Assembly (NCBI GenBank): GCA_900696495.1
Contig: CAADGI010000014.1
Location: 124,001 to 188,000 of the forward strand
DNA length: 64,000 nt
Source of the DNA: an uncultured Alphaproteobacteria bacterium
Lineage (GTDB): Bacteria > Pseudomonadota > Alphaproteobacteria > Micavibrionales > Micavibrionaceae
Direction of reading: 5' to 3'
Below, piece by piece: positions 1 through 64,000 of the stretch. A model generated the notes under the pieces. The model was not told where the DNA came from and did no database searches. It saw only the letters and a program-made list of their open reading frames with translations. Both the position numbers and the translations under genes were made by a program. Within the stretch, counting starts at the first letter, position 1, and each line of letters begins with the position of its first letter.

Positions 1-980
1 CCATATTTCCGCGAGGTCGAATTATCGGCTTGCGTGAAGGACTGAAACAGCTTGGCGCAAACCTCCGGGCTCATGCCGATGCCCGTATCGATCACTTCGA
101 AACGCAATCCCAGCTTGCCCGCCGGGACCGTGATATTCTTGAGCTCGCGCGTGACCCGTACCGTGACGCTGCCATCCTTCGTGAATTTCAGCGCATTGCC
201 AGCAAGATTCATAATGATCTGCCGTAACCTTTTTGGATCTCCGATAATCACAAACGGAACGTCGGCGGCAATATCGTCCTTCAGTTCCACGTTGATGCCA
301 TGCACCTTCACCGCCAGCGCTTCGAGAATGCCGCGCACCAGCGTCCGCACCGGGACCTCGAATACGTCGAGTTCCATCTTGTTCGCGTCCATCTTCGCAA
401 GGTCGAGAATGTCGTCCAGAATTTCGAGCAGCCCGCTCGCCGCGCTTTGCGCCGTGCCGACCATCGCGCTGATGCGCTCGTCCGGGCGTTCGTCGGCGAT
501 CAGTTCCAGCAGCCCGTAAATCGTCTGCATCGGCGTCCTGATCTCGTGGCTCATCGTCGCCAGGAAATTGGATTTCATTTCCGCCATCGCGTCGGCCTTC
601 TCGACAGCGGCGATCAGCTCTTCCTCATGCTCCTTGGTCGCGGAAATATCCGCGCCCCACAAAATAAAGGCCTCTTCGCCGTCCCATGCGCTTTCGGTAA
701 TCACGAAACTGACCCAGCGCTTGCCGGTTTTATAGATCCGGCTGGCAGGCATGATGTAAGTCTTTGGCGGCGTTACGCTTTTTAACTTTTTAAGAAAGAC
801 CGACGCCTCCAGGTCGGGCCACACATTGTCGAAATTCTGCCCCTTCACCTGCTCAGGTTTGTCCGCCCCGGCCATATGGGCGAAGGAGGCATTGGCATAG
901 AGAACCTCGTTGCCCATGCGGCTTTTGCGCAGCACGCACACCGCGAGGGGGATATTGTCGTATATCGAGGAATCCTGCAT
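1..980 (-). CDS. PAS-domain sensor histidine kinase (N-terminal part; runs off the window)
   Basis: The reading frame is open from an ATG at 980 to the window edge (about 326 codons). Residues 1-115 look like a PAS sensor domain, followed by a HisKA dimerisation helix with the H-box MSHEIRTP (phospho-acceptor His145) and a HATPase domain with an N-box ([10 protein letters not shown]) and a G1 box (DTGIGMS). The [16 protein letters not shown] stretch at the cut end is typical of hybrid kinases (BarA/ArcB type), so a receiver domain may follow outside the window. No transmembrane segment is seen before the PAS domain, so it is probably cytoplasmic. An in-frame stop lies nine codons upstream of the ATG, which fixes the start. 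Signal and partner regulator are unknown. It is transcribed divergently from asd. Confidence 0.9.
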
Positions 981-1042
981 GAAATACTGACGAAAACCTT
1001 GCTTTCAAAGCCATTTATAGATTATCACACTCTATCCAAACC

Positions 1043-1068
1043 GTCATCCTGGCGAAGGCTGGGGTGAC
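1043..1068. repeat. Intergenic palindromic repeat, half-element (copy 1 of 4)
   Basis: The segment begins GTCATCC, has a GCGAAGGC centre and ends GGGGTGAC, so its ends are complementary (GTCA/TGAC). It resembles the left arm of the longer elements at 28781 and 32814 and the half-element at 55260. It lies between the divergent kinase and asd genes, immediately before the asd ribosome binding site. Confidence 0.6.
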
Positions 1069-1092
1069 AGAAAAAAGTTGTTGGAGACTATT

Positions 1093-2118
1093 ATGGGATA
1101 CAAAATCGCAGTCGTCGGCGCCACCGGCAATGTCGGGACGGAAGTCCTGAAAATTCTGGATGAGCGCAAATTCCCGGCTGACGAAGTCGTCGCCCTGGCC
1201 TCGGCGCGTTCCGTGGGCAAGGAAGTCTCCTATGGCGACCGCAATCTGAAAGTCCAGAACCTCGCGACCTTCGATTTCAAAGGCACCGATATCGTGTTCT
1301 CCGCCGCCGGTTCCGACGTCTCGAAAGAATTCGCGCCGCGCGCGGCGAAACACGCCATCGTCATCGATAAAACCAGCCTGTTCCGCATGGAGCCGGATAT
1401 CCCCCTCATCGTGCCGGAAGTGAACCCGGACGCGATCAAGGACTACGCAAAACGCAACATCATCGCCGTGCCGAACTGCTCGACCATTCAAATGGTCGTC
1501 GCGCTAAAGCCTCTCCATGACGCCGCAAAAATCAAGCGCGTCGTGGTCGCGACATATCAATCCGTGTCCGGCACCGGCAAGGCCGCGATGGACGAGCTCT
1601 TCAATCAAACGAAGGGCATCTTCATGAACGATATCCCCGCGCCGGACGTTTATCCGAAGCAGATCGCGTTCAACGTCATCCCGCATATCGACAAATTCAT
1701 GGATGACGGCATGACGAAAGAAGAATGGAAGATGGTCGCCGAGACCAAAAAAATTCTCGACCCGTCCATCAAGGTCTGCGCGTCGTGTGTGCGCGTGCCC
1801 GTTTTCATCGGTCACTCTGAAATGGTCAATGTCGAGTTCGAGCGTGAAATTTCCGCGGATGAAGCGCGCAAAATCCTGCGCAAGGCCCCCGGCATTACCG
1901 TTATCGACACCGATAACGAACTTTCATACGCCACTCCCGCCGAAACGCAAGGCGACGACGATGTCTATGTCAGCCGCATCCGCGAGGACATCTCGGTCGA
2001 AAACGGCCTGAACTTCTGGTGCGTGTCCGACAACCTCCGCAAGGGCGCGGCGCTGAATGCCGTGCAAATCGCGGAATTGCTGGTAAAAAACCGGTTGAAA
2101 GCCCGCGCCGCGGCTTAA
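1093..2118 (+). CDS. asd: Aspartate-semialdehyde dehydrogenase
   Basis: Asd makes L-aspartate-4-semialdehyde from aspartyl phosphate with NADPH, feeding lysine/meso-diaminopimelate, threonine and methionine synthesis, and so also supplies the DAP used by MurE encoded in this window. The N-terminus carries the GATGNVG nucleotide-binding loop; the catalytic cysteine is Cys129 in PNCSTIQM and the active-site His is H241 in FIGHSEM. At 341 residues it has the usual length. I chose the ATG at 1093, not the TTG at 1078, because GGAG lies seven bases upstream and the protein then begins at the canonical MGYKIAVVGATG. The gene runs in the same direction as the sdh operon after an 82-base gap. Confidence 0.96.
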   Translation: MGYKIAVVGATGNVGTEVLKILDERKFPADEVVALASARSVGKEVSYGDRNLKVQNLATFDFKGTDIVFSAAGSDVSKEFAPRAAKHAIVIDKTSLFRMEPDIPLIVPEVNPDAIKDYAKRNIIAVPNCSTIQMVVALKPLHDAAKIKRVVVATYQSVSGTGKAAMDELFNQTKGIFMNDIPAPDVYPKQIAFNVIPHIDKFMDDGMTKEEWKMVAETKKILDPSIKVCASCVRVPVFIGHSEMVNVEFEREISADEARKILRKAPGITVIDTDNELSYATPAETQGDDDVYVSRIREDISVENGLNFWCVSDNLRKGAALNAVQIAELLVKNRLKARAAA

Positions 2119-2200
2119 AACCCCCATTGATTTCACAGGGAAAAAACCTATTATAAGGGTGCTCGGGGCCCTTGCCCGCGCGCGCCTTGAAAGAGATAAA

Positions 2201-2584
2201 ATGTCCGCCAATTCCAACAGGCCTCTCTCGCCGCACCTGCAGGTTTACCGCCTGCCGCTTCTCGCCAATCTGTCGATTTTGCACCGCATAACCGGCGCGG
2301 CGCTGTCCATCGGCGCGCTGATGATCGCGTGGTGGCTTGTCGCTGCGGCGTTGGGCGAGGGGCCATACAACACCGCCATGAATTTTGCGCGCTCGCCGCT
2401 TGGCATTTTCATGATGTTCGGCTGGAGCGTCGCGCTCTATTACCACCTCTTTAACGGCATCCGCCACCTGATCTGGGACACCGGCCGCGGCTTCAAACTC
2501 AAACAAGCCTACATGTCCGGTTACGTCGTGCTGCTGCTCACCGCGCTGGCGACCGCCGCCACGTGGTATGAAGTTTATAACTAG
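2201..2584 (+). CDS. sdhC: Succinate dehydrogenase cytochrome b556 subunit
   Basis: SdhC is one of the two membrane anchors of complex II and helps bind heme b and ubiquinone. The 127-residue protein starts with the family opening RPLSPHLQVYRLPL, has LSILHRITG before the first helix, and carries the signature HLFNGIRHLIWDTG, whose first His is a likely heme ligand. Three hydrophobic helices are visible. The ATG at 2201, preceded by AAAGAGA, is preferred over an upstream alternative at 2159 that would add an unrelated Arg-rich stretch. It is the first gene of sdhCDA, with 9 bases to sdhD. Confidence 0.95.
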   Translation: MSANSNRPLSPHLQVYRLPLLANLSILHRITGAALSIGALMIAWWLVAAALGEGPYNTAMNFARSPLGIFMMFGWSVALYYHLFNGIRHLIWDTGRGFKLKQAYMSGYVVLLLTALATAATWYEVYN

Positions 2585-2593
2585 GAAACCCTG

Positions 2594-2929
2594 ATGGCCC
2601 TCGACGCTGTAAAACACTGGAAAGTCCTTCGCCTCACGGCGATTGTAGCCATTCCCCTGTGCGTCTGGCTGGTGCTGAATATCGTCGGCCTCATCGGCGC
2701 GCCCTACGAAGTGTTCATCGCCTGGCTCACGGCGCCCGTGAACGCAATATTCATGATCCTGTTCATCATCATCACGTTTTATCACGCCATGCTCGGCGTC
2801 CATGAAATCCTCGAAGATTACGTCCATGCCCCCGGCCTCCTGAAAGCCTCGATGACTCTCAAATGCCTCGCTTTTGCCGCGGTCGGCGCCATATCCATTC
2901 TCGCAATCGTGAAAGTCGCCTTCCTATGA
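2594..2929 (+). CDS. sdhD: Succinate dehydrogenase hydrophobic membrane anchor subunit
   Basis: This is the second membrane anchor of complex II: 111 residues with three predicted helices and the segment [17 protein letters not shown], which holds the His and Asp-Tyr residues typical of SdhD near the quinone/heme site. AGGAAA overlaps the sdhC stop just upstream. Its stop overlaps the start of sdhA (ATGA), which points to translational coupling. Identification rests on motif and position, since SdhD is poorly conserved. Confidence 0.93.
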
Positions 2930-4704
2930 GTCAAAGTTACAAAATCATCGATCACGAATATGACGTCGTTGTCGTCGGCGCGGGCGGCGCAGGCCTTCGC
3001 GCTGGTTTCGGCTGCGCGGAGAAGGGCCTCAAGACAGCATTCGTCACCAAGGTTTTCCCGACCCGCTCGCACACCGTCGCGGCACAAGGCGGCATCTCCG
3101 CCGCCCTCGGCAATATGGGCGAGGACGACTGGCGCTTCCATTTCTACGACACCATCAAAGGCTCCGACTGGCTCGGCGACCAGGACGCCATTGAATATAT
3201 GTGCAAGGAAGCCATCCCCGCCGTCATCGAACTCGAACATTACGGCGTCCCGTTTTCGCGCACGGCAGAGGGGAAAATCTACCAGCGCGCTTTCGGCGGC
3301 ATGACCACGCACTACGGCAAGGGCACGGCACAAAGAACCTGCGCCGCCGCCGACCGCACCGGCCACGCCATCCTCCACACGCTCTACACACAAGCCCTGA
3401 AACACAAGGCTGAGTTTTTCGTCGAATATTTCGCGCTTGACCTCATCATGGATGGCGACGTGTGTCGCGGCGTCACGGCGTGGAATTTGGACGACGGCAC
3501 AATCCACCGCTTCCGCGCGCACGAAGTCATCCTCGCCACCGGCGGCTATGGCCGCGCCTATTTCTCCTGCACCTCCGCGCACACTTGCACCGGCGATGGC
3601 AACGCCATGGTGCTCCGCGCGGGCATCCCGCTGCAGGACATGGAATTCGTCCAGTTCCATCCGACCGGCATTTACGGCGCTGGCTGTTTAATTACCGAGG
3701 GCGTACGCGGCGAGGGCGGCTACCTCACCAACTCCGAGGGCGAGCGCTTCATGGAACGCTACGCGCCTTCAGCAAAAGATCTCGCCTCCCGCGACGTCGT
3801 CTCCCGCTCGATGACCGTTGAAATCCGCGAGGGCAGGGGCGTCGGCGAGCATAAAGACCACATCCACCTGAATTTGATGCATCTCGATCCCGACATTATC
3901 CATTCGCGCCTGCCGGGCATCGCGGAATCCGCGCGTATTTTTGCGGGCGTTGATGTCACGCGCGAGCCGATTCCCGTTTTGCCGACCGTGCATTACAACA
4001 TGGGCGGCATCCCGACCAATTTCAGAACCGAAGTCGTCAACCCGGCGGCATCCGATCCCAACCGCGTCGTCAACGGCCTGATGGCCATCGGCGAGGCCGC
4101 CTGCGTCTCCGTTCACGGCGCGAACCGCCTCGGTTCCAACTCGCTGTTAGACCTCGTTGTCTTTGGCCGCGCCGCCGCCATCCGCGCCGCCGAGAAGGTC
4201 AAACCCGGATCGCCGCATAAACCGCTGAAATCCGAGGCCGGGCTGGACCGTCTTGATCGCATCCGTCACGGCAAGGGCAAAACCCGCGTCGCCGACCTCC
4301 GCCTTGAAATGCAGCGCAACATGCAGAACCACGCCGCCGTATTCAGAACCGGCGATACGCTGGAAGAGGGCGTCAAGCTCATCGACAAATCCTTCGCGCA
4401 AAAAGGCGACATGCAGGTCACTGATAAATCCATGATCTTCAACACCGACCTTGCCGAGGCGCTGGAGCTGGACAATCTATTGTCTCAGGCCGTCGTCACC
4501 ATGCATTCCGCTTCCAACCGCGAGGAATCCCGCGGCGCCCACGCGCGCGAGGATTTCAAAAACCGTGATGACAAGAACTGGATGAAACACACCGTTTCCT
4601 GGATAGACGATAACGGCAAAGTCAAAATCGACTACCGCCCCGTCATCCTGCACACCCTGACCGGCGAGGTCGAACCCATCCCGCCGAAGGCGAGGGTATA
4701 CTAA
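2926..4704 (+). CDS. sdhA: Succinate dehydrogenase flavoprotein subunit
   Basis: SdhA oxidises succinate to fumarate and passes electrons to SdhB. The N-terminal dinucleotide fold is [17 protein letters not shown] is expected to be attached covalently to His49 in [11 protein letters not shown]. The HPTGIYGAG and RGEGGYLTN stretches line the dicarboxylate site, and the C-terminus ends in the family-typical region before KARVY. Length (592 residues) is normal. The start is the ATG overlapping the sdhD stop; an upstream alternative at 2863 would only translate sdhD in another frame. An intrinsic-terminator-like hairpin follows before sdhB. Confidence 0.97.
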
Positions 4705-4713
4705 GTTATTTAA

Positions 4714-4750
4714 AAAATCCGCGTTTTGTGCTAGTTTTTACGCGGGTTTT
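4714..4750 (+). terminator. Hairpin with T-rich tail between sdhA and sdhB
   Basis: AAAATCCGCG (4714-4723) can pair with CGCGGGTTTT (4741-4750) through one G-T pair around a 17-base loop, and GTTGGTTGTTT follows. It lies 10 bases after the sdhA stop in a 167-base gap that also holds a GGGAG/CTCCC dyad near 4822-4838. It may act as a partial terminator or a 3'-end stabiliser for sdhCDA mRNA. Confidence 0.5.
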
Positions 4751-4871
4751 GTTGGTTGTTTATTAGTTTGTTAAAAACGGCATATGGAACGAACTAAGTG
4801 AAAGTTGTTTAAAATCAAAGAGGGAGACCACCCCCTCCCGAAATGAACCCAAACAAACTATATAGAACCCC

Positions 4872-5669
4872 ATGGTCCAGTTTACGCTCCCGCAGAATTC
4901 CAAAATCCTCCCCGGCAGAAAAATAGACGCCGCAGGGAATGCCTCCCGTAAAAAAACCTTCCGCATTTACCGCTGGGACCCGGATACAAACGAAAATCCG
5001 CGCCTCGACGAGTACACGATCGATCTCTCCAAATGCGGTCCGATGGTTCTCGATGCGATCATCTACATCAAGGACAAGATCGACTCGACGCTGACTTTCC
5101 GCCGCTCCTGCCGCGAAGGCATCTGCGGTTCCTGCTCGATGAATATCGACGGCACGAATACACTCGCCTGCACGAAGGCCATTCATGACTGCGGTGACAA
5201 CACCAAGATCACGCCGCTGCCGCACATGGCGGTGGTCAAGGACCTCGTGCCCGACCTCAAGCATGTTTACAAACAATACGAATCCATCGAGCCATGGATG
5301 CAGAACGACGATCCTGTGCCGGAAAACGGCCGCGAACGCCTGCAGACCCAGGCCGACTCCGAAGCCCTCAACGGCGCCGACGGCCACGGTCCCGCCGGCT
5401 GCATCCTCTGTTTCTGCTGCTCCACCGCGTGCCCCAGCTACTGGTGGAATTCCGATAAATTCCTTGGGCCCGCTGTTTTGTTACAGGCCTGGCGCTGGAT
5501 CCGCGACACGCGCGACAAGGCGAAGGCAAAGCGTCTCGAAAAACTCAAGGACCCGTTCAGCATGTATCGCTGCCACACGATCATGAACTGCACGAAGACA
5601 TGCCCCAAGGGATTGAACCCCGCGCAGGGCATCGCCGAAATCAAGAAGCTCATGGTTTCGGGCGAATAA
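4872..5669 (+). CDS. sdhB: Succinate dehydrogenase iron-sulfur subunit
   Basis: SdhB carries electrons from the flavin of SdhA to quinone. The N-terminal ferredoxin domain has [10 protein letters not shown] for the [2Fe-2S] cluster; the C-terminal domain has [16 protein letters not shown] and [17 protein letters not shown] for the [4Fe-4S] and [3Fe-4S] clusters. At 265 residues it is of normal length. No strong ribosome binding site precedes the ATG, and the gene is set off from sdhA by 167 bases with a hairpin, unlike the overlapping sdhC-D-A junctions. Confidence 0.96.
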
Positions 5670-5679
5670 AGTACCGGCC

Positions 5680-6513
5680 ATGTCTCTCATCCTCGACATC
5701 ACCCGCAATTCCTCCATTCCGCTGCGCCTGCGCAAAAAACTTGGAAAATTTCTCAATGTTCCCGAAGCCGAAGATTTTGCCCTCGACGTATTCGGCCAGA
5801 GTTATCACGGCACGACGAACACCCATCTCGATTGCAAGGTTTACCGCTATGGCATGCATGAACCTTCGACCATTCGACTGATGCGCAAACTGCTGCAATA
5901 TTGCAGGAAAAACAAGCGCGAGGCGGTTTACCTGGATATCGGCTCCAATACCGGCCTTCACATGCTGGCGGTTGCGGATGTGGCGGATGCCATTCACGGT
6001 TTTGAGCCATGGGAAAGAGTGCGCCAGCACGCGGAGCGTAATATCGCCGCCAATAATTTGCTGCATTTGCATTTATATCCGTTTGGTTTGTCGGAAAAGG
6101 ACGGAGAGTTGCCGTTCCGGCTCCCTAAAGGAAACAATCTCGGCACCGGCATGTTCCTGAAGGAAGGGGCAAAAGCAGATATCATGTTCGAGGTGCGCGA
6201 AGGCGACCGTTTTCTCATGGAAAAAGATATACGCCCGGCCGTCATCAAAATCGACGTGGAGGGGCATGAGAAAAAAGTGCTGAAAGGACTGGCCTCCACG
6301 ATTAAAAAGCACCGCCCGTTCGTAATTTTCGAATTCGGCGAGCATTCAAAAAAGGATTTTCGTACCGACCGCAATCTCTCGGCGATTTTCGATAAAGGGT
6401 ATTTCTTTTACGGCATCCAGCGCAGCCGCGAACAGCCGGTTCTCGCGCCATTCAATCCGAAAAAGAAATGGGAAAATATCCTGGCGAGCCCTGTCGTTTA
6501 CGAGAATATCTAG
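5680..6513 (+). CDS. FkbM-family SAM-dependent methyltransferase
   Basis: This 277-residue protein has SAM-binding motif I at YLDIGSNTGLHMLAV (near residue 87), an acidic motif II-like IHGFEPW, and the family block VIKIDVEGHEKKVLKGL about two-thirds along, followed by RPFVIFEFGEH. These mark the FkbM family, which usually O-methylates sugars or polyketides; the substrate here cannot be told. It starts 10 bases after sdhB but has no functional link to it that I can see. Its stop shares CTAG (6510-6513) with the convergent gene that follows. Confidence 0.88.
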   Translation: MSLILDITRNSSIPLRLRKKLGKFLNVPEAEDFALDVFGQSYHGTTNTHLDCKVYRYGMHEPSTIRLMRKLLQYCRKNKREAVYLDIGSNTGLHMLAVADVADAIHGFEPWERVRQHAERNIAANNLLHLHLYPFGLSEKDGELPFRLPKGNNLGTGMFLKEGAKADIMFEVREGDRFLMEKDIRPAVIKIDVEGHEKKVLKGLASTIKKHRPFVIFEFGEHSKKDFRTDRNLSAIFDKGYFFYGIQRSREQPVLAPFNPKKKWENILASPVVYENI

Positions 6514-7076
6514 GGATCGAAGGTCTTGAACTGAATATCCGTCACGCACGTCGCGTTATACATCTGGATGACGTCTTCCTTGCTGAGCATCAAAATCTGC
6601 GTGCAGGTGGACATTCCCTCGACGGGCACTTCTTCTTTTTCAATATGATCGGCCACGGGCATCATGCCGCTTTCAAGCGTGCGGGTTTTCAGTGTCGCCT
6701 TGCGTCCGTCTTTTGAGATTTTTATATCGGATATTTCAATCTGGCTTTCGTAATTATCCATCGTATTTCCGGATTGATGAATGCTCTCGATGAAGTCCGT
6801 TTTATCGACGCTCATGGTTTTCTCCTGAACGTCGAAACCGGGAATGGCGTAGCGCATCGTGCTCTTGAACCGCGCGTCGGGATGAAGATGTACATCGAGA
6901 TAGTTGCCGATCTGCTCATCATCCATATCGGTTTCTTTGCCGGATGTGATCGTCGTTGTCTGCTCGATGAAGCTGCGGATATTCTCATCCGTGAGCTGCG
7001 GGACGGCCTGCGCCTGCGCCGTGCCGATAGTCATGGCCAGCAGAATGCCTGCAATAAAATTTATGGAACGCGCCAT
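6510..7076 (-). CDS. Secreted protein of unknown function
   Basis: The 188-residue product has a clear Sec signal peptide (MARSINFIAGILLAMTIGTAQAQA, cut probably after AQA). The mature part is acidic and soluble, with one Cys pair region (STCTQILML ... NATCVTD) that could form a disulfide and a predicted alternating beta pattern resembling a lipocalin- or NTF2-sized fold. I do not recognise the family. It is monocistronic, convergent with the FkbM methyltransferase (4-base overlap) and downstream of nadC by 138 bases. Periplasmic location is inferred from the signal peptide only. Confidence 0.8.
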   Translation of the reverse strand: MARSINFIAGILLAMTIGTAQAQAVPQLTDENIRSFIEQTTTITSGKETDMDDEQIGNYLDVHLHPDARFKSTMRYAIPGFDVQEKTMSVDKTDFIESIHQSGNTMDNYESQIEISDIKISKDGRKATLKTRTLESGMMPVADHIEKEEVPVEGMSTCTQILMLSKEDVIQMYNATCVTDIQFKTFDP

Positions 7077-7214
7077 CCAAAGCTCTTGAATTTAAGCCTT
7101 TTTACCCGGCCACCCTGCGCCGGGCTTATATAATAATTATCGGTAAAAAAAGTGAAATTAACCCTAATTTCCGAAGGTTATAAACTCGCCCTTTAATCAT
7201 TTATTATCAATGAT

Positions 7215-8051
7215 TTAGATATCTATATCGAGGCCCATATCCAGCGCCGGGGCGCTGTGGGTCAGGGCGCCGACGGAAATGTAATCGACGCCGGTTTCGG
7301 CAATGGCGCGCACGGTTTCCAGCGTAACGCCGCCCGAGGCTTCGGTGACGATTTTACCCTTGGCGAGGGATACGGCTTTTTTCAGGTCGGCCGGTTTGAA
7401 ATTATCCAGCATGACGATATCCGCGCCGCCATGCTTGAGAACGGCCTCGAGCTGCTTCAGCGTATCGACCTCGATTTCGATTTTCAGGCCGTGGCCGGCA
7501 TTGGAGACTAAATCCAGCGCTGCCTCAATGCCGCCCGCGACAGCGATATGGTTATCCTTGATCAAAATCATATCATCCAGACCGGAGCGGTGATTATGCC
7601 CGCCGCCGCAACGCACGGCGTATTTCTGCAGCGCGCGCAGGTTCGGCACGGTTTTTCGCGTGCAGGTTATTTTCGCATGCGTGCCTTTGATTTTTTCAAC
7701 ATATTTCCCGGTCAGTGTTGCAACGCCCGACATCTGCTGGATGAAATTGAGCGCCGTGCGTTCGGCGGTGAGCAGGGGCCGCGCAGGTCCCTCGATCTCG
7801 GCGATATCCTGTCCGGCCTCAACCGTTTCGCCGTCATTCGCATGCAGCGTGATTTCAAAATCGCCGTCACTGAGCGTAAAAGCCGACAGCCCGACGATAA
7901 GACCGGCAATGATGCCGGGCGCGCGGGCGCGCAGCACGGCCTTTGCGCTGGCATCGGATGGAATAAGAAGTTCGGATGTGACATCGCGCCCGTGGCCGAG
8001 ATCCTCCATAAGGGCCTCGCGCACCAGTTTTTCAATGAGCAGGGCATTCAT
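7215..8051 (-). CDS. nadC: Nicotinate-nucleotide pyrophosphorylase (carboxylating), quinolinate phosphoribosyltransferase
   Basis: NadC converts quinolinate and PRPP to nicotinate mononucleotide in de novo NAD synthesis. The active-site block CTRKTVPNLRALQKYAV followed by GGGHNHRSGLDDMILIKDNH is diagnostic, and EASGGVTLETV near the end binds phosphate. The chosen ATG at 8051 overlaps the nadA stop (TGATG), giving 278 residues and the typical start MNALLIEKLVREALMEDL; a longer frame from 8195 only reads through nadA. A weak AATCATT/AATGATT dyad (7195-7215) overlaps the stop codon and could act as a transcript end. Confidence 0.96.
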   Translation of the reverse strand: MNALLIEKLVREALMEDLGHGRDVTSELLIPSDASAKAVLRARAPGIIAGLIVGLSAFTLSDGDFEITLHANDGETVEAGQDIAEIEGPARPLLTAERTALNFIQQMSGVATLTGKYVEKIKGTHAKITCTRKTVPNLRALQKYAVRCGGGHNHRSGLDDMILIKDNHIAVAGGIEAALDLVSNAGHGLKIEIEVDTLKQLEAVLKHGGADIVMLDNFKPADLKKAVSLAKGKIVTEASGGVTLETVRAIAETGVDYISVGALTHSAPALDMGLDIDI

Positions 8052-9073
8052 CAGCTGAGTTCCAGCATGCGTTCGACGGCGCGGCGGGCGCGGGGAATGA
8101 TTTCGGCGGGAACGGTAACTTCGGGCGTCTCGCTTTGCAGGCAGGCCAGGATTTTCGGCAGCGAAATGCGCTTCATGTACGGGCACATCTGGCATGCGCC
8201 GATCATCTCGACTTCCGGGTTGGCGCTGGCGATGTTATCGCTCATCGAGCATTCGGTCATCAGCACCGCCTTCTTCGGCTGGTTCTTCTTGATGTAATCA
8301 TCCATCTGCGCGGTCGATCCCGTGTAATCGGATTCCGCGATGACTTCGGGCGGGCATTCAGGGTGGGCGAGAACGATCGCATCGTCGTGCTGTGCGCGGA
8401 CGCGCTTGACATCCTGCGCCGTGAAACGTTCATGCACGATGCAGGCGCCGTCCCAGATAATGATTTTGACATCCGTCTGTGCCGCGACATTTTGCGCCAG
8501 GAATTTATCCGGCGTCATGATGACGGTGCTGTGGCCTTCCTTGCCCAGCGCATTGACGATCTTGAGCGCGTTCGACGACGTGCAGCAGACATCCGATTCC
8601 GCCTTCACTTCCGCCGACGTGTTCACATAGGAAACGACCGGGATGCCGGGATATTGCGCCTTTAATTTACGCACGTCCTCGGCGGTGATGGATTCCGCGA
8701 GGCTGCACCCGGCCTTCATGTCGGGAATAAAAACTTTTTTGTCAGGGCAAAGAACTTTCGACGTCTCAGCCATGAAATGCACGCCGCACTGGACGATGAT
8801 GTCGGCCTGCGTCTTGGCGGCTTCCTGCGCGAGCTTGAGCGAGTCGCCCACGATATCGCCGACGCCGTAGAAGATATCCGGCGTCATGTAATTATGCGCC
8901 AGGATGACGGCGTTCTTTTCCTTCTTCAGGCGGTTGATTTCATGGATGTAGGGCGCAAGGGTCTTCCAGTAGTCTTCGCGGTATTGGCGAGCTAATTTCT
9001 GGTACGCCGGAGCGGTGCTTTTCGCGACCTCGTCCGTATACCCCAACCCCTTTACTTGTGTAAGCGCAGCCAT
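8051..9073 (-). CDS. nadA: Quinolinate synthase A
   Basis: NadA is the [4Fe-4S] enzyme that condenses iminoaspartate with dihydroxyacetone phosphate to quinolinate. Conserved cysteines are seen in MKAGCSLAES, in HPECPPEV and in the C-terminal IGACQMCPYMKRI; the ILAHNYMTPDI block binds substrate. Length (340) matches the longer proteobacterial NadA form. It is coupled to nadC but no nadB (aspartate oxidase) or aspartate dehydrogenase gene is adjacent, so the iminoaspartate source must be encoded elsewhere. A 76-base divergent promoter region separates it from rarA. Confidence 0.96.
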   Translation of the reverse strand: MAALTQVKGLGYTDEVAKSTAPAYQKLARQYREDYWKTLAPYIHEINRLKKEKNAVILAHNYMTPDIFYGVGDIVGDSLKLAQEAAKTQADIIVQCGVHFMAETSKVLCPDKKVFIPDMKAGCSLAESITAEDVRKLKAQYPGIPVVSYVNTSAEVKAESDVCCTSSNALKIVNALGKEGHSTVIMTPDKFLAQNVAAQTDVKIIIWDGACIVHERFTAQDVKRVRAQHDDAIVLAHPECPPEVIAESDYTGSTAQMDDYIKKNQPKKAVLMTECSMSDNIASANPEVEMIGACQMCPYMKRISLPKILACLQSETPEVTVPAEIIPRARRAVERMLELS

Positions 9074-9149
9074 ATTTGTTCTTTATATGTTCGCCATTAT
9101 TTTATAAGTTGATGTATGTCACACACAAGGGGGGTCAAGGTCAAGGAAT

Positions 9150-10463
9150 ATGGCTGATTTGTTCGTAGCCGATAAACAGGAAAACGAGGCAGGGCAGCAG
9201 CTTAACAGGCCGTTGCCCGAGCGTCTGCGCCCCCGCGCCCTTGAGGATGTGGCCGGGCAGGAGCACCTGGTGGGGCCGGACGGCCCCCTGAACGCCATGC
9301 TGGAGGGCGGGCGCCTGTCGTCCTTTATCCTCTGGGGCCCGCCGGGCTGCGGCAAGACGACGCTGGCCCGGATCATGGCCGACCATACCGACCTCCATTT
9401 CGAGCAGATTTCGGCGATTTTCTCCGGGGTGGCGGATTTGCGGAAGATTTTCGACTCCGCCCGTATCCGGCATAAAAACGGCAAGGGCACGTTGCTTTTC
9501 GTCGATGAAATTCACCGCTTTTCGAAATCGCAGCAGGATGCATTCCTGCCGGTGATGGAGGACGGCACGATCATCCTGATCGGCGCGACGACGGAAAATC
9601 CGTCTTTCGAACTAAACTCCGCGCTGCTCAGCCGGGCGCAGGTTTTCGTGCTGAAACGCCTTGATGACGCCGCGCTGGAAACGATTTTAGAGCGCGCGGA
9701 GAAAGAGGCCGGGAAAAAATTTCCTCTTGATGAACGCGCCCGCGAAACGCTCAAAGCCATGGCCGATGGTGACGGGCGTTATGCGCTGTCGATGGCCGAG
9801 CAGGTTTTAAATCAGTCCAAAGAACTGGATACCGAAGGGTTGCTGAAAATCATCCAGCGCCGCGCGCCGCTCTACGACAAGAAAGACGACGCGCATTACA
9901 ATCTTATCTCCGCCTTTCATAAATCCCTGCGCGGCTCCGATGCCGACGCGGCGCTGTACTGGATGGCGCGCATGCTCGCGGGCGGTGAAACGCCGGAATA
10001 TATCCTGCGCCGCATGGCGTGTGTGGCATCCGAGGATATATCGAATGCCGATCCGCAGGCGCTGCAGGTCGTCATGGCCGCGTGGCAGGCGTTTGAACGG
10101 CTGGGATTGCCCGAAGGTGAACTCGCCATGGCGCAGGCCTGCACGTATCTCGCGACCGCACCAAAATCCAACGCGAGCTATATGGCGTTCCAGGCGGCGA
10201 AACAGGTCGCAGGCAAAACGGGATCACTCATGCCGCCGAAAAATATCCTCAACGCGCCGACGAAACTGATGAAAGAACTCGGCTATCACGAAGGCTATAA
10301 ATACGATCACGATTATGACGGCGCGTTTTCAGGCCAGAATTTCTGGCCCGAGGATCTGGGCCCGCAGGAATTCTACGATCCGCCGGAACGCGGATTCGAA
10401 CGCGAAATCAGGAAACGCCTTGATTACTGGGCTAAATTACGCCGTTCAGTTTCCAACAAGTAA
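9150..10463 (+). CDS. rarA: Replication-associated recombination protein A (RarA/MgsA)
   Basis: RarA is an AAA+ ATPase that acts at stalled replication forks. The product has the RarA opening PLPERLRPRALEDVAGQEHLVG, Walker A GPPGCGKTT (near residue 64), Walker B LLFVDEIHRF, sensor 1 GATTENPSF, and the C-terminal MgsA tetramerisation region (GSDADAALYWMARML; PKSNASYMAF). Length (437) is standard. AAGGA precedes the ATG closely. Its last 40 bases overlap the convergent EamA gene. Confidence 0.95.
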   Translation: MADLFVADKQENEAGQQLNRPLPERLRPRALEDVAGQEHLVGPDGPLNAMLEGGRLSSFILWGPPGCGKTTLARIMADHTDLHFEQISAIFSGVADLRKIFDSARIRHKNGKGTLLFVDEIHRFSKSQQDAFLPVMEDGTIILIGATTENPSFELNSALLSRAQVFVLKRLDDAALETILERAEKEAGKKFPLDERARETLKAMADGDGRYALSMAEQVLNQSKELDTEGLLKIIQRRAPLYDKKDDAHYNLISAFHKSLRGSDADAALYWMARMLAGGETPEYILRRMACVASEDISNADPQALQVVMAAWQAFERLGLPEGELAMAQACTYLATAPKSNASYMAFQAAKQVAGKTGSLMPPKNILNAPTKLMKELGYHEGYKYDHDYDGAFSGQNFWPEDLGPQEFYDPPERGFEREIRKRLDYWAKLRRSVSNK

Positions 10464-11296
10464 ATCCCGCTCAGGATAATGATGGCTGCGCCGACAAGCA
10501 TCCAGAGATCCGGCACATCGCCGAAAATCATCCAGCCGAAAATTAGCGCCCAGAGCATTTCGATATAAAGGAACGGCGCCACCACCGAGGATGCCGCAAT
10601 CCTGAAGGCCAGTGACACAGTCGTCATGCCCAATGCCGCTGCAATGCCGAGCAGCAGGAAAACGGCCATATGACTAGCTTCCGGCATAATGAAATCCGCA
10701 GCCATCAGCGGGAAGGCCAGAACTGCAACGCCAAGGGTCGGGAAAAAGCCGGCGCTGAACGCGCTTGGTTTATCCAGAAATCGCGCCGTAAAAAACAGCA
10801 GCGCAATCATAACCGTGGCCAGAAGCGGCAGGAAAAGCATCGGGTCGAACCCTTCCGTGCCCGGGCGCATGGCGATCATGACACCGATAAACCCCGCAAC
10901 AATCGCCAGCCACTGCGATTTAGTGGCCATTTCCCTGAAAAACCAGAAAGCCAGCAGGGTGACCATGAACGGCTTGGTAAAAATCATGGTGTAGACGTCG
11001 GCGAGCGGAAAAATCTTGTAACAATAGTTCAGGATCATCGCGAGCATGAAATTGAGCGCCGACCGGCACAGGTTGATTTTAAGGTTTTTCCGGTCAAACG
11101 TGCCCTTCATGCCGCCCAGCAGGGGGGACAAAATAACCAGCAAAACCACGGCCAGTATGTTCTCGATGCAGATAACCTGCGAAACCGTGTAATATTGCAT
11201 AAGCCACTTGGCGCAGATATCCGCCACGGCAAAGGCCGAATAGCCGGTCAGGGCCAAAAGAATTCCTTTATATGTAGGGCTTAAAGAGCTAAACAT
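10424..11296 (-). CDS. EamA/DMT-superfamily permease
   Basis: A 290-residue inner-membrane protein with about ten hydrophobic helices in two EamA halves (the second begins near PMLFLPLLATV). The pattern ALTGYSAFAVADICAKW at the N-terminus and PFLYIEMLWALIFGWMIFGD late in the second half are typical of drug/metabolite transporters with S-adenosylmethionine- or amino-acid-exporter-like members. Substrate unknown. The C-terminal coding end overlaps rarA by 40 bases on the opposite strand, and the 5' end is divergent from crcB with only 25 bases between the start codons. Confidence 0.88.
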   Translation of the reverse strand: MFSSLSPTYKGILLALTGYSAFAVADICAKWLMQYYTVSQVICIENILAVVLLVILSPLLGGMKGTFDRKNLKINLCRSALNFMLAMILNYCYKIFPLADVYTMIFTKPFMVTLLAFWFFREMATKSQWLAIVAGFIGVMIAMRPGTEGFDPMLFLPLLATVMIALLFFTARFLDKPSAFSAGFFPTLGVAVLAFPLMAADFIMPEASHMAVFLLLGIAAALGMTTVSLAFRIAASSVVAPFLYIEMLWALIFGWMIFGDVPDLWMLVGAAIIILSGIYLLETERRNLAQ

Positions 11297-11321
11297 GTCA
11301 GGACATTAAGGGGTTAAACCT

Positions 11322-11702
11322 ATGAAAACAATACTCGCCATTGCCCTCGGCGGCGCCCTGGGATCGGTTTTCCGCTACGGCACCTATATCGGCGCCGGCA
11401 AACTGCTGGGCATGGATTTTCCCTGGGGGACCTTGATCGTCAATATTGCCGGTTCTTTTTTGATCGGGGCTTTGACGGGATTGTTTGCGTTCGCATGGCA
11501 GCCCTCTGAAGAGATGAAATTGTTCCTGATCACGGGATTTCTCGGCGGCTTTACGACTTTTTCCGCCTTCTCGCTTGATTTCGCGAATTTATGGAATGGC
11601 GGTGCAACGGCTATGGCTGTTTTATACGTTGTCGTGTCCGTAAGTGTTTCGATTGTTGCCTTGTTCGCGGGCCTCTGGGCTGTGAGGTTCATCACGCCAT
11701 GA
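11322..11702 (+). CDS. crcB: Fluoride ion channel CrcB/Fluc
   Basis: CrcB exports fluoride as a dual-topology dimer. The 126-residue protein has four helices and the conserved stretches GGALGSVFRY, NIAGSFLIG and GFLGGFTTFSAFS, which line the fluoride pores. AAGGGG lies upstream of the ATG. Only 25 bases separate it from the divergent EamA start, leaving no room for a crcB fluoride riboswitch. Its stop overlaps the start of the next gene (ATGA). Confidence 0.94.
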   Translation: MKTILAIALGGALGSVFRYGTYIGAGKLLGMDFPWGTLIVNIAGSFLIGALTGLFAFAWQPSEEMKLFLITGFLGGFTTFSAFSLDFANLWNGGATAMAVLYVVVSVSVSIVALFAGLWAVRFITP

Positions 11703-12682
11703 GCAATGTCCGTCACTTGAAAGTCGCCGATGACGACGACGGCCAGCGCCTCGATCGCTGGCTGAAGCGTCACGTGCCGGAACTTCCCTATACTCTCGCG
11801 CAGAAACTGATGCGCCAGGGCCAAATCCGCGTCGACAGCAAGCGCGCCAAGGCTGAAACACGCCTGAAAGCCGGGCAGGATGTGCGTATTCCGCCGATTG
11901 CCACGATCGGTCAGCGTCAGAAAACCCGCAAGGAAATCTCTGACAAAGACCGCGCCTTCATAAAATCGCTGGTGATTTACGATGATGGCGATGTGATCGC
12001 GCTCAACAAGCCCGCCGATCTCGCAACGCAGGGCGGCACGAAAATGAAACGCCACATTGATGGCTTGCTCGACGCCCTGAAAAATAAGGAAGGCGTAAAA
12101 CCGCGCCTCGTTCACCGGCTTGATAAGGATACGAGCGGCGTGCTCCTGCTGGCGCGCTCGGCGCAGGCCGCGCGCGTTCTCGGCGAAACATTCAAAGGCC
12201 GGGACATTAAAAAAATATACTGGGCGATTGTCACGCCGACACCGAAAATTTTGAAAGGCACAATCCGCGCAGCCCTCATAAAGGGCGGTGGCCCCCGCAA
12301 GGAAAAAATGCTCGTCGATGAAAAAGACGGCAAAAAATCCCGCACCGATTATTCGGTGCTGGAAAATGTCGGTGACGATGCGGCCTTTGTCGCGTTCTGG
12401 CCGCGTACGGGCCGCATGCACCAGATCCGCGTTCATGCGCAGGTAATGGGCAGTCCGATCATTGGCGATGGAAAATATGGCGGATCGGCGGCCAAAATCG
12501 AAACCATGGAGCACGCCAGGCGTCTGCATCTGCATGCGCGGCGCGTTATCCTGCCGCATCCCATGCGCAAGGGCGTCATCGATATAACCGCGCCCTTGCC
12601 GCCGGAGCTGCTGGCGAGCTGGAAGAATTTTGGATTTTCACCGAACGACAAGAGCGATCCCTTCGAGGATCTGGAGAATTAA
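11699..12682 (+). CDS. RluC/RluD-family 23S rRNA pseudouridine synthase
   Basis: An N-terminal S4 RNA-binding domain (QRLDRWLKRHVPELPYTLAQ ... GQIRVDSKRA) is followed by a pseudouridine synthase domain with the catalytic motif VHRLDKDTSGVLLLAR and RTGRMHQIRVHAQ. That architecture is RluC/RluD. The alphaproteobacterial neighbourhood (next to an ATP12 gene) favours RluC, but RluD cannot be excluded by eye. The ATG at 11699 overlaps the crcB stop; a frame from 11591 would begin inside crcB. Product is 327 residues. Confidence 0.92.
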   Translation: MSNVRHLKVADDDDGQRLDRWLKRHVPELPYTLAQKLMRQGQIRVDSKRAKAETRLKAGQDVRIPPIATIGQRQKTRKEISDKDRAFIKSLVIYDDGDVIALNKPADLATQGGTKMKRHIDGLLDALKNKEGVKPRLVHRLDKDTSGVLLLARSAQAARVLGETFKGRDIKKIYWAIVTPTPKILKGTIRAALIKGGGPRKEKMLVDEKDGKKSRTDYSVLENVGDDAAFVAFWPRTGRMHQIRVHAQVMGSPIIGDGKYGGSAAKIETMEHARRLHLHARRVILPHPMRKGVIDITAPLPPELLASWKNFGFSPNDKSDPFEDLEN

Positions 12683-12685
12683 ACA

Positions 12686-13738
12686 ATGAGCGAAGCCACT
12701 GTTGACGAAAAGCCGCAGCGCAGAAGATGGCTGGGGACGACTTTCAAGGTTCTTTTCTGTGTTCTTGCCGGTTTGATTCTGATTTTCGCAGTTCTTGCCA
12801 ATCTCGGCGGTTCGAGCGATGCGCTTAAAAAATCTATCGAAGAGTTTGTTGCGGAAAATACCGGCTATGATGCGAAAGTCGGAAAATTAAATAATATGAA
12901 TTTCTTTCACGATATTGTTCTCGATTTCGAGAATACCGAATTTTTCCGCCGTGGCCAGATCGATGTTGTCATGACAGCTCAAAAAATTCAGCTTGCGTTT
13001 GGTTTCTGGGACGTGATGGCCAGAACCGGAAAAATAAAAAAGATGAATATCGAGGGGTTTCGCGCATTGCCTGAAACGCTTATGGATAAAAGCGTGCGCG
13101 TTGACAGCCTGGCAATCGTTGATACTGAAAGCGGCCCGCGTATGGAGAGTGTTGGCTTGATTGGCGATCGTTCTTTTTCTGTTTCATACAGTATGGAATC
13201 GTCCGGTCTTGGCGGCGGTAAGAAATACAGTTTCGGCCGCGAACGCGATCTCAGCATAACGTTCGGTGATGCGTCTTTCGCAGGCCATATGAAGGAGACT
13301 GACAAAAAAGGCATGATTTTCGAAAACATCGAAGTGAAAATAGGCGAAAAGCAGCTTGCAACCGGCGATATCGTCATGACGCGTGAGGACAACAATGTTA
13401 AAACCACCGGCAATATCATAATGAAAGAACATGGAACGGATATAAAGCCCGATATCAGCCTGCATTTGAAAGGCCAACGTTTCGGCGTGAGCAAGATTGA
13501 CGGAACTCTGAACAGCACGCAGTTTCATACCGATGATTTCTCGACAGGCTCGGGCTATGACAGCTTTATGAATGTCGTCGAAAGCGCTTTCGGCGCGGCT
13601 GACGCATCCGGGACCGCAGGTCTTGAGCTTGACGCCGGGACATTCTATCGCGGCAAGGTTTCTGAGGGCGGATATAAGGGCCCGCTGCCGCTGAAAGGCT
13701 GGCGCATCGATGTCGGCGCCATTAAAAAAACGCCTTGA
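12686..13738 (+). CDS. Membrane-anchored AsmA-like protein of unknown function
   Basis: The 350-residue product has a basic N-terminus, one transmembrane segment (residues 20-42, FKVLFCVLAGLILIFAVLA) and then a long beta-rich extracytoplasmic region. The segment after the helix (VAENTGYDAKVGKLN ... LDFENTEFF) resembles the start of AsmA/DUF748-type proteins, which build bridge-like or outer-membrane-associated structures. Homology is my inference from pattern, not a confirmed domain. It sits 3 bases after the pseudouridine synthase and 1 base before the ATP12 gene, so all three are likely co-translated. Confidence 0.75.
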   Translation: MSEATVDEKPQRRRWLGTTFKVLFCVLAGLILIFAVLANLGGSSDALKKSIEEFVAENTGYDAKVGKLNNMNFFHDIVLDFENTEFFRRGQIDVVMTAQKIQLAFGFWDVMARTGKIKKMNIEGFRALPETLMDKSVRVDSLAIVDTESGPRMESVGLIGDRSFSVSYSMESSGLGGGKKYSFGRERDLSITFGDASFAGHMKETDKKGMIFENIEVKIGEKQLATGDIVMTREDNNVKTTGNIIMKEHGTDIKPDISLHLKGQRFGVSKIDGTLNSTQFHTDDFSTGSGYDSFMNVVESAFGAADASGTAGLELDAGTFYRGKVSEGGYKGPLPLKGWRIDVGAIKKTP

Positions 13739-13739
13739 T

Positions 13740-14456
13740 ATGAAGCGTTTTTATAAATTCGTCAGCCTCGGCGATGGAAAAAAGGGATGCAGTATTCTTC
13801 TCGACGGCAAGCCGGTCAAAACCCCGTCGCGAAACCTGCTTGAAACGCCGCACATGGATCTTGCAAATGCTATCCTCCATGAATGGAACGGGCAGGGCGA
13901 TAAAATCATGCCTTCGGAAATGCCGCTGACCCAGCTTCTCAATACATGCATTGACCGCGTCGGCAGCGAGCGCCCGGCCATGACCGAAGCGCTGATGAAA
14001 TACCTGGATACTGATTTGATTTGCTACCGCGCGTCTCTACCGCCGGAAATGGCGGCGGCGCAGCAGGCGGCATGGGACCCGTGGCTCGGCTGGTTTGAAA
14101 AAGAATTTGGCGTTGCGCTCGCGACAACGATCGATCTGCAGGCGCTGAAACAGCCCGCAGCCGCACATAACGCCCTTCGTGAGTATATCGAAGGGCTCGA
14201 CGATGACCGGTTCACCGTTTTGCAGGTGGTGACGCCCCTGTGCGGGTCGATTGTACTGGGCGCGGCTTTCGTGCGGGCAGCTTTAAACCCGGAAGAGGCC
14301 TTTGCCTGCGCCCGGGTCGAGGAAAACTACAAGGCCGGGCTTTATGACGAAAAAACCTACGGCAAGGACCCGGCCCAGGAGAAAAAGGACAAGGCCGAAA
14401 TGGCCGATCTGGATGCCTGCGCCAAATATCTTGACCTTTTGTCCGGGCCTGACTAG
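13740..14456 (+). CDS. ATP12-family F1-ATPase assembly chaperone
   Basis: ATP12 proteins bind the F1 alpha subunit during ATP synthase assembly; in bacteria they are essentially alphaproteobacterial. This 238-residue product shows the family blocks ILLDGKPVKTPSRN, HEWNGQGDKIMPSEMPLTQLLNTCIDR, TDLICYRA, WDPWLGWFE and the C-terminal helices LGAAFVRAALNPEEAFACARVEE. I start it at the ATG at 13740, directly after the previous stop; a frame from 13710 would overlap the preceding gene for no reason. No atp genes are nearby. Confidence 0.93.
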   Translation: MKRFYKFVSLGDGKKGCSILLDGKPVKTPSRNLLETPHMDLANAILHEWNGQGDKIMPSEMPLTQLLNTCIDRVGSERPAMTEALMKYLDTDLICYRASLPPEMAAAQQAAWDPWLGWFEKEFGVALATTIDLQALKQPAAAHNALREYIEGLDDDRFTVLQVVTPLCGSIVLGAAFVRAALNPEEAFACARVEENYKAGLYDEKTYGKDPAQEKKDKAEMADLDACAKYLDLLSGPD

Positions 14457-14488
14457 GTTCGTTTTTCCTACAATAAAGGAAATCGACC

Positions 14489-14635
14489 ATGCCCGATGTA
14501 TGGGAGCTAAATGTCCAGTTTTGCGAAGCTCACGGCGGGAATGTGATTGCTGCGCAGATTATGCTTGAGGAAAATCAACGGGCGGAGGTCTTGCGTCAAC
14601 TTCCTGTGTTCCCTTCTAATCCCGAAAATTCCTAA
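14489..14635 (+). CDS. Possible 48-residue small protein
   Basis: In the 299-base gap between the ATP12 gene and the ABC exporter, an ATG with AAAGGA nine bases upstream opens a 48-codon frame (start MPDVWELNVQFCEAHGG, end NPENS). It reads in the same direction as both neighbours and contains a plausible helix (NVIAAQIMLEENQRAEVLRQL). I know no family. The rest of the gap holds two hairpins, GCCCGG/CCGGGC (14649-14669) and CGGTT/AACCG (14719-14732), without a T-run, and nothing else I can name. Confidence 0.4.
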   Translation: MPDVWELNVQFCEAHGGNVIAAQIMLEENQRAEVLRQLPVFPSNPENS

Positions 14636-14755
14636 CCTGGGTGCTATGCCCGGGAAAACAACCGGGCCGTTACCTTGAAACCTCTCCTAAAAAGACAAGT
14701 TTTCTCAGGCGTAACGACCGGTTGAAGAACCGACTTGCGAATGATGAGATAAACT

Positions 14756-16558
14756 ATGCCTGAAAAGGTTGGATACAGAGACGTCTGGAATTTCTCGCGG
14801 CATTACTGGCGCAAGCGCCCGAAAACCGCGATGCTTCTGGTCGTCCTCATGATTACCGCGACGCTCGCCGATACGATCTTCCCGATTTACACGGGAAAAA
14901 TCGTCGACGCGCTCGCCGGGCATGAGCCGGGCGACCAGGGAGCGCTGCGCGAAGTGCTGGGTTATCTCGGCATTTACATCGCGCTCAGCGTCTCTTTCCA
15001 TACGCTCCGCTGGCTGTCCATCACCTTATGGGCATGGTTCGCCGTGCGCTGCCTCTATGAAATCGTGACCGATGCGATGCGTAAGGTTCAGCGCTTTTCG
15101 TCCGACTGGCACGCCAATACATTTGCCGGCGGCACGGTGCGGAAAATCACGCGCGGCATGTGGGCGTTCGACGTTTACGGCGACACGATCTTCATGGGTC
15201 TGCTGCCCGCCATCGTTATCATGTTTTCGATGACGGCGATGCTCATGGTAAAATTGCCCTGGGTCGGGATGTTCACGGCATTCATGATCGCGCTTTATAC
15301 TGCCGTCAGTATCTGGATGGCGCTGAAAATCCTTGCGCCGCGTTTCAAGGCTTCAGCCAAGGCCGACACGAAAGTCGGCGCGACGCTGGCTGACATCATC
15401 ACCGGCAACGCCACGGTCAAATCGTTCGGCGCGGAAATACGCGAGGAACGCACCTTCAGCCGCGTCGCGACGTTGTGGCGCCTGCGCTCGCAAAAGGCCT
15501 GGGTGACCGCCGAAATGGCGAACTTTATCCGCAACCTGCTGCGCATGGTGATGTCGACCGGCATGCTCGCCATGACCATCTGGATGTGGAAGAACGGCCG
15601 CGCCACGCCGGGCGACATTGCGCTCGCGATCACGAGCTATTTTATCGTCGGCGGTTACATGCGCGATATCGGCCAGCACATTTCGAACCTGCAGCGCTCG
15701 ATCAGCGACATGGAAGATATTATCGGCTTCTGGAAGCGCGAGGATGAGGTGCGCGATCATCCCGGTGCCAAGGCGATCAAGGTCACTCAAGGCGAAATCG
15801 TTTTCGACAAGGTCAATTTCGTCTACAAGGCCCAGAGCAGGGCGCTGTTCGAAAATCTTGACCTGACGATCAGGCCGGGCGAGAAAATTGCGCTGGTCGG
15901 GCCGTCCGGCTCGGGAAAATCGAGCTTCGTGAGATTAATCCAGCGCCTCTACGACGTCAGCAGCGGCGAAATTCGCATCGACGGCCAGAACATCGCCAGT
16001 GTTACGCAGGAAAGCCTGCGCCATAACATCGCGCTGGTGCCGCAGGACCCGATCCTGTTCCACCGCTCGCTGGCGGCGAATATCGCGTATGGCAATCCCG
16101 ATGCAAAAATGAAGGATATCATCGACGCGGCCAAAAAGGCCTATGCCCATGATTTTATTGAGAGTTTACCGCTCGGCTATGACACGCTGGTGGGCGAGCG
16201 GGGCATCAAGCTTTCGGGAGGCGAACGCCAGAGGGTCGCTATCGCGCGCGCGATTCTGGCCGATGCAAAAATTCTGATACTTGATGAAGCGACCTCAAGT
16301 CTTGATTCCATCTCCGAGCATTTGATTCAGAAAGCGTTGGCGCATCTGGTGCAGGGAAGAACGACAATCACGGTCGCGCACAGGCTCTCGACCATCCAGG
16401 ATGCAGACCGCATTCTGGTTTTTGATCGCGGCCGCATCATCGAACAGGGATCGCATCGCGAATTGCTGGCGAACGCCGAGTCCCATTACCGGAAACTCTA
16501 CGACATGCAGGCATTCGACCTGATCGGCGGTATCCCGTCAGGAAAGGCTGCGCTTTAA
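14756..16558 (+). CDS. ABC exporter (fused permease-ATPase, ABCB/MsbA-like)
   Basis: The N-terminal half has six predicted helices of an ABC type-I exporter; the C-terminal half is the ATPase with Walker A GPSGSGKSS (near residue 382), Q-loop LVPQDPILF, signature LSGGERQRVAIARAILADA, Walker B LILDEATSSLDS and switch VAHRLS. With 600 residues it is a half-transporter acting as a homodimer. Close relatives in alphaproteobacteria are annotated as multidrug or lipid exporters; the substrate cannot be assigned. Its stop shares the palindrome TTAA (16555-16558) with the convergent membrane protein gene. Confidence 0.93.
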   Translation: MPEKVGYRDVWNFSRHYWRKRPKTAMLLVVLMITATLADTIFPIYTGKIVDALAGHEPGDQGALREVLGYLGIYIALSVSFHTLRWLSITLWAWFAVRCLYEIVTDAMRKVQRFSSDWHANTFAGGTVRKITRGMWAFDVYGDTIFMGLLPAIVIMFSMTAMLMVKLPWVGMFTAFMIALYTAVSIWMALKILAPRFKASAKADTKVGATLADIITGNATVKSFGAEIREERTFSRVATLWRLRSQKAWVTAEMANFIRNLLRMVMSTGMLAMTIWMWKNGRATPGDIALAITSYFIVGGYMRDIGQHISNLQRSISDMEDIIGFWKREDEVRDHPGAKAIKVTQGEIVFDKVNFVYKAQSRALFENLDLTIRPGEKIALVGPSGSGKSSFVRLIQRLYDVSSGEIRIDGQNIASVTQESLRHNIALVPQDPILFHRSLAANIAYGNPDAKMKDIIDAAKKAYAHDFIESLPLGYDTLVGERGIKLSGGERQRVAIARAILADAKILILDEATSSLDSISEHLIQKALAHLVQGRTTITVAHRLSTIQDADRILVFDRGRIIEQGSHRELLANAESHYRKLYDMQAFDLIGGIPSGKAAL

Positions 16559-17106
16559 AACCACGCTTTCGGGTTGGCGACGCGGTAGCCGCGCATGGCG
16601 CGCGTCAGCCCGCGAATATACCGGACCACGAAATAAATCAGGATCGGCCCGGCGGCTATCACGCCGCCAATGATGAAGATCATGAGATTGGTCTGCCAAT
16701 AATTCGCCCAGCATGGCATGGACATGAAATCATTGATGTATTTTTCCATCGCGGTCGGATCGCTCATGCCTGAGGCCATGGACAATATCATCTCGGCACA
16801 GGGCTGCAGCGGCGCATTATCGAGCGCTTTGAGGAAATAAACGCTGGCCGCGCTCGTGGTGATCAGCGCAAAAAGGCTGCCGATCCAGATCGTGCGGATA
16901 ACGAAAGTCATATGATTTTCGATCAGGCTGCCATGCTCGGCATCCGTGCGCAGGACATAGGCGACTATTAATACGCCCAGTATGAGAGCTGCGGAAACAA
17001 TCGCCGCACTCCACAGCGGCACCATGGAAAAGACAAGGCCCGCGCCGAACGCGCCGTAAAGCCTGACGATTTTTTTCTGGTTTGCGTCTGTTACGGGATC
17101 CATCAT
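16555..17106 (-). CDS. Small integral membrane protein (COG3671/DUF4870-like)
   Basis: The 183-residue product has four hydrophobic helices. The pattern LIENHMTFVIRTIWIGSLFALI in the middle and YFVVRYIRGLTRAMRGYRVANP at the end recalls the COG3671 group of uncharacterised membrane proteins, with an unusual insert (about 40 residues, two Cys) between helices three and four. Two adjacent ATGs (17106, 17103) are possible starts; the first overlaps the mutL stop, so the pair is probably translationally coupled. Function unknown. Confidence 0.78.
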   Translation of the reverse strand: MMDPVTDANQKKIVRLYGAFGAGLVFSMVPLWSAAIVSAALILGVLIVAYVLRTDAEHGSLIENHMTFVIRTIWIGSLFALITTSAASVYFLKALDNAPLQPCAEMILSMASGMSDPTAMEKYINDFMSMPCWANYWQTNLMIFIIGGVIAAGPILIYFVVRYIRGLTRAMRGYRVANPKAWF

Positions 17107-18857
17107 CGCCGTCCGAAAAGTTTTTCAATGTCTTTTAGACTGAGTTCAATATAAGTCGGGCGTCCGTGATTACACTGGCCGGACATCGGCGTTTTTTCCA
17201 TCTGGCGCAGCAGGGCGTTCATTTCATCGGCATTCATGCGCCGCCCGGACCGTACCGAACCGTGGCAGGCCATGGTCGAGAGAATGGCGTTGATACGCTG
17301 TTCCACGCCATCTGAATTCTCGTTTTCCATGATCTCGTCGGCCAGATCGCGCAGCAATCCTGCTATATCCGCGCGGCCCGAAAGTATGGCCGGGATGGCC
17401 TGCACGGCCACGGCGCCCTTGCCGAAGGATTCAATTTCCAGTCCGGCCTTGAACAGCGTCTCCCGGTTTGAAAGCAGGGCGTTGGCCTCCGCTTCGTCCA
17501 ACTCCGCGATCTCGGGCGTCAGCAATCCCTGTCTGTGAATTCCACCATCCGCAATCTGCGTCTTGAAACGCTCATAAACCAGCCGCTCATGCGCCGCGTG
17601 CTGGTCAACAATCACAAGGCCGTTTTCGCTCTGTGCGATGATGTAGTTTTCATGAATCTGCGCCCGCGCAGCGCCGAGCGGATAGGCATCCTGCACTGCT
17701 TCCGAAACGATTTCCGCGCGCGCGGATGGCGCGATATCCATGCGCGCTTCATAAGCCGGGGTAACAGCTTCCGCAAGATTACCATAGGCCGTCGGAGCAG
17801 ACCGCGACAACGGCATCGGTGCATTGGCGGGCTGAAGCTTGTTCAATGTCTGCATCGAAACATGCGACGACGAACGGAAACCGCCTTCATGAATCGCATG
17901 ACGCAAGGCGCTGACAATCAAGCCGCGCACGTTCTGAACGTCACGAAACCGCACCTCCGCCTTGGCCGGGTGAACGTTGACATCCACATCCTGCGAAGAA
18001 AGATTTAAAAACAGCGCGACAATCGCGTGCCGGTCGCGCGCCATGACGTCGGCATAGGCGGCGCGCACGCAACCATGCAACAGCTTGTCGCGCACGGGTC
18101 TGCCATTGACGAACAGATATTGATACTGACCGGTTGCGCGGTGCAGCGTCGGCAGTCCGGCCAGCCCCGCGAGTTTCACGCCATCCCGCTCCGCGTTGAT
18201 TGTGAGCGCGTTATCGCCGAATTCACGGCCAAGAACGGCGGCAAGTCTCTGGCTCTGCGTTTGTCCTGCCGGGAAAATCAACGACTCCCGCCCATCATTC
18301 GCCAGGCGAAAACCGATCGCCGGAAACGCCATGGCAAGGCGGGTAATGGTGTCTTTAACCGCCAGATATTCCGCGCGCTCGGATTTAAGAAATTTCAGCC
18401 GTGCGGGCGTCGAATAAAACAAATCCCGGACTTCGATTTTCGTGCCGGAAGGATGGGGCGAAGGCGAGGGAGCGCTTTTTTTCCCACCTTCAGCAATAAT
18501 CTCCCAACCTTCTTTATCCTGCCGCGTCGAAATTTTCAGGCGCGATACGGACGCGATCGAGGGCAGGGCTTCGCCCCGGAAACCCATATGCTTGATGTCC
18601 AAAAGATCGTCATCGGGAAGCTTTGACGTCGCATGACGGTCGAGCGCGGCATTCAATTCCTCGCGGTTCATGCCAAAGCCGTTATCGCTGACGACGATCA
18701 GGCTTTTGCCGCCTTCGCGTATATCGACATCGATCTGGCTCGCGCCCGCATCGATTGAATTTTCAACCAGTTCCTTGACGGCGGCGGCAGGGCGCTCGAT
18801 CACTTCCCCGGCGGCAATCCGGTTGATCAGTGTTTCAGGCAGGTAACGTATACGCAT
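17103..18857 (-). CDS. mutL: DNA mismatch repair protein MutL (endonuclease type)
   Basis: MutL couples mismatch recognition by MutS to strand removal. The N-terminal GHKL ATPase shows IAAGEVIERPAAAVKELVENSIDAGA, DNGFGM and GFRGEALPSI. The C-terminal domain keeps the endonuclease metal motif DQHA-AH-E-RLVY-E, ACHGSVRSG and CNHGRPT, so this MutL is predicted to nick DNA itself, as expected for organisms without MutH. Length 584, with a short variable linker in the middle. No mutS is present in the window. Confidence 0.95.
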   Translation of the reverse strand: MRIRYLPETLINRIAAGEVIERPAAAVKELVENSIDAGASQIDVDIREGGKSLIVVSDNGFGMNREELNAALDRHATSKLPDDDLLDIKHMGFRGEALPSIASVSRLKISTRQDKEGWEIIAEGGKKSAPSPSPHPSGTKIEVRDLFYSTPARLKFLKSERAEYLAVKDTITRLAMAFPAIGFRLANDGRESLIFPAGQTQSQRLAAVLGREFGDNALTINAERDGVKLAGLAGLPTLHRATGQYQYLFVNGRPVRDKLLHGCVRAAYADVMARDRHAIVALFLNLSSQDVDVNVHPAKAEVRFRDVQNVRGLIVSALRHAIHEGGFRSSSHVSMQTLNKLQPANAPMPLSRSAPTAYGNLAEAVTPAYEARMDIAPSARAEIVSEAVQDAYPLGAARAQIHENYIIAQSENGLVIVDQHAAHERLVYERFKTQIADGGIHRQGLLTPEIAELDEAEANALLSNRETLFKAGLEIESFGKGAVAVQAIPAILSGRADIAGLLRDLADEIMENENSDGVEQRINAILSTMACHGSVRSGRRMNADEMNALLRQMEKTPMSGQCNHGRPTYIELSLKDIEKLFGRR

Positions 18858-18933
18858 GGCCCGACTCTAGCGGAAAAACGCGTATAAAGTCAGCATCAGG
18901 ATGAATTATTGCAAAAACGGGGGTGTGGATAAC

Positions 18934-20235
18934 TCAGATGGCCTTGAAATCGATGATCGCGTCGTCGAGTTTGACGTCTTCGAGGATGGCGCCTTTGAGA
19001 ATCGCGCCGGTCAGGTCGCTCCGCCGCAGGTCGCAACCCCGCAACACAGCATGGCTTAAGTCCACACCCGTGAGTATGCAGTCGCGCAAATCCGCATCGC
19101 TGAAATTCGCATAGCGGAAATTCGCGCCGCTTAAATCCGAGCGCTGCAGGCGCTTCGATCCGTCGGAATTGGTGAACTGCAGAGGACAGAGCATGACACC
19201 TGAAAGATTGGCCCTGGTCATTTGCGCGTATTTGAATGTCGAGCCGCGCATGTCGGATTTTTCGAGATTGCAATCCCGGAAATCACTGCGGTCGAACGTC
19301 GCGCTCTGAAGTTCGGCATGGCGCAAATCCTGGTTCAGAAAATTCGCGCCCACGGCATAAATCGCAGTGAGCGGAAATGTCCGTAGATCAATCACCGAGC
19401 GCAGATCGTAGCCGCTTAAATCCAGCTGGCGTCCGCGTCGCCCCGCTGTAGAAACCCAGAGCGTGTGTTCCTCCAGAAGTTCCGGCAGGGATTTTCCAAG
19501 ATTTTCGAGCTTGTCGCCCATGTCGCGTTCGAGCACCGCGCCTTTCATGTCTATATCCTGTGCTTCCACGTCATCCATCACTGTTCCGGCAATAATTGAG
19601 GAGCGCATATTGGCGGCAGTGAGATCCGAACCGCTCATGTCGCTGTCAGCAAGATTTGCGTTCTCAAACACCACGCCGCGCAAATTCGCATTGGTCATGG
19701 TGACGCCGGAAAGGTCGGCATCGGTGAAATCGGCGGAAACCGCCTGCACGCCGGTCATGTTGGTATCGGTCAGCTTGGCGCCGGTCAGGACGGTTTTTGC
19801 GCCAACACCGCCCGAACGGCGGCGATCGGTCAACACGCCTTGTTCATTGCGTTTCATGATCTTGCCTTCGCGCATGTCGGCTTCTTTGAGGATCGCGCTT
19901 GTCAGGTCGGCACCTGCAAGATAGGCGCCGCGCAGATCCGCGCGCGTCAAGTTGGCATCCGACAAATCGGAATTCCTGAGATCACAACCGAAAAAGCTTG
20001 TGCCCGCGAATTTACATCCCGTGAGCGAGGCATGGATAATCAGGCAGCCCGCAAAATCGGCCTGCGAGAAATCAGCGCCACGAAAATCGAGGTGGGAAAG
20101 ATTGCGGTATTGGAGAACGCAGCGCGCGCCACCCTGTTCGCCGCGCAGAAACATCGCGTGTTTCTTGATGGCTTCATCCAGAGTCTCCTGGCTGACGGAT
20201 GCCAGGTCGGCCGGGTCGGGTACGTGGTCTCTCAT
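18934..20235 (-). CDS. Pentapeptide-repeat protein
   Basis: After about 45 residues of helix, nearly the whole 433-residue protein consists of pentapeptide repeats of the A(D/N)LXX type (for example LRNSDLSDANLTRADLRGAY), expected to form right-handed quadrilateral beta-helices. Repeats run in at least two blocks (about residues 48-240 and 285-430), separated by a non-repeat section with a helix (MGDKLENLGKSLPELLEEH) that may be a hinge or capping element. No signal peptide or membrane segment is seen, so it is probably cytoplasmic. Some family members mimic DNA and protect gyrase, but nothing here shows that role. GAAAGGCGC precedes the ATG. Confidence 0.92.
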   Translation of the reverse strand: MRDHVPDPADLASVSQETLDEAIKKHAMFLRGEQGGARCVLQYRNLSHLDFRGADFSQADFAGCLIIHASLTGCKFAGTSFFGCDLRNSDLSDANLTRADLRGAYLAGADLTSAILKEADMREGKIMKRNEQGVLTDRRRSGGVGAKTVLTGAKLTDTNMTGVQAVSADFTDADLSGVTMTNANLRGVVFENANLADSDMSGSDLTAANMRSSIIAGTVMDDVEAQDIDMKGAVLERDMGDKLENLGKSLPELLEEHTLWVSTAGRRGRQLDLSGYDLRSVIDLRTFPLTAIYAVGANFLNQDLRHAELQSATFDRSDFRDCNLEKSDMRGSTFKYAQMTRANLSGVMLCPLQFTNSDGSKRLQRSDLSGANFRYANFSDADLRDCILTGVDLSHAVLRGCDLRRSDLTGAILKGAILEDVKLDDAIIDFKAI

Positions 20236-20327
20236 GCGCCTTTCGCGGTCCTTCGCGCTGTCGGGATGTTCTTCCCTGTTGATAAATTTTAAGGCAGGAA
20301 GGGTTAAAATAGAACGAATATTAAGAT

Positions 20328-21851
20328 TTACTCTTCAAGTATTTGCATTAATGCGAGCGTAGTCTGGTCGGCGGTCGGGTGCGCGCCGGGCGCCAGGATT
20401 TCATTCGCAAGTGTCTTTCCCAGCTCAACGCCCCACTGGTCGAAGCTGTTGATATTCCAGATAATTCCCTGAACAAACATGCGGTGTTCATAGAGCGCGA
20501 GCAGCATGCCGAGATGCCATGGATCAAGACGGTCGAGCAACAAGGTCGAGCTTGGCCGGTTACCATCGAATTTTTTATATGGCTTGTCGGCCTTTTTCCT
20601 TCCTTGCATCAGGGCCTGCGTCTGCGCCAGGGCATTGGCGTTCAGCTTGCGGTGATGATCATCAAGATTATGATCCGGATTTTTTACAATAATGAAATCG
20701 GCCGGAATAATATCCGTGCCTTGATGCATGAGTTGCATGAAAGCGTGCTGCGCGTTCGTGCCGGTCTCGCCGAATATGATGGGGCCGGTTTTATAATCGA
20801 TATCATTGCCGTCACGATCCACCGATTTGCCGTTCGATTCCATATCCAGTTGCTGGATGAAGGCAGGAAATTTCCGCAAATTATGCGCATAGGGAAGAAT
20901 TGCATGCGTGCGAAAATCCATGAAATTCCTGTACCAGATTGCAAGCAACGCCATAAGAGCGGGAATGTTTTTCTCGAAAGGGGCTTCGCGGAAATGATCA
21001 TCCATTGCCCTGGCGCCGGCCAGCAACGTTTTGAAATTTTCAAAACCTGCTGCGATGGCGACCGGCAGGCCGACCGTGGACCACACGCTCGTGCGGCCGC
21101 CGATCCAGTCGCGCATCGGCAGGACATTTTCCTGGGCAATGCCAAAAGCCTTGGCGGCTTCGGTATTGGATGAAACGGCATAGAAATTCTTGGTTGTTTT
21201 TGCCCAGTCTTTAGCCGTTATTGCGTTTGTCAGCGTTTCCATCGTCATGAATGTCTTTGATGTTACGATGAAAGCCGTATTGGCCGGTTTCAGGCCTTTC
21301 AGGACGGTCGTGATGCGTGCGCCGTCAACATTGGAAACGAAATGAATGCGCGGCCCGTCATTAAAGGACTGCAATGTTTCATAAACGATGCGCGGGCCGA
21401 GATCCGACCCGCCAATACCGATATTAACGATATCGGTAATGTTTTTATCGTCTCGAATTTTTGCGCTGACTGATTCAATTTGGCCAAGGGATTTTTGAAC
21501 GAAATCCTTGATATTTTCACCATCGATTTTAACCGAGCGCTCGCCTGAGCCGCGCAGCGCAAGGTGAAAAGCGGCGCGATTCTCGGTTATGTTTATTTTT
21601 TCACCGGCAAACATTTTGTCACGCCATGAAGCAACATCTGAGGTTTTAGCGAGGTCAACAAGCATCTTCAAAGTTTCAGAGGTGACAATATTGCGCGAGT
21701 AATCGAATAGCAGGCCGTCAGTGCGCAGGTGCAGGGAATTAAAGCGGTCTGGGTCTTTCGCGAACAAATCGCGCATATGCGTGCCGCTCATTGACTTCGC
21801 GTGCGCCTGCAAAGCCTTCCATTCCCGCGATTGCTGCGGATTATTCGACAT
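20328..21851 (-). CDS. pgi: Glucose-6-phosphate isomerase
   Basis: Pgi interconverts glucose-6-phosphate and fructose-6-phosphate. Signature blocks are NIGIGGSDLGPR, FVSNVDG, VTSKTFMTMETL, GGRTSVWSTVGLP (substrate phosphate site) and the C-terminal WNINSFDQWGVELGKTLA. Length is 507 residues, slightly short of the 545-550 of enterobacterial enzymes but usual for this group. The start overlaps the upstream M16 gene by 11 bases, so it is probably transcribed with the protease genes despite no obvious functional link. Confidence 0.95.
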   Translation of the reverse strand: MSNNPQQSREWKALQAHAKSMSGTHMRDLFAKDPDRFNSLHLRTDGLLFDYSRNIVTSETLKMLVDLAKTSDVASWRDKMFAGEKINITENRAAFHLALRGSGERSVKIDGENIKDFVQKSLGQIESVSAKIRDDKNITDIVNIGIGGSDLGPRIVYETLQSFNDGPRIHFVSNVDGARITTVLKGLKPANTAFIVTSKTFMTMETLTNAITAKDWAKTTKNFYAVSSNTEAAKAFGIAQENVLPMRDWIGGRTSVWSTVGLPVAIAAGFENFKTLLAGARAMDDHFREAPFEKNIPALMALLAIWYRNFMDFRTHAILPYAHNLRKFPAFIQQLDMESNGKSVDRDGNDIDYKTGPIIFGETGTNAQHAFMQLMHQGTDIIPADFIIVKNPDHNLDDHHRKLNANALAQTQALMQGRKKADKPYKKFDGNRPSSTLLLDRLDPWHLGMLLALYEHRMFVQGIIWNINSFDQWGVELGKTLANEILAPGAHPTADQTTLALMQILEE

Positions 21852-23190
21852 TGGGCAATTTCTCGATCGGCACGGCGCCGGGAATATTTTCAGGAATTCC
21901 CGTCAGAACCGTGATCATTTTACTGGAATCGAGCAATTCCCTGGCCACGCGCTGCACGTCTGCAGCCGTGGCGTTTTTAATTCTATTCTCGCGTTGCTCA
22001 AGATAATCGACCGGCATGTCATCCATCTGCAGGGAAAGCAGGAGGCCCGCGATATCACCGGTCGAAGTCAGGCTGAGCGGCAGCGAGCCGATAAGATAGG
22101 ATTTGGCATCCTGAAGTTCCTGTTCGCTGATCGGTTCATTTTTCATTTTTTCCCATTCAACCTTCACCAGTGAAATCATTTCGGCGGTGTTCTTGGTTTC
22201 GGTGGATGTCGAAACCTGCAGCCCGTCGAAATGTTTCATGTCGATGAAATAGCTGTAAATGCCATAGGTCAGGCCGCGTTTCTCGCGGATTTCCTGGGTC
22301 AGGCGCGAGCCGAAACCAGATGACCCCAGGACAAAATTCATAACCTGCGCAAGCTGGTAATCGGGATGATGCCGGTCGATGCCCGGCTGCATCATTTCAA
22401 CGATGGTTTGCGGGATTTCTTTTTTGAATACGAAAATCTTGCCCGTATTCTGCAGCGTAAGGTCGGCGGCAGGCGCAGGCGGCGTAATGGTTGGCAGGCC
22501 GCCGAACACTTGATCAAGTGTCGCGGCAAGTTCCTCTTTTGTCATGTCGCCTGCAACGGCTACGACCAGATTGTTTTTACCGATATTGTTCTTATGAAAG
22601 GCGCGTAAATCCTCCGGTCCTATTCTCTCAAGGCTTGAAAGCGAACCGCCGCTATTCTGCGCATAGACATGGCCCTCGAAGGCCCTGTCATTCATGATGC
22701 GGGCCGTTATCCAATCCGGGTCGGTGAGTGAAGAGCGGATGCGGCTTTTATTGGCTTCCCGCATGCGTTGCACAGGCTCTTCGTCGAAACGGGGCTTCGT
22801 CAACGCCAGAGCCGTCAACTCAAAAGCACGCTTTTTATTCTGCGTCAGGGTTTTGAGCGAGCCCGAAAAATCATCACGGTCAGAACCAAAGCTCAGGGCA
22901 ATGGAAAGATCGCGCAGTTCTTTCTGAAAGGCCTGTGAATCCAGTTCACCCGCGCCTTCATCCATCGTATTGGACAGCATGCGCGAAAGACCTTGCTTGT
23001 CGGCGGGGTCGAGTGCGCCTCCTGCGCCGCGAAAACCGAATTGCATGGCGATGACCGGCACGCTGTGATCCTCCACGAGCCACGCCTTGATGCCGCCGGG
23101 ACTCGTGACCTGCTGGATGTCGAGCACCTTGTCCCGTGCATGGGCCGGAAAGGCGATGAACAAAATCAGAAGCGCGGGAATTACTCTCAT
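21841..23190 (-). CDS. M16-family peptidase-like subunit lacking the zinc motif
   Basis: A 449-residue secreted protein (signal peptide MRVIPALLILFIAFPAHA) with the two-domain M16 fold; the C-terminal block GSSGFGSRLTQEIREKRGLTYGIYSYF is diagnostic of the family. Where active members carry HxxEH, this one reads QGLSRMLSNTMDEGAG, so it is expected to be the non-catalytic partner. It overlaps the catalytic M16 gene by 4 bases; heterodimers of one active and one inactive M16 subunit are known in bacteria and mitochondria. Periplasmic location is inferred. Confidence 0.9.
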   Translation of the reverse strand: MRVIPALLILFIAFPAHARDKVLDIQQVTSPGGIKAWLVEDHSVPVIAMQFGFRGAGGALDPADKQGLSRMLSNTMDEGAGELDSQAFQKELRDLSIALSFGSDRDDFSGSLKTLTQNKKRAFELTALALTKPRFDEEPVQRMREANKSRIRSSLTDPDWITARIMNDRAFEGHVYAQNSGGSLSSLERIGPEDLRAFHKNNIGKNNLVVAVAGDMTKEELAATLDQVFGGLPTITPPAPAADLTLQNTGKIFVFKKEIPQTIVEMMQPGIDRHHPDYQLAQVMNFVLGSSGFGSRLTQEIREKRGLTYGIYSYFIDMKHFDGLQVSTSTETKNTAEMISLVKVEWEKMKNEPISEQELQDAKSYLIGSLPLSLTSTGDIAGLLLSLQMDDMPVDYLEQRENRIKNATAADVQRVARELLDSSKMITVLTGIPENIPGAVPIEKLPNVE

Positions 23191-24614
23191 GGCGCCGCCT
23201 TTTCAGCCGGCGCGGGCGGTATTTCTTGAGGTAATAAATAGCCTGTCACAGGCGGCCGTTTCTGCGTGTTGTCAGGATCGAGATATTTTTTGGTGACAGC
23301 CAGGATATCGTCAGCCGTAACTGCCGCGATATTGTACGGCCAGTATTCAACGTCGTCGATCGTTGCGCCCGTCGCCAGTGAATAACCGAAAATCATGGCC
23401 GGACCGCTCAAACTATCCCGTGCATAAACCGCCTCGGCCTGCATACGCGTCAGCGCTTCGCTGAGTTCCGCTTCGGGAATGCCGTTTTTAATCAGCAGCC
23501 TGATTTGTTCGTCCAGCGCGGCAATGACGTCTTCCGGCTTCTGGCCGGGCAGGGGGGCGGCATAAAGATCCATGTCGCCGTCGCTCCACATCGAGCCCTG
23601 GTACGACAGCCCGGCGCTGGTCGCGATTTTTTGCTCGACTACAAGCGCCTTGTAAAGTCTTGAGGTCGGCCCACCAGCCATGAGTTCTTCAAGAACCTGC
23701 AGCGCGAGAGACTCTTTCGCGTTCTGGTGGTGGCTCGGCACAATGAAAGCCTTTTGCACAAGCGCCTGGTGCACGGTTTTATCTTCAAGGCGCACAGTGA
23801 CGGAGGCTTCCAACGGCGGAACGGCAGCCCTTGTGCGCTCCGGCAGGGGGACGGGCCGAAGCGGGCCGTAAATTTTTTTCGCAAGATCATAAACCTGCTG
23901 CCCGGTCACATCGCCCGATACGACGAGGATCGCGTTGTTCGGGCCGTACCAGCGGTCATAGAAAGCCTTGCATTTCTCCCATGTCAGCGCCGCCATTTCA
24001 TCGGCCCAGCCGATGATGGGGTTGCCGTAAGGGTGATTGATATAAAGTGCGGCGTTAAGTTGCTCGGCGAAACGCGCGCGCGGGTCATTATCCGTGCGCT
24101 GGCGGCGTTCCTCGAGAATGACTTTGTTCTCGGAAACAACTTGCTCCGGCGGCGGATTTAAACCACGCATGCGGCCTGCCTCCATTGTCATCACGGTTTC
24201 AAGCTGGTCGACAGAAATCGATTGGTAATAGGCGGTGTAATCCTGTCCGGTGAAGGCGTTGTCATTGCCGCCGAGCGAGCGGATTTTTTCGGAGAACTCG
24301 CCGGGCTTGAGCCCTTCGGAGCCTTTGAACATCAAATGCTCGAGAAAATGCGCAACGCCGGAAACACCGTGATCTTCATCCGCGGCCCCGACCTTGTACC
24401 AGACCATGTGGGTAATGACGGGCGCCCGGTGGTTGGGAATGACGACGATCTCAAGCCCGTTATCGAGCTTGAATGTTTCGGCGTTGAAAATTTTTTGACG
24501 GACCGGTGCTTCTTCCTTTACGGCCTCTTTTTTAACAGCAGCGGCATAAGAGACGGGAAGCGCCAGCAGAAGCGCCGCGGCCAGTGAAACGGCTATGCGG
24601 CCCGGGCGCTGCAA
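23187..24614 (-). CDS. M16-family zinc metallopeptidase (catalytic subunit), TTG start
   Basis: The 475-residue product has a hydrophobic signal sequence (SLAAALLLALPVSYAAA) and the inverted zinc motif HFLEH (His89, Glu92, His93), with the downstream ligand region in ENKVILEERRQRTDND. It is a PqqL/YmxG-like periplasmic or membrane-associated peptidase. No ATG lies before the signal peptide; the frame starts at a TTG with GGAG seven bases upstream, directly after the bamF stop, and I accept it. Gene order bamF-M16-M16 downstream of lspA is recurrent in alphaproteobacteria, which suggests an envelope quality-control role. Confidence 0.92.
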   Translation of the reverse strand: MQRPGRIAVSLAAALLLALPVSYAAAVKKEAVKEEAPVRQKIFNAETFKLDNGLEIVVIPNHRAPVITHMVWYKVGAADEDHGVSGVAHFLEHLMFKGSEGLKPGEFSEKIRSLGGNDNAFTGQDYTAYYQSISVDQLETVMTMEAGRMRGLNPPPEQVVSENKVILEERRQRTDNDPRARFAEQLNAALYINHPYGNPIIGWADEMAALTWEKCKAFYDRWYGPNNAILVVSGDVTGQQVYDLAKKIYGPLRPVPLPERTRAAVPPLEASVTVRLEDKTVHQALVQKAFIVPSHHQNAKESLALQVLEELMAGGPTSRLYKALVVEQKIATSAGLSYQGSMWSDGDMDLYAAPLPGQKPEDVIAALDEQIRLLIKNGIPEAELSEALTRMQAEAVYARDSLSGPAMIFGYSLATGATIDDVEYWPYNIAAVTADDILAVTKKYLDPDNTQKRPPVTGYLLPQEIPPAPAEKAAP

Positions 24615-25136
24615 TTACTGCTCCACGGAGGGAGTTTCACCTTCAGTGACCGGTTTGCCTTTTTCTTTGTTGTCCTTCAGGCGCGCCGCTTCTTCCTTGG
24701 CGTTCACCACGTTGGCTGGGGCTTGTTCCGGGCTGTTCATACCAAGAAGGCGTTTAACGACCGGTTTTTCTTTTTCGTTAAGGACAGCCGTTTCCGAGTC
24801 AATCTTCCGGCGGATGGAGGGATCGGCTTTTGCGGCGCCCGCCTTGTTCAGGAATGTGGCATCGCTGCCGGTGGCCTGCGCTTCGTAGGCGGCCTGACCG
24901 TCAGCGCCGAACACGGTCTGGCGTGCGGCTTGCTCCGGGCTTTGTTCCTGCGGGCGCGGCGCGCCGGGTGATGGGGGGCGCAACGTGTAATTCGGCGGCA
25001 TCGAAAGGGGTGCGCGTTTGACGACGGCGAATTCATCGGGCGATTTTTTGGTCAGGCCAAGCTTGTCCTTGGCCGAAGAGCATCCGGCGAGCGCAATCGT
25101 TGCAACAAACAGGAGAGGAATAATTTTTATCTTCAT
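24615..25136 (-). CDS. bamF: DUF3035 outer-membrane lipoprotein, BamF-like
   Basis: The 173-residue product has a lipoprotein signal with lipobox LAGC (Cys19) and the DUF3035 core KKSPDEFAVVKRAPLSMPPNY, the hallmark of the alphaproteobacterial BamF subunit described in Caulobacter as part of the outer-membrane beta-barrel assembly complex. The rest is Pro/Ala/Glu-rich and probably disordered. It lies between lspA, which would process its own signal peptide, and the M16 genes. BamD is also encoded in the window (56432-57262). Confidence 0.85.
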   Translation of the reverse strand: MKIKIIPLLFVATIALAGCSSAKDKLGLTKKSPDEFAVVKRAPLSMPPNYTLRPPSPGAPRPQEQSPEQAARQTVFGADGQAAYEAQATGSDATFLNKAGAAKADPSIRRKIDSETAVLNEKEKPVVKRLLGMNSPEQAPANVVNAKEEAARLKDNKEKGKPVTEGETPSVEQ

Positions 25137-25144
25137 TTCGGACC

Positions 25145-25693
25145 TTAATATTTATGCGAATAAAGGAATGAGTGCAATATAAGCACACCCACGCCTATGA
25201 CAATACCGCTATCGGCTATATTAAAGGCCGGCCAGTGATAGTCAAATGCGTGGAAATCCAGAAAATCGAAGACTGCGCCGTATCTTGCCCGGTCTATGAC
25301 ATTGCCCAGTGCCCCGCCTATGACAAGTAGAATGCCGATTTCCTGCATGCCGTCCGGGCTGTAAAACAGCCAGGCAACAAAAAACAGGGAAATGACCAGA
25401 GCCAGCACGATTAAGATCATCGGTCCGAAATCGGATTGCTGATTGAACATGCCGAAGCTGATGCCCTTGTTCCAGACACTGACAAGGTTGAAATGCGGGA
25501 TCACGGCCAGTTCGGTCGGGGCGAGGGTTTTGGGCCCGGATTTATACCAGGCGATAAAATCCGGCGGCGGCGTGGCAGCCTCACCTTCCACGTGGGGACG
25601 AAGCACATGCTCCATGACATACCATTTGCTGGCCTGATCGGCGGCGATAAAAACAAGCGAAAGAAGCAATATTAGGAAAGGACGCATGATCAA
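25145..25693 (-). CDS. lspA: Lipoprotein signal peptidase (signal peptidase II)
   Basis: LspA cleaves prolipoproteins after diacylglyceryl transfer in the inner membrane. The catalytic aspartates lie in GGALGNVIDRARYGAVFDF and in WPAFNIADS; four helices are visible, and NKGISFGM is also conserved. At 182 residues it is a little longer than usual, owing to an insert after the first helix (about residues 32-58, LRPHVEGEAATPPPDF) on the periplasmic side. The start is one of two ATGs (25693 or 25687), overlapping the bufC stop. Confidence 0.94.
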   Translation of the reverse strand: MIMRPFLILLLSLVFIAADQASKWYVMEHVLRPHVEGEAATPPPDFIAWYKSGPKTLAPTELAVIPHFNLVSVWNKGISFGMFNQQSDFGPMILIVLALVISLFFVAWLFYSPDGMQEIGILLVIGGALGNVIDRARYGAVFDFLDFHAFDYHWPAFNIADSGIVIGVGVLILHSFLYSHKY

Positions 25694-26457
25694 TGTTTTC
25701 CTGGCTTGAGGAATAGTTGGAACTTCATATGACGTTGCAAAACATTTTTAAAGTCAAAATCTGGATGGGCGGCGATTGTTTCGGCAACGGCCGGGCCAAG
25801 GCGAAGTGTTTTTAATCCGTTCAGAAATTTATATTCGTCTGCCGGAATTTCCACGATTTTGACATCAAGGTGCGGACGGTGAATAAGCAGGCATACGCCG
25901 CCCGAATTAATATCAGGAGCGTTCATTTTTTCATCAAGGCAATAGGCGCGTATTGCATGTAATGGCCATGAGGATTGCAGAAGATGAACGGAATCCCTGC
26001 ATTTTAGTTCCAGATATTCCAGTTTTTCCGGCGGAACAGCCGCAATATCCTGTGCGCTGAGAGCTTCATCATCTTTCGCGTGATACGCTTGGTTGCCGAG
26101 AATTTCCAGCCTTGCCACATCCGGCAAATAAGGCAGATGTGTCGCCGGGGCAAAACCGGCAACAAATTCATCAAAGTTACAGCCATAAAAAGTGAGGCAT
26201 CCTGAGGCCGGCGGGTGGGCGATAATATAAGCGTGGACCATCGAAGAAAGAAAATCGCGGCCTACAAGTTTTTCCAGCAGCGGGAAATTGGCGATCAGCG
26301 CATTACCAAGCCCGCTTATGACATTGTTACGGTAGACATCGAGCCTATTCGACAACGGAATATCGTTGGCTTCAAAAATATCCACGAACGCTTCGCCCGG
26401 ATTTTTCGGCGCTAAAATCATATCCTTGAACTGCGCTTGTATTTCATTCAGCCGCAT
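25690..26457 (-). CDS. BufC-like protein (DUF2063 putative DNA-binding domain family), bufferin maturation partner
   Basis: The 255-residue product has the DUF2063 N-terminal helical domain (LDVYRNNVISGLGNALIANFPLLEKLVG; HPPASGCLTFYG), the partner of DUF692 enzymes in bufferin and methanobactin-like systems. Its role is thought to be recruiting the precursor peptide to the DUF692 oxidase. I start at the ATG at 26457 (MRLNEIQAQFKDM), which overlaps the preceding gene by 14 bases; an earlier ATG at 26517 adds a Pro/Arg-rich stretch not typical of the family. It overlaps lspA by 4 bases, so the operon reads into the lipoprotein genes. Confidence 0.88.
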   Translation of the reverse strand: MRLNEIQAQFKDMILAPKNPGEAFVDIFEANDIPLSNRLDVYRNNVISGLGNALIANFPLLEKLVGRDFLSSMVHAYIIAHPPASGCLTFYGCNFDEFVAGFAPATHLPYLPDVARLEILGNQAYHAKDDEALSAQDIAAVPPEKLEYLELKCRDSVHLLQSSWPLHAIRAYCLDEKMNAPDINSGGVCLLIHRPHLDVKIVEIPADEYKFLNGLKTLRLGPAVAETIAAHPDFDFKNVLQRHMKFQLFLKPGKH

Positions 26458-27349
26458 GGAGAAGCCTTTCTTTCGCAACATTGCGGATGATGGCGCGGGC
26501 CTTGTCGGCTTCGGCAACGAGGGTTTCCAACGTCGGAAAATCCTGGTCCCATTCGATTAGCGTCGGTATAACCCCAAAACGCCGTACCGCGAATTCATAG
26601 AGGCCCCAGACCTCGCCGCGCACCGGGTGATTGTGCGTGTCGATCAAAATCGTTTTGCCTGCGGCGTTGTGCTCGCTGTGACCCGCGAGGTGCATTTCAC
26701 CGACATGGTGCGGATTTATATTCCCGATATAGTCCCACGCGTCATAACCGTGGTTATGCGCCTGAACGTAAATATTGTTGATGTCGAGCAGCAATCCGCA
26801 CCCCGTCATCTCGGCGGCACGGTTCATAAATTCGTATTCCGTCATGTCGTTTTCAGCAAACGCCACATAAGTCGATGGATTTTCGACAAGGATTTTGCGC
26901 CCTAAAAATTCCTGCGTGCGCGTGATGTTCCGGCAGAGTGCATCGAGCGTCTCATGCGTATAGGGCAGGGGCAGAAGGTCGTTCAAATGCGCATTGCCGC
27001 TGGCGCTCCATGATGCATGATCGGAAACATTGAAGGGCTGGAATATATCGATCAGCTCTTTGAAATTCTGCAGATGCGCTCCACTGACGGGTTCTGTCGA
27101 TCCAAGCGATAATCCAACACCATGTAAGCTTACTTGATATTTCTTCCTGGCCTCGGAGAGAAAATGACGGTGCGTCCCGCCGCCGAAATAATTTTCCGGG
27201 TGAACCTCAAGCCAGCCAAGCTCCAGCTCGGTTTCAAGAACGTCCTTGTAATGAGGGTAACGCAGTCCAATTCCCACCGGCTGTTCAGGTAACGCAGCCG
27301 GCGGGAATTTATTCAAAGTGCTTCCATGATTAATGCGCGTGGCCATCAT
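26444..27349 (-). CDS. BufB-like DUF692 multinuclear-iron oxidase (bufferin maturase)
   Basis: DUF692 enzymes (MbnB relatives) oxidise cysteines of a precursor peptide using two or three iron ions. The product has the family elements GIGLRYPHYKDVL, WLEVHPENYF, SLHGVGLSLGS, FNVSDHASW, LVENPSTYV, LLLDINNIYV, GEMHLAGHSEH, IDTHNHPV and IEWDQDFP, with the His, Asp, Glu and Asn metal ligands in place. I start it at the ATG at 27349, which overlaps the bufA end by about 20 bases; a TTG at 27391 is less likely. Its target here is the Cys-rich product of the gene just upstream. Confidence 0.92.
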   Translation of the reverse strand: MMATRINHGSTLNKFPPAALPEQPVGIGLRYPHYKDVLETELELGWLEVHPENYFGGGTHRHFLSEARKKYQVSLHGVGLSLGSTEPVSGAHLQNFKELIDIFQPFNVSDHASWSASGNAHLNDLLPLPYTHETLDALCRNITRTQEFLGRKILVENPSTYVAFAENDMTEYEFMNRAAEMTGCGLLLDINNIYVQAHNHGYDAWDYIGNINPHHVGEMHLAGHSEHNAAGKTILIDTHNHPVRGEVWGLYEFAVRRFGVIPTLIEWDQDFPTLETLVAEADKARAIIRNVAKERLLHAAE

Positions 27350-27704
27350 CGCCGGGCACGGCAGCAGGCTGAGATTCAACTGGTTCTCCAACCGGAATTT
27401 CCTTAGCGGCGGGTGCGCCTTCCACGGGCGCTGTCGCAGCGGTTGTGATCGGCGTTACGGAACCGCCGGCCAGCTTGTCGCAAAGGCCCTTCGGTACGGC
27501 GACCCATTCATCGCCCAATCTGTCGCTGGGGGCGGAGCCCGCGCAGGCATGCGATCCGCCTGCGGCGGCGCAATCATTCTGTCCGGCTTTCACGACGCCG
27601 TAGCACTTTTCCTTTTCATTCTGGGCGTGGGCTGTGCCAGCGCCTGCAACCGTCAGCGCCACGGCGCTGGCAAGCAGGACATTCAGAGTTTGCTTGGAAA
27701 CCAT
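27330..27704 (-). CDS. BufA1-like bufferin precursor (DUF2282), copper-binding RiPP
   Basis: The 124-residue precursor has a cleavable Sec signal (MVSKQTLNVLLASAVALTVA ... AHA) and the DUF2282 core with four cysteines: KCYGVVKAGQNDCAA (Cys34, Cys45), HACAG (Cys54) and GLCDK (Cys75). In characterised bufferins some of these become thiooxazoles and bind copper in the periplasm. Unusual here is a Pro/Ala/Glu-rich tail of about 45 residues ending DDGHAH, longer than the common form. AAGGGAG precedes the ATG at 27704 at ideal distance; the frame from 27767 is discarded. First gene of bufA-bufB-bufC. Confidence 0.9.
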   Translation of the reverse strand: MVSKQTLNVLLASAVALTVAGAGTAHAQNEKEKCYGVVKAGQNDCAAAGGSHACAGSAPSDRLGDEWVAVPKGLCDKLAGGSVTPITTAATAPVEGAPAAKEIPVGEPVESQPAAVPGDDGHAH

Positions 27705-27766
27705 AAGTTTCTCCCTTGAGTGTTGGAATGATCTGTGAGGTTTATACGCCTCTTTGCCAATATTCA

Positions 27767-27792
27767 TGCGAACATTGACGAGGCATGGTTAC
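27767..27792 (-). promoter_or_regulatory. Predicted ECF-sigma promoter of the bufferin operon
   Basis: Read on the minus strand, GTAACC (27792-27787) is followed after exactly 16 bases by CGCA (27770-27767). As I recall, the SigF regulon of Caulobacter, which includes its DUF2282-DUF692-DUF2063 operon, uses GTAACC-N16-CGAA. The predicted transcript would have a leader of about 55 bases before the bufA ATG. One mismatch in the -10 element keeps this provisional. Confidence 0.55.
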
Positions 27793-27855
27793 ACACCGTA
27801 ATAGAAAATTGGAGTCGGAATCGTCCCGCTCCCGGAATAACCCCAAGGCAGACTT

Positions 27856-28776
27856 ATGCAAATATTCAATATGTATAAAAACCTGCCTTTAGAGGCCTCG
27901 GGCGCGGTAGTGGCTATTGGTAATTTCGACGGCGTTCATAGGGGGCATCAGGCCTTGCTGGCTCAGGCGGCGGCCACAGCCAAACAAACGGGCCGCAAGC
28001 TCGCCGTCCTGACTTTCGAGCCTCATCCGAAAAGGCTGTTCCGTCCTGATGAACCGCCCGGTCGCTTGACCCCGCCATCCCTAAAAGCCTGGCGGCTTGA
28101 GCAATCAGGGGTCGAATTTTTATATTCGCTCGCCTTTGACTGGGATTTCGCCAGCCAAAGCGCCGGTGATTTTATTCAGAAAATCCTCAAAGATGGTTTG
28201 AAGGCGTCACATATCGTCGTCGGCGATAATTTCCGTTTCGGGCAGTTGAGAAAAGGCGAGGCGAAAGATATCGAGGCGGCGGGAATCCCGGTCACCAGCG
28301 TTGCGGGCGTTGCCGATGAAAATGGCCAGATTTATTCCTCGAGCTTAATCCGCGATGCGCTGCGGCAAGGTGATATTGCCGCGGCGAACAGCATGCTCGG
28401 CTGGGAATGGGAAATGCGCGGCGAAGTGATAAAAGGGGACCAGCGTGGGCGGGAGCTTGGCTTTCCGACCGCTAATTTCCCGCTCGGCCAAACCATTCAC
28501 CCGGCCTATGGCGTTTACGCCGCGCGCGTGAATATCGAAGGCGAAAAAGAATGGCGCGGCGCGGCGGTTAATATCGGTATCCGGCCGATGTTCGAAATTC
28601 CGGAAGCCGAGGTGGAAAGCCATATCTTCGACTTCAACCGTGAAATCTATGGCAAGATTTTGCGCGTCCAGCCCGTCAAGCGTCTGCGCAGCGAGGCGAA
28701 ATTCAATTCTCTCGAAGAACTCAAGGCGCAGATGGAAGATGATTGTAAGCAGGTCCAGAAGATATTAAACCAATAA
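27856..28776 (+). CDS. ribF: Bifunctional riboflavin kinase / FAD synthetase
   Basis: RibF phosphorylates riboflavin to FMN and adenylylates FMN to FAD, the cofactor of SdhA in this window. The N-terminal nucleotidyltransferase has AIGNFDGVHRGHQALL and LTFEPHPKRLF, then VVGDNFRFG; the C-terminal kinase has GRELGFPTANF and AAVNIGIRPMFE. Length (306) is typical. It lies upstream of ileS, an order common in proteobacteria, though an AEC permease is inserted between them here. It is divergent from the bufferin operon across a 151-base intergenic region. Confidence 0.95.
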   Translation: MQIFNMYKNLPLEASGAVVAIGNFDGVHRGHQALLAQAAATAKQTGRKLAVLTFEPHPKRLFRPDEPPGRLTPPSLKAWRLEQSGVEFLYSLAFDWDFASQSAGDFIQKILKDGLKASHIVVGDNFRFGQLRKGEAKDIEAAGIPVTSVAGVADENGQIYSSSLIRDALRQGDIAAANSMLGWEWEMRGEVIKGDQRGRELGFPTANFPLGQTIHPAYGVYAARVNIEGEKEWRGAAVNIGIRPMFEIPEAEVESHIFDFNREIYGKILRVQPVKRLRSEAKFNSLEELKAQMEDDCKQVQKILNQ

Positions 28777-28780
28777 TCAA

Positions 28781-28846
28781 TGTCACCCCCGCGAAGATGG
28801 GGGTCTGGCAACAAAAACCGGATGCCCGCCCAAGGCGGGCATGACA
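28781..28846. repeat. Intergenic palindromic repeat, full element (copy 2 of 4)
   Basis: The 66-base unit begins TGTCA and ends TGACA. Inside are two hairpins, CCCCC/GGGGG and TGCCCGCC/GGCGGGCA, linked by CTGGC ... CCGG. It matches copy 3 (32814-32876) closely through GGGGGTCTGGC and CCGGATGCCCGCC. It starts 4 bases after the ribF stop, so it may also end or stabilise that transcript. Confidence 0.8.
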
Positions 28847-28859
28847 ATATTAGGATGCC

Positions 28860-29783
28860 ATGGAAATTTTTATCTCACTCGTCACCAATTTGTTTCCGCT
28901 TTACGTACTGATCGGCGCGGGGTTTTTCGTTGGCCGTTACGTCGGCCTCGACAAGCAGACCATGGCCAATCTCGTCATGTATCTTTGCATACCGGTTGTG
29001 GCGTTCGGTTTCGTTGCTGATCTTGAGCTTAAACCGGCCTACGCGCTGCTTCCCGTAATCACGTTCCTGATTCAGCTCGTGATCGGTTACGTGATGCTCC
29101 GCGTCGGAAAATCCGTCTATGGCGACGCACGCGCCAACCTGCTCGCCATGTGCACAGCGATGGGAAACTCAGGCTATTTCGGCCTGCCGCTGGTGCTGCT
29201 GCTGTTCGAGGACCGCTGGGTCGGCGTCTACATGTTCATGCTGCTCGGGTTTCTTTTATACGAAGGCACGGTGGGCTATTACATCGCGGCCCGCGGCAAA
29301 TTCACCGCGCGCGAAAGCCTGCTGAAGGTTCTGAAATTTCCGTCGGTCTACGCGATCAGCGCCGGGCTGCTGATCAATTTCATGGATATCCCGCTGCCAG
29401 ATTTATTCATAACCTACTGGACCTATTTCAAGGGCGCTTACGTCATCCTTGGCATGCTGATCATCGGCGCGGCGCTCTCGAAACTGCAACGCCTCGTTCT
29501 CGCGCCGCGCTTTCTCTCGATGGTGGTGCTTGGCAAATTCATCATCTGGCCGCTGATGACCTATGGCTTCATCCTTGCCGACCGGACGTATTTTCACATG
29601 TTCGAGGAGCCGGTCCTGATGCTGATCATGGTTGTTTCGCTGGTGCCCCCGGCGGCCAATATCGCCGCCTTTAGCGCTCAGTTCGACATCGTCCCCGCAA
29701 AGGCCGCGACCACTATCATGCTGACCACCGTTTTCGCCCTGTTTTATATCCCGGCCATTCTGGTCCTGACGGGCATGCATTAA
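28860..29783 (+). CDS. AEC-family (auxin efflux carrier-type) permease
   Basis: The 307-residue product has about ten transmembrane helices in two halves of five. The motifs YVLIGAGFFVGRY at the start, LAMCTAMGNSGYFGLPLVLLLF in the first half and SLVPPAANIAAFSAQFD in the second are characteristic of the AEC family, whose bacterial members move small dicarboxylates or related anions. Substrate unknown. It starts 14 bases beyond the repeat that follows ribF, and a strong hairpin follows about 80 bases downstream. Confidence 0.9.
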   Translation: MEIFISLVTNLFPLYVLIGAGFFVGRYVGLDKQTMANLVMYLCIPVVAFGFVADLELKPAYALLPVITFLIQLVIGYVMLRVGKSVYGDARANLLAMCTAMGNSGYFGLPLVLLLFEDRWVGVYMFMLLGFLLYEGTVGYYIAARGKFTARESLLKVLKFPSVYAISAGLLINFMDIPLPDLFITYWTYFKGAYVILGMLIIGAALSKLQRLVLAPRFLSMVVLGKFIIWPLMTYGFILADRTYFHMFEEPVLMLIMVVSLVPPAANIAAFSAQFDIVPAKAATTIMLTTVFALFYIPAILVLTGMH

Positions 29784-29861
29784 CGTAATTGTTGCGCTTT
29801 GCATCCCGCTGGCGCATAGTGCCCCCATGTTCATGAAACGTGACATTATCCGAATTACGTC

Positions 29862-29889
29862 CCCGGCTCTTATCTAAGAGACCGGGTTT
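29862..29889 (+). terminator. Strong hairpin with short T-run downstream of the AEC gene
   Basis: CCCGGCTCTTA (29862-29872) pairs with TAAGAG-A-CCGGG (29875-29886) around a two-base loop with one bulged A, and TTT follows. It is the likely end of the AEC transcript. Alternatively it is part of the 5' leader of ileS, which starts 83 bases later; I see no T-box features. Confidence 0.5.
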
Positions 29890-29971
29890 CCGGGTATTGT
29901 CTGGCCGCACTTGTTCTGACCCCCGAAAATTTGTATAAATTCAAAACCTTAACTTAAGGAACTAAAGTGCC

Positions 29972-32806
29972 ATGAGCGCTGATAACAAAGATAAATACCG
30001 CGACACCGTTTTCCTGCCGAAGACGGACTTCCCCATGCGCGGCGAGCTTCCCAAGAAAGAGCCTGAAACCGTCAAGAAATGGACGGATATGAAGCTTTAC
30101 GAAACGACTCGTAAGCAATCCGAAGGCAAGCCGAAATGGGTCCTGCATGACGGCCCGCCTTACGCCAACGGCAACATCCATATCGGCCACGCGATGAACA
30201 AGATCCTGAAGGACGTCGTCGTCCGCTCCTGGCAGATGATGGGCTATGATTCCCCTTACGTTCCGGGCTGGGACTGCCACGGCCTGCCGATCGAATGGAA
30301 GATCGAGGAAAAATACCGCGAGGCCGGCAAGGACAAGGACGATGTCGACCCGCTCGTTTTCCGCGACGAATGCCGCAAATTCGCCGCGCACTGGGTCGAG
30401 ACCCAGTCGAAGCAGTTCCAGCGCCTCGGCTCCGTCGGCGACTGGGACAACCCCTACCTCACCATGACCAACCACGCCGAGGCCTCCATCGTGCGCGAGA
30501 TCCATAAATTCGCGCTCAACGGCGGCCTCTACCGTGGCGCGAAACCCGTCATGTGGTCGACGGTCGAGAAAACCGCGCTCGCTGAAGCCGAAGTCGAATA
30601 TAAGGAACACAAATCCGTCACCGTCTGGGTGAAGTTCCCGGTCATGAAAGCGGGCAAAAAAGAACTCGAAGGCGCGAATTTCGTCATCTGGACGACGACT
30701 CCGTGGACGTTGCCTTCCAACCGCGCCATCGGTTACGGCCCCGATATGGACTACGCATTGTACGAAGTGAAATCCGTCGCCGAGGGCGGCAAGGCGAAAG
30801 TCGGCGACAAGATCGTCCTTTCGAAAAAACTTTCAGAGCAAGTCCGGAAAGACGCCAAAATTTCTGAGCTGGCCGAACTGGCCTCGTTCAAAGGCAGCGA
30901 TTTCGCAGGCACGATCACCAACCACCCGCTCAACGGCAAGGGCTATGATTTCCCGGTGCCGCTGCTCGCTGGCGATTTCGTCACCGAAGACACCGGTACC
31001 GGCTTCGTCCATATCGCGCCGAGCCACGGCGTCGACGACTTCAATCTCGGCCTCGCCAACGGCCTCGAGATGACCGACAACCTCGACGATGACGGCACAT
31101 TCCGCGCGCACATCCCGCTCTTTGCAGGCCTCGAGGTCTATACCCAAAAAGGCGAACTCGGCCAGGCCAACTTCGCCGTGATTAAAGAGATTGATTTAGC
31201 CGGGTATTTGCTAGCCAAGGGCTCGCTCCGCCACGAATACCCGCATTCATGGCGTTCGAAGGCTCCATTGATTTTCCGCGCCACGCCGCAATGGTTCATC
31301 GCCATGGACAAGGAATTCAGCGATGGCGCGACGCTGCGTCAACGCGCTCTGAAAGCCATTGGCGACACGCAATGGGTGCCGAAGCAGGGCGAAAACCGCA
31401 TCCGCGCCATGATCGAGCAGCGTCCCGACTGGTGCATCTCAAGGCAACGCGCCTGGGGCGTTCCCATCGCGCTGTTCGTGCACAAGGTCACGCACAAGCC
31501 ATTGCTCGATGAAGACGTGTTCAAAAAAATCCAGGACACATTTGAAGCCGAGGGTTCCGACTCGTGGTGGAAACGCCCGGCCTCGCATTTCCTGAATGGC
31601 GATTACGACACCGAGGATTACGACCAGGTGTTCGATATCGTCGACGTCTGGTTTGAATCCGGCTGCACGCATGCCTTCGTCGCCGAGGACCGCGAGGAAC
31701 TCCACAGCCCTGCCGACATGTATCTCGAAGGTTCAGACCAGCACCGCGGCTGGTTCCATTCGTCATTATTAGAGTCTTGCGGCACACGCGGGCACGCGCC
31801 CTATAAAACCGTGCTCACGCATGGCTTCGTGCTCGACGAAAAAGGCTACAAGATGTCGAAATCCGAGGGCAACGTCGTCGACCCGGCCAAGGTCATGGAA
31901 ACTTACGGCGCCGACATATTGCGCCTGTGGGTGATGACGTCAGATTATGCCGAGGATGTCCGCATCGGTGAGGATATGCTGAAGACAACCGGCGACCTGT
32001 ACCGCCGTGTGCGCAACACGTTTAGATTTTTGCTCGGTGCATTGGATGGTTTCACCGCGCAGGAAAAAATCTCTGAAAAAGACTACGCGAAAATGCCGGA
32101 ATTGGAGCGCTATATGCTCCACCTGCTGGCGGAGAATGACGCGTTCGTGCGTGAATGTATCCAGGATCATGATTACGGCCGTCTTGCGAACAGGCTGCAC
32201 CATTTCTGCAACAATGAACTTTCGGCGTTTTATTTCGACATCAGAAAAGACCGTCTTTATTGCGACGCGCCGGATTCATTCGAGCGCCGTGCCTGCCGTA
32301 CAGTCCTTGCGCATATTTTTGAATATGTGACGGCATGGTTTGCGCCGCTGCTCTGCTTCACGGCGGAAGAGGCATGGCAACATAGACCGAAAGGCGTGTT
32401 CGAGAATGCCGATAGCATCCATCTGCGCGGTTTCCCGGCAGTGCCGAAAGACTGGAAAAATGACGCGCTGAAAACGAAGTGGGAAAACATTTCGAAAGTG
32501 CGTTCGGCAGTTCTTGCAACGCTGGAGCCTAAACGTGCTGATAAAACCATCGGCTCATCGCTTGAAGCGCACCCGGTTATCGAGGCCGCGGGTCTTGATG
32601 GCATCGACATGGCTGAAATTTGCATCACATCGCAGGCCACGGTTGAAAAAGGTGCGGAAATAAAAATCACCTTCAACAAGGCAGAAGGCGATAAATGCGG
32701 CCGCTGCTGGAAAGTCCTGCCTGAAGTCGGCGGGAACAAGGAGCATCCCGCGCTCTGCAAGCGCTGCGCCGAGGCGGTGAAACAGCAAAAGGCGAAAGCC
32801 GCCTAA
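29972..32806 (+). CDS. ileS: Isoleucyl-tRNA synthetase
   Basis: IleS charges tRNA-Ile and edits valine. The class-I motif HIGH appears in [18 protein letters not shown] and KMSKS in YKMSKSEGN; the CP1 editing domain includes [18 protein letters not shown] and [12 protein letters not shown]. The C-terminus ends in a zinc-binding CGRCWK ... CKRCAEAV, typical of the bacterial type (not the mupirocin-resistant eukaryote-like type). Length 944. GGAACTAAAGTGCC precedes the ATG. A palindromic repeat lies just after the stop, between it and the convergent msrA. Confidence 0.97.
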
Positions 32807-32813
32807 TCAAGGA

Positions 32814-32876
32814 TGACATCCCTGCGAAGGCGGGGGTCTGGCTTTTTGCCGGATGCCCGCCTTCGCGGGCATGACA
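32814..32876. repeat. Intergenic palindromic repeat, full element (copy 3 of 4)
   Basis: The 63-base unit begins TGACATCC, contains GCGAAGGCGGGGGTCTGGC, then CCGGATGCCCGCC, and ends GGGCATGACA. It is the closest relative of copy 2. It occupies nearly all of the 78-base gap between the convergent ileS and msrA stops, where its hairpins could serve both transcripts as an end structure. Confidence 0.8.
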
Positions 32877-32884
32877 GTCAGTGA

Positions 32885-33535
32885 TTATTCACCCTTGGCT
32901 TCGGCGTTTTCTCTCGCCTGTCGTTCCTGCCGCTTCAGCCAGTCATTGATATGTGGCTGGCCGGTTTTCTTTTCATACTTCTCGTAATATTGCTGGTGAT
33001 AGTCCTCGCCGAGCCAGAACGTCCCGGCAGGTTCGAGTGTCGTCACGATCGGCTTGTCGTATTTTTTCGATTTGTTGACTTCATCGATCACGCCAACCGC
33101 AATTCTCTTCTCATCCTCATTCGCGTAAAAAATCGCCGAGCGGTATTGCGTGCCGACATCCGGCCCCTGACGGTTTAATTGCGTCGGGTCGTGTGCCTCG
33201 GTCAGGAAAAAACGCACCAGATTCTCATACGAAATTTTTTTCGGGTCGTACGTCACCTCGACCGCTTCGGCATGGCCGCTTTTGCTGTCGTGCGTGTCTT
33301 CGTATTTCGGATTCTCAAGATGCCCGCCGATATAACCCACGCGCGTGAACAAAACGCCATCTACCCTGCGGTACTCACTCTCGGTGCACCAGAAACAACC
33401 GCCGGCAAAAATCGCCGCCGGGTATCCTTCGGGTTTCGTGTCCATGAGGTCCTTTCCATTCGCGGCCATCGCAGCGGCCGGGATCAGAAGGCCGATAAAC
33501 AGCGCGGAAATCAATATTTTTAAGCTCTTCAGCAT
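32885..33535 (-). CDS. msrA: Peptide-methionine (S)-S-oxide reductase, secreted form
   Basis: MsrA repairs oxidised methionine. The catalytic motif GCFWC (Cys47 nucleophile) stands in FAGGCFWCTESEYRRVDGV, followed by VGYIGG and GHAEAVEVTYDP. Unlike cytoplasmic MsrA, this 216-residue product has a Sec signal peptide (LKILISALFIGLLIPAAAMA), so it is predicted to act in the periplasm. The C-terminus is a charged helix (DWLKRQERQARENAEAKGE). It is transcribed divergently from the amidase gene. Confidence 0.93.
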   Translation of the reverse strand: MLKSLKILISALFIGLLIPAAAMAANGKDLMDTKPEGYPAAIFAGGCFWCTESEYRRVDGVLFTRVGYIGGHLENPKYEDTHDSKSGHAEAVEVTYDPKKISYENLVRFFLTEAHDPTQLNRQGPDVGTQYRSAIFYANEDEKRIAVGVIDEVNKSKKYDKPIVTTLEPAGTFWLGEDYHQQYYEKYEKKTGQPHINDWLKRQERQARENAEAKGE

Positions 33536-33625
33536 GCTCTAACTTAACATAGGATTTTTGTCTTTTAAATCGAGGCTTAACCAAGCCATATTGAATACGA
33601 GATTGCCTCGCGTTACCCTTTAGGC

Positions 33626-34348
33626 ATGAACAAGCACGGCTCCACCAATTTCGACGACCGCAGGCATGACGCCAAACCTTCCCTGGTTATCCTTCATTAC
33701 ACCGGCATGAAGAGCGCCAAGGCGGCGCTGGAGCGTCTTTGCGATCCCGAGAGCAAAGTCAGCGCGCATTACGTGATTGAGGAAAGCGGCAAACTTCATT
33801 CGTTGGTGGACGAGGAGAAGCGCGCCTGGCATGCGGGTACATCCTATTGGGATCAAATTGTCGACGTGAATTCGCATTCCATCGGCATCGAGATCGTCAA
33901 TCCCGGTCATGAATTTGGATACAAGGCTTTTCCTGATAAGCAGATCGACGCCGTCATTGAACTGTGCCTTGCGCTCATTCAGAAATACAAGATCAAGTCA
34001 TACAACGTGCTCGGCCATTCCGACATCGCGCCGCGCCGCAAGGAAGACCCGGGCGAGTTGTTTCCCTGGGAACGCCTGGCCGAGGAATTTGTCGGGTTGT
34101 GGGCCTTTTCCCGTGAAATGGATTTCGACGCGGCCAAAAAACTGCTGAACGACAAAAAGGTTTTTCACGATCATCTGAAGGCTTACGGCTACGACCCTCG
34201 CGCGCCGTTCGAGGAGGTTCTGAAAGCCTATCACCGTCATTTTTATCCGGAAAAATTTAAGGAAGACGAAGACCCTTTGAAGATCGACCTTCTAAGTGCC
34301 GCGCGGCTCGAAGCGCTGCTCCGCCTGAAGAAAACGGTCAAAACTTGA
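33626..34348 (+). CDS. AmpD-like N-acetylmuramoyl-L-alanine amidase
   Basis: The amidase_2 domain has zinc ligands at His24 (VILHYTG) and in LGHSDIAPRRKEDPGELFPW, with the catalytic region HSIGIEIVNPG. A C-terminal peptidoglycan-binding-like helical tail (LKAYGYDPRAPFEEVLKAYHRHFYP) follows, as in AmpD. There is no signal peptide, so it probably recycles anhydro-muropeptides in the cytoplasm, which fits its position beside the cell-wall cluster. Product is 240 residues. The promoter of rnpB overlaps its stop codon. Confidence 0.9.
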   Translation: MNKHGSTNFDDRRHDAKPSLVILHYTGMKSAKAALERLCDPESKVSAHYVIEESGKLHSLVDEEKRAWHAGTSYWDQIVDVNSHSIGIEIVNPGHEFGYKAFPDKQIDAVIELCLALIQKYKIKSYNVLGHSDIAPRRKEDPGELFPWERLAEEFVGLWAFSREMDFDAAKKLLNDKKVFHDHLKAYGYDPRAPFEEVLKAYHRHFYPEKFKEDEDPLKIDLLSAARLEALLRLKKTVKT

Positions 34349-34373
34349 TCATTTCAAAGATTTAAGTCATATT
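34345..34373 (+). promoter_or_regulatory. Predicted sigma-70-type promoter of rnpB
   Basis: TTGATC (34345-34350) and CATATT (34368-34373) are 17 bases apart and place the transcription start about 8 bases downstream, which is where the rnpB 5' stem begins. The -35 element overlaps the amidase stop codon. Confidence 0.55.
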
Positions 34374-34381
34374 CCCTCATG

Positions 34382-34751
34382 TCAGAAGATCGGATGGCCG
34401 CTCCGAAAGGGGAGGAAAGTCCGGGCTTCATGGAAATACAGCGCCGGGTAACGCCCGGGCGGCGCAAGCCGACAGACAGTGCAACAGAAAGCAAACCGCC
34501 CTGCGTAGCGTTAGCGAAGCAGGGTAAGGGTGAAAGGGTGGGGTAAGAGCCCACCGCGTTCCCGGTAACGGAAACGGCACGGTAAACCTCGCTGGAAGCA
34601 AGACCAAATAGGGACTGCAGGTTATTGACTTAACAGGCGCATTTTCACGCCGCAGTCCGGGTAGGTCGCTCGAGGTGTCTGGTAACAGCCATCCCAGATG
34701 AATGGCCGTCCCTTCGCAAGAAGGACAGAACCCGGCTTACAGATCCTCTGA
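34382..34751 (+). ncRNA. rnpB: RNase P RNA component (class A)
   Basis: This is the catalytic RNA that trims tRNA 5' ends. Diagnostic universally conserved blocks are visible: GGAGGAAAGTCCGGGC near the 5' end, ACGGAAACGGCACGGTAAACC and GCAAGACCAAATAGG in the middle, GTAGGTCGCTCGAGG, and AGAACCCGGCTTACAG near the 3' end. Terminal stem P1 forms between TCAGAAGATC and GATCCTCTGA, which sets the limits given. The position between an amidase and mraZ is common in alphaproteobacteria. Confidence 0.97.
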
Positions 34752-34762
34752 TATTCCTTGTG

Positions 34763-34794
34763 AAAGGCCGCTCGCGTAAACGGGCGGCCTTTCT
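34763..34794 (+). terminator. Intrinsic terminator of rnpB
   Basis: AAAGGCCGCTCG (34763-34774) pairs with CGGGCGGCCTTT around CGTAAA and is followed by CTTCATTT. It lies 11 bases after the RNase P RNA 3' stem. Confidence 0.85.
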
Positions 34795-34866
34795 TCATTT
34801 CAGCCCGGTTTTTTCCTTTTATTTCAGCCATCAGGGGATAAGTCGCTGAGAGCGACAGTGGCTACG

Positions 34867-34918
34867 TTGACGCTCCATAAAAACCCATGCTATCCCATAA
34901 ATATCCATGAACTTCCAT
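34867..34918 (+). promoter_or_regulatory. mraZ promoter with a five-box MraZ operator
   Basis: Five CCAT cores begin at 34875, 34885, 34895, 34905 and 34915, exactly 10 bases apart and each preceded by pyrimidine or A/T. On the minus strand they read ATGGAG, ATGGGT, ATGGGA, ATGGAT and ATGGAA. MraZ is known to bind TGGGN direct repeats with 5-base spacers (10-base period) upstream of its own gene. A -35-like TTGACG (34867-34872) with a weak TATCCC -10 (34891) overlaps the boxes. The remaining stretch to the mraZ start is AT-rich leader with a GGGAG/CTCCC dyad (34959-34977). Confidence 0.7.
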
Positions 34919-35008
34919 TAATGGCGGATCGGGGATAATTTTTTACATAATTAAAAAGGGGAGAGAAAAAAACTCCCAAAATCTTTGCTTAAGGGTCGCG
35001 ATCAGGGC

Positions 35009-35464
35009 ATGGCTTTGTTTCTTTCGACATATCTGAACAAGGTGGACAAAAAGGGCCGTGTCTCGGTCCCGGCCCAATTCCGCTCGGCGCTTGCATCGGA
35101 AAATTTTCAGGGCGTCGTCGTATTCCGCTCGAACCACCACACCGCGCTCGAGGGATTTTCCTGGTCCTTCATGGAAGAGATCGGCCAGCGGCTCGATCAT
35201 TTCGATTTATTCTCGGACTCGCAGGACGATCTCGCGACGGCAGTGTTCGGCGACAGCGTCCAGCTTCCTTTCGACGGCGATGGCCGCATCGTTCTGCCCA
35301 AAGAGCTTCTCGACTTCGCAGAAATCGACGGCAGCGCCAATTTCGTCGGTCTCGGCAAAAAATTCCAGATCTGGAACCCGAAGACATTCAAAAAACGCCG
35401 CGAGGATGCGCGCACGCAGGTCAAGGTGCAGGGCCTCACGATTCCGAAAGGGGGCAGGGAATGA
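35009..35464 (+). CDS. mraZ: Transcriptional regulator MraZ
   Basis: MraZ is an AbrB-fold ring-forming DNA-binding protein that represses the dcw cluster. The first repeat has the DNA-binding signature KVDKKGRVSVPAQFR and the second has DGDGRIVLPKELLDFA. I start at the ATG at 35009 (MALFLSTYLNK), matching alphaproteobacterial MraZ; a TTG at 34985 is discarded. 151 residues. Its stop overlaps the rsmH start (ATGA). Its probable operator lies 90-135 bases upstream. Confidence 0.95.
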   Translation: MALFLSTYLNKVDKKGRVSVPAQFRSALASENFQGVVVFRSNHHTALEGFSWSFMEEIGQRLDHFDLFSDSQDDLATAVFGDSVQLPFDGDGRIVLPKELLDFAEIDGSANFVGLGKKFQIWNPKTFKKRREDARTQVKVQGLTIPKGGRE

Positions 35465-36387
35465 GCCATGTTCCCGTCATGCTGAACGAAGTGCTGTCGC
35501 ATTTGAAACCCGCGGACGACGAGGTTTATGTCGACGGCACATTCGGCGCGGGCGGCTATACGCAGGCCTTTCTTGACAGCGCCGATTGCACGGTTGTCGC
35601 AATCGACCGCGATCCTTCGGCGCAGGAACGCGCGAAAATTTTGAAAGCGAAATACGGCGACCGGCTCGTCTTTATTCATGGCTGTTTCGGCGATGTAGAG
35701 GATTTGTTGAAAAGCGCGGGCTTCGAAAAAGTCGACGGCTTTGTCCTCGATCTCGGCGTTTCTTCCATGCAGCTTGATCAGGCAGAGCGCGGCTTTTCCT
35801 TCCGCTTCGACGGACCTCTGGACATGCGCATGGATACGGACGGCGGCAGGACGGCGGCGGATATCGTCAATTCCACGCCTGAACGCGAACTGGCCGACAT
35901 GATTTATAAATATGGCGAGGAACGTCATTCGCGTCGCGTCGCAAAGAAAATCGTCGAGCGCCGCCGCGAGAAAAAATTTGAAACCACTTCGGATCTCGCA
36001 GATGTCGTACGTTCCGTTGTGCCGCGCAGCGGTGACGATATCGACCCGGCCACGCGTACCTTCCAGGCCTTGCGCATTGCCGTAAATGACGAACTGGGCG
36101 AACTGGAGCGGGCGCTCGGTGCGGCGGAGAAAATCCTCAATCCTGGCGGGCGGGTGATTATAGTCTCGTTCCATTCGCTGGAAGATTCCATGGTGAAGGA
36201 TTATCTGCGTGATAAATCCGGTAATGCGCCGGGCGTTTCAAGGCACGCGCTTATTCAACCCGAAAAAACCGCGCCGGTTTTCGATCTCAAATCCAGGAAA
36301 TCTGTCCAGCCTGCGGATAGTGAAACGCGCGATAACCCGCGCGCCCGTTCAGCAAGGCTTCGGTCGGCTATAAGGAGGGTGGCATGA
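35461..36387 (+). CDS. rsmH: 16S rRNA (cytosine(1402)-N4)-methyltransferase
   Basis: RsmH (MraW) methylates N4 of C1402 in 16S rRNA. The product begins HVPVMLNEVLSHL, has the SAM-binding DGTFGAGGYTQAFL, the block DLGVSSMQLDQAERGFSF and the C-terminal VIIVSFHSLEDSMVK. Length 308. Both ends overlap neighbours by 4 bases, as in most junctions of this cluster. Confidence 0.97.
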   Translation: MSHVPVMLNEVLSHLKPADDEVYVDGTFGAGGYTQAFLDSADCTVVAIDRDPSAQERAKILKAKYGDRLVFIHGCFGDVEDLLKSAGFEKVDGFVLDLGVSSMQLDQAERGFSFRFDGPLDMRMDTDGGRTAADIVNSTPERELADMIYKYGEERHSRRVAKKIVERRREKKFETTSDLADVVRSVVPRSGDDIDPATRTFQALRIAVNDELGELERALGAAEKILNPGGRVIIVSFHSLEDSMVKDYLRDKSGNAPGVSRHALIQPEKTAPVFDLKSRKSVQPADSETRDNPRARSARLRSAIRRVA

Positions 36388-36821
36388 AGAAGATCCGCCT
36401 CCGCACGGTTTTCATTTATGCGCTGGCCGTGCTGGCGGGCTCGATGCTGCTGCAGACCTCGCAGAACGTCCAGCAAAGCGAGGCCGAGCTGGCCGCCATA
36501 ACCGCCGACGTCAACCGCGAGCGGGATTCTATCCGCATCCTGAAAACCGAGTGGGCGTTCCTGAACAACCCGGGCCGGCTCGAGACGCTGGCGCGGCAAT
36601 ATCTCAAGCTCTCCCCGCCCGATCCCGGGCGCATCGCAACCGACGGCGCGGAAATTCCCGCAAAAACCGAGCCGCCTGTTGAATCTCCCCTGCAGGCGCA
36701 GCCCGTTTCCTACACGCCTGTCCCTTCCGTAAAGCCAGCCCCGCCGCCCATAAAAAATCCCCCTAAAGAAAAATCCCTGAACGATCTCCTGAAACAAGTC
36801 ACGCGGGAGGGCGCTGAATGA
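36384..36821 (+). CDS. ftsL: Cell division protein FtsL
   Basis: A 145-residue bitopic protein: basic N-terminus, one transmembrane helix (about residues 8-26, VFIYALAVLAGSMLLQTSQ), then a coiled coil (NVQQSEAELAAITADVNRERDSIRILKTEWAFLNNPGRLE, ending in the family-typical LNNPGRLE). The last third is Pro-rich and longer than in enterobacteria. FtsL works with FtsB and FtsQ to activate FtsWI. Assigned from topology and position between rsmH and ftsI. Confidence 0.9.
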   Translation: MKKIRLRTVFIYALAVLAGSMLLQTSQNVQQSEAELAAITADVNRERDSIRILKTEWAFLNNPGRLETLARQYLKLSPPDPGRIATDGAEIPAKTEPPVESPLQAQPVSYTPVPSVKPAPPPIKNPPKEKSLNDLLKQVTREGAE

Positions 36822-38536
36822 TTTTTCTCAAACAGGCACGCCGCCATGCCATCAAGCTGATCGGGGAGAAAAGCTCCTCGCTTGATCTTGCGCGTGGACG
36901 CCTTGTCCTGATGGGCGCGTGCTTCATCTTTGCCTATATGTTTTTAGCTGCGCGCGCTGTCGATCTCATGGTCATCCAGGGAAAACCGGCGGCGCTCGCT
37001 GATAACGGCGTGGTGCAGGAAGAAACGGCTGGCGCTACGGGCATCACCCGCGCTGATATAACCGACCGCAACGGCGAGTTGCTGGCAACCACGATCAAGA
37101 CGGCATCGCTTTACGCCGATCCACATTTGATTTCTGATCCGCAAAAAGCCGCAGAGCGCCTTGCGCAGATATTTCCCGATCTCGAATATGGCGAAACGCT
37201 GCGACGGTTCCAGAAAGGCGGACGTTTCGTTCATTTGAAATACAGCCTGACCCCGCAGGAGCAGCACGAGGTATTGAAGCTTGGCGAGCCGGGCCTGGCG
37301 TTTAAATACGAAGACCGTCGCGTCTACCCGCAGGGACCGCTGACCTCGCATTTCGTCGGCTATGCAGGCACCGAAAACCAGGGGCTGGCAGGAATCGAGA
37401 AAAGTTTCAACGAATTACTGGCGCAGGGCAAGCCGGTAGCGCTGACGCTGGATGTAAGGTTGCAGCACGCCCTGCGCCGCGAGATGGAAAAGGCGGTCGA
37501 CGATTTCCGCGCCGTCGGAGGCGCCGGGATCATCATGAATGTGAATACGGGCGAGGTTCTTGCCGGGGTTTCATTGCCTGATTTCGATCCCAACGCCGCG
37601 ATTGATGAAACCAGTAAAAAAATGTTCAACCGCGTAAGTCTCGGCACATATGAGCTGGGATCGGTTTTCAAGATTTTCTCAACGGCGGCATTTCTTGAAA
37701 CTCATAACGTAGGCATGAATGCCAGTTTCGACGCGCGAGAGCCCATCAAGCGGGGGAGATTTACGATCAATGACTATCACGCCGAAGACCGCGTGCTGAC
37801 GATCCCAGAAGTTTTCATGTATTCATCGAATATCGGCGCCGCGATGATGGGGCAGGCGGTCGGGACGGACAGACTGAAGGATTTTTATGAAGATATCGGC
37901 CTGACAGAAAAAATGAGTTTTGAAATTCCCGAAGTAGGAAAGCCACAAGTGCCGCATCCATGGCGCGAGATCAATACGCTCACGGCGTCTTACGGTCATG
38001 GCATCGCGACAACGCCGCTGCAGATGACGGCGGCGGTTTCTTCGATCGTCAATGGCGGCTATCTGGTGGCGCCGCATTTGGTTCTAAACAAAAAGGCCGA
38101 GGAAAACGCGCAGGATGAATCGCTGCGCGTCGTTTCGCCGCAGACTGTTCACCGCATGCGCCAGCTGATGCGCCTTGTCGTGACGGAAGGCACCGGCGGG
38201 CAGGCCGATGTGCCGGGCTACCGCGTCGGCGGTAAAACAGGTACGGCGGAACAGCAAAGTGGTCGCGGCTACGACCAGTCGCAACTGCTTTCATCCTTCG
38301 TCGGCGTGTTCCCGGTCGAGAAGCCGGAATACGCGGTTTTCATCGTCATCGACGGTCCGAAACCGACCAAGAAAAGCTACGGCTACGCGACGGGCGGCTG
38401 GGTTGGCGCGCCGGCGGTGGCGCGCGTGATTGCATCCATGGCTGCCGTTCTCGGTATCAAGCCGGAAAAAACATCCGAACAGGCCGATCTGTCGGCATCC
38501 CTGAAACAATATGTGACGGTCAAGGGCCATGATTAG
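36818..38536 (+). CDS. ftsI: Division-specific peptidoglycan transpeptidase FtsI (PBP3)
   Basis: FtsI cross-links septal peptidoglycan. It is a class-B PBP: a membrane anchor near residues 25-48, a dimerisation/pedestal domain, and a transpeptidase domain with SxxK at Ser282 (GSVFK), SxN at 336-338 (SSN) and KTG at 473-475 (GGKTGTAEQ). Length 572. The C-terminus overlaps murE by 8 bases. Confidence 0.96.
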   Translation: MIFLKQARRHAIKLIGEKSSSLDLARGRLVLMGACFIFAYMFLAARAVDLMVIQGKPAALADNGVVQEETAGATGITRADITDRNGELLATTIKTASLYADPHLISDPQKAAERLAQIFPDLEYGETLRRFQKGGRFVHLKYSLTPQEQHEVLKLGEPGLAFKYEDRRVYPQGPLTSHFVGYAGTENQGLAGIEKSFNELLAQGKPVALTLDVRLQHALRREMEKAVDDFRAVGGAGIIMNVNTGEVLAGVSLPDFDPNAAIDETSKKMFNRVSLGTYELGSVFKIFSTAAFLETHNVGMNASFDAREPIKRGRFTINDYHAEDRVLTIPEVFMYSSNIGAAMMGQAVGTDRLKDFYEDIGLTEKMSFEIPEVGKPQVPHPWREINTLTASYGHGIATTPLQMTAAVSSIVNGGYLVAPHLVLNKKAEENAQDESLRVVSPQTVHRMRQLMRLVVTEGTGGQADVPGYRVGGKTGTAEQQSGRGYDQSQLLSSFVGVFPVEKPEYAVFIVIDGPKPTKKSYGYATGGWVGAPAVARVIASMAAVLGIKPEKTSEQADLSASLKQYVTVKGHD

Positions 38537-39962
38537 GTTCGACGTCAAAAAACTCAAAGGCCTGACGCAGGATAGCCGCGCGGTGAAACGCGGGTTTCTG
38601 TTTGCCGCGCTGCCGGGCTCGAAGATGGACGGACGAAAATTCATCGAGGATGCGATTCAGAATGGTGCAAGCGCAGTGCTGGCGCCGACCGGCGCGATGC
38701 TGCCGGAAGGAGCAAGCGGTGTCGAGCTGATCACCGACGACAATCCTCGTAGAAAATTGGCTTTACTTGCGGCGGAATTTTATGGTGCGCAGCCGGGCTT
38801 CATCGCTGCCGTCACTGGGACCAATGGAAAAACCTCGACCGTTCATTTCGCGCGCGACCTTTGGAAGCTGCGCGGTTTGAAGGCGGCAAGCATCGGCACG
38901 CTCGGTGTGCGCATGGATGACGCGGTACGCTCGGGGTCGCTGACGACGCCTGATCCTGTGTCCTTGCAGGCGGAACTCGCTGATCTCGCTGCCGTGAAAG
39001 TCACGCACCTGGTGATGGAAGCCTCAAGCATCGGCCTGCACCAGCACCGCCTCGACGGTGTGCAGGTGAAAGCGGCGGCATACACGAATTTGAGCTGGGA
39101 TCATATCGATTACCACGCCGATATGGATAACTACTTCGAGGCCAAGGCGCGTCTCTTTGCCGAGATCCTCGATAAATCCGGCACGGCCGTGCTGAACGCC
39201 GACACGCCGGAATTCGCAAAGCTGAAAAAACTGGCGGAGAAACGCGGTTGCGATGTTATTTCATACGGACATGCAGGCGAAGACATCAGGATTGTTTCCG
39301 CAGAACCCGCGCCGGGCGGCAATCAGCTAAAACTGGAAATTTTTGGTAAGCCTCACGACGTGCTATTCCCAATCGTCGGCGCGTTTCAGACCATGAACGC
39401 GCTCTGCGCGCTCGGTATCGTTCTCGCCGAAAACCCCGATGACCCTGAAGCCACCAATTTTTACGTGCAGGCCCTTTCAAAGTTGCAGGGGCCGCCGGGG
39501 CGTTTACAACTCGTGCCCGGTCATGCGAAAGGCGCGGCGGTCTATGTCGATTACGCGCACACGCCGGATGCGCTGAAAAATATTCTCGAGGCGCTCCGCC
39601 CGCATACAAACGGAAAACTGGTATGCGTCTTCGGTTGCGGCGGTGACCGCGATCGCTCAAAACGCCCGGCCATGGGCGAGATCGCATCGAAACTTGCCCA
39701 TGCCGTTATCATCACCGACGACAATCCGCGCTCCGAAAATCCGGCAAGCATCAGGAAAGAAATTCTCAAGGCCGCGCCGGGCGCGAAAGACATCGGCAAC
39801 CGCCGTGAAGCAATTCAAGAGGCTGTAAAAAACCTGGACGCGGGGGATGTGCTGGTGATCGCCGGCAAGGGCCACGAGCAGGGGCAGATTTTTGAAGACC
39901 GTACTGAACCATTTGATGATGTCACAGAAGCCGCAAAGGCAATAAAGGAGTTAAAAGCATGA
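38529..39962 (+). CDS. murE: UDP-N-acetylmuramoyl-L-alanyl-D-glutamate--2,6-diaminopimelate ligase
   Basis: MurE adds the third amino acid of the peptidoglycan stem peptide. The central ATPase has VTGTNGKTSTVHF, and the C-terminal domain has DNPRSENP, the DNPR motif that marks specificity for meso-diaminopimelate. KAKGE-type carbamoyl-lysine region is seen as FEAKARLFAEIL. Length 477. The gene that usually follows (murF) is absent; a short unknown gene overlaps its end by 4 bases. Confidence 0.96.
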   Translation: MIRFDVKKLKGLTQDSRAVKRGFLFAALPGSKMDGRKFIEDAIQNGASAVLAPTGAMLPEGASGVELITDDNPRRKLALLAAEFYGAQPGFIAAVTGTNGKTSTVHFARDLWKLRGLKAASIGTLGVRMDDAVRSGSLTTPDPVSLQAELADLAAVKVTHLVMEASSIGLHQHRLDGVQVKAAAYTNLSWDHIDYHADMDNYFEAKARLFAEILDKSGTAVLNADTPEFAKLKKLAEKRGCDVISYGHAGEDIRIVSAEPAPGGNQLKLEIFGKPHDVLFPIVGAFQTMNALCALGIVLAENPDDPEATNFYVQALSKLQGPPGRLQLVPGHAKGAAVYVDYAHTPDALKNILEALRPHTNGKLVCVFGCGGDRDRSKRPAMGEIASKLAHAVIITDDNPRSENPASIRKEILKAAPGAKDIGNRREAIQEAVKNLDAGDVLVIAGKGHEQGQIFEDRTEPFDDVTEAAKAIKELKA

Positions 39963-40399
39963 TGAACGTTGATAACCGCTCTTTCTGGAGTTTCCTGAAG
40001 ACGCCGACCGTAACGGTCAGTGTCAAAAGGCGACACGAGGAGCCTTGCGCGGTCTTCCGGGTCAAAAACCTGATCGATCTCGGGGGCGGGCGGCAAACGG
40101 CCATGCTGGAGGGGTATCTGCCCGATCATGACGGGCGAAAAAACGTTAAAAAGAGCCGGTTGGCAATGCCCAGTAAAATCGGTAATCTCGACGTTGTTTA
40201 TACGACAAAGACGATAACGCCGGTTTCCCACGTTTATCACGTGATTGGCCAGATTTTGCGCAGCCCGAATACGGACAAAATCGTGCCGGATGTGCTGGCG
40301 CCGGGGGATTTCATCGTGTTCGTCAAAAAAGCGCGCCAGAAAATTGCAATCGAGGCGCTGCGGGTCATGCCAAGCGGAAAGACAGCTTATGCTATATAA
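39959..40399 (+). CDS. Unknown 146-residue protein in the position normally held by murF
   Basis: This basic protein overlaps murE by 4 bases and mraY by 11, so it is clearly a translated member of the dcw operon. No signal peptide or transmembrane segment is seen. The N-terminal two-thirds look beta-rich ([36 protein letters not shown]). The last third, [28 protein letters not shown] broken by eye into [12 protein letters not shown] and IEAL, loosely resembles the C-terminal PGDxVLVKxSR...AL segment of MurF. It could be a remnant of murF or an unrelated newcomer; I do not recognise a family. Confidence 0.8.
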
Positions 40400-41474
40400 T
40401 TTACTGACGCCCTTCGCCGACGAGTTCCTTTTTTTCAACCTGTTCCGTTACCTGACTTTCAGAACCGGCAGCGCGATCATGACGGCGCTCGTGATCTGCT
40501 TCCTGATCGCACCGGCGATGATCCGCTGGCTCAAGAAAAAACAAAAAGAAGGCCAGCCGATCAGAAGCGACGGGCCGCAAACTCACTTTGCAAAAGCAGG
40601 CACACCCACGATGGGCGGGCTGATGATTTTAATTTCGGTGACGATATCGACCATTCTCTGGGCGGATCTTACGAATAAATTTGTCTGGTACGCGCTGTTG
40701 GTAATGGTTGGATACGGCCTGATCGGCTTCGGCGATGATTACCTGAAATTGACCAAGAAAAATACGAAAGGCCTGCCGGGAAAATTAAAGCTTCTTCTAC
40801 AGTTCATAATTGGTCTTAGCGCCACGATCGGCATCATGGTCACTATGCCCGATACGCTCAGCATGCATATCGCTATACCGTTTTTCAAAGAATTGTTCAT
40901 CAATATCGGCTGGTTCTTCCTTGCATGGGCGCTGTTTGTGATCGTCGGCTCGTCGAATGCTGTGAATTTGACAGACGGCCTTGACGGTCTCGCGATTGTT
41001 CCGGTAGCGATTGCCGCCGGGTGCTTCGGCCTGATCGCCTATCTCGTGGGGCGCGCTGATTTCGCGGAATATCTCAACATTCCCTATGTGCCGGGAACGG
41101 GTGAACTGGCTGTTCTCTGCGGCGCGTTGATTGGCGGGGCTATGGGATTTCTCTGGTATAACGCGCCGCCCGCGATGATTTTTATGGGCGACACAGGTTC
41201 GCTGGCCATGGGCGGCGTATTGGGCACAATTGCTGTTATCACGAAGCATGAATTGGTGCTCGCGATTATCGGCGGCGTATTCGTTCTTGAAACTGTGTCC
41301 GTCATTATTCAGGTTGCATCGTTCAAACTGACGGGAAAACGCGTTTTCGCCATGGCGCCCATTCACCACCATTTTGAAAAAAAAGGCTGGTCTGAGCCCA
41401 CGGTCGTCATTCGTTTCTGGATTATTGCCTTCATTCTCGCGCTGATTGGCCTCTCGACGCTCAAACTGCGATGA
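40389..41474 (+). CDS. mraY: Phospho-N-acetylmuramoyl-pentapeptide-transferase
   Basis: MraY forms lipid I at the inner membrane. Ten helices are expected; conserved cytoplasmic loops are [44 protein letters not shown] and [14 protein letters not shown] start at the ATG at 40389 ([12 protein letters not shown]), the usual alphaproteobacterial opening; the frame from 40245 reads through the previous gene. 361 residues. Confidence 0.97.
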
Positions 41475-42793
41475 AAGAACTTGCCGCGTATGTAGAAAAA
41501 CTGGAAGACCGCCCTGTGGCGGTCTTCGGTCTTGCGCGCTCGGGCTTGTCGACTATACGCGCATTGAAAAGCGCGGGTGCGGAAGTGATCGCCTGGGACG
41601 ATGATGAAAAAGCGCGGGACAGGGCAGAAAAGCTCGGCGCAAAACTGGAAAAGCTGAATGAGAAGAACTTAGCCGTTTGTGCGTTTTTGCTTCTGGCGCC
41701 CGGCGTGCCGCTCAATCATCCCGCGCCGCATTCCGTTGTAAAATCCGCGAGGATTGCAGGCATAGAGGTAATTTGCGATGTTGAGCTGTTCAGCCGGGTT
41801 TACGATAACATCCGCACGATTGGTGTAACCGGGACGAACGGTAAATCGACAACGACGGCGCTTATTCATCATATTATAGAGACCTCGGGGCGCCCGGCGG
41901 TAATGGGTGGCAACATCGGCGTTCCTGTATTCGATCTCGAAATTAAAGACAAGCCGTTCGTAGTTTTCGAATTGTCATCTTATCAACTGGATTTGTGCCC
42001 GGATTTCATCCCGGAGATTTCAGTGCTGCTGAATATAACGCCGGATCATATCGAGCGGCATGGCACGCTTGAAAACTACGCGGCGGCAAAGAAAAAAATA
42101 GTTATGGGTCAGGGCGTGGCGATCATTAACGCCGATGATGCGCTGACGCGGAAGATCGCGGAAGAGGCGAAAGCGGCGGGTCACCGCCTTGTTATTCCGC
42201 TGACCCTCAACGATGAGAAGGCCGGCGAAATCAAAAAGCACCTGCAATTAAAGGGCGATCATAATCTGCAGAACGCAATAGCCGCCTATCATGCCTGCAG
42301 CGCAGCCGCATTGTTCGATGAAGAGATTTTTGCCGGGATGCGAACATTTCCCGGCCTGCCGCATCGCCAGTTCCCCGTGCGCACCATTAATAATGTCACC
42401 TATATTAATGACAGCAAGGCGACGAATGCCGAGGCTGCCTCTAAAGCATTGCATTCATACGATAATATTTACTGGATCGCCGGGGGCAGGGCAAAAGAGG
42501 GTGGTTTGAATGGGCTTGAAAAACTGATGGGCCGCGTACGCGAAGCGTATTTGATCGGCGAGGCGATGGACGATTTTGCAGACTGGATGAAAAAGAATAA
42601 TGTCGCGCATCAGAAGAATAAAACTTTGGATGCGGCAGTACATGCAGCATATGCGGCTGCCCAGAAAAATTCCCCCTCAGTCGTTTTGTTGTCTCCTGCT
42701 TGCGCGTCATTTGATCAGTTTTCTTCTTACGAGGAACGCGGCGATGTTTTCACAAAACTCGTGAATAATCTGGAAGAAAGCGCCGCGGCATGA
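41471..42793 (+). CDS. murD: UDP-N-acetylmuramoylalanine--D-glutamate ligase
   Basis: MurD adds D-glutamate to UDP-MurNAc-L-Ala. The N-terminal Rossmann domain has [15 protein letters not shown], the ATPase loop is [14 protein letters not shown], and the later motifs are [31 protein letters not shown] and [10 protein letters not shown]. Length 440. Overlaps both neighbours by 4 bases. Confidence 0.96.
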
Positions 42794-43962
42794 GCATGTT
42801 CTCGAGAACCGATACATCTTTCCTGGGGCGCTGGTGGTGGACGGTGGATCGCGGTCTGCTTGCGGCTTTTATCCTGCTCATCGTTTTCGGGATTGTGCTC
42901 GTAAGTACGGCAAGCCCGCCGGTAGCAGAAACACTGGGTCTTGATTCATATCATTTTCTTAAACGTCACCTTGTGATGTTGTTGCCTGCGGTTGGCTTAT
43001 TAGTTGGCATTTCCATGCTCAGCCCTCGCGCGATATGGCGCATGGCGAGTATATTGTTTATTGCCAGTATCGCCGCCATGATCTTCGTGCTGTTCCATGG
43101 GGTGGAAATTAAAGGCGCGCAACGCTGGATACATATATTTGGTTTTTCACTGCAACCCAGCGAACTTGCGAAACCATCTTTCGCCATCGTCGCGGCATGG
43201 TTTATGTCGCGGCAGAAAGAGAATGCCAAATTCCCGGGTAATCTCATTGCTGCGGGCCTTTGCTTTACCACCGTGGGATTATTGATGCTTCAGCCCGATC
43301 TCGGCATGACGATTGTAATTACCAGTATCTGGGCGTCGCAGATTTTTCTCGCCGGTTTCCGCTTTCGCATTCTCGCGATCTTCGCGGCGGCGGGTGCAAT
43401 GTGTCTTGGGGGCGCCTATCTCTTTTTCGAGCACGTACGCTATCGCGTCGACCGTTTCTTCAAACCTGAAAGCGGCGATAACTATCAGGTAGACCGATCG
43501 CTTGAAGCCTTCCAGAATGGCGGCATCGGCGGCATAGGGCCGGGGCAGGGCACGGTGAAAAGCACGTTGCCCGACGCGCATGCCGATTTTATTTTTTCCG
43601 TGGCGGGGGAAGAAATGGGATTATGGTTCGTGCTGATCATCATAGCGGTTTTTGGATTTATCGTGTGGCGTGGACTTAACCGCCCGACAACCAGCGACAA
43701 TATATTTTCCGTCCTGGCGGTGGGCGGATTGTTGACGATGTTCGGCCTGCAGGCGCTGGTGCATATGGGTTCGGCGATGAACATTTTGCCCGCCAAGGGC
43801 ATGACGCTGCCCTTCATCAGTTATGGCGGCTCGTCCATTCTCTCGCTCGGATTCTCTATGGGCGCGGTTTTGGCCCTGACCAGGCGGCAGGTTCGGGGCA
43901 GCGTTGCACGCGCAGGCCTATCATCAAAGACGCGTGTTCTGGAGGCAGGCAACCAGTCATGA
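42790..43962 (+). CDS. ftsW: Septal peptidoglycan glycosyltransferase FtsW (SEDS family)
   Basis: FtsW polymerises septal glycan from lipid II together with FtsI. About ten helices are visible, with the SEDS landmarks GAQRWIHIFGFSLQPSELAK, LLMLQPDLGMT, YQVDRSLEAFQNGGIGGIGPGQG, LPDAHADFIFSVAGEE (with the conserved catalytic-site Asp) and LPFISYGGSS. Length 390. It overlaps murD and murG by 4 bases each. Confidence 0.96.
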   Translation: MSMFSRTDTSFLGRWWWTVDRGLLAAFILLIVFGIVLVSTASPPVAETLGLDSYHFLKRHLVMLLPAVGLLVGISMLSPRAIWRMASILFIASIAAMIFVLFHGVEIKGAQRWIHIFGFSLQPSELAKPSFAIVAAWFMSRQKENAKFPGNLIAAGLCFTTVGLLMLQPDLGMTIVITSIWASQIFLAGFRFRILAIFAAAGAMCLGGAYLFFEHVRYRVDRFFKPESGDNYQVDRSLEAFQNGGIGGIGPGQGTVKSTLPDAHADFIFSVAGEEMGLWFVLIIIAVFGFIVWRGLNRPTTSDNIFSVLAVGGLLTMFGLQALVHMGSAMNILPAKGMTLPFISYGGSSILSLGFSMGAVLALTRRQVRGSVARAGLSSKTRVLEAGNQS

Positions 43963-45065
43963 AACAGGATAACATCATTCTTCTCAGCAGCGGAGGAACG
44001 GGCGGTCATATGACCCCCGCGCAGGCCTTGGCGGAGGATCTGCAGTCGCGGGGATTTCACATTGAACTCGCGACCGACGAACGCGGCATGAAATACCGGC
44101 ATATGTTCGGAGATATTCCGGCGCATGTTCTGCGCTCGGGCACCTTCGCGGCAGGCGCCATGGGCAAGATCAAGGGGGCGGCCAATCTAGGCATGGGGTT
44201 CGGACAGGCGCTGATGCTGATCCTGAAACTGAAACCCATGCTTGTCGTCGGCTTCGGCGGTTATCCATCCGTGCCGGCAGTTTACGCTGCGCAGAAATTA
44301 GGCGTGCCGACGATCATCCACGAGCAGAACGCCATTATTGGCAATGCGAACGCCTTTCTTGCCCGTAAGGCGGCGCGCATCGCGCTCTCGCTCCCGGTTG
44401 TTCAAGGGCTTGATGACAGCGAGCGCATGCGTTCGGTCGTCACCGGCAATCCCGTGCGCCCCGACATCGCGGCGCTCTATACTCAACCTTATCCCAATCT
44501 TGGACACGAAACCCCTCTGCGGAGTTTTGTCATGGGCGGATCACTCGGCGCAAAAGTATTCAGCGATATTGTGCCGCAGACTCTCGCGAAACTCTCCGCC
44601 GAATACCGTCAGCGGCTTTATGTCGTTCAGCAATGCCGTAGTGACGATCTGGAATCCGTACGCCGCACATATGAAGTAGCCGGCATCAAGTGCGATTTAA
44701 GATCGTTTTTCGATGACGTGGCCGGGGAACTGGCAAAAGCGCATCTTGTCATTGGCCGCTCGGGTGCCAGCACGGTGGCTGAAGTCACCACGGCGGGCCG
44801 TCCGGCGATTTTCGTGCCATACCCGCACCATAAGGACCAGCAGCAGAAAATGAACGCCGAAACCGTGGCCGACGCGGGCGGGGCGTGGGTCATGGCCGAA
44901 GGCGGTTTCACCACCGAGGCCCTGCTTGCAAGAATCGAGACTTTCCTGCAAAATCCCTCCACTCTCTTCCGGGCGGCTGAAAAATCGAGAAGCTGCGGGA
45001 AACCGGACGCCGCGCGGAAGCTCGGCAACCTGGTCACCGCGATGGTCAGCGGCTGGGGAGACTGA
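43959..45065 (+). CDS. murG: UDP-N-acetylglucosamine--N-acetylmuramyl-pyrophosphoryl-undecaprenol N-acetylglucosamine transferase
   Basis: MurG converts lipid I to lipid II on the inner face of the membrane. The N-terminal GGTGGHMTPAQALAEDL loop, GFGGYPSVPAVYAA, HEQNAIIGNANAFLA and the C-terminal donor site VIGRSGASTVAEVTTAGRPAIFVPYPHHKDQQQKMNA (read as consecutive motifs) define the family. Length 368. A 23-base gap, one of the few in the cluster, separates it from murC. Confidence 0.96.
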   Translation: MKQDNIILLSSGGTGGHMTPAQALAEDLQSRGFHIELATDERGMKYRHMFGDIPAHVLRSGTFAAGAMGKIKGAANLGMGFGQALMLILKLKPMLVVGFGGYPSVPAVYAAQKLGVPTIIHEQNAIIGNANAFLARKAARIALSLPVVQGLDDSERMRSVVTGNPVRPDIAALYTQPYPNLGHETPLRSFVMGGSLGAKVFSDIVPQTLAKLSAEYRQRLYVVQQCRSDDLESVRRTYEVAGIKCDLRSFFDDVAGELAKAHLVIGRSGASTVAEVTTAGRPAIFVPYPHHKDQQQKMNAETVADAGGAWVMAEGGFTTEALLARIETFLQNPSTLFRAAEKSRSCGKPDAARKLGNLVTAMVSGWGD

Positions 45066-45088
45066 TTTTTTCTGAAGGATAATTAGCC

Positions 45089-46534
45089 ATGATGCGCGGC
45101 ATACCTGCGGATATCGGCATATTACATTTTATCGGGATCGGTGGCATCGGCATGAGCGGTGTTGCCGAAATCCTCGCCGTGCTCGGCTATACGGTGCAGG
45201 GGTCCGACCTGTCCGATAGCGCGAATGTCAAACGCCTGAAGGAACGCGGCATAAAAATTTTCATCGGCCATGACGCAAAAAATATAGGCGATGCGAAAGC
45301 CGTGGTTATTTCATCTGCTGTCAAAAACGATAATCCGGAACTTCAGGCCGCGCGCGCGAAAAACATTCCCGTCGTACGCCGTGCCGAAATGCTGGCTGAG
45401 TTAATGAGATTGAAATCCGCTGTTGCTGTTGCGGGCACGCACGGCAAAACGACCACGACATCCATGGTCGGCCAGATGATGGAGATTGCAGGCTTTGACC
45501 CGACCGTCATCAATGGCGGCATCGTCAATGCTTACGGCAACAACATCCGCCTCGGCAAAAGCGAGTGGATGGTGGTGGAGGCCGACGAGAGCGACGGCAC
45601 CTTCACGCATTTGCCCGCGAGCGTGGCGGTAGTGACGAATATCGATCCAGAGCACCTCGATCATTACGGCGATTTCGAGAAAGTGAAGGACGCCTACCGC
45701 CAGTTCATCCATAATATTCCGTTCTATGGCTATGCCGTCCTGTGCATGGACCATCCGGAAGTCCAGGCGCTGATTCCCACGATCCAGGACAGAAAAGTCA
45801 TCACCTACGGCTTCAACCCGCAGGCCGATGTGTTCGCCTCCAATATCCGCAGCGGTGCGAACGGCAGTGTTTTCGATGTTACCTTTGCCCCATGGCTGAA
45901 TAAAAACAAGGAACTGGTTTTGAAGGACGTGCACCTGCCTATGCCGGGACACCATAACGTCCAGAATTCGCTTGTCGCGTTGGCAGTGGCCTGCGAAATG
46001 GGCGTGGCGCCGCCGATCATGAAAAAGGCGCTGGCCGGTTTTACCGGCGTCAAGCGCCGTTTCACAAAAACAGGTGAGATGGCGGGCGTAACCGTGATCG
46101 ATGACTATGCGCACCATCCGGTCGAGATCGAAACGGTTTTAAAAACCGCGCGGATGATGGTCAGTGAAAATGGCGGGCGCGTGATCGCCGTCATGCAGCC
46201 GCATAGATTCACGAGGCTGCATGATCTGTTCGAGGATTTTTGCACATGCTTCAACGAAGCCGATAGCGTCATCGTTGCGGATGTCTATACAGCGGGCGAG
46301 CAGCCGATCGGGGGCGCAAGCCGCGACTCACTGGTCGAGGGCATCCGCAAGCACGGCCACAGGCATGTGCTGCCGCTGTCCGGCAGGGAAGACCTCGCGC
46401 GGCGCGTGGCGTCAATGGCGCAGCCGGGCGATTACGTGATCTGCCTCGGGGCGGGTGACATTACTTATTGGGCCTATGCGCTGCCCGGCGAGCTTGAGCC
46501 GCTTTTCGCCCGCGCCAAAGGGACCGCGGCGTGA
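45089..46534 (+). CDS. murC: UDP-N-acetylmuramate--L-alanine ligase
   Basis: MurC adds the first residue (L-Ala) of the stem peptide. Motifs: [16 protein letters not shown] at the N-terminus, [13 protein letters not shown] in the ATPase loop, [25 protein letters not shown], and [14 protein letters not shown]. 481 residues. Two neighbouring ATGs (45089, 45092) are possible; AAGGA at 45075 suits either. Its stop overlaps murB. Confidence 0.96.
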
Positions 46535-47385
46535 TCATTCAGAATGCGTCTCTCGGCAAGGAAAGCTGGTTCGGATGCGGGGGAAACGCCGATCAATTAT
46601 TCAGGCCTGCCAATGCTGATGAACTCGCAGAATTTCTGAAAAACCATGACGGCGAGATCACCGTTCTCGGCGGCCTCGCCAATACCATCATCCGCGATGG
46701 CGGCATACGCGGCGTAACAATTCAATTGGGAAAGGAATTTTCCGGGATCAAAGTGCTCGGCGATTATATCGAGGCGGGAGCGGGCGCGCTGAACGGTTCG
46801 GTCGCCGCCGCCGCGGTGAAAGCGGGCATCGGGGGCCTCGAATTTTTATCCGGCATTCCGGGCTGCGTCGGTGGGGCGTTGCGCATGAACGCGGGGGCAT
46901 ACGGGACGGAAGTGAAGGATGTCCTGACCGGCGTGCATGTCGTCACGCGGCAGGGTGAGATTAAAAAACTTGTGCCGGAACAATTGCACATGACCTACCG
47001 TCACACAGACCCGCCGAAAGGCGTGATATTTACCGGCGCAATTTTCAAGGGCAGGCGCGAAGATTATGAAACCGTAAAAGCGCGTATGAACGAAATTAAA
47101 ATCAAGCGCAACGAAACGCAGCCGATCCGCGAAAAAACCGGCGGCTCGACTTTCGCCAACCCGTCTGGTGAATTGAAAGCATGGCAGGTGGTTCAGAAAG
47201 TCGGCGGCCATGAACTGAAAATCGGTGGAGCACAAATGTCGCCGATGCATTCGAATTTTATGATCAATACGGGCGATGCCACGGCTGCCGACCTCGAAAA
47301 TCTCGGTGACGAAATCCGCCGCCGCGCAAAGGAACAGCTGGGTATTAATCTTCGCTGGGAAATTAATATCGTCGGAGAACGCTAG
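46531..47385 (+). CDS. murB: UDP-N-acetylenolpyruvoylglucosamine reductase
   Basis: MurB reduces UDP-GlcNAc-enolpyruvate to UDP-MurNAc using FAD and NADPH. FAD-site motifs are [16 protein letters not shown] and [24 protein letters not shown]; the catalytic Ser is in [10 protein letters not shown], and the C-terminal [11 protein letters not shown] is conserved. With 284 residues it is a short, type-II-like MurB. Its stop shares CTAG (47382-47385) with the convergent MurF-like gene. Confidence 0.95.
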
Positions 47386-48974
47386 ATTTTCAGTTTCCGC
47401 TCGTACAAATCAGGCAGATCATTCTCAATCAAAATCACGTCGCCGTCCTTGCGGTTTTGGTCGAGCCACGCATTCGCCTGCTGGAACGTGTCGACTTCAA
47501 CAATGGCTTTGTCGTTACCGGTGGCCTGGATGCCCTGGATGAAGGTGGGGATGCGCTTGCCCTGAACGATAATGATGACGTCGCAGGTTTCACCGGCCTT
47601 CTTGCCGATTTTTTCATGCTCCTCATTGTGCGCCTCGCCAAGCTCGACCATGCCGGGCGTGATGAGAATCTTGCGGCCCTGACGTGCCAGAACCGGCAAC
47701 AAATCGAGCGCCGAAGCGAATCCGACAGGATTGGAATTAAACGCATCATCAATCAGCGTTGTACCATCGCCGGGTTTTTTAACCTCGAGGCGGTGCGTGA
47801 TCTGCGGCACGGATTTGAGCGCGGTCACGGCATTTTCCGGCGGAATGCCTAAAGTGACGGCAGCTGTGAAAGCGAGTGCGATATTTTGTGCATGGTGCAG
47901 GCCATAGAGCGGCGCCTCTAATCTATAACTATCGCCATTCCAGCGCAGGAATACCCGCAAGCCTTCAGGGAGTTGCTCGGCGCGTTCAATGATCGCATCG
48001 CTGGCCGGTGTTTCGCCGACGATTGTGAAATGCGCGCGGTTCTCGCGGGTTTTGATTTTCGCATATTCGATATCGAGCGGTTTTTCTGTGACGATAATCT
48101 TGCCTTTTTTATCGAGCACAGCCTGCGCCAGTTCGAACTTAGCCTTGGCGACGGTTTCGATGGTTTTGAAACGCTCGTAATGCGCATGGCCGACGGCGGT
48201 GATGATGCCCATATCCGGCGGGGCGAGGCGGCAGAGACGCTCGATCGATCCCGGCCCGTAAGCGCCCATCTCGACCACGAAGAATTTGTGATTGTCCTCG
48301 AGTTGCTCGCGGATAATGCGCGTAATACCCATCGGTGTGTTGACGCTGCCCGGCGTAATGAGCGTCGGCGCATGGGTTTTCAGGATATGGCCGAGGATAT
48401 GCTTGACCGAGGTCTTCCCGAACGAACCGGTGATGCCGACAGTAACGGGCTTGAGATCGACGAGTTTCTGGTGCGCCTGGTCCCAGTATTTTTTCTGTAC
48501 GTAATTTTCGTAAGGCGTAAGCGCGAGATTGGCGACCAGCATTACGAACGGAATAAGCTGGACGTTCAAAATCCAGAAGAACGGGAAATAGAAAACGAGG
48601 AACCACGTCGCCATCAAAGCGGACAGGACAACCGTCAGGAACAAAATGCGTTGCGCCCGCGGCGTGATGACAAGTTTTTTCTTCGCCGCATGACGCGGGT
48701 CGTCCTCAAGTACGGCTGCGGCGGCAAAGGCAACGAAAAACAGGAAAATGTACCATGGAGAAGGAAACAGCAGCCAGAACATGTCGATAATGAGAAGAAC
48801 AAGCGTAAAGCGCGTATCTATGGCGGCGCTGCGCGTCATCCAGCGCAGGAAACGCCCGGTGTCATATTCTTCCTGCTGATAGATATGAAGATAGGTCGCG
48901 GTGCGTTTCGTCGCAAAGGCAAGCCATGCGGCATAGACTAAAAGAACACCGAGTGTGCTAGCGAGTACGGGCAT
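47382..48974 (-). CDS. murF: Membrane-anchored MurF-like Mur ligase
   Basis: The first ~150 residues carry about five hydrophobic helices instead of the usual MurF N-terminal UDP-binding domain. The rest is a Mur ligase: P-loop GITGSFGKTSVKHIL, ITPGSVNTPMG, VVEMGAYGPGSIERLCRL, the carbamoyl-lysine region ETVAKAKFELAQAVL, and the MurF-like C-terminal linker THRLEVKKPGDGTTLIDDAFNSNP with TPGMVELGE. These favour addition of a dipeptide to UDP-MurNAc-tripeptide. 530 residues. It is the only MurF candidate here, lies on the opposite strand to the cluster, and overlaps an alpha/beta hydrolase gene. MurF function is inferred; a related but different ligase activity is possible. Confidence 0.8.
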   Translation of the reverse strand: MPVLASTLGVLLVYAAWLAFATKRTATYLHIYQQEEYDTGRFLRWMTRSAAIDTRFTLVLLIIDMFWLLFPSPWYIFLFFVAFAAAAVLEDDPRHAAKKKLVITPRAQRILFLTVVLSALMATWFLVFYFPFFWILNVQLIPFVMLVANLALTPYENYVQKKYWDQAHQKLVDLKPVTVGITGSFGKTSVKHILGHILKTHAPTLITPGSVNTPMGITRIIREQLEDNHKFFVVEMGAYGPGSIERLCRLAPPDMGIITAVGHAHYERFKTIETVAKAKFELAQAVLDKKGKIIVTEKPLDIEYAKIKTRENRAHFTIVGETPASDAIIERAEQLPEGLRVFLRWNGDSYRLEAPLYGLHHAQNIALAFTAAVTLGIPPENAVTALKSVPQITHRLEVKKPGDGTTLIDDAFNSNPVGFASALDLLPVLARQGRKILITPGMVELGEAHNEEHEKIGKKAGETCDVIIIVQGKRIPTFIQGIQATGNDKAIVEVDTFQQANAWLDQNRKDGDVILIENDLPDLYERKLKI

Positions 48975-49758
48975 CTATTCTCTCCATGAATTGCTTGAGT
49001 AAAGGTGCGACCTGGTGGCGTCCTTCGCCGAGAACGCTGTAATGATCCTGCCCGGGAAGCACGGTCAACTCCGCCCCGGGGATGAGTTTTTGCAATCTTT
49101 GTCCGATTTCAGGAGGGGTTTCGGTGTCATTCATGCCGTACACTAATGCCGCGGGGCAGGAAACGGTTCGCGCCACGTCCGACAAATCCTCGCTGATGGT
49201 TTTGACGAGGATGGAACGCATCGCCCCGGCATTTTTATAATCGGCGCTGCCGAATTTGGAACGCAGCCAGTCTTCGGACAGGCCAAGCGGAATGAATTTC
49301 TTCAAAATTTTAAAAACGAGAATGCGCGTTTTGAAATAAATTCCCTGCCATAACGGGCGTTTACGCTTCAATCCTGCGCCGGCGATTAAGAAAAGCCCGG
49401 AGACCAGATCGGGGTGGCGGGAAGCGAGTTGCAGCCCCACGCGGCAGCCGAAAGAATGCCCGATCCACAGTACGGGACCGTTTGTTTTCTCCCGGATGAA
49501 TCGCGCGGCCTCATCGGCATAGTCGGCGGTGCTCCAGGGCGCAGGGGGCATCGGGCTGTCGCCGAAACCGGGGAAATCGACAAGGATATGGGTGCCGAAA
49601 GATTCAAGTCCTTCGGCCAGCGGGCGGAAGGCCGCGCGGCTCTGGCCCCAGCCATGGCCCCAGACCGCCACGGGAAAATCCTTTTTCCCAAGGGTTTCAA
49701 AGCTTATGAGGGGCGCTTCGGAAGGGGCCAAATTGTCTTTAATCACTGTGTTTTTCAT
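48958..49758 (-). CDS. Alpha/beta-hydrolase, partner gene of the MurF-like ligase
   Basis: A 266-residue cytoplasmic alpha/beta hydrolase: oxyanion region WGHGWGQSRAAF, nucleophile elbow GHSFGCRVG, a Asp candidate in VYGMNDTETPP and the C-terminal His in LPGQDHYSVLGEG. No signal peptide. It precedes the MurF-like gene with a 17-base overlap, so both are likely made together; it is divergent from ddl across 52 bases. Its substrate is unknown; an esterase or peptidase role in cell-wall precursor metabolism is only a suggestion from context. Confidence 0.88.
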   Translation of the reverse strand: MKNTVIKDNLAPSEAPLISFETLGKKDFPVAVWGHGWGQSRAAFRPLAEGLESFGTHILVDFPGFGDSPMPPAPWSTADYADEAARFIREKTNGPVLWIGHSFGCRVGLQLASRHPDLVSGLFLIAGAGLKRKRPLWQGIYFKTRILVFKILKKFIPLGLSEDWLRSKFGSADYKNAGAMRSILVKTISEDLSDVARTVSCPAALVYGMNDTETPPEIGQRLQKLIPGAELTVLPGQDHYSVLGEGRHQVAPLLKQFMERIDARTR

Positions 49759-49810
49759 GCTTTAATGTGTGCCGTAACTGTCATAGCACGCCCGGACGAA
49801 TAGTAAAATC

Positions 49811-51043
49811 ATGCAATCCGAAAAAGGAATAAAATCTCAAAAACGCATCGCGGTGTTTTTTGGCGGCCGCTCGCCTGAACACGACGTCTCGGTGGTAACC
49901 GGTTTGCAGATTCTGGGTGCGATCGATCCGAAATTCGAGGCCTTTCCGGTTTATATAACGACGGACGGCGTGTGGCTGACGGGCGATGTGCTGAGGAAGC
50001 GTGAAAATTACATGCTTCATGCCAATAACCGGGCGCAGACGATTGAGGTCACGCTGGACGTGACAGCGGGCAAAACCGGGAGATTGGTTCCAAAAAAGAC
50101 CGGGCTATTCGGCAGCGGCAAGGCGATTGAATTCGACGTGGCCATTCCGTCTTTCCATGGATTGTTCGGTGAGGACGGCAATCTGCAGGGCCTGTTTGAA
50201 ATCGCGGGCGTGGCTTATGCCGGGATGCGGACACTGGCCTCGTCGGTTTTGATGGACAAGGCGGCGACGAAAAAGGCGATGCAGGGAATCGGCATTCCCG
50301 TGTTGCCTTATGCGGTGCTGAAAAGACCTAATGAAGGCTACATGATCGCCCGCGGGAAAATCGAAGAGGCGCTGCGCGAAAAGAATATCGCCTTTCCCTG
50401 CATCGTGAAGCCAGCGCATCTCGGAAGTTCCATCGGCGTGGCCAAGGCGACGAACGCCGGGGAAATCGCAGCCTGCCTGCCGGCGATTTTCGAATATGAC
50501 GAGGTGGCGATTATCGAGCCCTTCGTGCCCAACATGGTCGAATATAACGTCGCGGTGACCAAGGCCTTCGGCGGCGTGAAGACATCAGCCATCGAGCGCC
50601 CGAAAAACAACGAGGAACTGCTCGACTTCAAAAAGAAATATCTTTCAGGCGGCACGAAAGGCCAGAAGGGCGGCGGCAAGCAGCCCGGGCAGGCCAGCCA
50701 GGGCATGCTTTCCCTGACGCGCGAAATCAACCCGAGGCTCGACCCGAAAACCGAAGAGAATATCCGGGGCTGGGCGGTGCAGATGTATGAAGGCCTGGAC
50801 GGCACCGGTGCCCCGCGCATCGATTTCATCGGCAATTTGAAAAGCGGCGAAATCTGGCTGAACGAAGTGAATCCCTGGCCGGGCTCCATCGGTTATTTTC
50901 TGTGGGAGGCCGCGCCGGAACCGAAACTGTTCTCGGAGCTTCTTACGGCTCTCATTGAAGAAGCGATTGAGGAGCGCAAAAAACGTAACTTTCCGAAAGA
51001 TTCCGTTCCCGTCGATGCGCGGCTTTTCAGGAGGCCGGTGTAA
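49811..51043 (+). CDS. ddl: D-alanine--D-alanine ligase family protein (divergent, enlarged)
   Basis: An ATP-grasp ligase of 410 residues, longer than the usual 300-370. The N-terminus has FFGGRSPEHDVSVVTG and FHGLFGEDGNLQGLFE; the ATP-grasp has CIVKPAHLGSSIGVAKA and FVPNMVEYNVAV. The omega-loop region KKYLSGGT is followed by a Gly/Lys/Gln-rich insertion of about 18-20 residues (KGQKGGGKQPGQASQG), and the C-terminal metal/substrate motif reads NEVNPWPGSIGYFLWE where classical Ddl has NTxPGMT. It supplies the dipeptide used by MurF. Substrate preference may differ from D-Ala-D-Ala. It overlaps ftsQ by one base. Confidence 0.88.
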   Translation: MQSEKGIKSQKRIAVFFGGRSPEHDVSVVTGLQILGAIDPKFEAFPVYITTDGVWLTGDVLRKRENYMLHANNRAQTIEVTLDVTAGKTGRLVPKKTGLFGSGKAIEFDVAIPSFHGLFGEDGNLQGLFEIAGVAYAGMRTLASSVLMDKAATKKAMQGIGIPVLPYAVLKRPNEGYMIARGKIEEALREKNIAFPCIVKPAHLGSSIGVAKATNAGEIAACLPAIFEYDEVAIIEPFVPNMVEYNVAVTKAFGGVKTSAIERPKNNEELLDFKKKYLSGGTKGQKGGGKQPGQASQGMLSLTREINPRLDPKTEENIRGWAVQMYEGLDGTGAPRIDFIGNLKSGEIWLNEVNPWPGSIGYFLWEAAPEPKLFSELLTALIEEAIEERKKRNFPKDSVPVDARLFRRPV

Positions 51044-51894
51044 TGGCGACCTATAAAAGCAAATTCACAGTGAACAAGCGGCGCAAAGGGCCGTTGGCGT
51101 TTCTCATGCCGTGGCTCAAGCGTTTTGGCATCGGGCTGGCCGTCGTCGCCGTATCGTTCTGGGCGGGATCTTGGTTTTTCCTCAGTGGCAATGCTGACAG
51201 GACGGGAAATTGGCTGACAGCGCAAACACACGAAGCGTCCGCGGGTATGGGATTCTCCGTGCAGAATATTTTGGTCGAGGGGCGCGTCTACACCGATCCG
51301 GAAATTCTGAAAGCCATCATCAATACTGAAAAAGGCGACCCGCTTTTCGCCTTTGATCCCGCCGCCGCGCAGGAGCAAATCAAGCGCATCAACTGGATCC
51401 GCGACGCGCATGTCGAGCGCCGTCTGCCGGACACCATATATGTCGGGCTGACGGAGAAAAAACCGCTGGCGCTCTGGCAGACGGATGGCACGCTTGAATT
51501 GCTGGACGAGCAAGGCAAACCGATTACCCGTGAAAATCTCGGGCGTTTCAGAAATCTGGTCATTGTCATGGGCGAGGGCGCACCTGAACGCGCGCCGGAA
51601 CTGGTGAAAAACCTGCAGGCCGAGCCGCAGATTTTATCACATGTGAAGGCGGCAAAATGGATCGGCGGGCGACGCTGGGACCTCGTGTTCCGGGATAATA
51701 TCACCGCGAAACTGCCCGAAGGGGAAACGGGCCTCGCCTTGCGGAAACTCGCGGAAGCCGTGGAAAAAGAGGGGCTTTTAGAAAAAGATATTCTTTCTGT
51801 TGATCTGCGCGAAGAGAGCCGTATGATCGTGGAGCCCGCGCCCGGGGCGGCGCAGGACTACCAGGCGAGTACCAAGGCCGGCAGCAATATCTAG
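51043..51894 (+). CDS. ftsQ: Cell division protein FtsQ
   Basis: A 283-residue bitopic division protein: basic cytoplasmic N-terminus, one transmembrane helix (about residues 25-44, FGIGLAVVAVSFWAGSWFFL), a POTRA domain (FSVQNILVEGRVYTDPEIL ... INWIRDAHVERRLPDTI) and a beta domain. FtsQ recruits FtsB/FtsL. Its TAATG junction with ddl and the 15-base gap to ftsA are typical. Confidence 0.95.
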   Translation: MATYKSKFTVNKRRKGPLAFLMPWLKRFGIGLAVVAVSFWAGSWFFLSGNADRTGNWLTAQTHEASAGMGFSVQNILVEGRVYTDPEILKAIINTEKGDPLFAFDPAAAQEQIKRINWIRDAHVERRLPDTIYVGLTEKKPLALWQTDGTLELLDEQGKPITRENLGRFRNLVIVMGEGAPERAPELVKNLQAEPQILSHVKAAKWIGGRRWDLVFRDNITAKLPEGETGLALRKLAEAVEKEGLLEKDILSVDLREESRMIVEPAPGAAQDYQASTKAGSNI

Positions 51895-51909
51895 GCACTT
51901 ATTCAATAC

Positions 51910-53178
51910 ATGAAGCACAAACACAAACCCAGAGGCTCTCTCCTCGCTGCCCTCGATATCGGCAGCAGCAAGATCACGTGCTTCATCGGCCGCGTTGCCG
52001 ATAATGAAGGCGGGTTTGAAGTTTTAGGTGTCGGGCATCATGCATCCAAGGGTGTCAAGAACGGCACGATCACCGATCTGAATGCCGCTGAAAATGTCCT
52101 GCGCCAGACCGTCCACGCCGCCGAGAACATGGCCGCTAATGTCATGAAGGGTTACCCGCTGCGCGAGGTGGTTGTGAATTTGCCGGGCGTGCACGCGGTA
52201 AGCCACGCGCACCGGGCGGACTTGCAGATCGCCGGACATGAAATTACCGATAACGACGTGCGCCGGGCGCTGGCCAAGGCGCAGGAAAACGTCATGAGCG
52301 ACGATTTCGAACTCATTCATACCGTGCCGATCAACTATCACATCGACGGGCACGAAGGCATCCGCGAACCGCGCGGCATGTTCGGCCAGAATATGAGCGT
52401 CGATATCCATATGGTGACGGGCGATATGTCGGCGCTGCGCAATATCGCGACCTGCATCGATCGTTCGCATCTCGATATCTCGGCCTTCTGCACGTCGTCT
52501 TATGCCTCAGGCCTCGCATGCCTCGTGGAAGACGAAATGGATCTGGGCTGCACGCTGATCGATATGGGCGGCGGTGTAACTTCTTATGCGGTGTTTCATG
52601 GGGGCTCGATTATTTACAGCGACGCTATCCCCATCGGCGGCCAGCATGTCACCAGCGACATCGCGCGCGGCCTGACGACCTCGCTGGCCGATGCCGAGCG
52701 GCTGAAAGTTTTGTACGGCAGCGCGCTGGGCGCGGGCCATGACGAGAGCGAACTGATCGACGTGCCGAGATTAGGTGAAGATGAACGCCATCAGCCCAAC
52801 CACGTGCCGAGATCGTTGCTTGTCGGCATCATTCAGCCCCGCATCGAGGAAATTTTCGAACTGGTACGGGCAAGATTGCATGACAGCGGCCTCGGTCCCG
52901 CGCTGGGCCGCCGCGTGGTGCTGACTGGCGGCGCGTCGCAGATCGCAGGACTTCGAGACATCGCCCAGCACGTGATGGACAAGCAGGTGCGGATGGGCCG
53001 CCCCATCCGCCTCAGCGGTTTGCCTGACGCCGTCAGCGGCCCGGCCTTTTCCACCGCCGCCGGGCTGCTCACTTATGTCTCAGAACGCGCCGACGAAATG
53101 CCCGCGACAATCATGGAGCAGGCCGAAGCGGGAAGCGTGTGGGAACGCGCACGGTTGTGGCTTCGCGAAAATTGGTAG
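51910..53178 (+). CDS. ftsA: Cell division protein FtsA
   Basis: FtsA is the actin-like ATPase that tethers FtsZ to the membrane. It begins with LLAALDIGSSKITCFIG (phosphate 1), has the SHQ/1C subdomain, LIDMGGGVTSYAVFHGG (phosphate 2) and VVLTGGASQIAGLRDIAQ (adenosine motif), and ends in a C-terminal amphipathic helix (ERARLWLRENW) expected to bind membrane. Length 422. Confidence 0.96.
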   Translation: MKHKHKPRGSLLAALDIGSSKITCFIGRVADNEGGFEVLGVGHHASKGVKNGTITDLNAAENVLRQTVHAAENMAANVMKGYPLREVVVNLPGVHAVSHAHRADLQIAGHEITDNDVRRALAKAQENVMSDDFELIHTVPINYHIDGHEGIREPRGMFGQNMSVDIHMVTGDMSALRNIATCIDRSHLDISAFCTSSYASGLACLVEDEMDLGCTLIDMGGGVTSYAVFHGGSIIYSDAIPIGGQHVTSDIARGLTTSLADAERLKVLYGSALGAGHDESELIDVPRLGEDERHQPNHVPRSLLVGIIQPRIEEIFELVRARLHDSGLGPALGRRVVLTGGASQIAGLRDIAQHVMDKQVRMGRPIRLSGLPDAVSGPAFSTAAGLLTYVSERADEMPATIMEQAEAGSVWERARLWLRENW

Positions 53179-53179
53179 A

Positions 53180-53351
53180 GATTCGCTAAATTATCCACAA
53201 TATTGTGTGTATAAGCCTGTGAGTCCCGCTATATATAGACGTTTGATTTGAAAAACTGAATCAAATGAATCATTTAGCGAATTTCCTTGAATCTTTTTGT
53301 CAGCGCCGGATAGCATGGAAGTAGCACGAATCTGCGTAAAACTCCTGAATC
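53180..53351. promoter_or_regulatory. ftsZ upstream control region: two DnaA boxes and seven GANTC sites
   Basis: In the 285-base ftsA-ftsZ gap I find a perfect DnaA box TTATCCACA (53191-53199) and, inverted 6 bases later, TGTGTATAA (53206-53214, box TTATACACA). GANTC sites, the target of the CcrM methylase in alphaproteobacteria, start at 53180, 53221, 53258, 53267, 53289, 53328 and 53347. An 11-base inverted repeat ATTCGCTAAAT/ATTTAGCGAAT (53181-53191, 53272-53282) encloses the DnaA boxes. In Caulobacter, ftsZ is controlled by DnaA and by GANTC methylation, so a cell-cycle promoter is likely. The rest of the gap, up to AAGGGGGCC before the ATG, shows no gene. Confidence 0.75.
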
Positions 53352-53463
53352 TCCTAACTTTTTCCCTTTTCTGAATTCCCGAAGTTGTTACACTTTTCGC
53401 AATTCCTACCACGAGGCTGTTCTTCAGCTTTGTAACCCGTTCAAACCCGACAAGGGGGCCAAA

Positions 53464-55248
53464 ATGATCAATATCAAAATGCAGCCGAAAGCAACGCAGA
53501 AGCTTTCCCCGAAAATCATCGTCATCGGCGTGGGAGGCGCGGGCGGAAATGCCGTCAACAACATGATCTCCTCCAACCTCGAAGGATGCGAATTCCTGGT
53601 CTGCAACACGGACGCCCAGGCCCTTGAGAACACCCTTTGCCCGCCGGAGCGCCAGATACAGCTCGGCGCCCATGTCACGGGCGGCCTCGGTGCGGGATCG
53701 AAACCTGAAATCGGAAAAGCCGCGGCGGAAGAGTCGCTGGAAGACGTGATGAAACATGTCGAGGGCGCGAACATGGCGTTCGTGACCTGCGGTATGGGCG
53801 GCGGCACCGGGACGGGGGCTGCGCCTGTGATCGCAAGGGCATGCCGCGAGCGCGGAATCCTGACGGTCGGCGTCGTGACCAAGCCGTTCCATTTCGAAGG
53901 CACGCACCGCATGCGCATGGCCGATGGCGGCATCGACGAGATGCAGCAATATGTCGATACGCTGATCGTTATCCCCAACCAGAATTTGTTCCGCGTTGCG
54001 AACGAGAAGGTCGGCTTTGCCGAAGCCTTCCGCATGGTGGACGGCGTTCTGCAATCCGGCGTGCGCGGTGTCACCGACCTGATGGTCCGCCCCGGCCTGA
54101 TCAATCTCGACTTTGCCGATATCCGCACCGGCATGATGGAGATGGGCAAGGCGATGATGGGCACCGGCGAAGGGCAGGGCGACAAGCGCGCCGTGCAGGC
54201 CGCCGAAGCCGCGATCAACAACCCGCTGCTGGATGATATCTCGATGAAAGGCGCGCACGGCGTCATCATCAACGTCACCGGCGGCTATGACATGACGCTC
54301 TTTGAAGTCGACGAAGCCTGCAACCGCATCCGCGATGAAGTCGACCCTGACGCCAACATTATCTTCGGCGCGACGTTCGATGAGTCGCTGGAGGGCATCA
54401 TGCGCGTATCCATCGTTGCCACCGGCATCGAGAAGGAAGCCATGCAGAAAACCCGCGGCGGCAGCGGTGTAAACAAACTCAGCGCCGTTGGCAAAGTGGG
54501 TCTGGAGCGTGCCAGGCCCCAGACTGAAACCCATCAACAACAACAACCCGTTGCAACAGGCCGCACCTATCCCCCGGCAACGCAGCTTAACGCGCCGCCA
54601 GCTTACTCCGCCGCCGGCAATATCCGCGGTATCACCGCGCCGCCCGTTGCTACGTCCGTTGTCGCGCCCGTCGTCGCCTATGCGCGTGAGCAGGAAGCGC
54701 TGGCCTCTGCTGCCCCGGCTGTCGATCCTGAACTGGAAATTTATGAGCAGCGTGAATTCGCGGTTGCATCGGAGCCTCAGCAGGCCTTAAGCGTGCCGCA
54801 GAATACCGCACTGCATGGCGAGCGATACAAGGGCGCATTTATCCCGCCAAAACCGGTCGAGGGTGGCATCGATCCCGCGGCTTCCTTGATTTCTCCGCAG
54901 GCCTACACGCCGCCGTCACCGCAATCCTACGCGCAGACGAATACATCGCGCGGCGGCTTGCAGCTTAACCCGCCCAAGCTTCCGAACCCGGCTGATCGCA
55001 AGCGCACCCCTTCCTTGTTCGAGCGCATCACCGGAACGGTTCAGCAGCACCTGGAAGGAATCCGCGAGGAAGTCGCGCCGCGTGAACGCGCCGCGCCGCC
55101 GCGCTCGCAGCCCTCGATGGGCGGGGCATTGCCGCAGCAGGGGCCTTCGCAGGGACGTCTCAATATCGACGCTCCCGCCGCTAGACCGCGTGCCCAGGCC
55201 GACGAGGAGTTGGACATCCCGGCCTTCCTGAGACGCCAGGCGAATTGA
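53464..55248 (+). CDS. ftsZ: Cell division protein FtsZ
   Basis: FtsZ is the tubulin-like GTPase of the division ring. The GTP-binding loops are [22 protein letters not shown], the tubulin signature [10 protein letters not shown] (near residue 113) and the T7 loop LINLDFADI. The core ends near residue 320; a very long Pro/Gln/Ala-rich linker (about 240 residues) leads to the conserved C-terminal peptide [13 protein letters not shown] that binds FtsA. At 594 residues it is among the long alphaproteobacterial forms. AAGGGGGC precedes the ATG. Confidence 0.97.
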
Positions 55249-55259
55249 CGCCAATTGGC

Positions 55260-55286
55260 GTCATCCCGGCGAAAGCCGGGATCTGG
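55260..55286. repeat. Intergenic palindromic repeat, half-element (copy 4 of 4)
   Basis: GTCATCCCGGC is followed by GAAA and GCCGGGATCTGG, a near-perfect hairpin equal in layout to the left arm of copies 2 and 3. It starts 12 bases after the ftsZ stop and directly precedes an intrinsic terminator. Confidence 0.7.
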
Positions 55287-55299
55287 TTAGAAGCGTAAT

Positions 55300-55323
55300 A
55301 AAAGGCCCCTTCGGGGGTCTTTT
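55300..55323 (+). terminator. Intrinsic terminator after ftsZ
   Basis: AAAAGGCCCC pairs with GGGGGTCTTTT around a TTC loop, with a further TTTT at 55326-55329. It should end the dcw transcript and isolate lpxC. Confidence 0.85.
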
Positions 55324-55354
55324 GCTTTTGTAACACAGGGCAACAATCTGTGAT

Positions 55355-55382
55355 TTGTTGCGGTGCAGGGAATTCCTATATT
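55355..55382 (+). promoter_or_regulatory. Possible promoter of lpxC
   Basis: TTGTTG (55355-55360) and TATATT (55377-55382) are 16 bases apart, 43 bases before the lpxC start and just after the ftsZ terminator. The -10 is close to consensus, the -35 is weak. Confidence 0.35.
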
Positions 55383-55424
55383 TTAGCGTAAGAATTAAAT
55401 ACATGAATATGCGCTAAGGTATTG

Positions 55425-56318
55425 ATGCAACACACTATTCAAAAAGAGATCGCGGCTACGGGAACCGGCCTTCACTCGGGTGCGGCGATTAATATCGCCC
55501 TGAAACCCGCCCCGGCAGGCCACGGCATCGTATTCGTGCGCACCGATCTTCCGGGCAATAACCGCATTCCCGCCCTCTGGAATAATGTGACCGATACCCG
55601 CCTGTGCACCGTAATCGCCAATGAGTCCGGCGCCAGCGTCGGCACCATCGAGCACCTGATGGCGGCCCTGCGCGGTTGCGCGGTCGACAATATCCTTATC
55701 GAATTGAACGGTCCGGAAGTGCCTGCCATGGATGGTAGTTCCAAACCCTTCGTCGACATGATCGACAAGGCCGGTATCGCCGCACAGAACGCGCCACGCC
55801 GCGCCATCCGCATTCTGAAAGAAATCGTGATTGAGGAAGCGGGTAAAACCGTCACCCTGAAACCCGCCGAGGAATTCATTTTCGCGGGTGAGATTAATTT
55901 CGACCACCCGGATATCGGCCGCCAGCGCTACGAGATCAAACTGCTGAATGGCAATTTCCGTCATGATCTGGCCGACTCGCGCACTTTCGGCTTCTTCCAT
56001 GAAGTCGAGATGATGAGAAAAGCCGGTTTGGCTCTAGGCGGTTCGCTGGAGAACGCAATCGTCCTGGGTAAGGACAGCGTGATGAACCCGGAAGGCCTGC
56101 GCCACAGCGATGAATTCATCCGTCACAAGCTGCTGGATGCCATCGGCGACCTGTATCTGGCCGGTGCGCCCATTCTCGGCGCTTATGAAGGCGTCAAGGC
56201 GGGCCATGCCATGAACAATGCCGTCCTCCGCCAGCTGTTCGCCACGCCGGGTGCGTTCGAGATGATCGAACTGCAGGATGTCAGCATCCCGAAAATCCGC
56301 GTCCTCGAAGTCGCTTAA
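55425..56318 (+). CDS. lpxC: UDP-3-O-acyl-N-acetylglucosamine deacetylase
   Basis: LpxC is the zinc enzyme of the first committed step of lipid A synthesis, so the organism makes lipopolysaccharide. Motifs: TGLHSG near the start, TIEHLMAAL with a zinc-binding His, MDGSSKPFVDMI, and the C-terminal HKLLDAIGDLYLAG (zinc His and Asp) with KAGHAMNN (catalytic His). I start at ATG 55425, five bases after TAAGG, rather than the TTG at 55422. 297 residues. In many proteobacteria lpxC follows ftsZ, as here. Confidence 0.96.
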   Translation: MQHTIQKEIAATGTGLHSGAAINIALKPAPAGHGIVFVRTDLPGNNRIPALWNNVTDTRLCTVIANESGASVGTIEHLMAALRGCAVDNILIELNGPEVPAMDGSSKPFVDMIDKAGIAAQNAPRRAIRILKEIVIEEAGKTVTLKPAEEFIFAGEINFDHPDIGRQRYEIKLLNGNFRHDLADSRTFGFFHEVEMMRKAGLALGGSLENAIVLGKDSVMNPEGLRHSDEFIRHKLLDAIGDLYLAGAPILGAYEGVKAGHAMNNAVLRQLFATPGAFEMIELQDVSIPKIRVLEVA

Positions 56319-56431
56319 TTTTCATAAATTCAACAATTTCCAGCCCTGAAAATCGGTGAAAACCCGCTTTTTCACTGGCTTGCCGCGAAATATAAACTAA
56401 ACTGGAAACTCACAAAATCTGTGGAGTCCGA

Positions 56432-57262
56432 ATGCGCCAGACCAATAATTCCAGCCGTTTTTTCCTGATGCTGCTTTTGATCCCGGCGCTGGCCGCCTGT
56501 TCGTCGGACAAGGACGACAAGTTCGAAACGGAAAAGCCGGTCGACGTGCTCTATAACCAGGCCGCCGCCGCCATGGATGAAGGCCAGTACGACACCGCCA
56601 CGAAATATTTCGAAGAAGTCGAGCGCCAGCACCCGTATTCGCAATGGGCGACCCAGGCGCAGCTGATGTCGGCCTATTCCTCCTATCTCGACCAGCGTTA
56701 CGACGAAGCCGTTCTTGCGCTGGACCGTTTCATCGAGCTGCACCCCGGCAGCAAGGACATCGATTACGCCTATTACCTGAAAGCGCTCTGCTATTACGAG
56801 CAAATCTCCGACGTCGCCCGCGACCAGGAAATGACCGAAGAAGCGCTGAAGGCGCTGGAGACGCTCGTGCGTCTTTACCCCGAGAGCCAGTATGCACGCG
56901 ATGCGACCCTCAAGCGCGACCTGACGCTCGATCACCTTGCCGGCAAAGAAATGGAAATCGGCCGCTATTACCTGAACCGCGGCCATGTCAATGCCGCGAT
57001 GAACCGCTTCCGTACGGTGGTGAAAGATTATCAAACCACCACGCACGTCGCCGAGGCGTTGCACAGGCTGGTGGAGGCGTACCTGAAGCTGGGCCTCAAG
57101 GAAGAAGCCACGAATATTGCGGCGGTGCTGGGTTATAACTATCCCGGCAGCGTCTGGTACAAGCGCTCCTATGAATTGCTGGATGACGAGCAGCGCAAGC
57201 GCATCATCGAGAACCGCGATTTCGTCGACCGTACGATCGATTCCATTTTCAAACCCGACTAG
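56432..57262 (+). CDS. bamD: Outer-membrane assembly lipoprotein BamD
   Basis: BamD is the essential TPR lipoprotein of the beta-barrel assembly complex. It has a lipobox LAAC (Cys23), then five TPR-like repeats beginning with LYNQAAAAMDEGQYDTATKYFEEVERQHPYS and the family segment YLKALCYYEQISDVARDQ. 276 residues. It lies between lpxC and recN, a recurrent alphaproteobacterial order. Confidence 0.95.
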   Translation: MRQTNNSSRFFLMLLLIPALAACSSDKDDKFETEKPVDVLYNQAAAAMDEGQYDTATKYFEEVERQHPYSQWATQAQLMSAYSSYLDQRYDEAVLALDRFIELHPGSKDIDYAYYLKALCYYEQISDVARDQEMTEEALKALETLVRLYPESQYARDATLKRDLTLDHLAGKEMEIGRYYLNRGHVNAAMNRFRTVVKDYQTTTHVAEALHRLVEAYLKLGLKEEATNIAAVLGYNYPGSVWYKRSYELLDDEQRKRIIENRDFVDRTIDSIFKPD

Positions 57263-57277
57263 ATTTATGGGCCTTGT

Positions 57278-61262
<3,985 letters not shown>

Positions 61263-61308
61263 GTCGCTCCTTCTTCACCTTGAGCAGGACTCACATTTTG
61301 CCTTGTTC

Positions 61309-62259
61309 TCAGGTGGTTTTCAAGTTCTCCCTGATCAGCAGCAAAAAAGCCCGGAGAAACTGGTTACGCGTGTCGTCGCGTTCCATAAGGATTTCATGCC
61401 CCGATTCGGGAAGCTCCAGCAGGCGCACACGCGGCAGACGGGATGCTGCAATGCGAATAGCGTTATTATCAACGATGTTTTCCTTGCCCGCGACACCCAC
61501 CAGGCACGGCGTATGGATCGCTTCCAGGATGCCAGGGCGCTGCAGGAAACGGCACGACGCGAACGCGTTATAAACCCAGCCGAAGGTCGCCCCGCCGCTT
61601 CGCAATTCAGGATTGCCACGCAGCCACGCATGATGGATTTTGGCGCGCAAGGGGTCGAAGGAAAAAACCGCTTCGCTGTCATTTTCATCCTCTTCGCTCC
61701 AGTTCTTCTGGCCGAAGGCGTATTTTTTTCCTGCAAGAAGATAAAGAACGAAGGACACGGCCGCAGCAGCCGGGACTTTGCTGACTGCCGGGATGCCGAA
61801 CATCGGCGAGGTCATCGCCGCTGCGGTAAAGACGCCGGGATATTTATAGAGGAAACGCGTACCGATATTCGCTCCCATGGAATGGGCGAGCATCAGGATC
61901 GGAATGCCTGCCGGTTTGACATGGGCTTTGATGAATTCGTGCAAATCGTCGGCGTGGCGGATGAATGCGCGGGAATGACAGCGCTGCGGATAGCGTTCAA
62001 TAAAACGCTGGGAAAGCCCCTGGCCTTGCCATTCCAGAATCCAGACACTTAGATTGTTTTTAAGAAGATCGCGTGCGGTTTCAAAATATTTCTCGGCATA
62101 TTCATTCCGGCCGGGCAATAGGATAACGGCGGCAACAGGTTTTGCGGGGGAAACAGTCCCGAAACGCAGGCTGCAACCTTGTTTGTTTTTAAAAAAGCCC
62201 CATTGCCAGCCCTGAGGTTCGAGAAACCGCTCTTCCAGCTGTGGAACGACGAGGGGCAT
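61309..62259 (-). CDS. Alpha/beta-hydrolase, lysophospholipase/serine aminopeptidase S33 type
   Basis: The 316-residue product resembles PldB: ILLPGRNEYAEKYFETARDLL at the strand/oxyanion region, LEWQGQGLSQRF, nucleophile elbow AHSMGANIG, Asp candidate in GKENIVDNNA and His in LPESGHEIL. No signal peptide. It overlaps the pntB stop by one base and so may be cotranscribed with the transhydrogenase genes. Substrate (lysophospholipid, monoglyceride or other ester) unknown. Confidence 0.88.
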   Translation of the reverse strand: MPLVVPQLEERFLEPQGWQWGFFKNKQGCSLRFGTVSPAKPVAAVILLPGRNEYAEKYFETARDLLKNNLSVWILEWQGQGLSQRFIERYPQRCHSRAFIRHADDLHEFIKAHVKPAGIPILMLAHSMGANIGTRFLYKYPGVFTAAAMTSPMFGIPAVSKVPAAAAVSFVLYLLAGKKYAFGQKNWSEEDENDSEAVFSFDPLRAKIHHAWLRGNPELRSGGATFGWVYNAFASCRFLQRPGILEAIHTPCLVGVAGKENIVDNNAIRIAASRLPRVRLLELPESGHEILMERDDTRNQFLRAFLLLIRENLKTT

Positions 62260-63659
62260 TATTCCAGCGCCTTGATAATCGATTCCGTCATCGCCTTGGC
62301 ATCGCCCAGCAGCATCATCGTGTTGTCGGCGAAGAAAAGCGGGTTGTCGATGCCCGCGTAACCCGAACCCATCGAGCGTTTCACGAATAATACGGTTTTT
62401 GCTTTCTCGACATCAAGAATAGGCATGCCGTAGATCGGCGAGCCGGGATTATTTTTTGCGGAAGGATTGGTGATGTCATTCGCGCCGATGACATAGGCGA
62501 CATCTGCCTGCGCGAAATCGCGGTTTATGTCTTCCATCTCGAAGACTTCATCGTAAGGTACGTTTGCTTCGGCGAGCAGTACGTTCATATGGCCGGGCAT
62601 GCGGCCCGCGACCGGGTGAATGGCGTATTTCACCTCGACGCCTTCTTTTTTCAGGATATCAGCCATCTCGCGTAGCGCGTGCTGGGCTTGCGACACCGCC
62701 ATGCCGTAGCCGGGCACGATCACGACTTTCGCCGCGTTTTTCATGATATAGGCGGCGTCTTCCGCCGCGCCGATTTTTGCGGATTTTCCTTCCGCGCTGA
62801 CGCCCGCGCCCGCGCTCTGCTCGCCGCCAAAGCCGCCAAGAATGACGTTGAAGAACGAGCGGTTCATGCCCTTGCACATGATATAAGAGAGAATAGCGCC
62901 CGAGGCGCCGACCAGCGCGCCGGTAATAATGAGAAGGTTGTTGTGCAGCGTAAAGCCAATGCCCGCCGCCGCCCAGCCGGAATAGGAGTTGAGCATCGAA
63001 ACAATCACCGGCATATCCGCGCCGCCGATGGGGATGATGAGCAGCACGCCGAGTAGCAATGAAACGAGCGCGATGCCCCAGAAATAAACCGGGTCCTGCG
63101 TCACGCACAACGCGGCGACAAGAACGACAAGGCCGATACCGAGCGCGGCATTCAGCGCATGCTGGCCCTTGAATACAACCGGCTTGCCGGAAATCGTGCC
63201 CTGCAATTTTCCCCACGCGATAATCGAGCCTGTAAATGTGACCGCGCCGATCGCAAGTCCAAGCGACATTTCAACCAGGCTCTGGAGATAAATGCTGCCG
63301 GGAAATCCTATGTGGTATGCCTCGGGATTGTAAAACGCAGCGGCGGCAACGCACACGGCCGCAAGACCGACCAGTGAGTGAAACGCAGCCATAAGCTGGG
63401 GCAGGGCGGTCATCGCGATTTTGTTGGCGATATAGGCCCCGATACCGCCGCCGATGGCGATGCCGGCAATAATGATGCCATAGGATTTTATATCAGGCAG
63501 GCCGAGCAGCGCGAGCGTGGTCAGGATGGCGAGCCCCATGCCAATCATGCCGTAAGTCAGGCCGCGGCGCGCCGTTTCCGGGTGGGATAATCCGCGCAGC
63601 GCTAAAATAAACAATATGGCGGCGAGAAGATAGGCGAGCGGGGCGAAGGTCGCGATCAT
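62259..63659 (-). CDS. pntB: NAD(P) transhydrogenase subunit beta
   Basis: PntB couples proton entry to hydride transfer from NADH to NADP+. About nine helices occupy the first 270 residues; the C-terminal NADP-binding domain has [51 protein letters not shown] and [16 protein letters not shown]. Length 466. Overlaps the small alpha subunit gene by 4 bases. Confidence 0.96.
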
Positions 63660-63946
63660 GACGCTTTATCCTTCTTCCTGAACATCGCCAGCATGCGGCG
63701 CGTGATAATAAAACCGCCGAAAATATTCACTGAAGCAAGGACAACAGCAAGAAAGCCCATCCATGTCGAAAAGCCGCCCGATGACGCGCCCACCGCGATA
63801 ATCGCGCCGACGATAATGACGGATGAAATCGCATTCGTAATGCCCATCAGCGGTGAGTGCAACGCCGGCGTCACGCGCCAGACCACGTGATAACCGACAA
63901 AACAGGCGAGAACGAATACGGTGAAACCGGTGACGAGGAATTCCAT
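63656..63946 (-). CDS. pntAB: NAD(P) transhydrogenase subunit alpha, part 2 (membrane)
   Basis: A 96-residue membrane protein with three helices; [24 protein letters not shown] contains the conserved loop of domain II of the alpha subunit. A separate PntAB polypeptide is the split form common in alphaproteobacteria. Its start overlaps the stop of the upstream gene (TAATG) and its stop overlaps pntB. Confidence 0.94.
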
Positions 63947-64000
63947 TATTTCTTCTCCGAAAAGATTGGATGAATGACCGTGCCGTCGCGTGTCAGGGCA
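63946..64000 (-). CDS. pntAA: NAD(P) transhydrogenase subunit alpha, part 1 (C-terminal end only)
   Basis: The last 17 codons before a TAA at 63948-63946 read [17 protein letters not shown] on the minus strand. Position immediately before pntAB and the tail sequence fit PntAA, the NAD-binding subunit; the rest lies beyond the window. Confidence 0.7.

Follow-up and report, generated by a model that had tools for sequence, protein, structure and literature searches.

The 64,000-nt stretch of DNA analysed here (the window) carries an accumulation of GANTC sites between the division genes ftsA and ftsZ, which raises the question of whether ftsZ in this organism is under the control of DNA methylation. 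Activation of ftsZ by CcrM methylation is known from Caulobacter, where transcription of the gene requires a methylated GANTC, a single conserved CGACTC, located between -35 and -10 (Gonzalez and Collier 2013, PMC3708114), in agreement with what the earlier note had stated of that organism. The window belongs to a Micavibrio-group alphaproteobacterium, whose genome comprises 2.04 Mb in 25 contigs; NCBI taxonomy puts the genus Micavibrio in Bdellovibrionota. The FtsA identity with two genomes of the same genus was 99-100%.

GANTC sites between ftsA and ftsZ

The ftsA-ftsZ gap is 285 bp long (53179-53463) with 41% GC. The seven GANTC sites that the earlier note had reported within 53180-53351 were all present, starting at 53180, 53221, 53258, 53267, 53289, 53328, and 53347. 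The features of the locus are as follows.

51910-53178, + strand: ftsA (TIGR01174, 365 bits)
53180-53184, unstranded: GANTC site 1 (GATTC), directly past the ftsA stop; shared at genus level at most and absent in most relatives
53191-53199, + strand: perfect DnaA box, TTATCCACA, conserved in the family
53206-53214, - strand: second DnaA box, inverted and perfect (TGTGTATAA on the + strand), degenerate in most relatives
53221-53225, unstranded: GANTC site 2 (GAGTC), without conservation
53257-53271, + strand: GANTC sites 3 and 4, tandem TGAATC-AAA-TGAATC with a 9-bp period, kept in the family
53272-53277, + strand: conserved ATTTAG directly 3' of the tandem pair
53287-53292, + strand: candidate -35, TTGAAT, of the downstream promoter P2; TTG almost always kept in the 12 closest loci
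53289-53293: GANTC site 5, overlapping the candidate -35 TTGAAT
53311-53316, + strand: candidate -10, TAGCAT, 18 bp past the -35; TAnnnT kept in most close relatives
53328-53332, unstranded: GANTC site 6 (GAATC), in the predicted leader, common to genome G001 only
53347-53351, unstranded: GANTC site 7 (GAATC), in the predicted leader, common to genome G001
53464-55248, + strand: ftsZ, 594 aa (TIGR00065, 388 bits; alphaproteobacterial C-terminal extension matched weakly)

GANTC was depleted approximately threefold in the window, with 103 sites observed against 308 ± 17 in dinucleotide shuffles. At the window rate, 0.27 sites are expected in 172 bp (Poisson P for at least seven, 1.7e-8), and shuffles of the region itself contained 0.86 on average, with seven reached in 0 of 5,000. 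The background was taken from the window, from a 300-kb sample of the genome (15 other 20-kb stretches), and from pattern searches of the genome rather than from a full count. The sample contained 2.2 GANTC per kb and at most five in any 285-bp window. Among 92 approximate intergenic regions sampled, the ftsZ gap ranked first in GANTC density at 24.6 per kb, whereas AT-rich intergenic regions averaged 3.7 per kb, so that the similar density in AT-rich regions by which the proposal could have fallen was not found. Base composition does not explain the cluster, since AT-rich 285-bp windows of the sample averaged just 0.5-0.7 sites.

A generic scan of the gap for sigma-70 promoters and terminators gave no match, and an Rfam search of the gap and of the other GANTC clusters identified no RNA. 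The sole Rfam match in the window was a bacterial RNase P RNA class A at 34382-34755. An imperfect inverted repeat of 20 nt (53178-53197 / 53266-53285) was set aside, as it did not occur in aligned relatives beyond the genus.

Conservation of the DnaA box and the tandem pair

For the comparison among relatives, we used the ftsA-ftsZ gap or as much as 400 nt preceding ftsZ, and 30 such regions were readable in the family of the window. A module of the DnaA box and the tandem pair was found in 25 of these 30, a count that does not represent 25 independent events because family members share descent. The GANTC pair with the 9-bp period was intact in 23 of the 25, and two had the second site only. 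Four additional loci of unassigned family also carried the box and the pair. The order of the elements was TTATCCACA followed by tandem TGARTC-NNN-TGARTC-AYTTAG. The distance from the DnaA box to the pair, determined at 29 loci (with the pair placed by hand on the second site in L022 and L027, which have lost the first), was 64, 65, 66 (ten loci), 67 (ten), 68 (three), 77 (three), or 85 nt (one). Hence, 28 of the 29 loci had a spacing of 64-68 nt or of 77 nt, the latter being one helical turn more. The information profile of the alignment peaked only at TTATCCACA and at TGAATC..ATGA.TCacTTAg, and the surrounding sequence was unalignable. In several family members (L030, L036, and L037) ftsA and ftsZ are 1.0-1.3 kb apart, probably with another gene inserted between them, and the module still adjoins ftsZ.

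Only the sites at 53258 and 53267 were family-wide among the seven; that at 53289 was common to several close genera, and the remaining sites were conserved at the genus or species level. Therefore, the density on which the earlier note relied, although far above background, is itself probably beside the point, as most of the seven sites lack conservation. The upstream regions of ftsZ in the family contained 14.3 GANTC per kb on average against a background of about 2-3 per kb, and those of outgroups (Rhodospirillales and others) contained zero or one GANTC. The maintenance of the tandem pair across the family argues for a function. Five of the 30 family members lacked the pair although they kept ccrM and gcrA; loss of ccrM was accordingly rejected as the cause of the missing pair. 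That the pair marks a regulon throughout the genome was considered as well and rejected, because exact TGARTCNNNTGARTC occurred just twice in the genome, the second time in an apparent coding sequence.

The two DnaA boxes, the first of them at least as well conserved as the GANTC sites, and the conservation within the family had both been overlooked by the earlier note. Perfect DnaA boxes were rare, with just three in the 64-kb window and 10 in the 300-kb sample, and an inverted pair within 30 nt occurred twice in 2.04 Mb. An inverted perfect pair lies in L090 (G000:C23:186000-196000, 5093-5127) within an apparent RuvX-type coding sequence. Upstream of ftsZ, a perfect box was found in 29 of the 30 family members and was thus commoner than the GANTC pair; together with the poor conservation of sites 1, 2, 6, and 7, this is what would be expected if the DnaA box alone set the timing of ftsZ and the GANTC sites were drift in an AT-rich spacer. 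We regard this explanation as very unlikely, because the pair holds both its sequence and its spacing amid an otherwise unalignable gap and AT-rich regions elsewhere do not show such GANTC density.

CcrM, GcrA, and the candidate promoter

The earlier note had proposed a search for ccrM and gcrA, and orthologues of both were found in the genome. The CcrM orthologue matched NF050803 with 615 bits over nearly all 350 positions (the model's own cut-off of 830 was not reached) and aligned nearly full length with the Caulobacter CcrM structure 6pbd (519 bits); it contains N6-methylase and RAMA domains. The GcrA orthologue matched PF07750 (133 bits) and the GcrA structures 7ye1 and 5yiu, and its recognition segment TRNAVIGK was identical to that of Caulobacter GcrA. 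CcrM-type (RAMA) proteins were present in 57 and GcrA in 56 of the 58 genomes searched. The presence of both genes, like the sites and their conservation, is established directly. In a Micavibrionaceae population different from the organism analysed here, GANTC methylation was measured by PacBio sequencing (PMC9296519).

In Caulobacter crescentus as at the present locus, ftsZ is preceded by GANTC and by two DnaA boxes (PMC3193534), and the genome encodes ccrM and gcrA. Caulobacter ftsN and other promoters controlled by GcrA and CcrM (PMC3885167, PMC7987155) are similar in that the promoter of a division gene depends on GANTC and is a target of GcrA, as is proposed here for ftsZ. The layouts differ, however. 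Instead of the single CGACTC between -35 and -10 of Caulobacter, a sequence that does not occur in the ftsA-ftsZ gap, the present locus and its close relatives have a tandem TGARTC pair of 9-bp period ahead of the candidate -35, and unlike in Caulobacter its distance to the DnaA box is constant at 64-68 (or 77) nt. The Caulobacter promoter also has CtrA sites (PMC3708114), whereas the CtrA box TTAA-N7-TTAA was absent from the whole 64-kb window and hence from the gap. Furthermore, GcrA-activated sites in Caulobacter tend toward the extended motif YGAKTCK (PMC7987155), which none of the seven sites fits on either strand; the conserved pair reads TGARTCR. Brevundimonas GcrA has almost no flanking preference and seemingly does not require YGAKTCK (PMC7987155). 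The claim of a methylation-controlled promoter is thus strengthened by the family-conserved pair and by ccrM and gcrA, and weakened by the lack of fit to the extended Caulobacter motif. This lack of fit suggests that the reader of the sites may be a GcrA with other preferences or another protein.

The second of these possibilities leads to a different explanation, in which the tandem element would be the operator of some transcription factor recognising TGARTC-N3-TGARTC-AYTTAG, with GANTC incidental or with methylation merely modulating the binding. In addition to the unmatched GcrA motif, the conserved bases extend past GANTC, the N is nearly always a purine, and the 9-bp period resembles a tandem binding site on nearly one face of the DNA. 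The conservation of AYTTAG and of the purine at N, which would be superfluous for a pure methylation site, is also a point against joint control by DnaA and methylation. On the other hand, either A or G at N leaves GANTC intact in nearly all loci, most relatives have additional GANTC sites grouped near the pair (14.3 per kb), and the ccrM promoter of the family is likewise rich in GANTC. An operator of this kind therefore appears unlikely.

The core promoter was assigned by eye, and the column profile backs it for the closest loci: TTGnnT, 18 bp, and TAnnnT were found at a constant distance in most of the 12 closest loci. Transcription is predicted to start near 53323, about 140 nt ahead of the ftsZ start codon. 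The candidate core promoter is not alike between close and distant relatives. In the latter it likely lies upstream of the pair instead, as exemplified by TTGACA, 17 bp, CACAAT in L075; in that arrangement the DnaA box would sit near -60, and the transcript would begin at the pair.

The GANTC cluster of the ftsZ gap is not unique in the genome; it is equalled in density by the ccrM promoter and surpassed by another intergenic stretch. Ahead of the ccrM start codon, about 80 bp contain six GANTC, and with the first codons included (L091, G000:C25:1-8000, about 2176-2320) nine occur in about 147 bp. In 21 genomes, an average of 6.0 GANTC was counted within 200 nt before ccrM, with a triplet at -32/-21/-14 often recurring; methylation feedback on ccrM is likely from this pattern. 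Upstream of gcrA (L001, 1366-1500), a DnaA box lies 135 nt and a GANTC 112 nt before the gene, and the box was found in 19 of the 21 genomes checked, that of the window included. The DnaA boxes at gcrA and the dense GANTC at ccrM indicate that matching signals mark ftsZ, gcrA, and ccrM. MipZ was considered as a second target and dropped for want of a convincing orthologue; the best matches (32 and 23 bits) are probably other ParA-type ATPases.

Two further stretches were observed. Twelve GANTC lie within 168 intergenic bp at G000:C16:22196-22363 (L088, G000:C16:17000-28000, 5197-5364), and may precede a minus-strand gene for a large repetitive protein; L088 also contains CtrA-type TTAA-N7-TTAA boxes at 4824 and 4890 (two against 0.04 expected), with a DnaA-box-like TGTGCATAA nearby. 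In L089 (G000:C8:5000-16000), five GANTC and two DnaA-type boxes occupy 5207-5320, flanked by a peptide-chain-release-factor-like gene and by a 1118-aa coiled-coil protein without a Pfam match; judged by these motifs, it is a possible second DnaA-plus-GANTC promoter.

The combination of DnaA boxes with GANTC resembles origin regions, and the second stretch of this composition, that of L089, is present at G000:C8:10207; the cluster upstream of ftsZ might therefore serve replication or DNA maintenance (as a hemimethylation mark, for DnaA titration, or as an origin-like element) rather than transcription. We consider this extremely unlikely, because there are two DnaA boxes only, the place directly upstream of ftsZ is fixed throughout the family, and promoter-like elements adjoin the cluster.

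Proposed control of ftsZ

The explanation that we favour, and hold to be somewhat probable on the motifs and their conservation, is that ftsZ has a cell-cycle-timed promoter under joint control by DnaA and CcrM methylation, which would be Caulobacter-like with a different, rigid architecture. The five family members without the pair and the unlike core promoters of close and distant relatives speak against it. We infer the binding of proteins, the methylation, and the direction and timing of the effect, as well as the identity of the reader, as follows. DnaA would bind the box at 53191, and also the inverted box at 53206, and the GANTC sites of the tandem pair at 53257-53271 would be methylated by CcrM. 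The pair would be read by a methyl-dependent factor, for which GcrA in association with sigma-70 RNA polymerase is the most likely candidate, and transcription would proceed from the -35 TTGAAT (53287) and the -10 TAGCAT (53311). Once the replication fork has passed, the sites would stay hemimethylated until full methylation is re-established by CcrM, and ftsZ output would thereby follow replication. As for the extra GANTC sites of this species, they may contribute to the response or have no effect on it.

The DnaA box and the pair are separated by a constant distance of about 6.3 helical turns, or one more, which suggests that the two bound proteins need to be oriented toward each other, or each toward RNA polymerase. 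A more specific form of joint control is possible, if doubtful: DnaA and a methylation reader on the tandem pair would form a helically phased composite module, and ftsZ would fire only on initiation of replication combined with a given methylation state of the pair. The reader in such a module may be a GcrA pair of altered specificity or an undescribed factor.

The Micavibrio group is partly predatory, and to our knowledge little is known of the coupling of division and replication outside a few alphaproteobacterial models. The organism analysed here probably couples division to DNA replication in a manner close to that of Caulobacter, through a different promoter layout. These findings suggest that the DnaA-GcrA-CcrM circuit extends to the Micavibrio group, where it would have been rebuilt around ftsZ.
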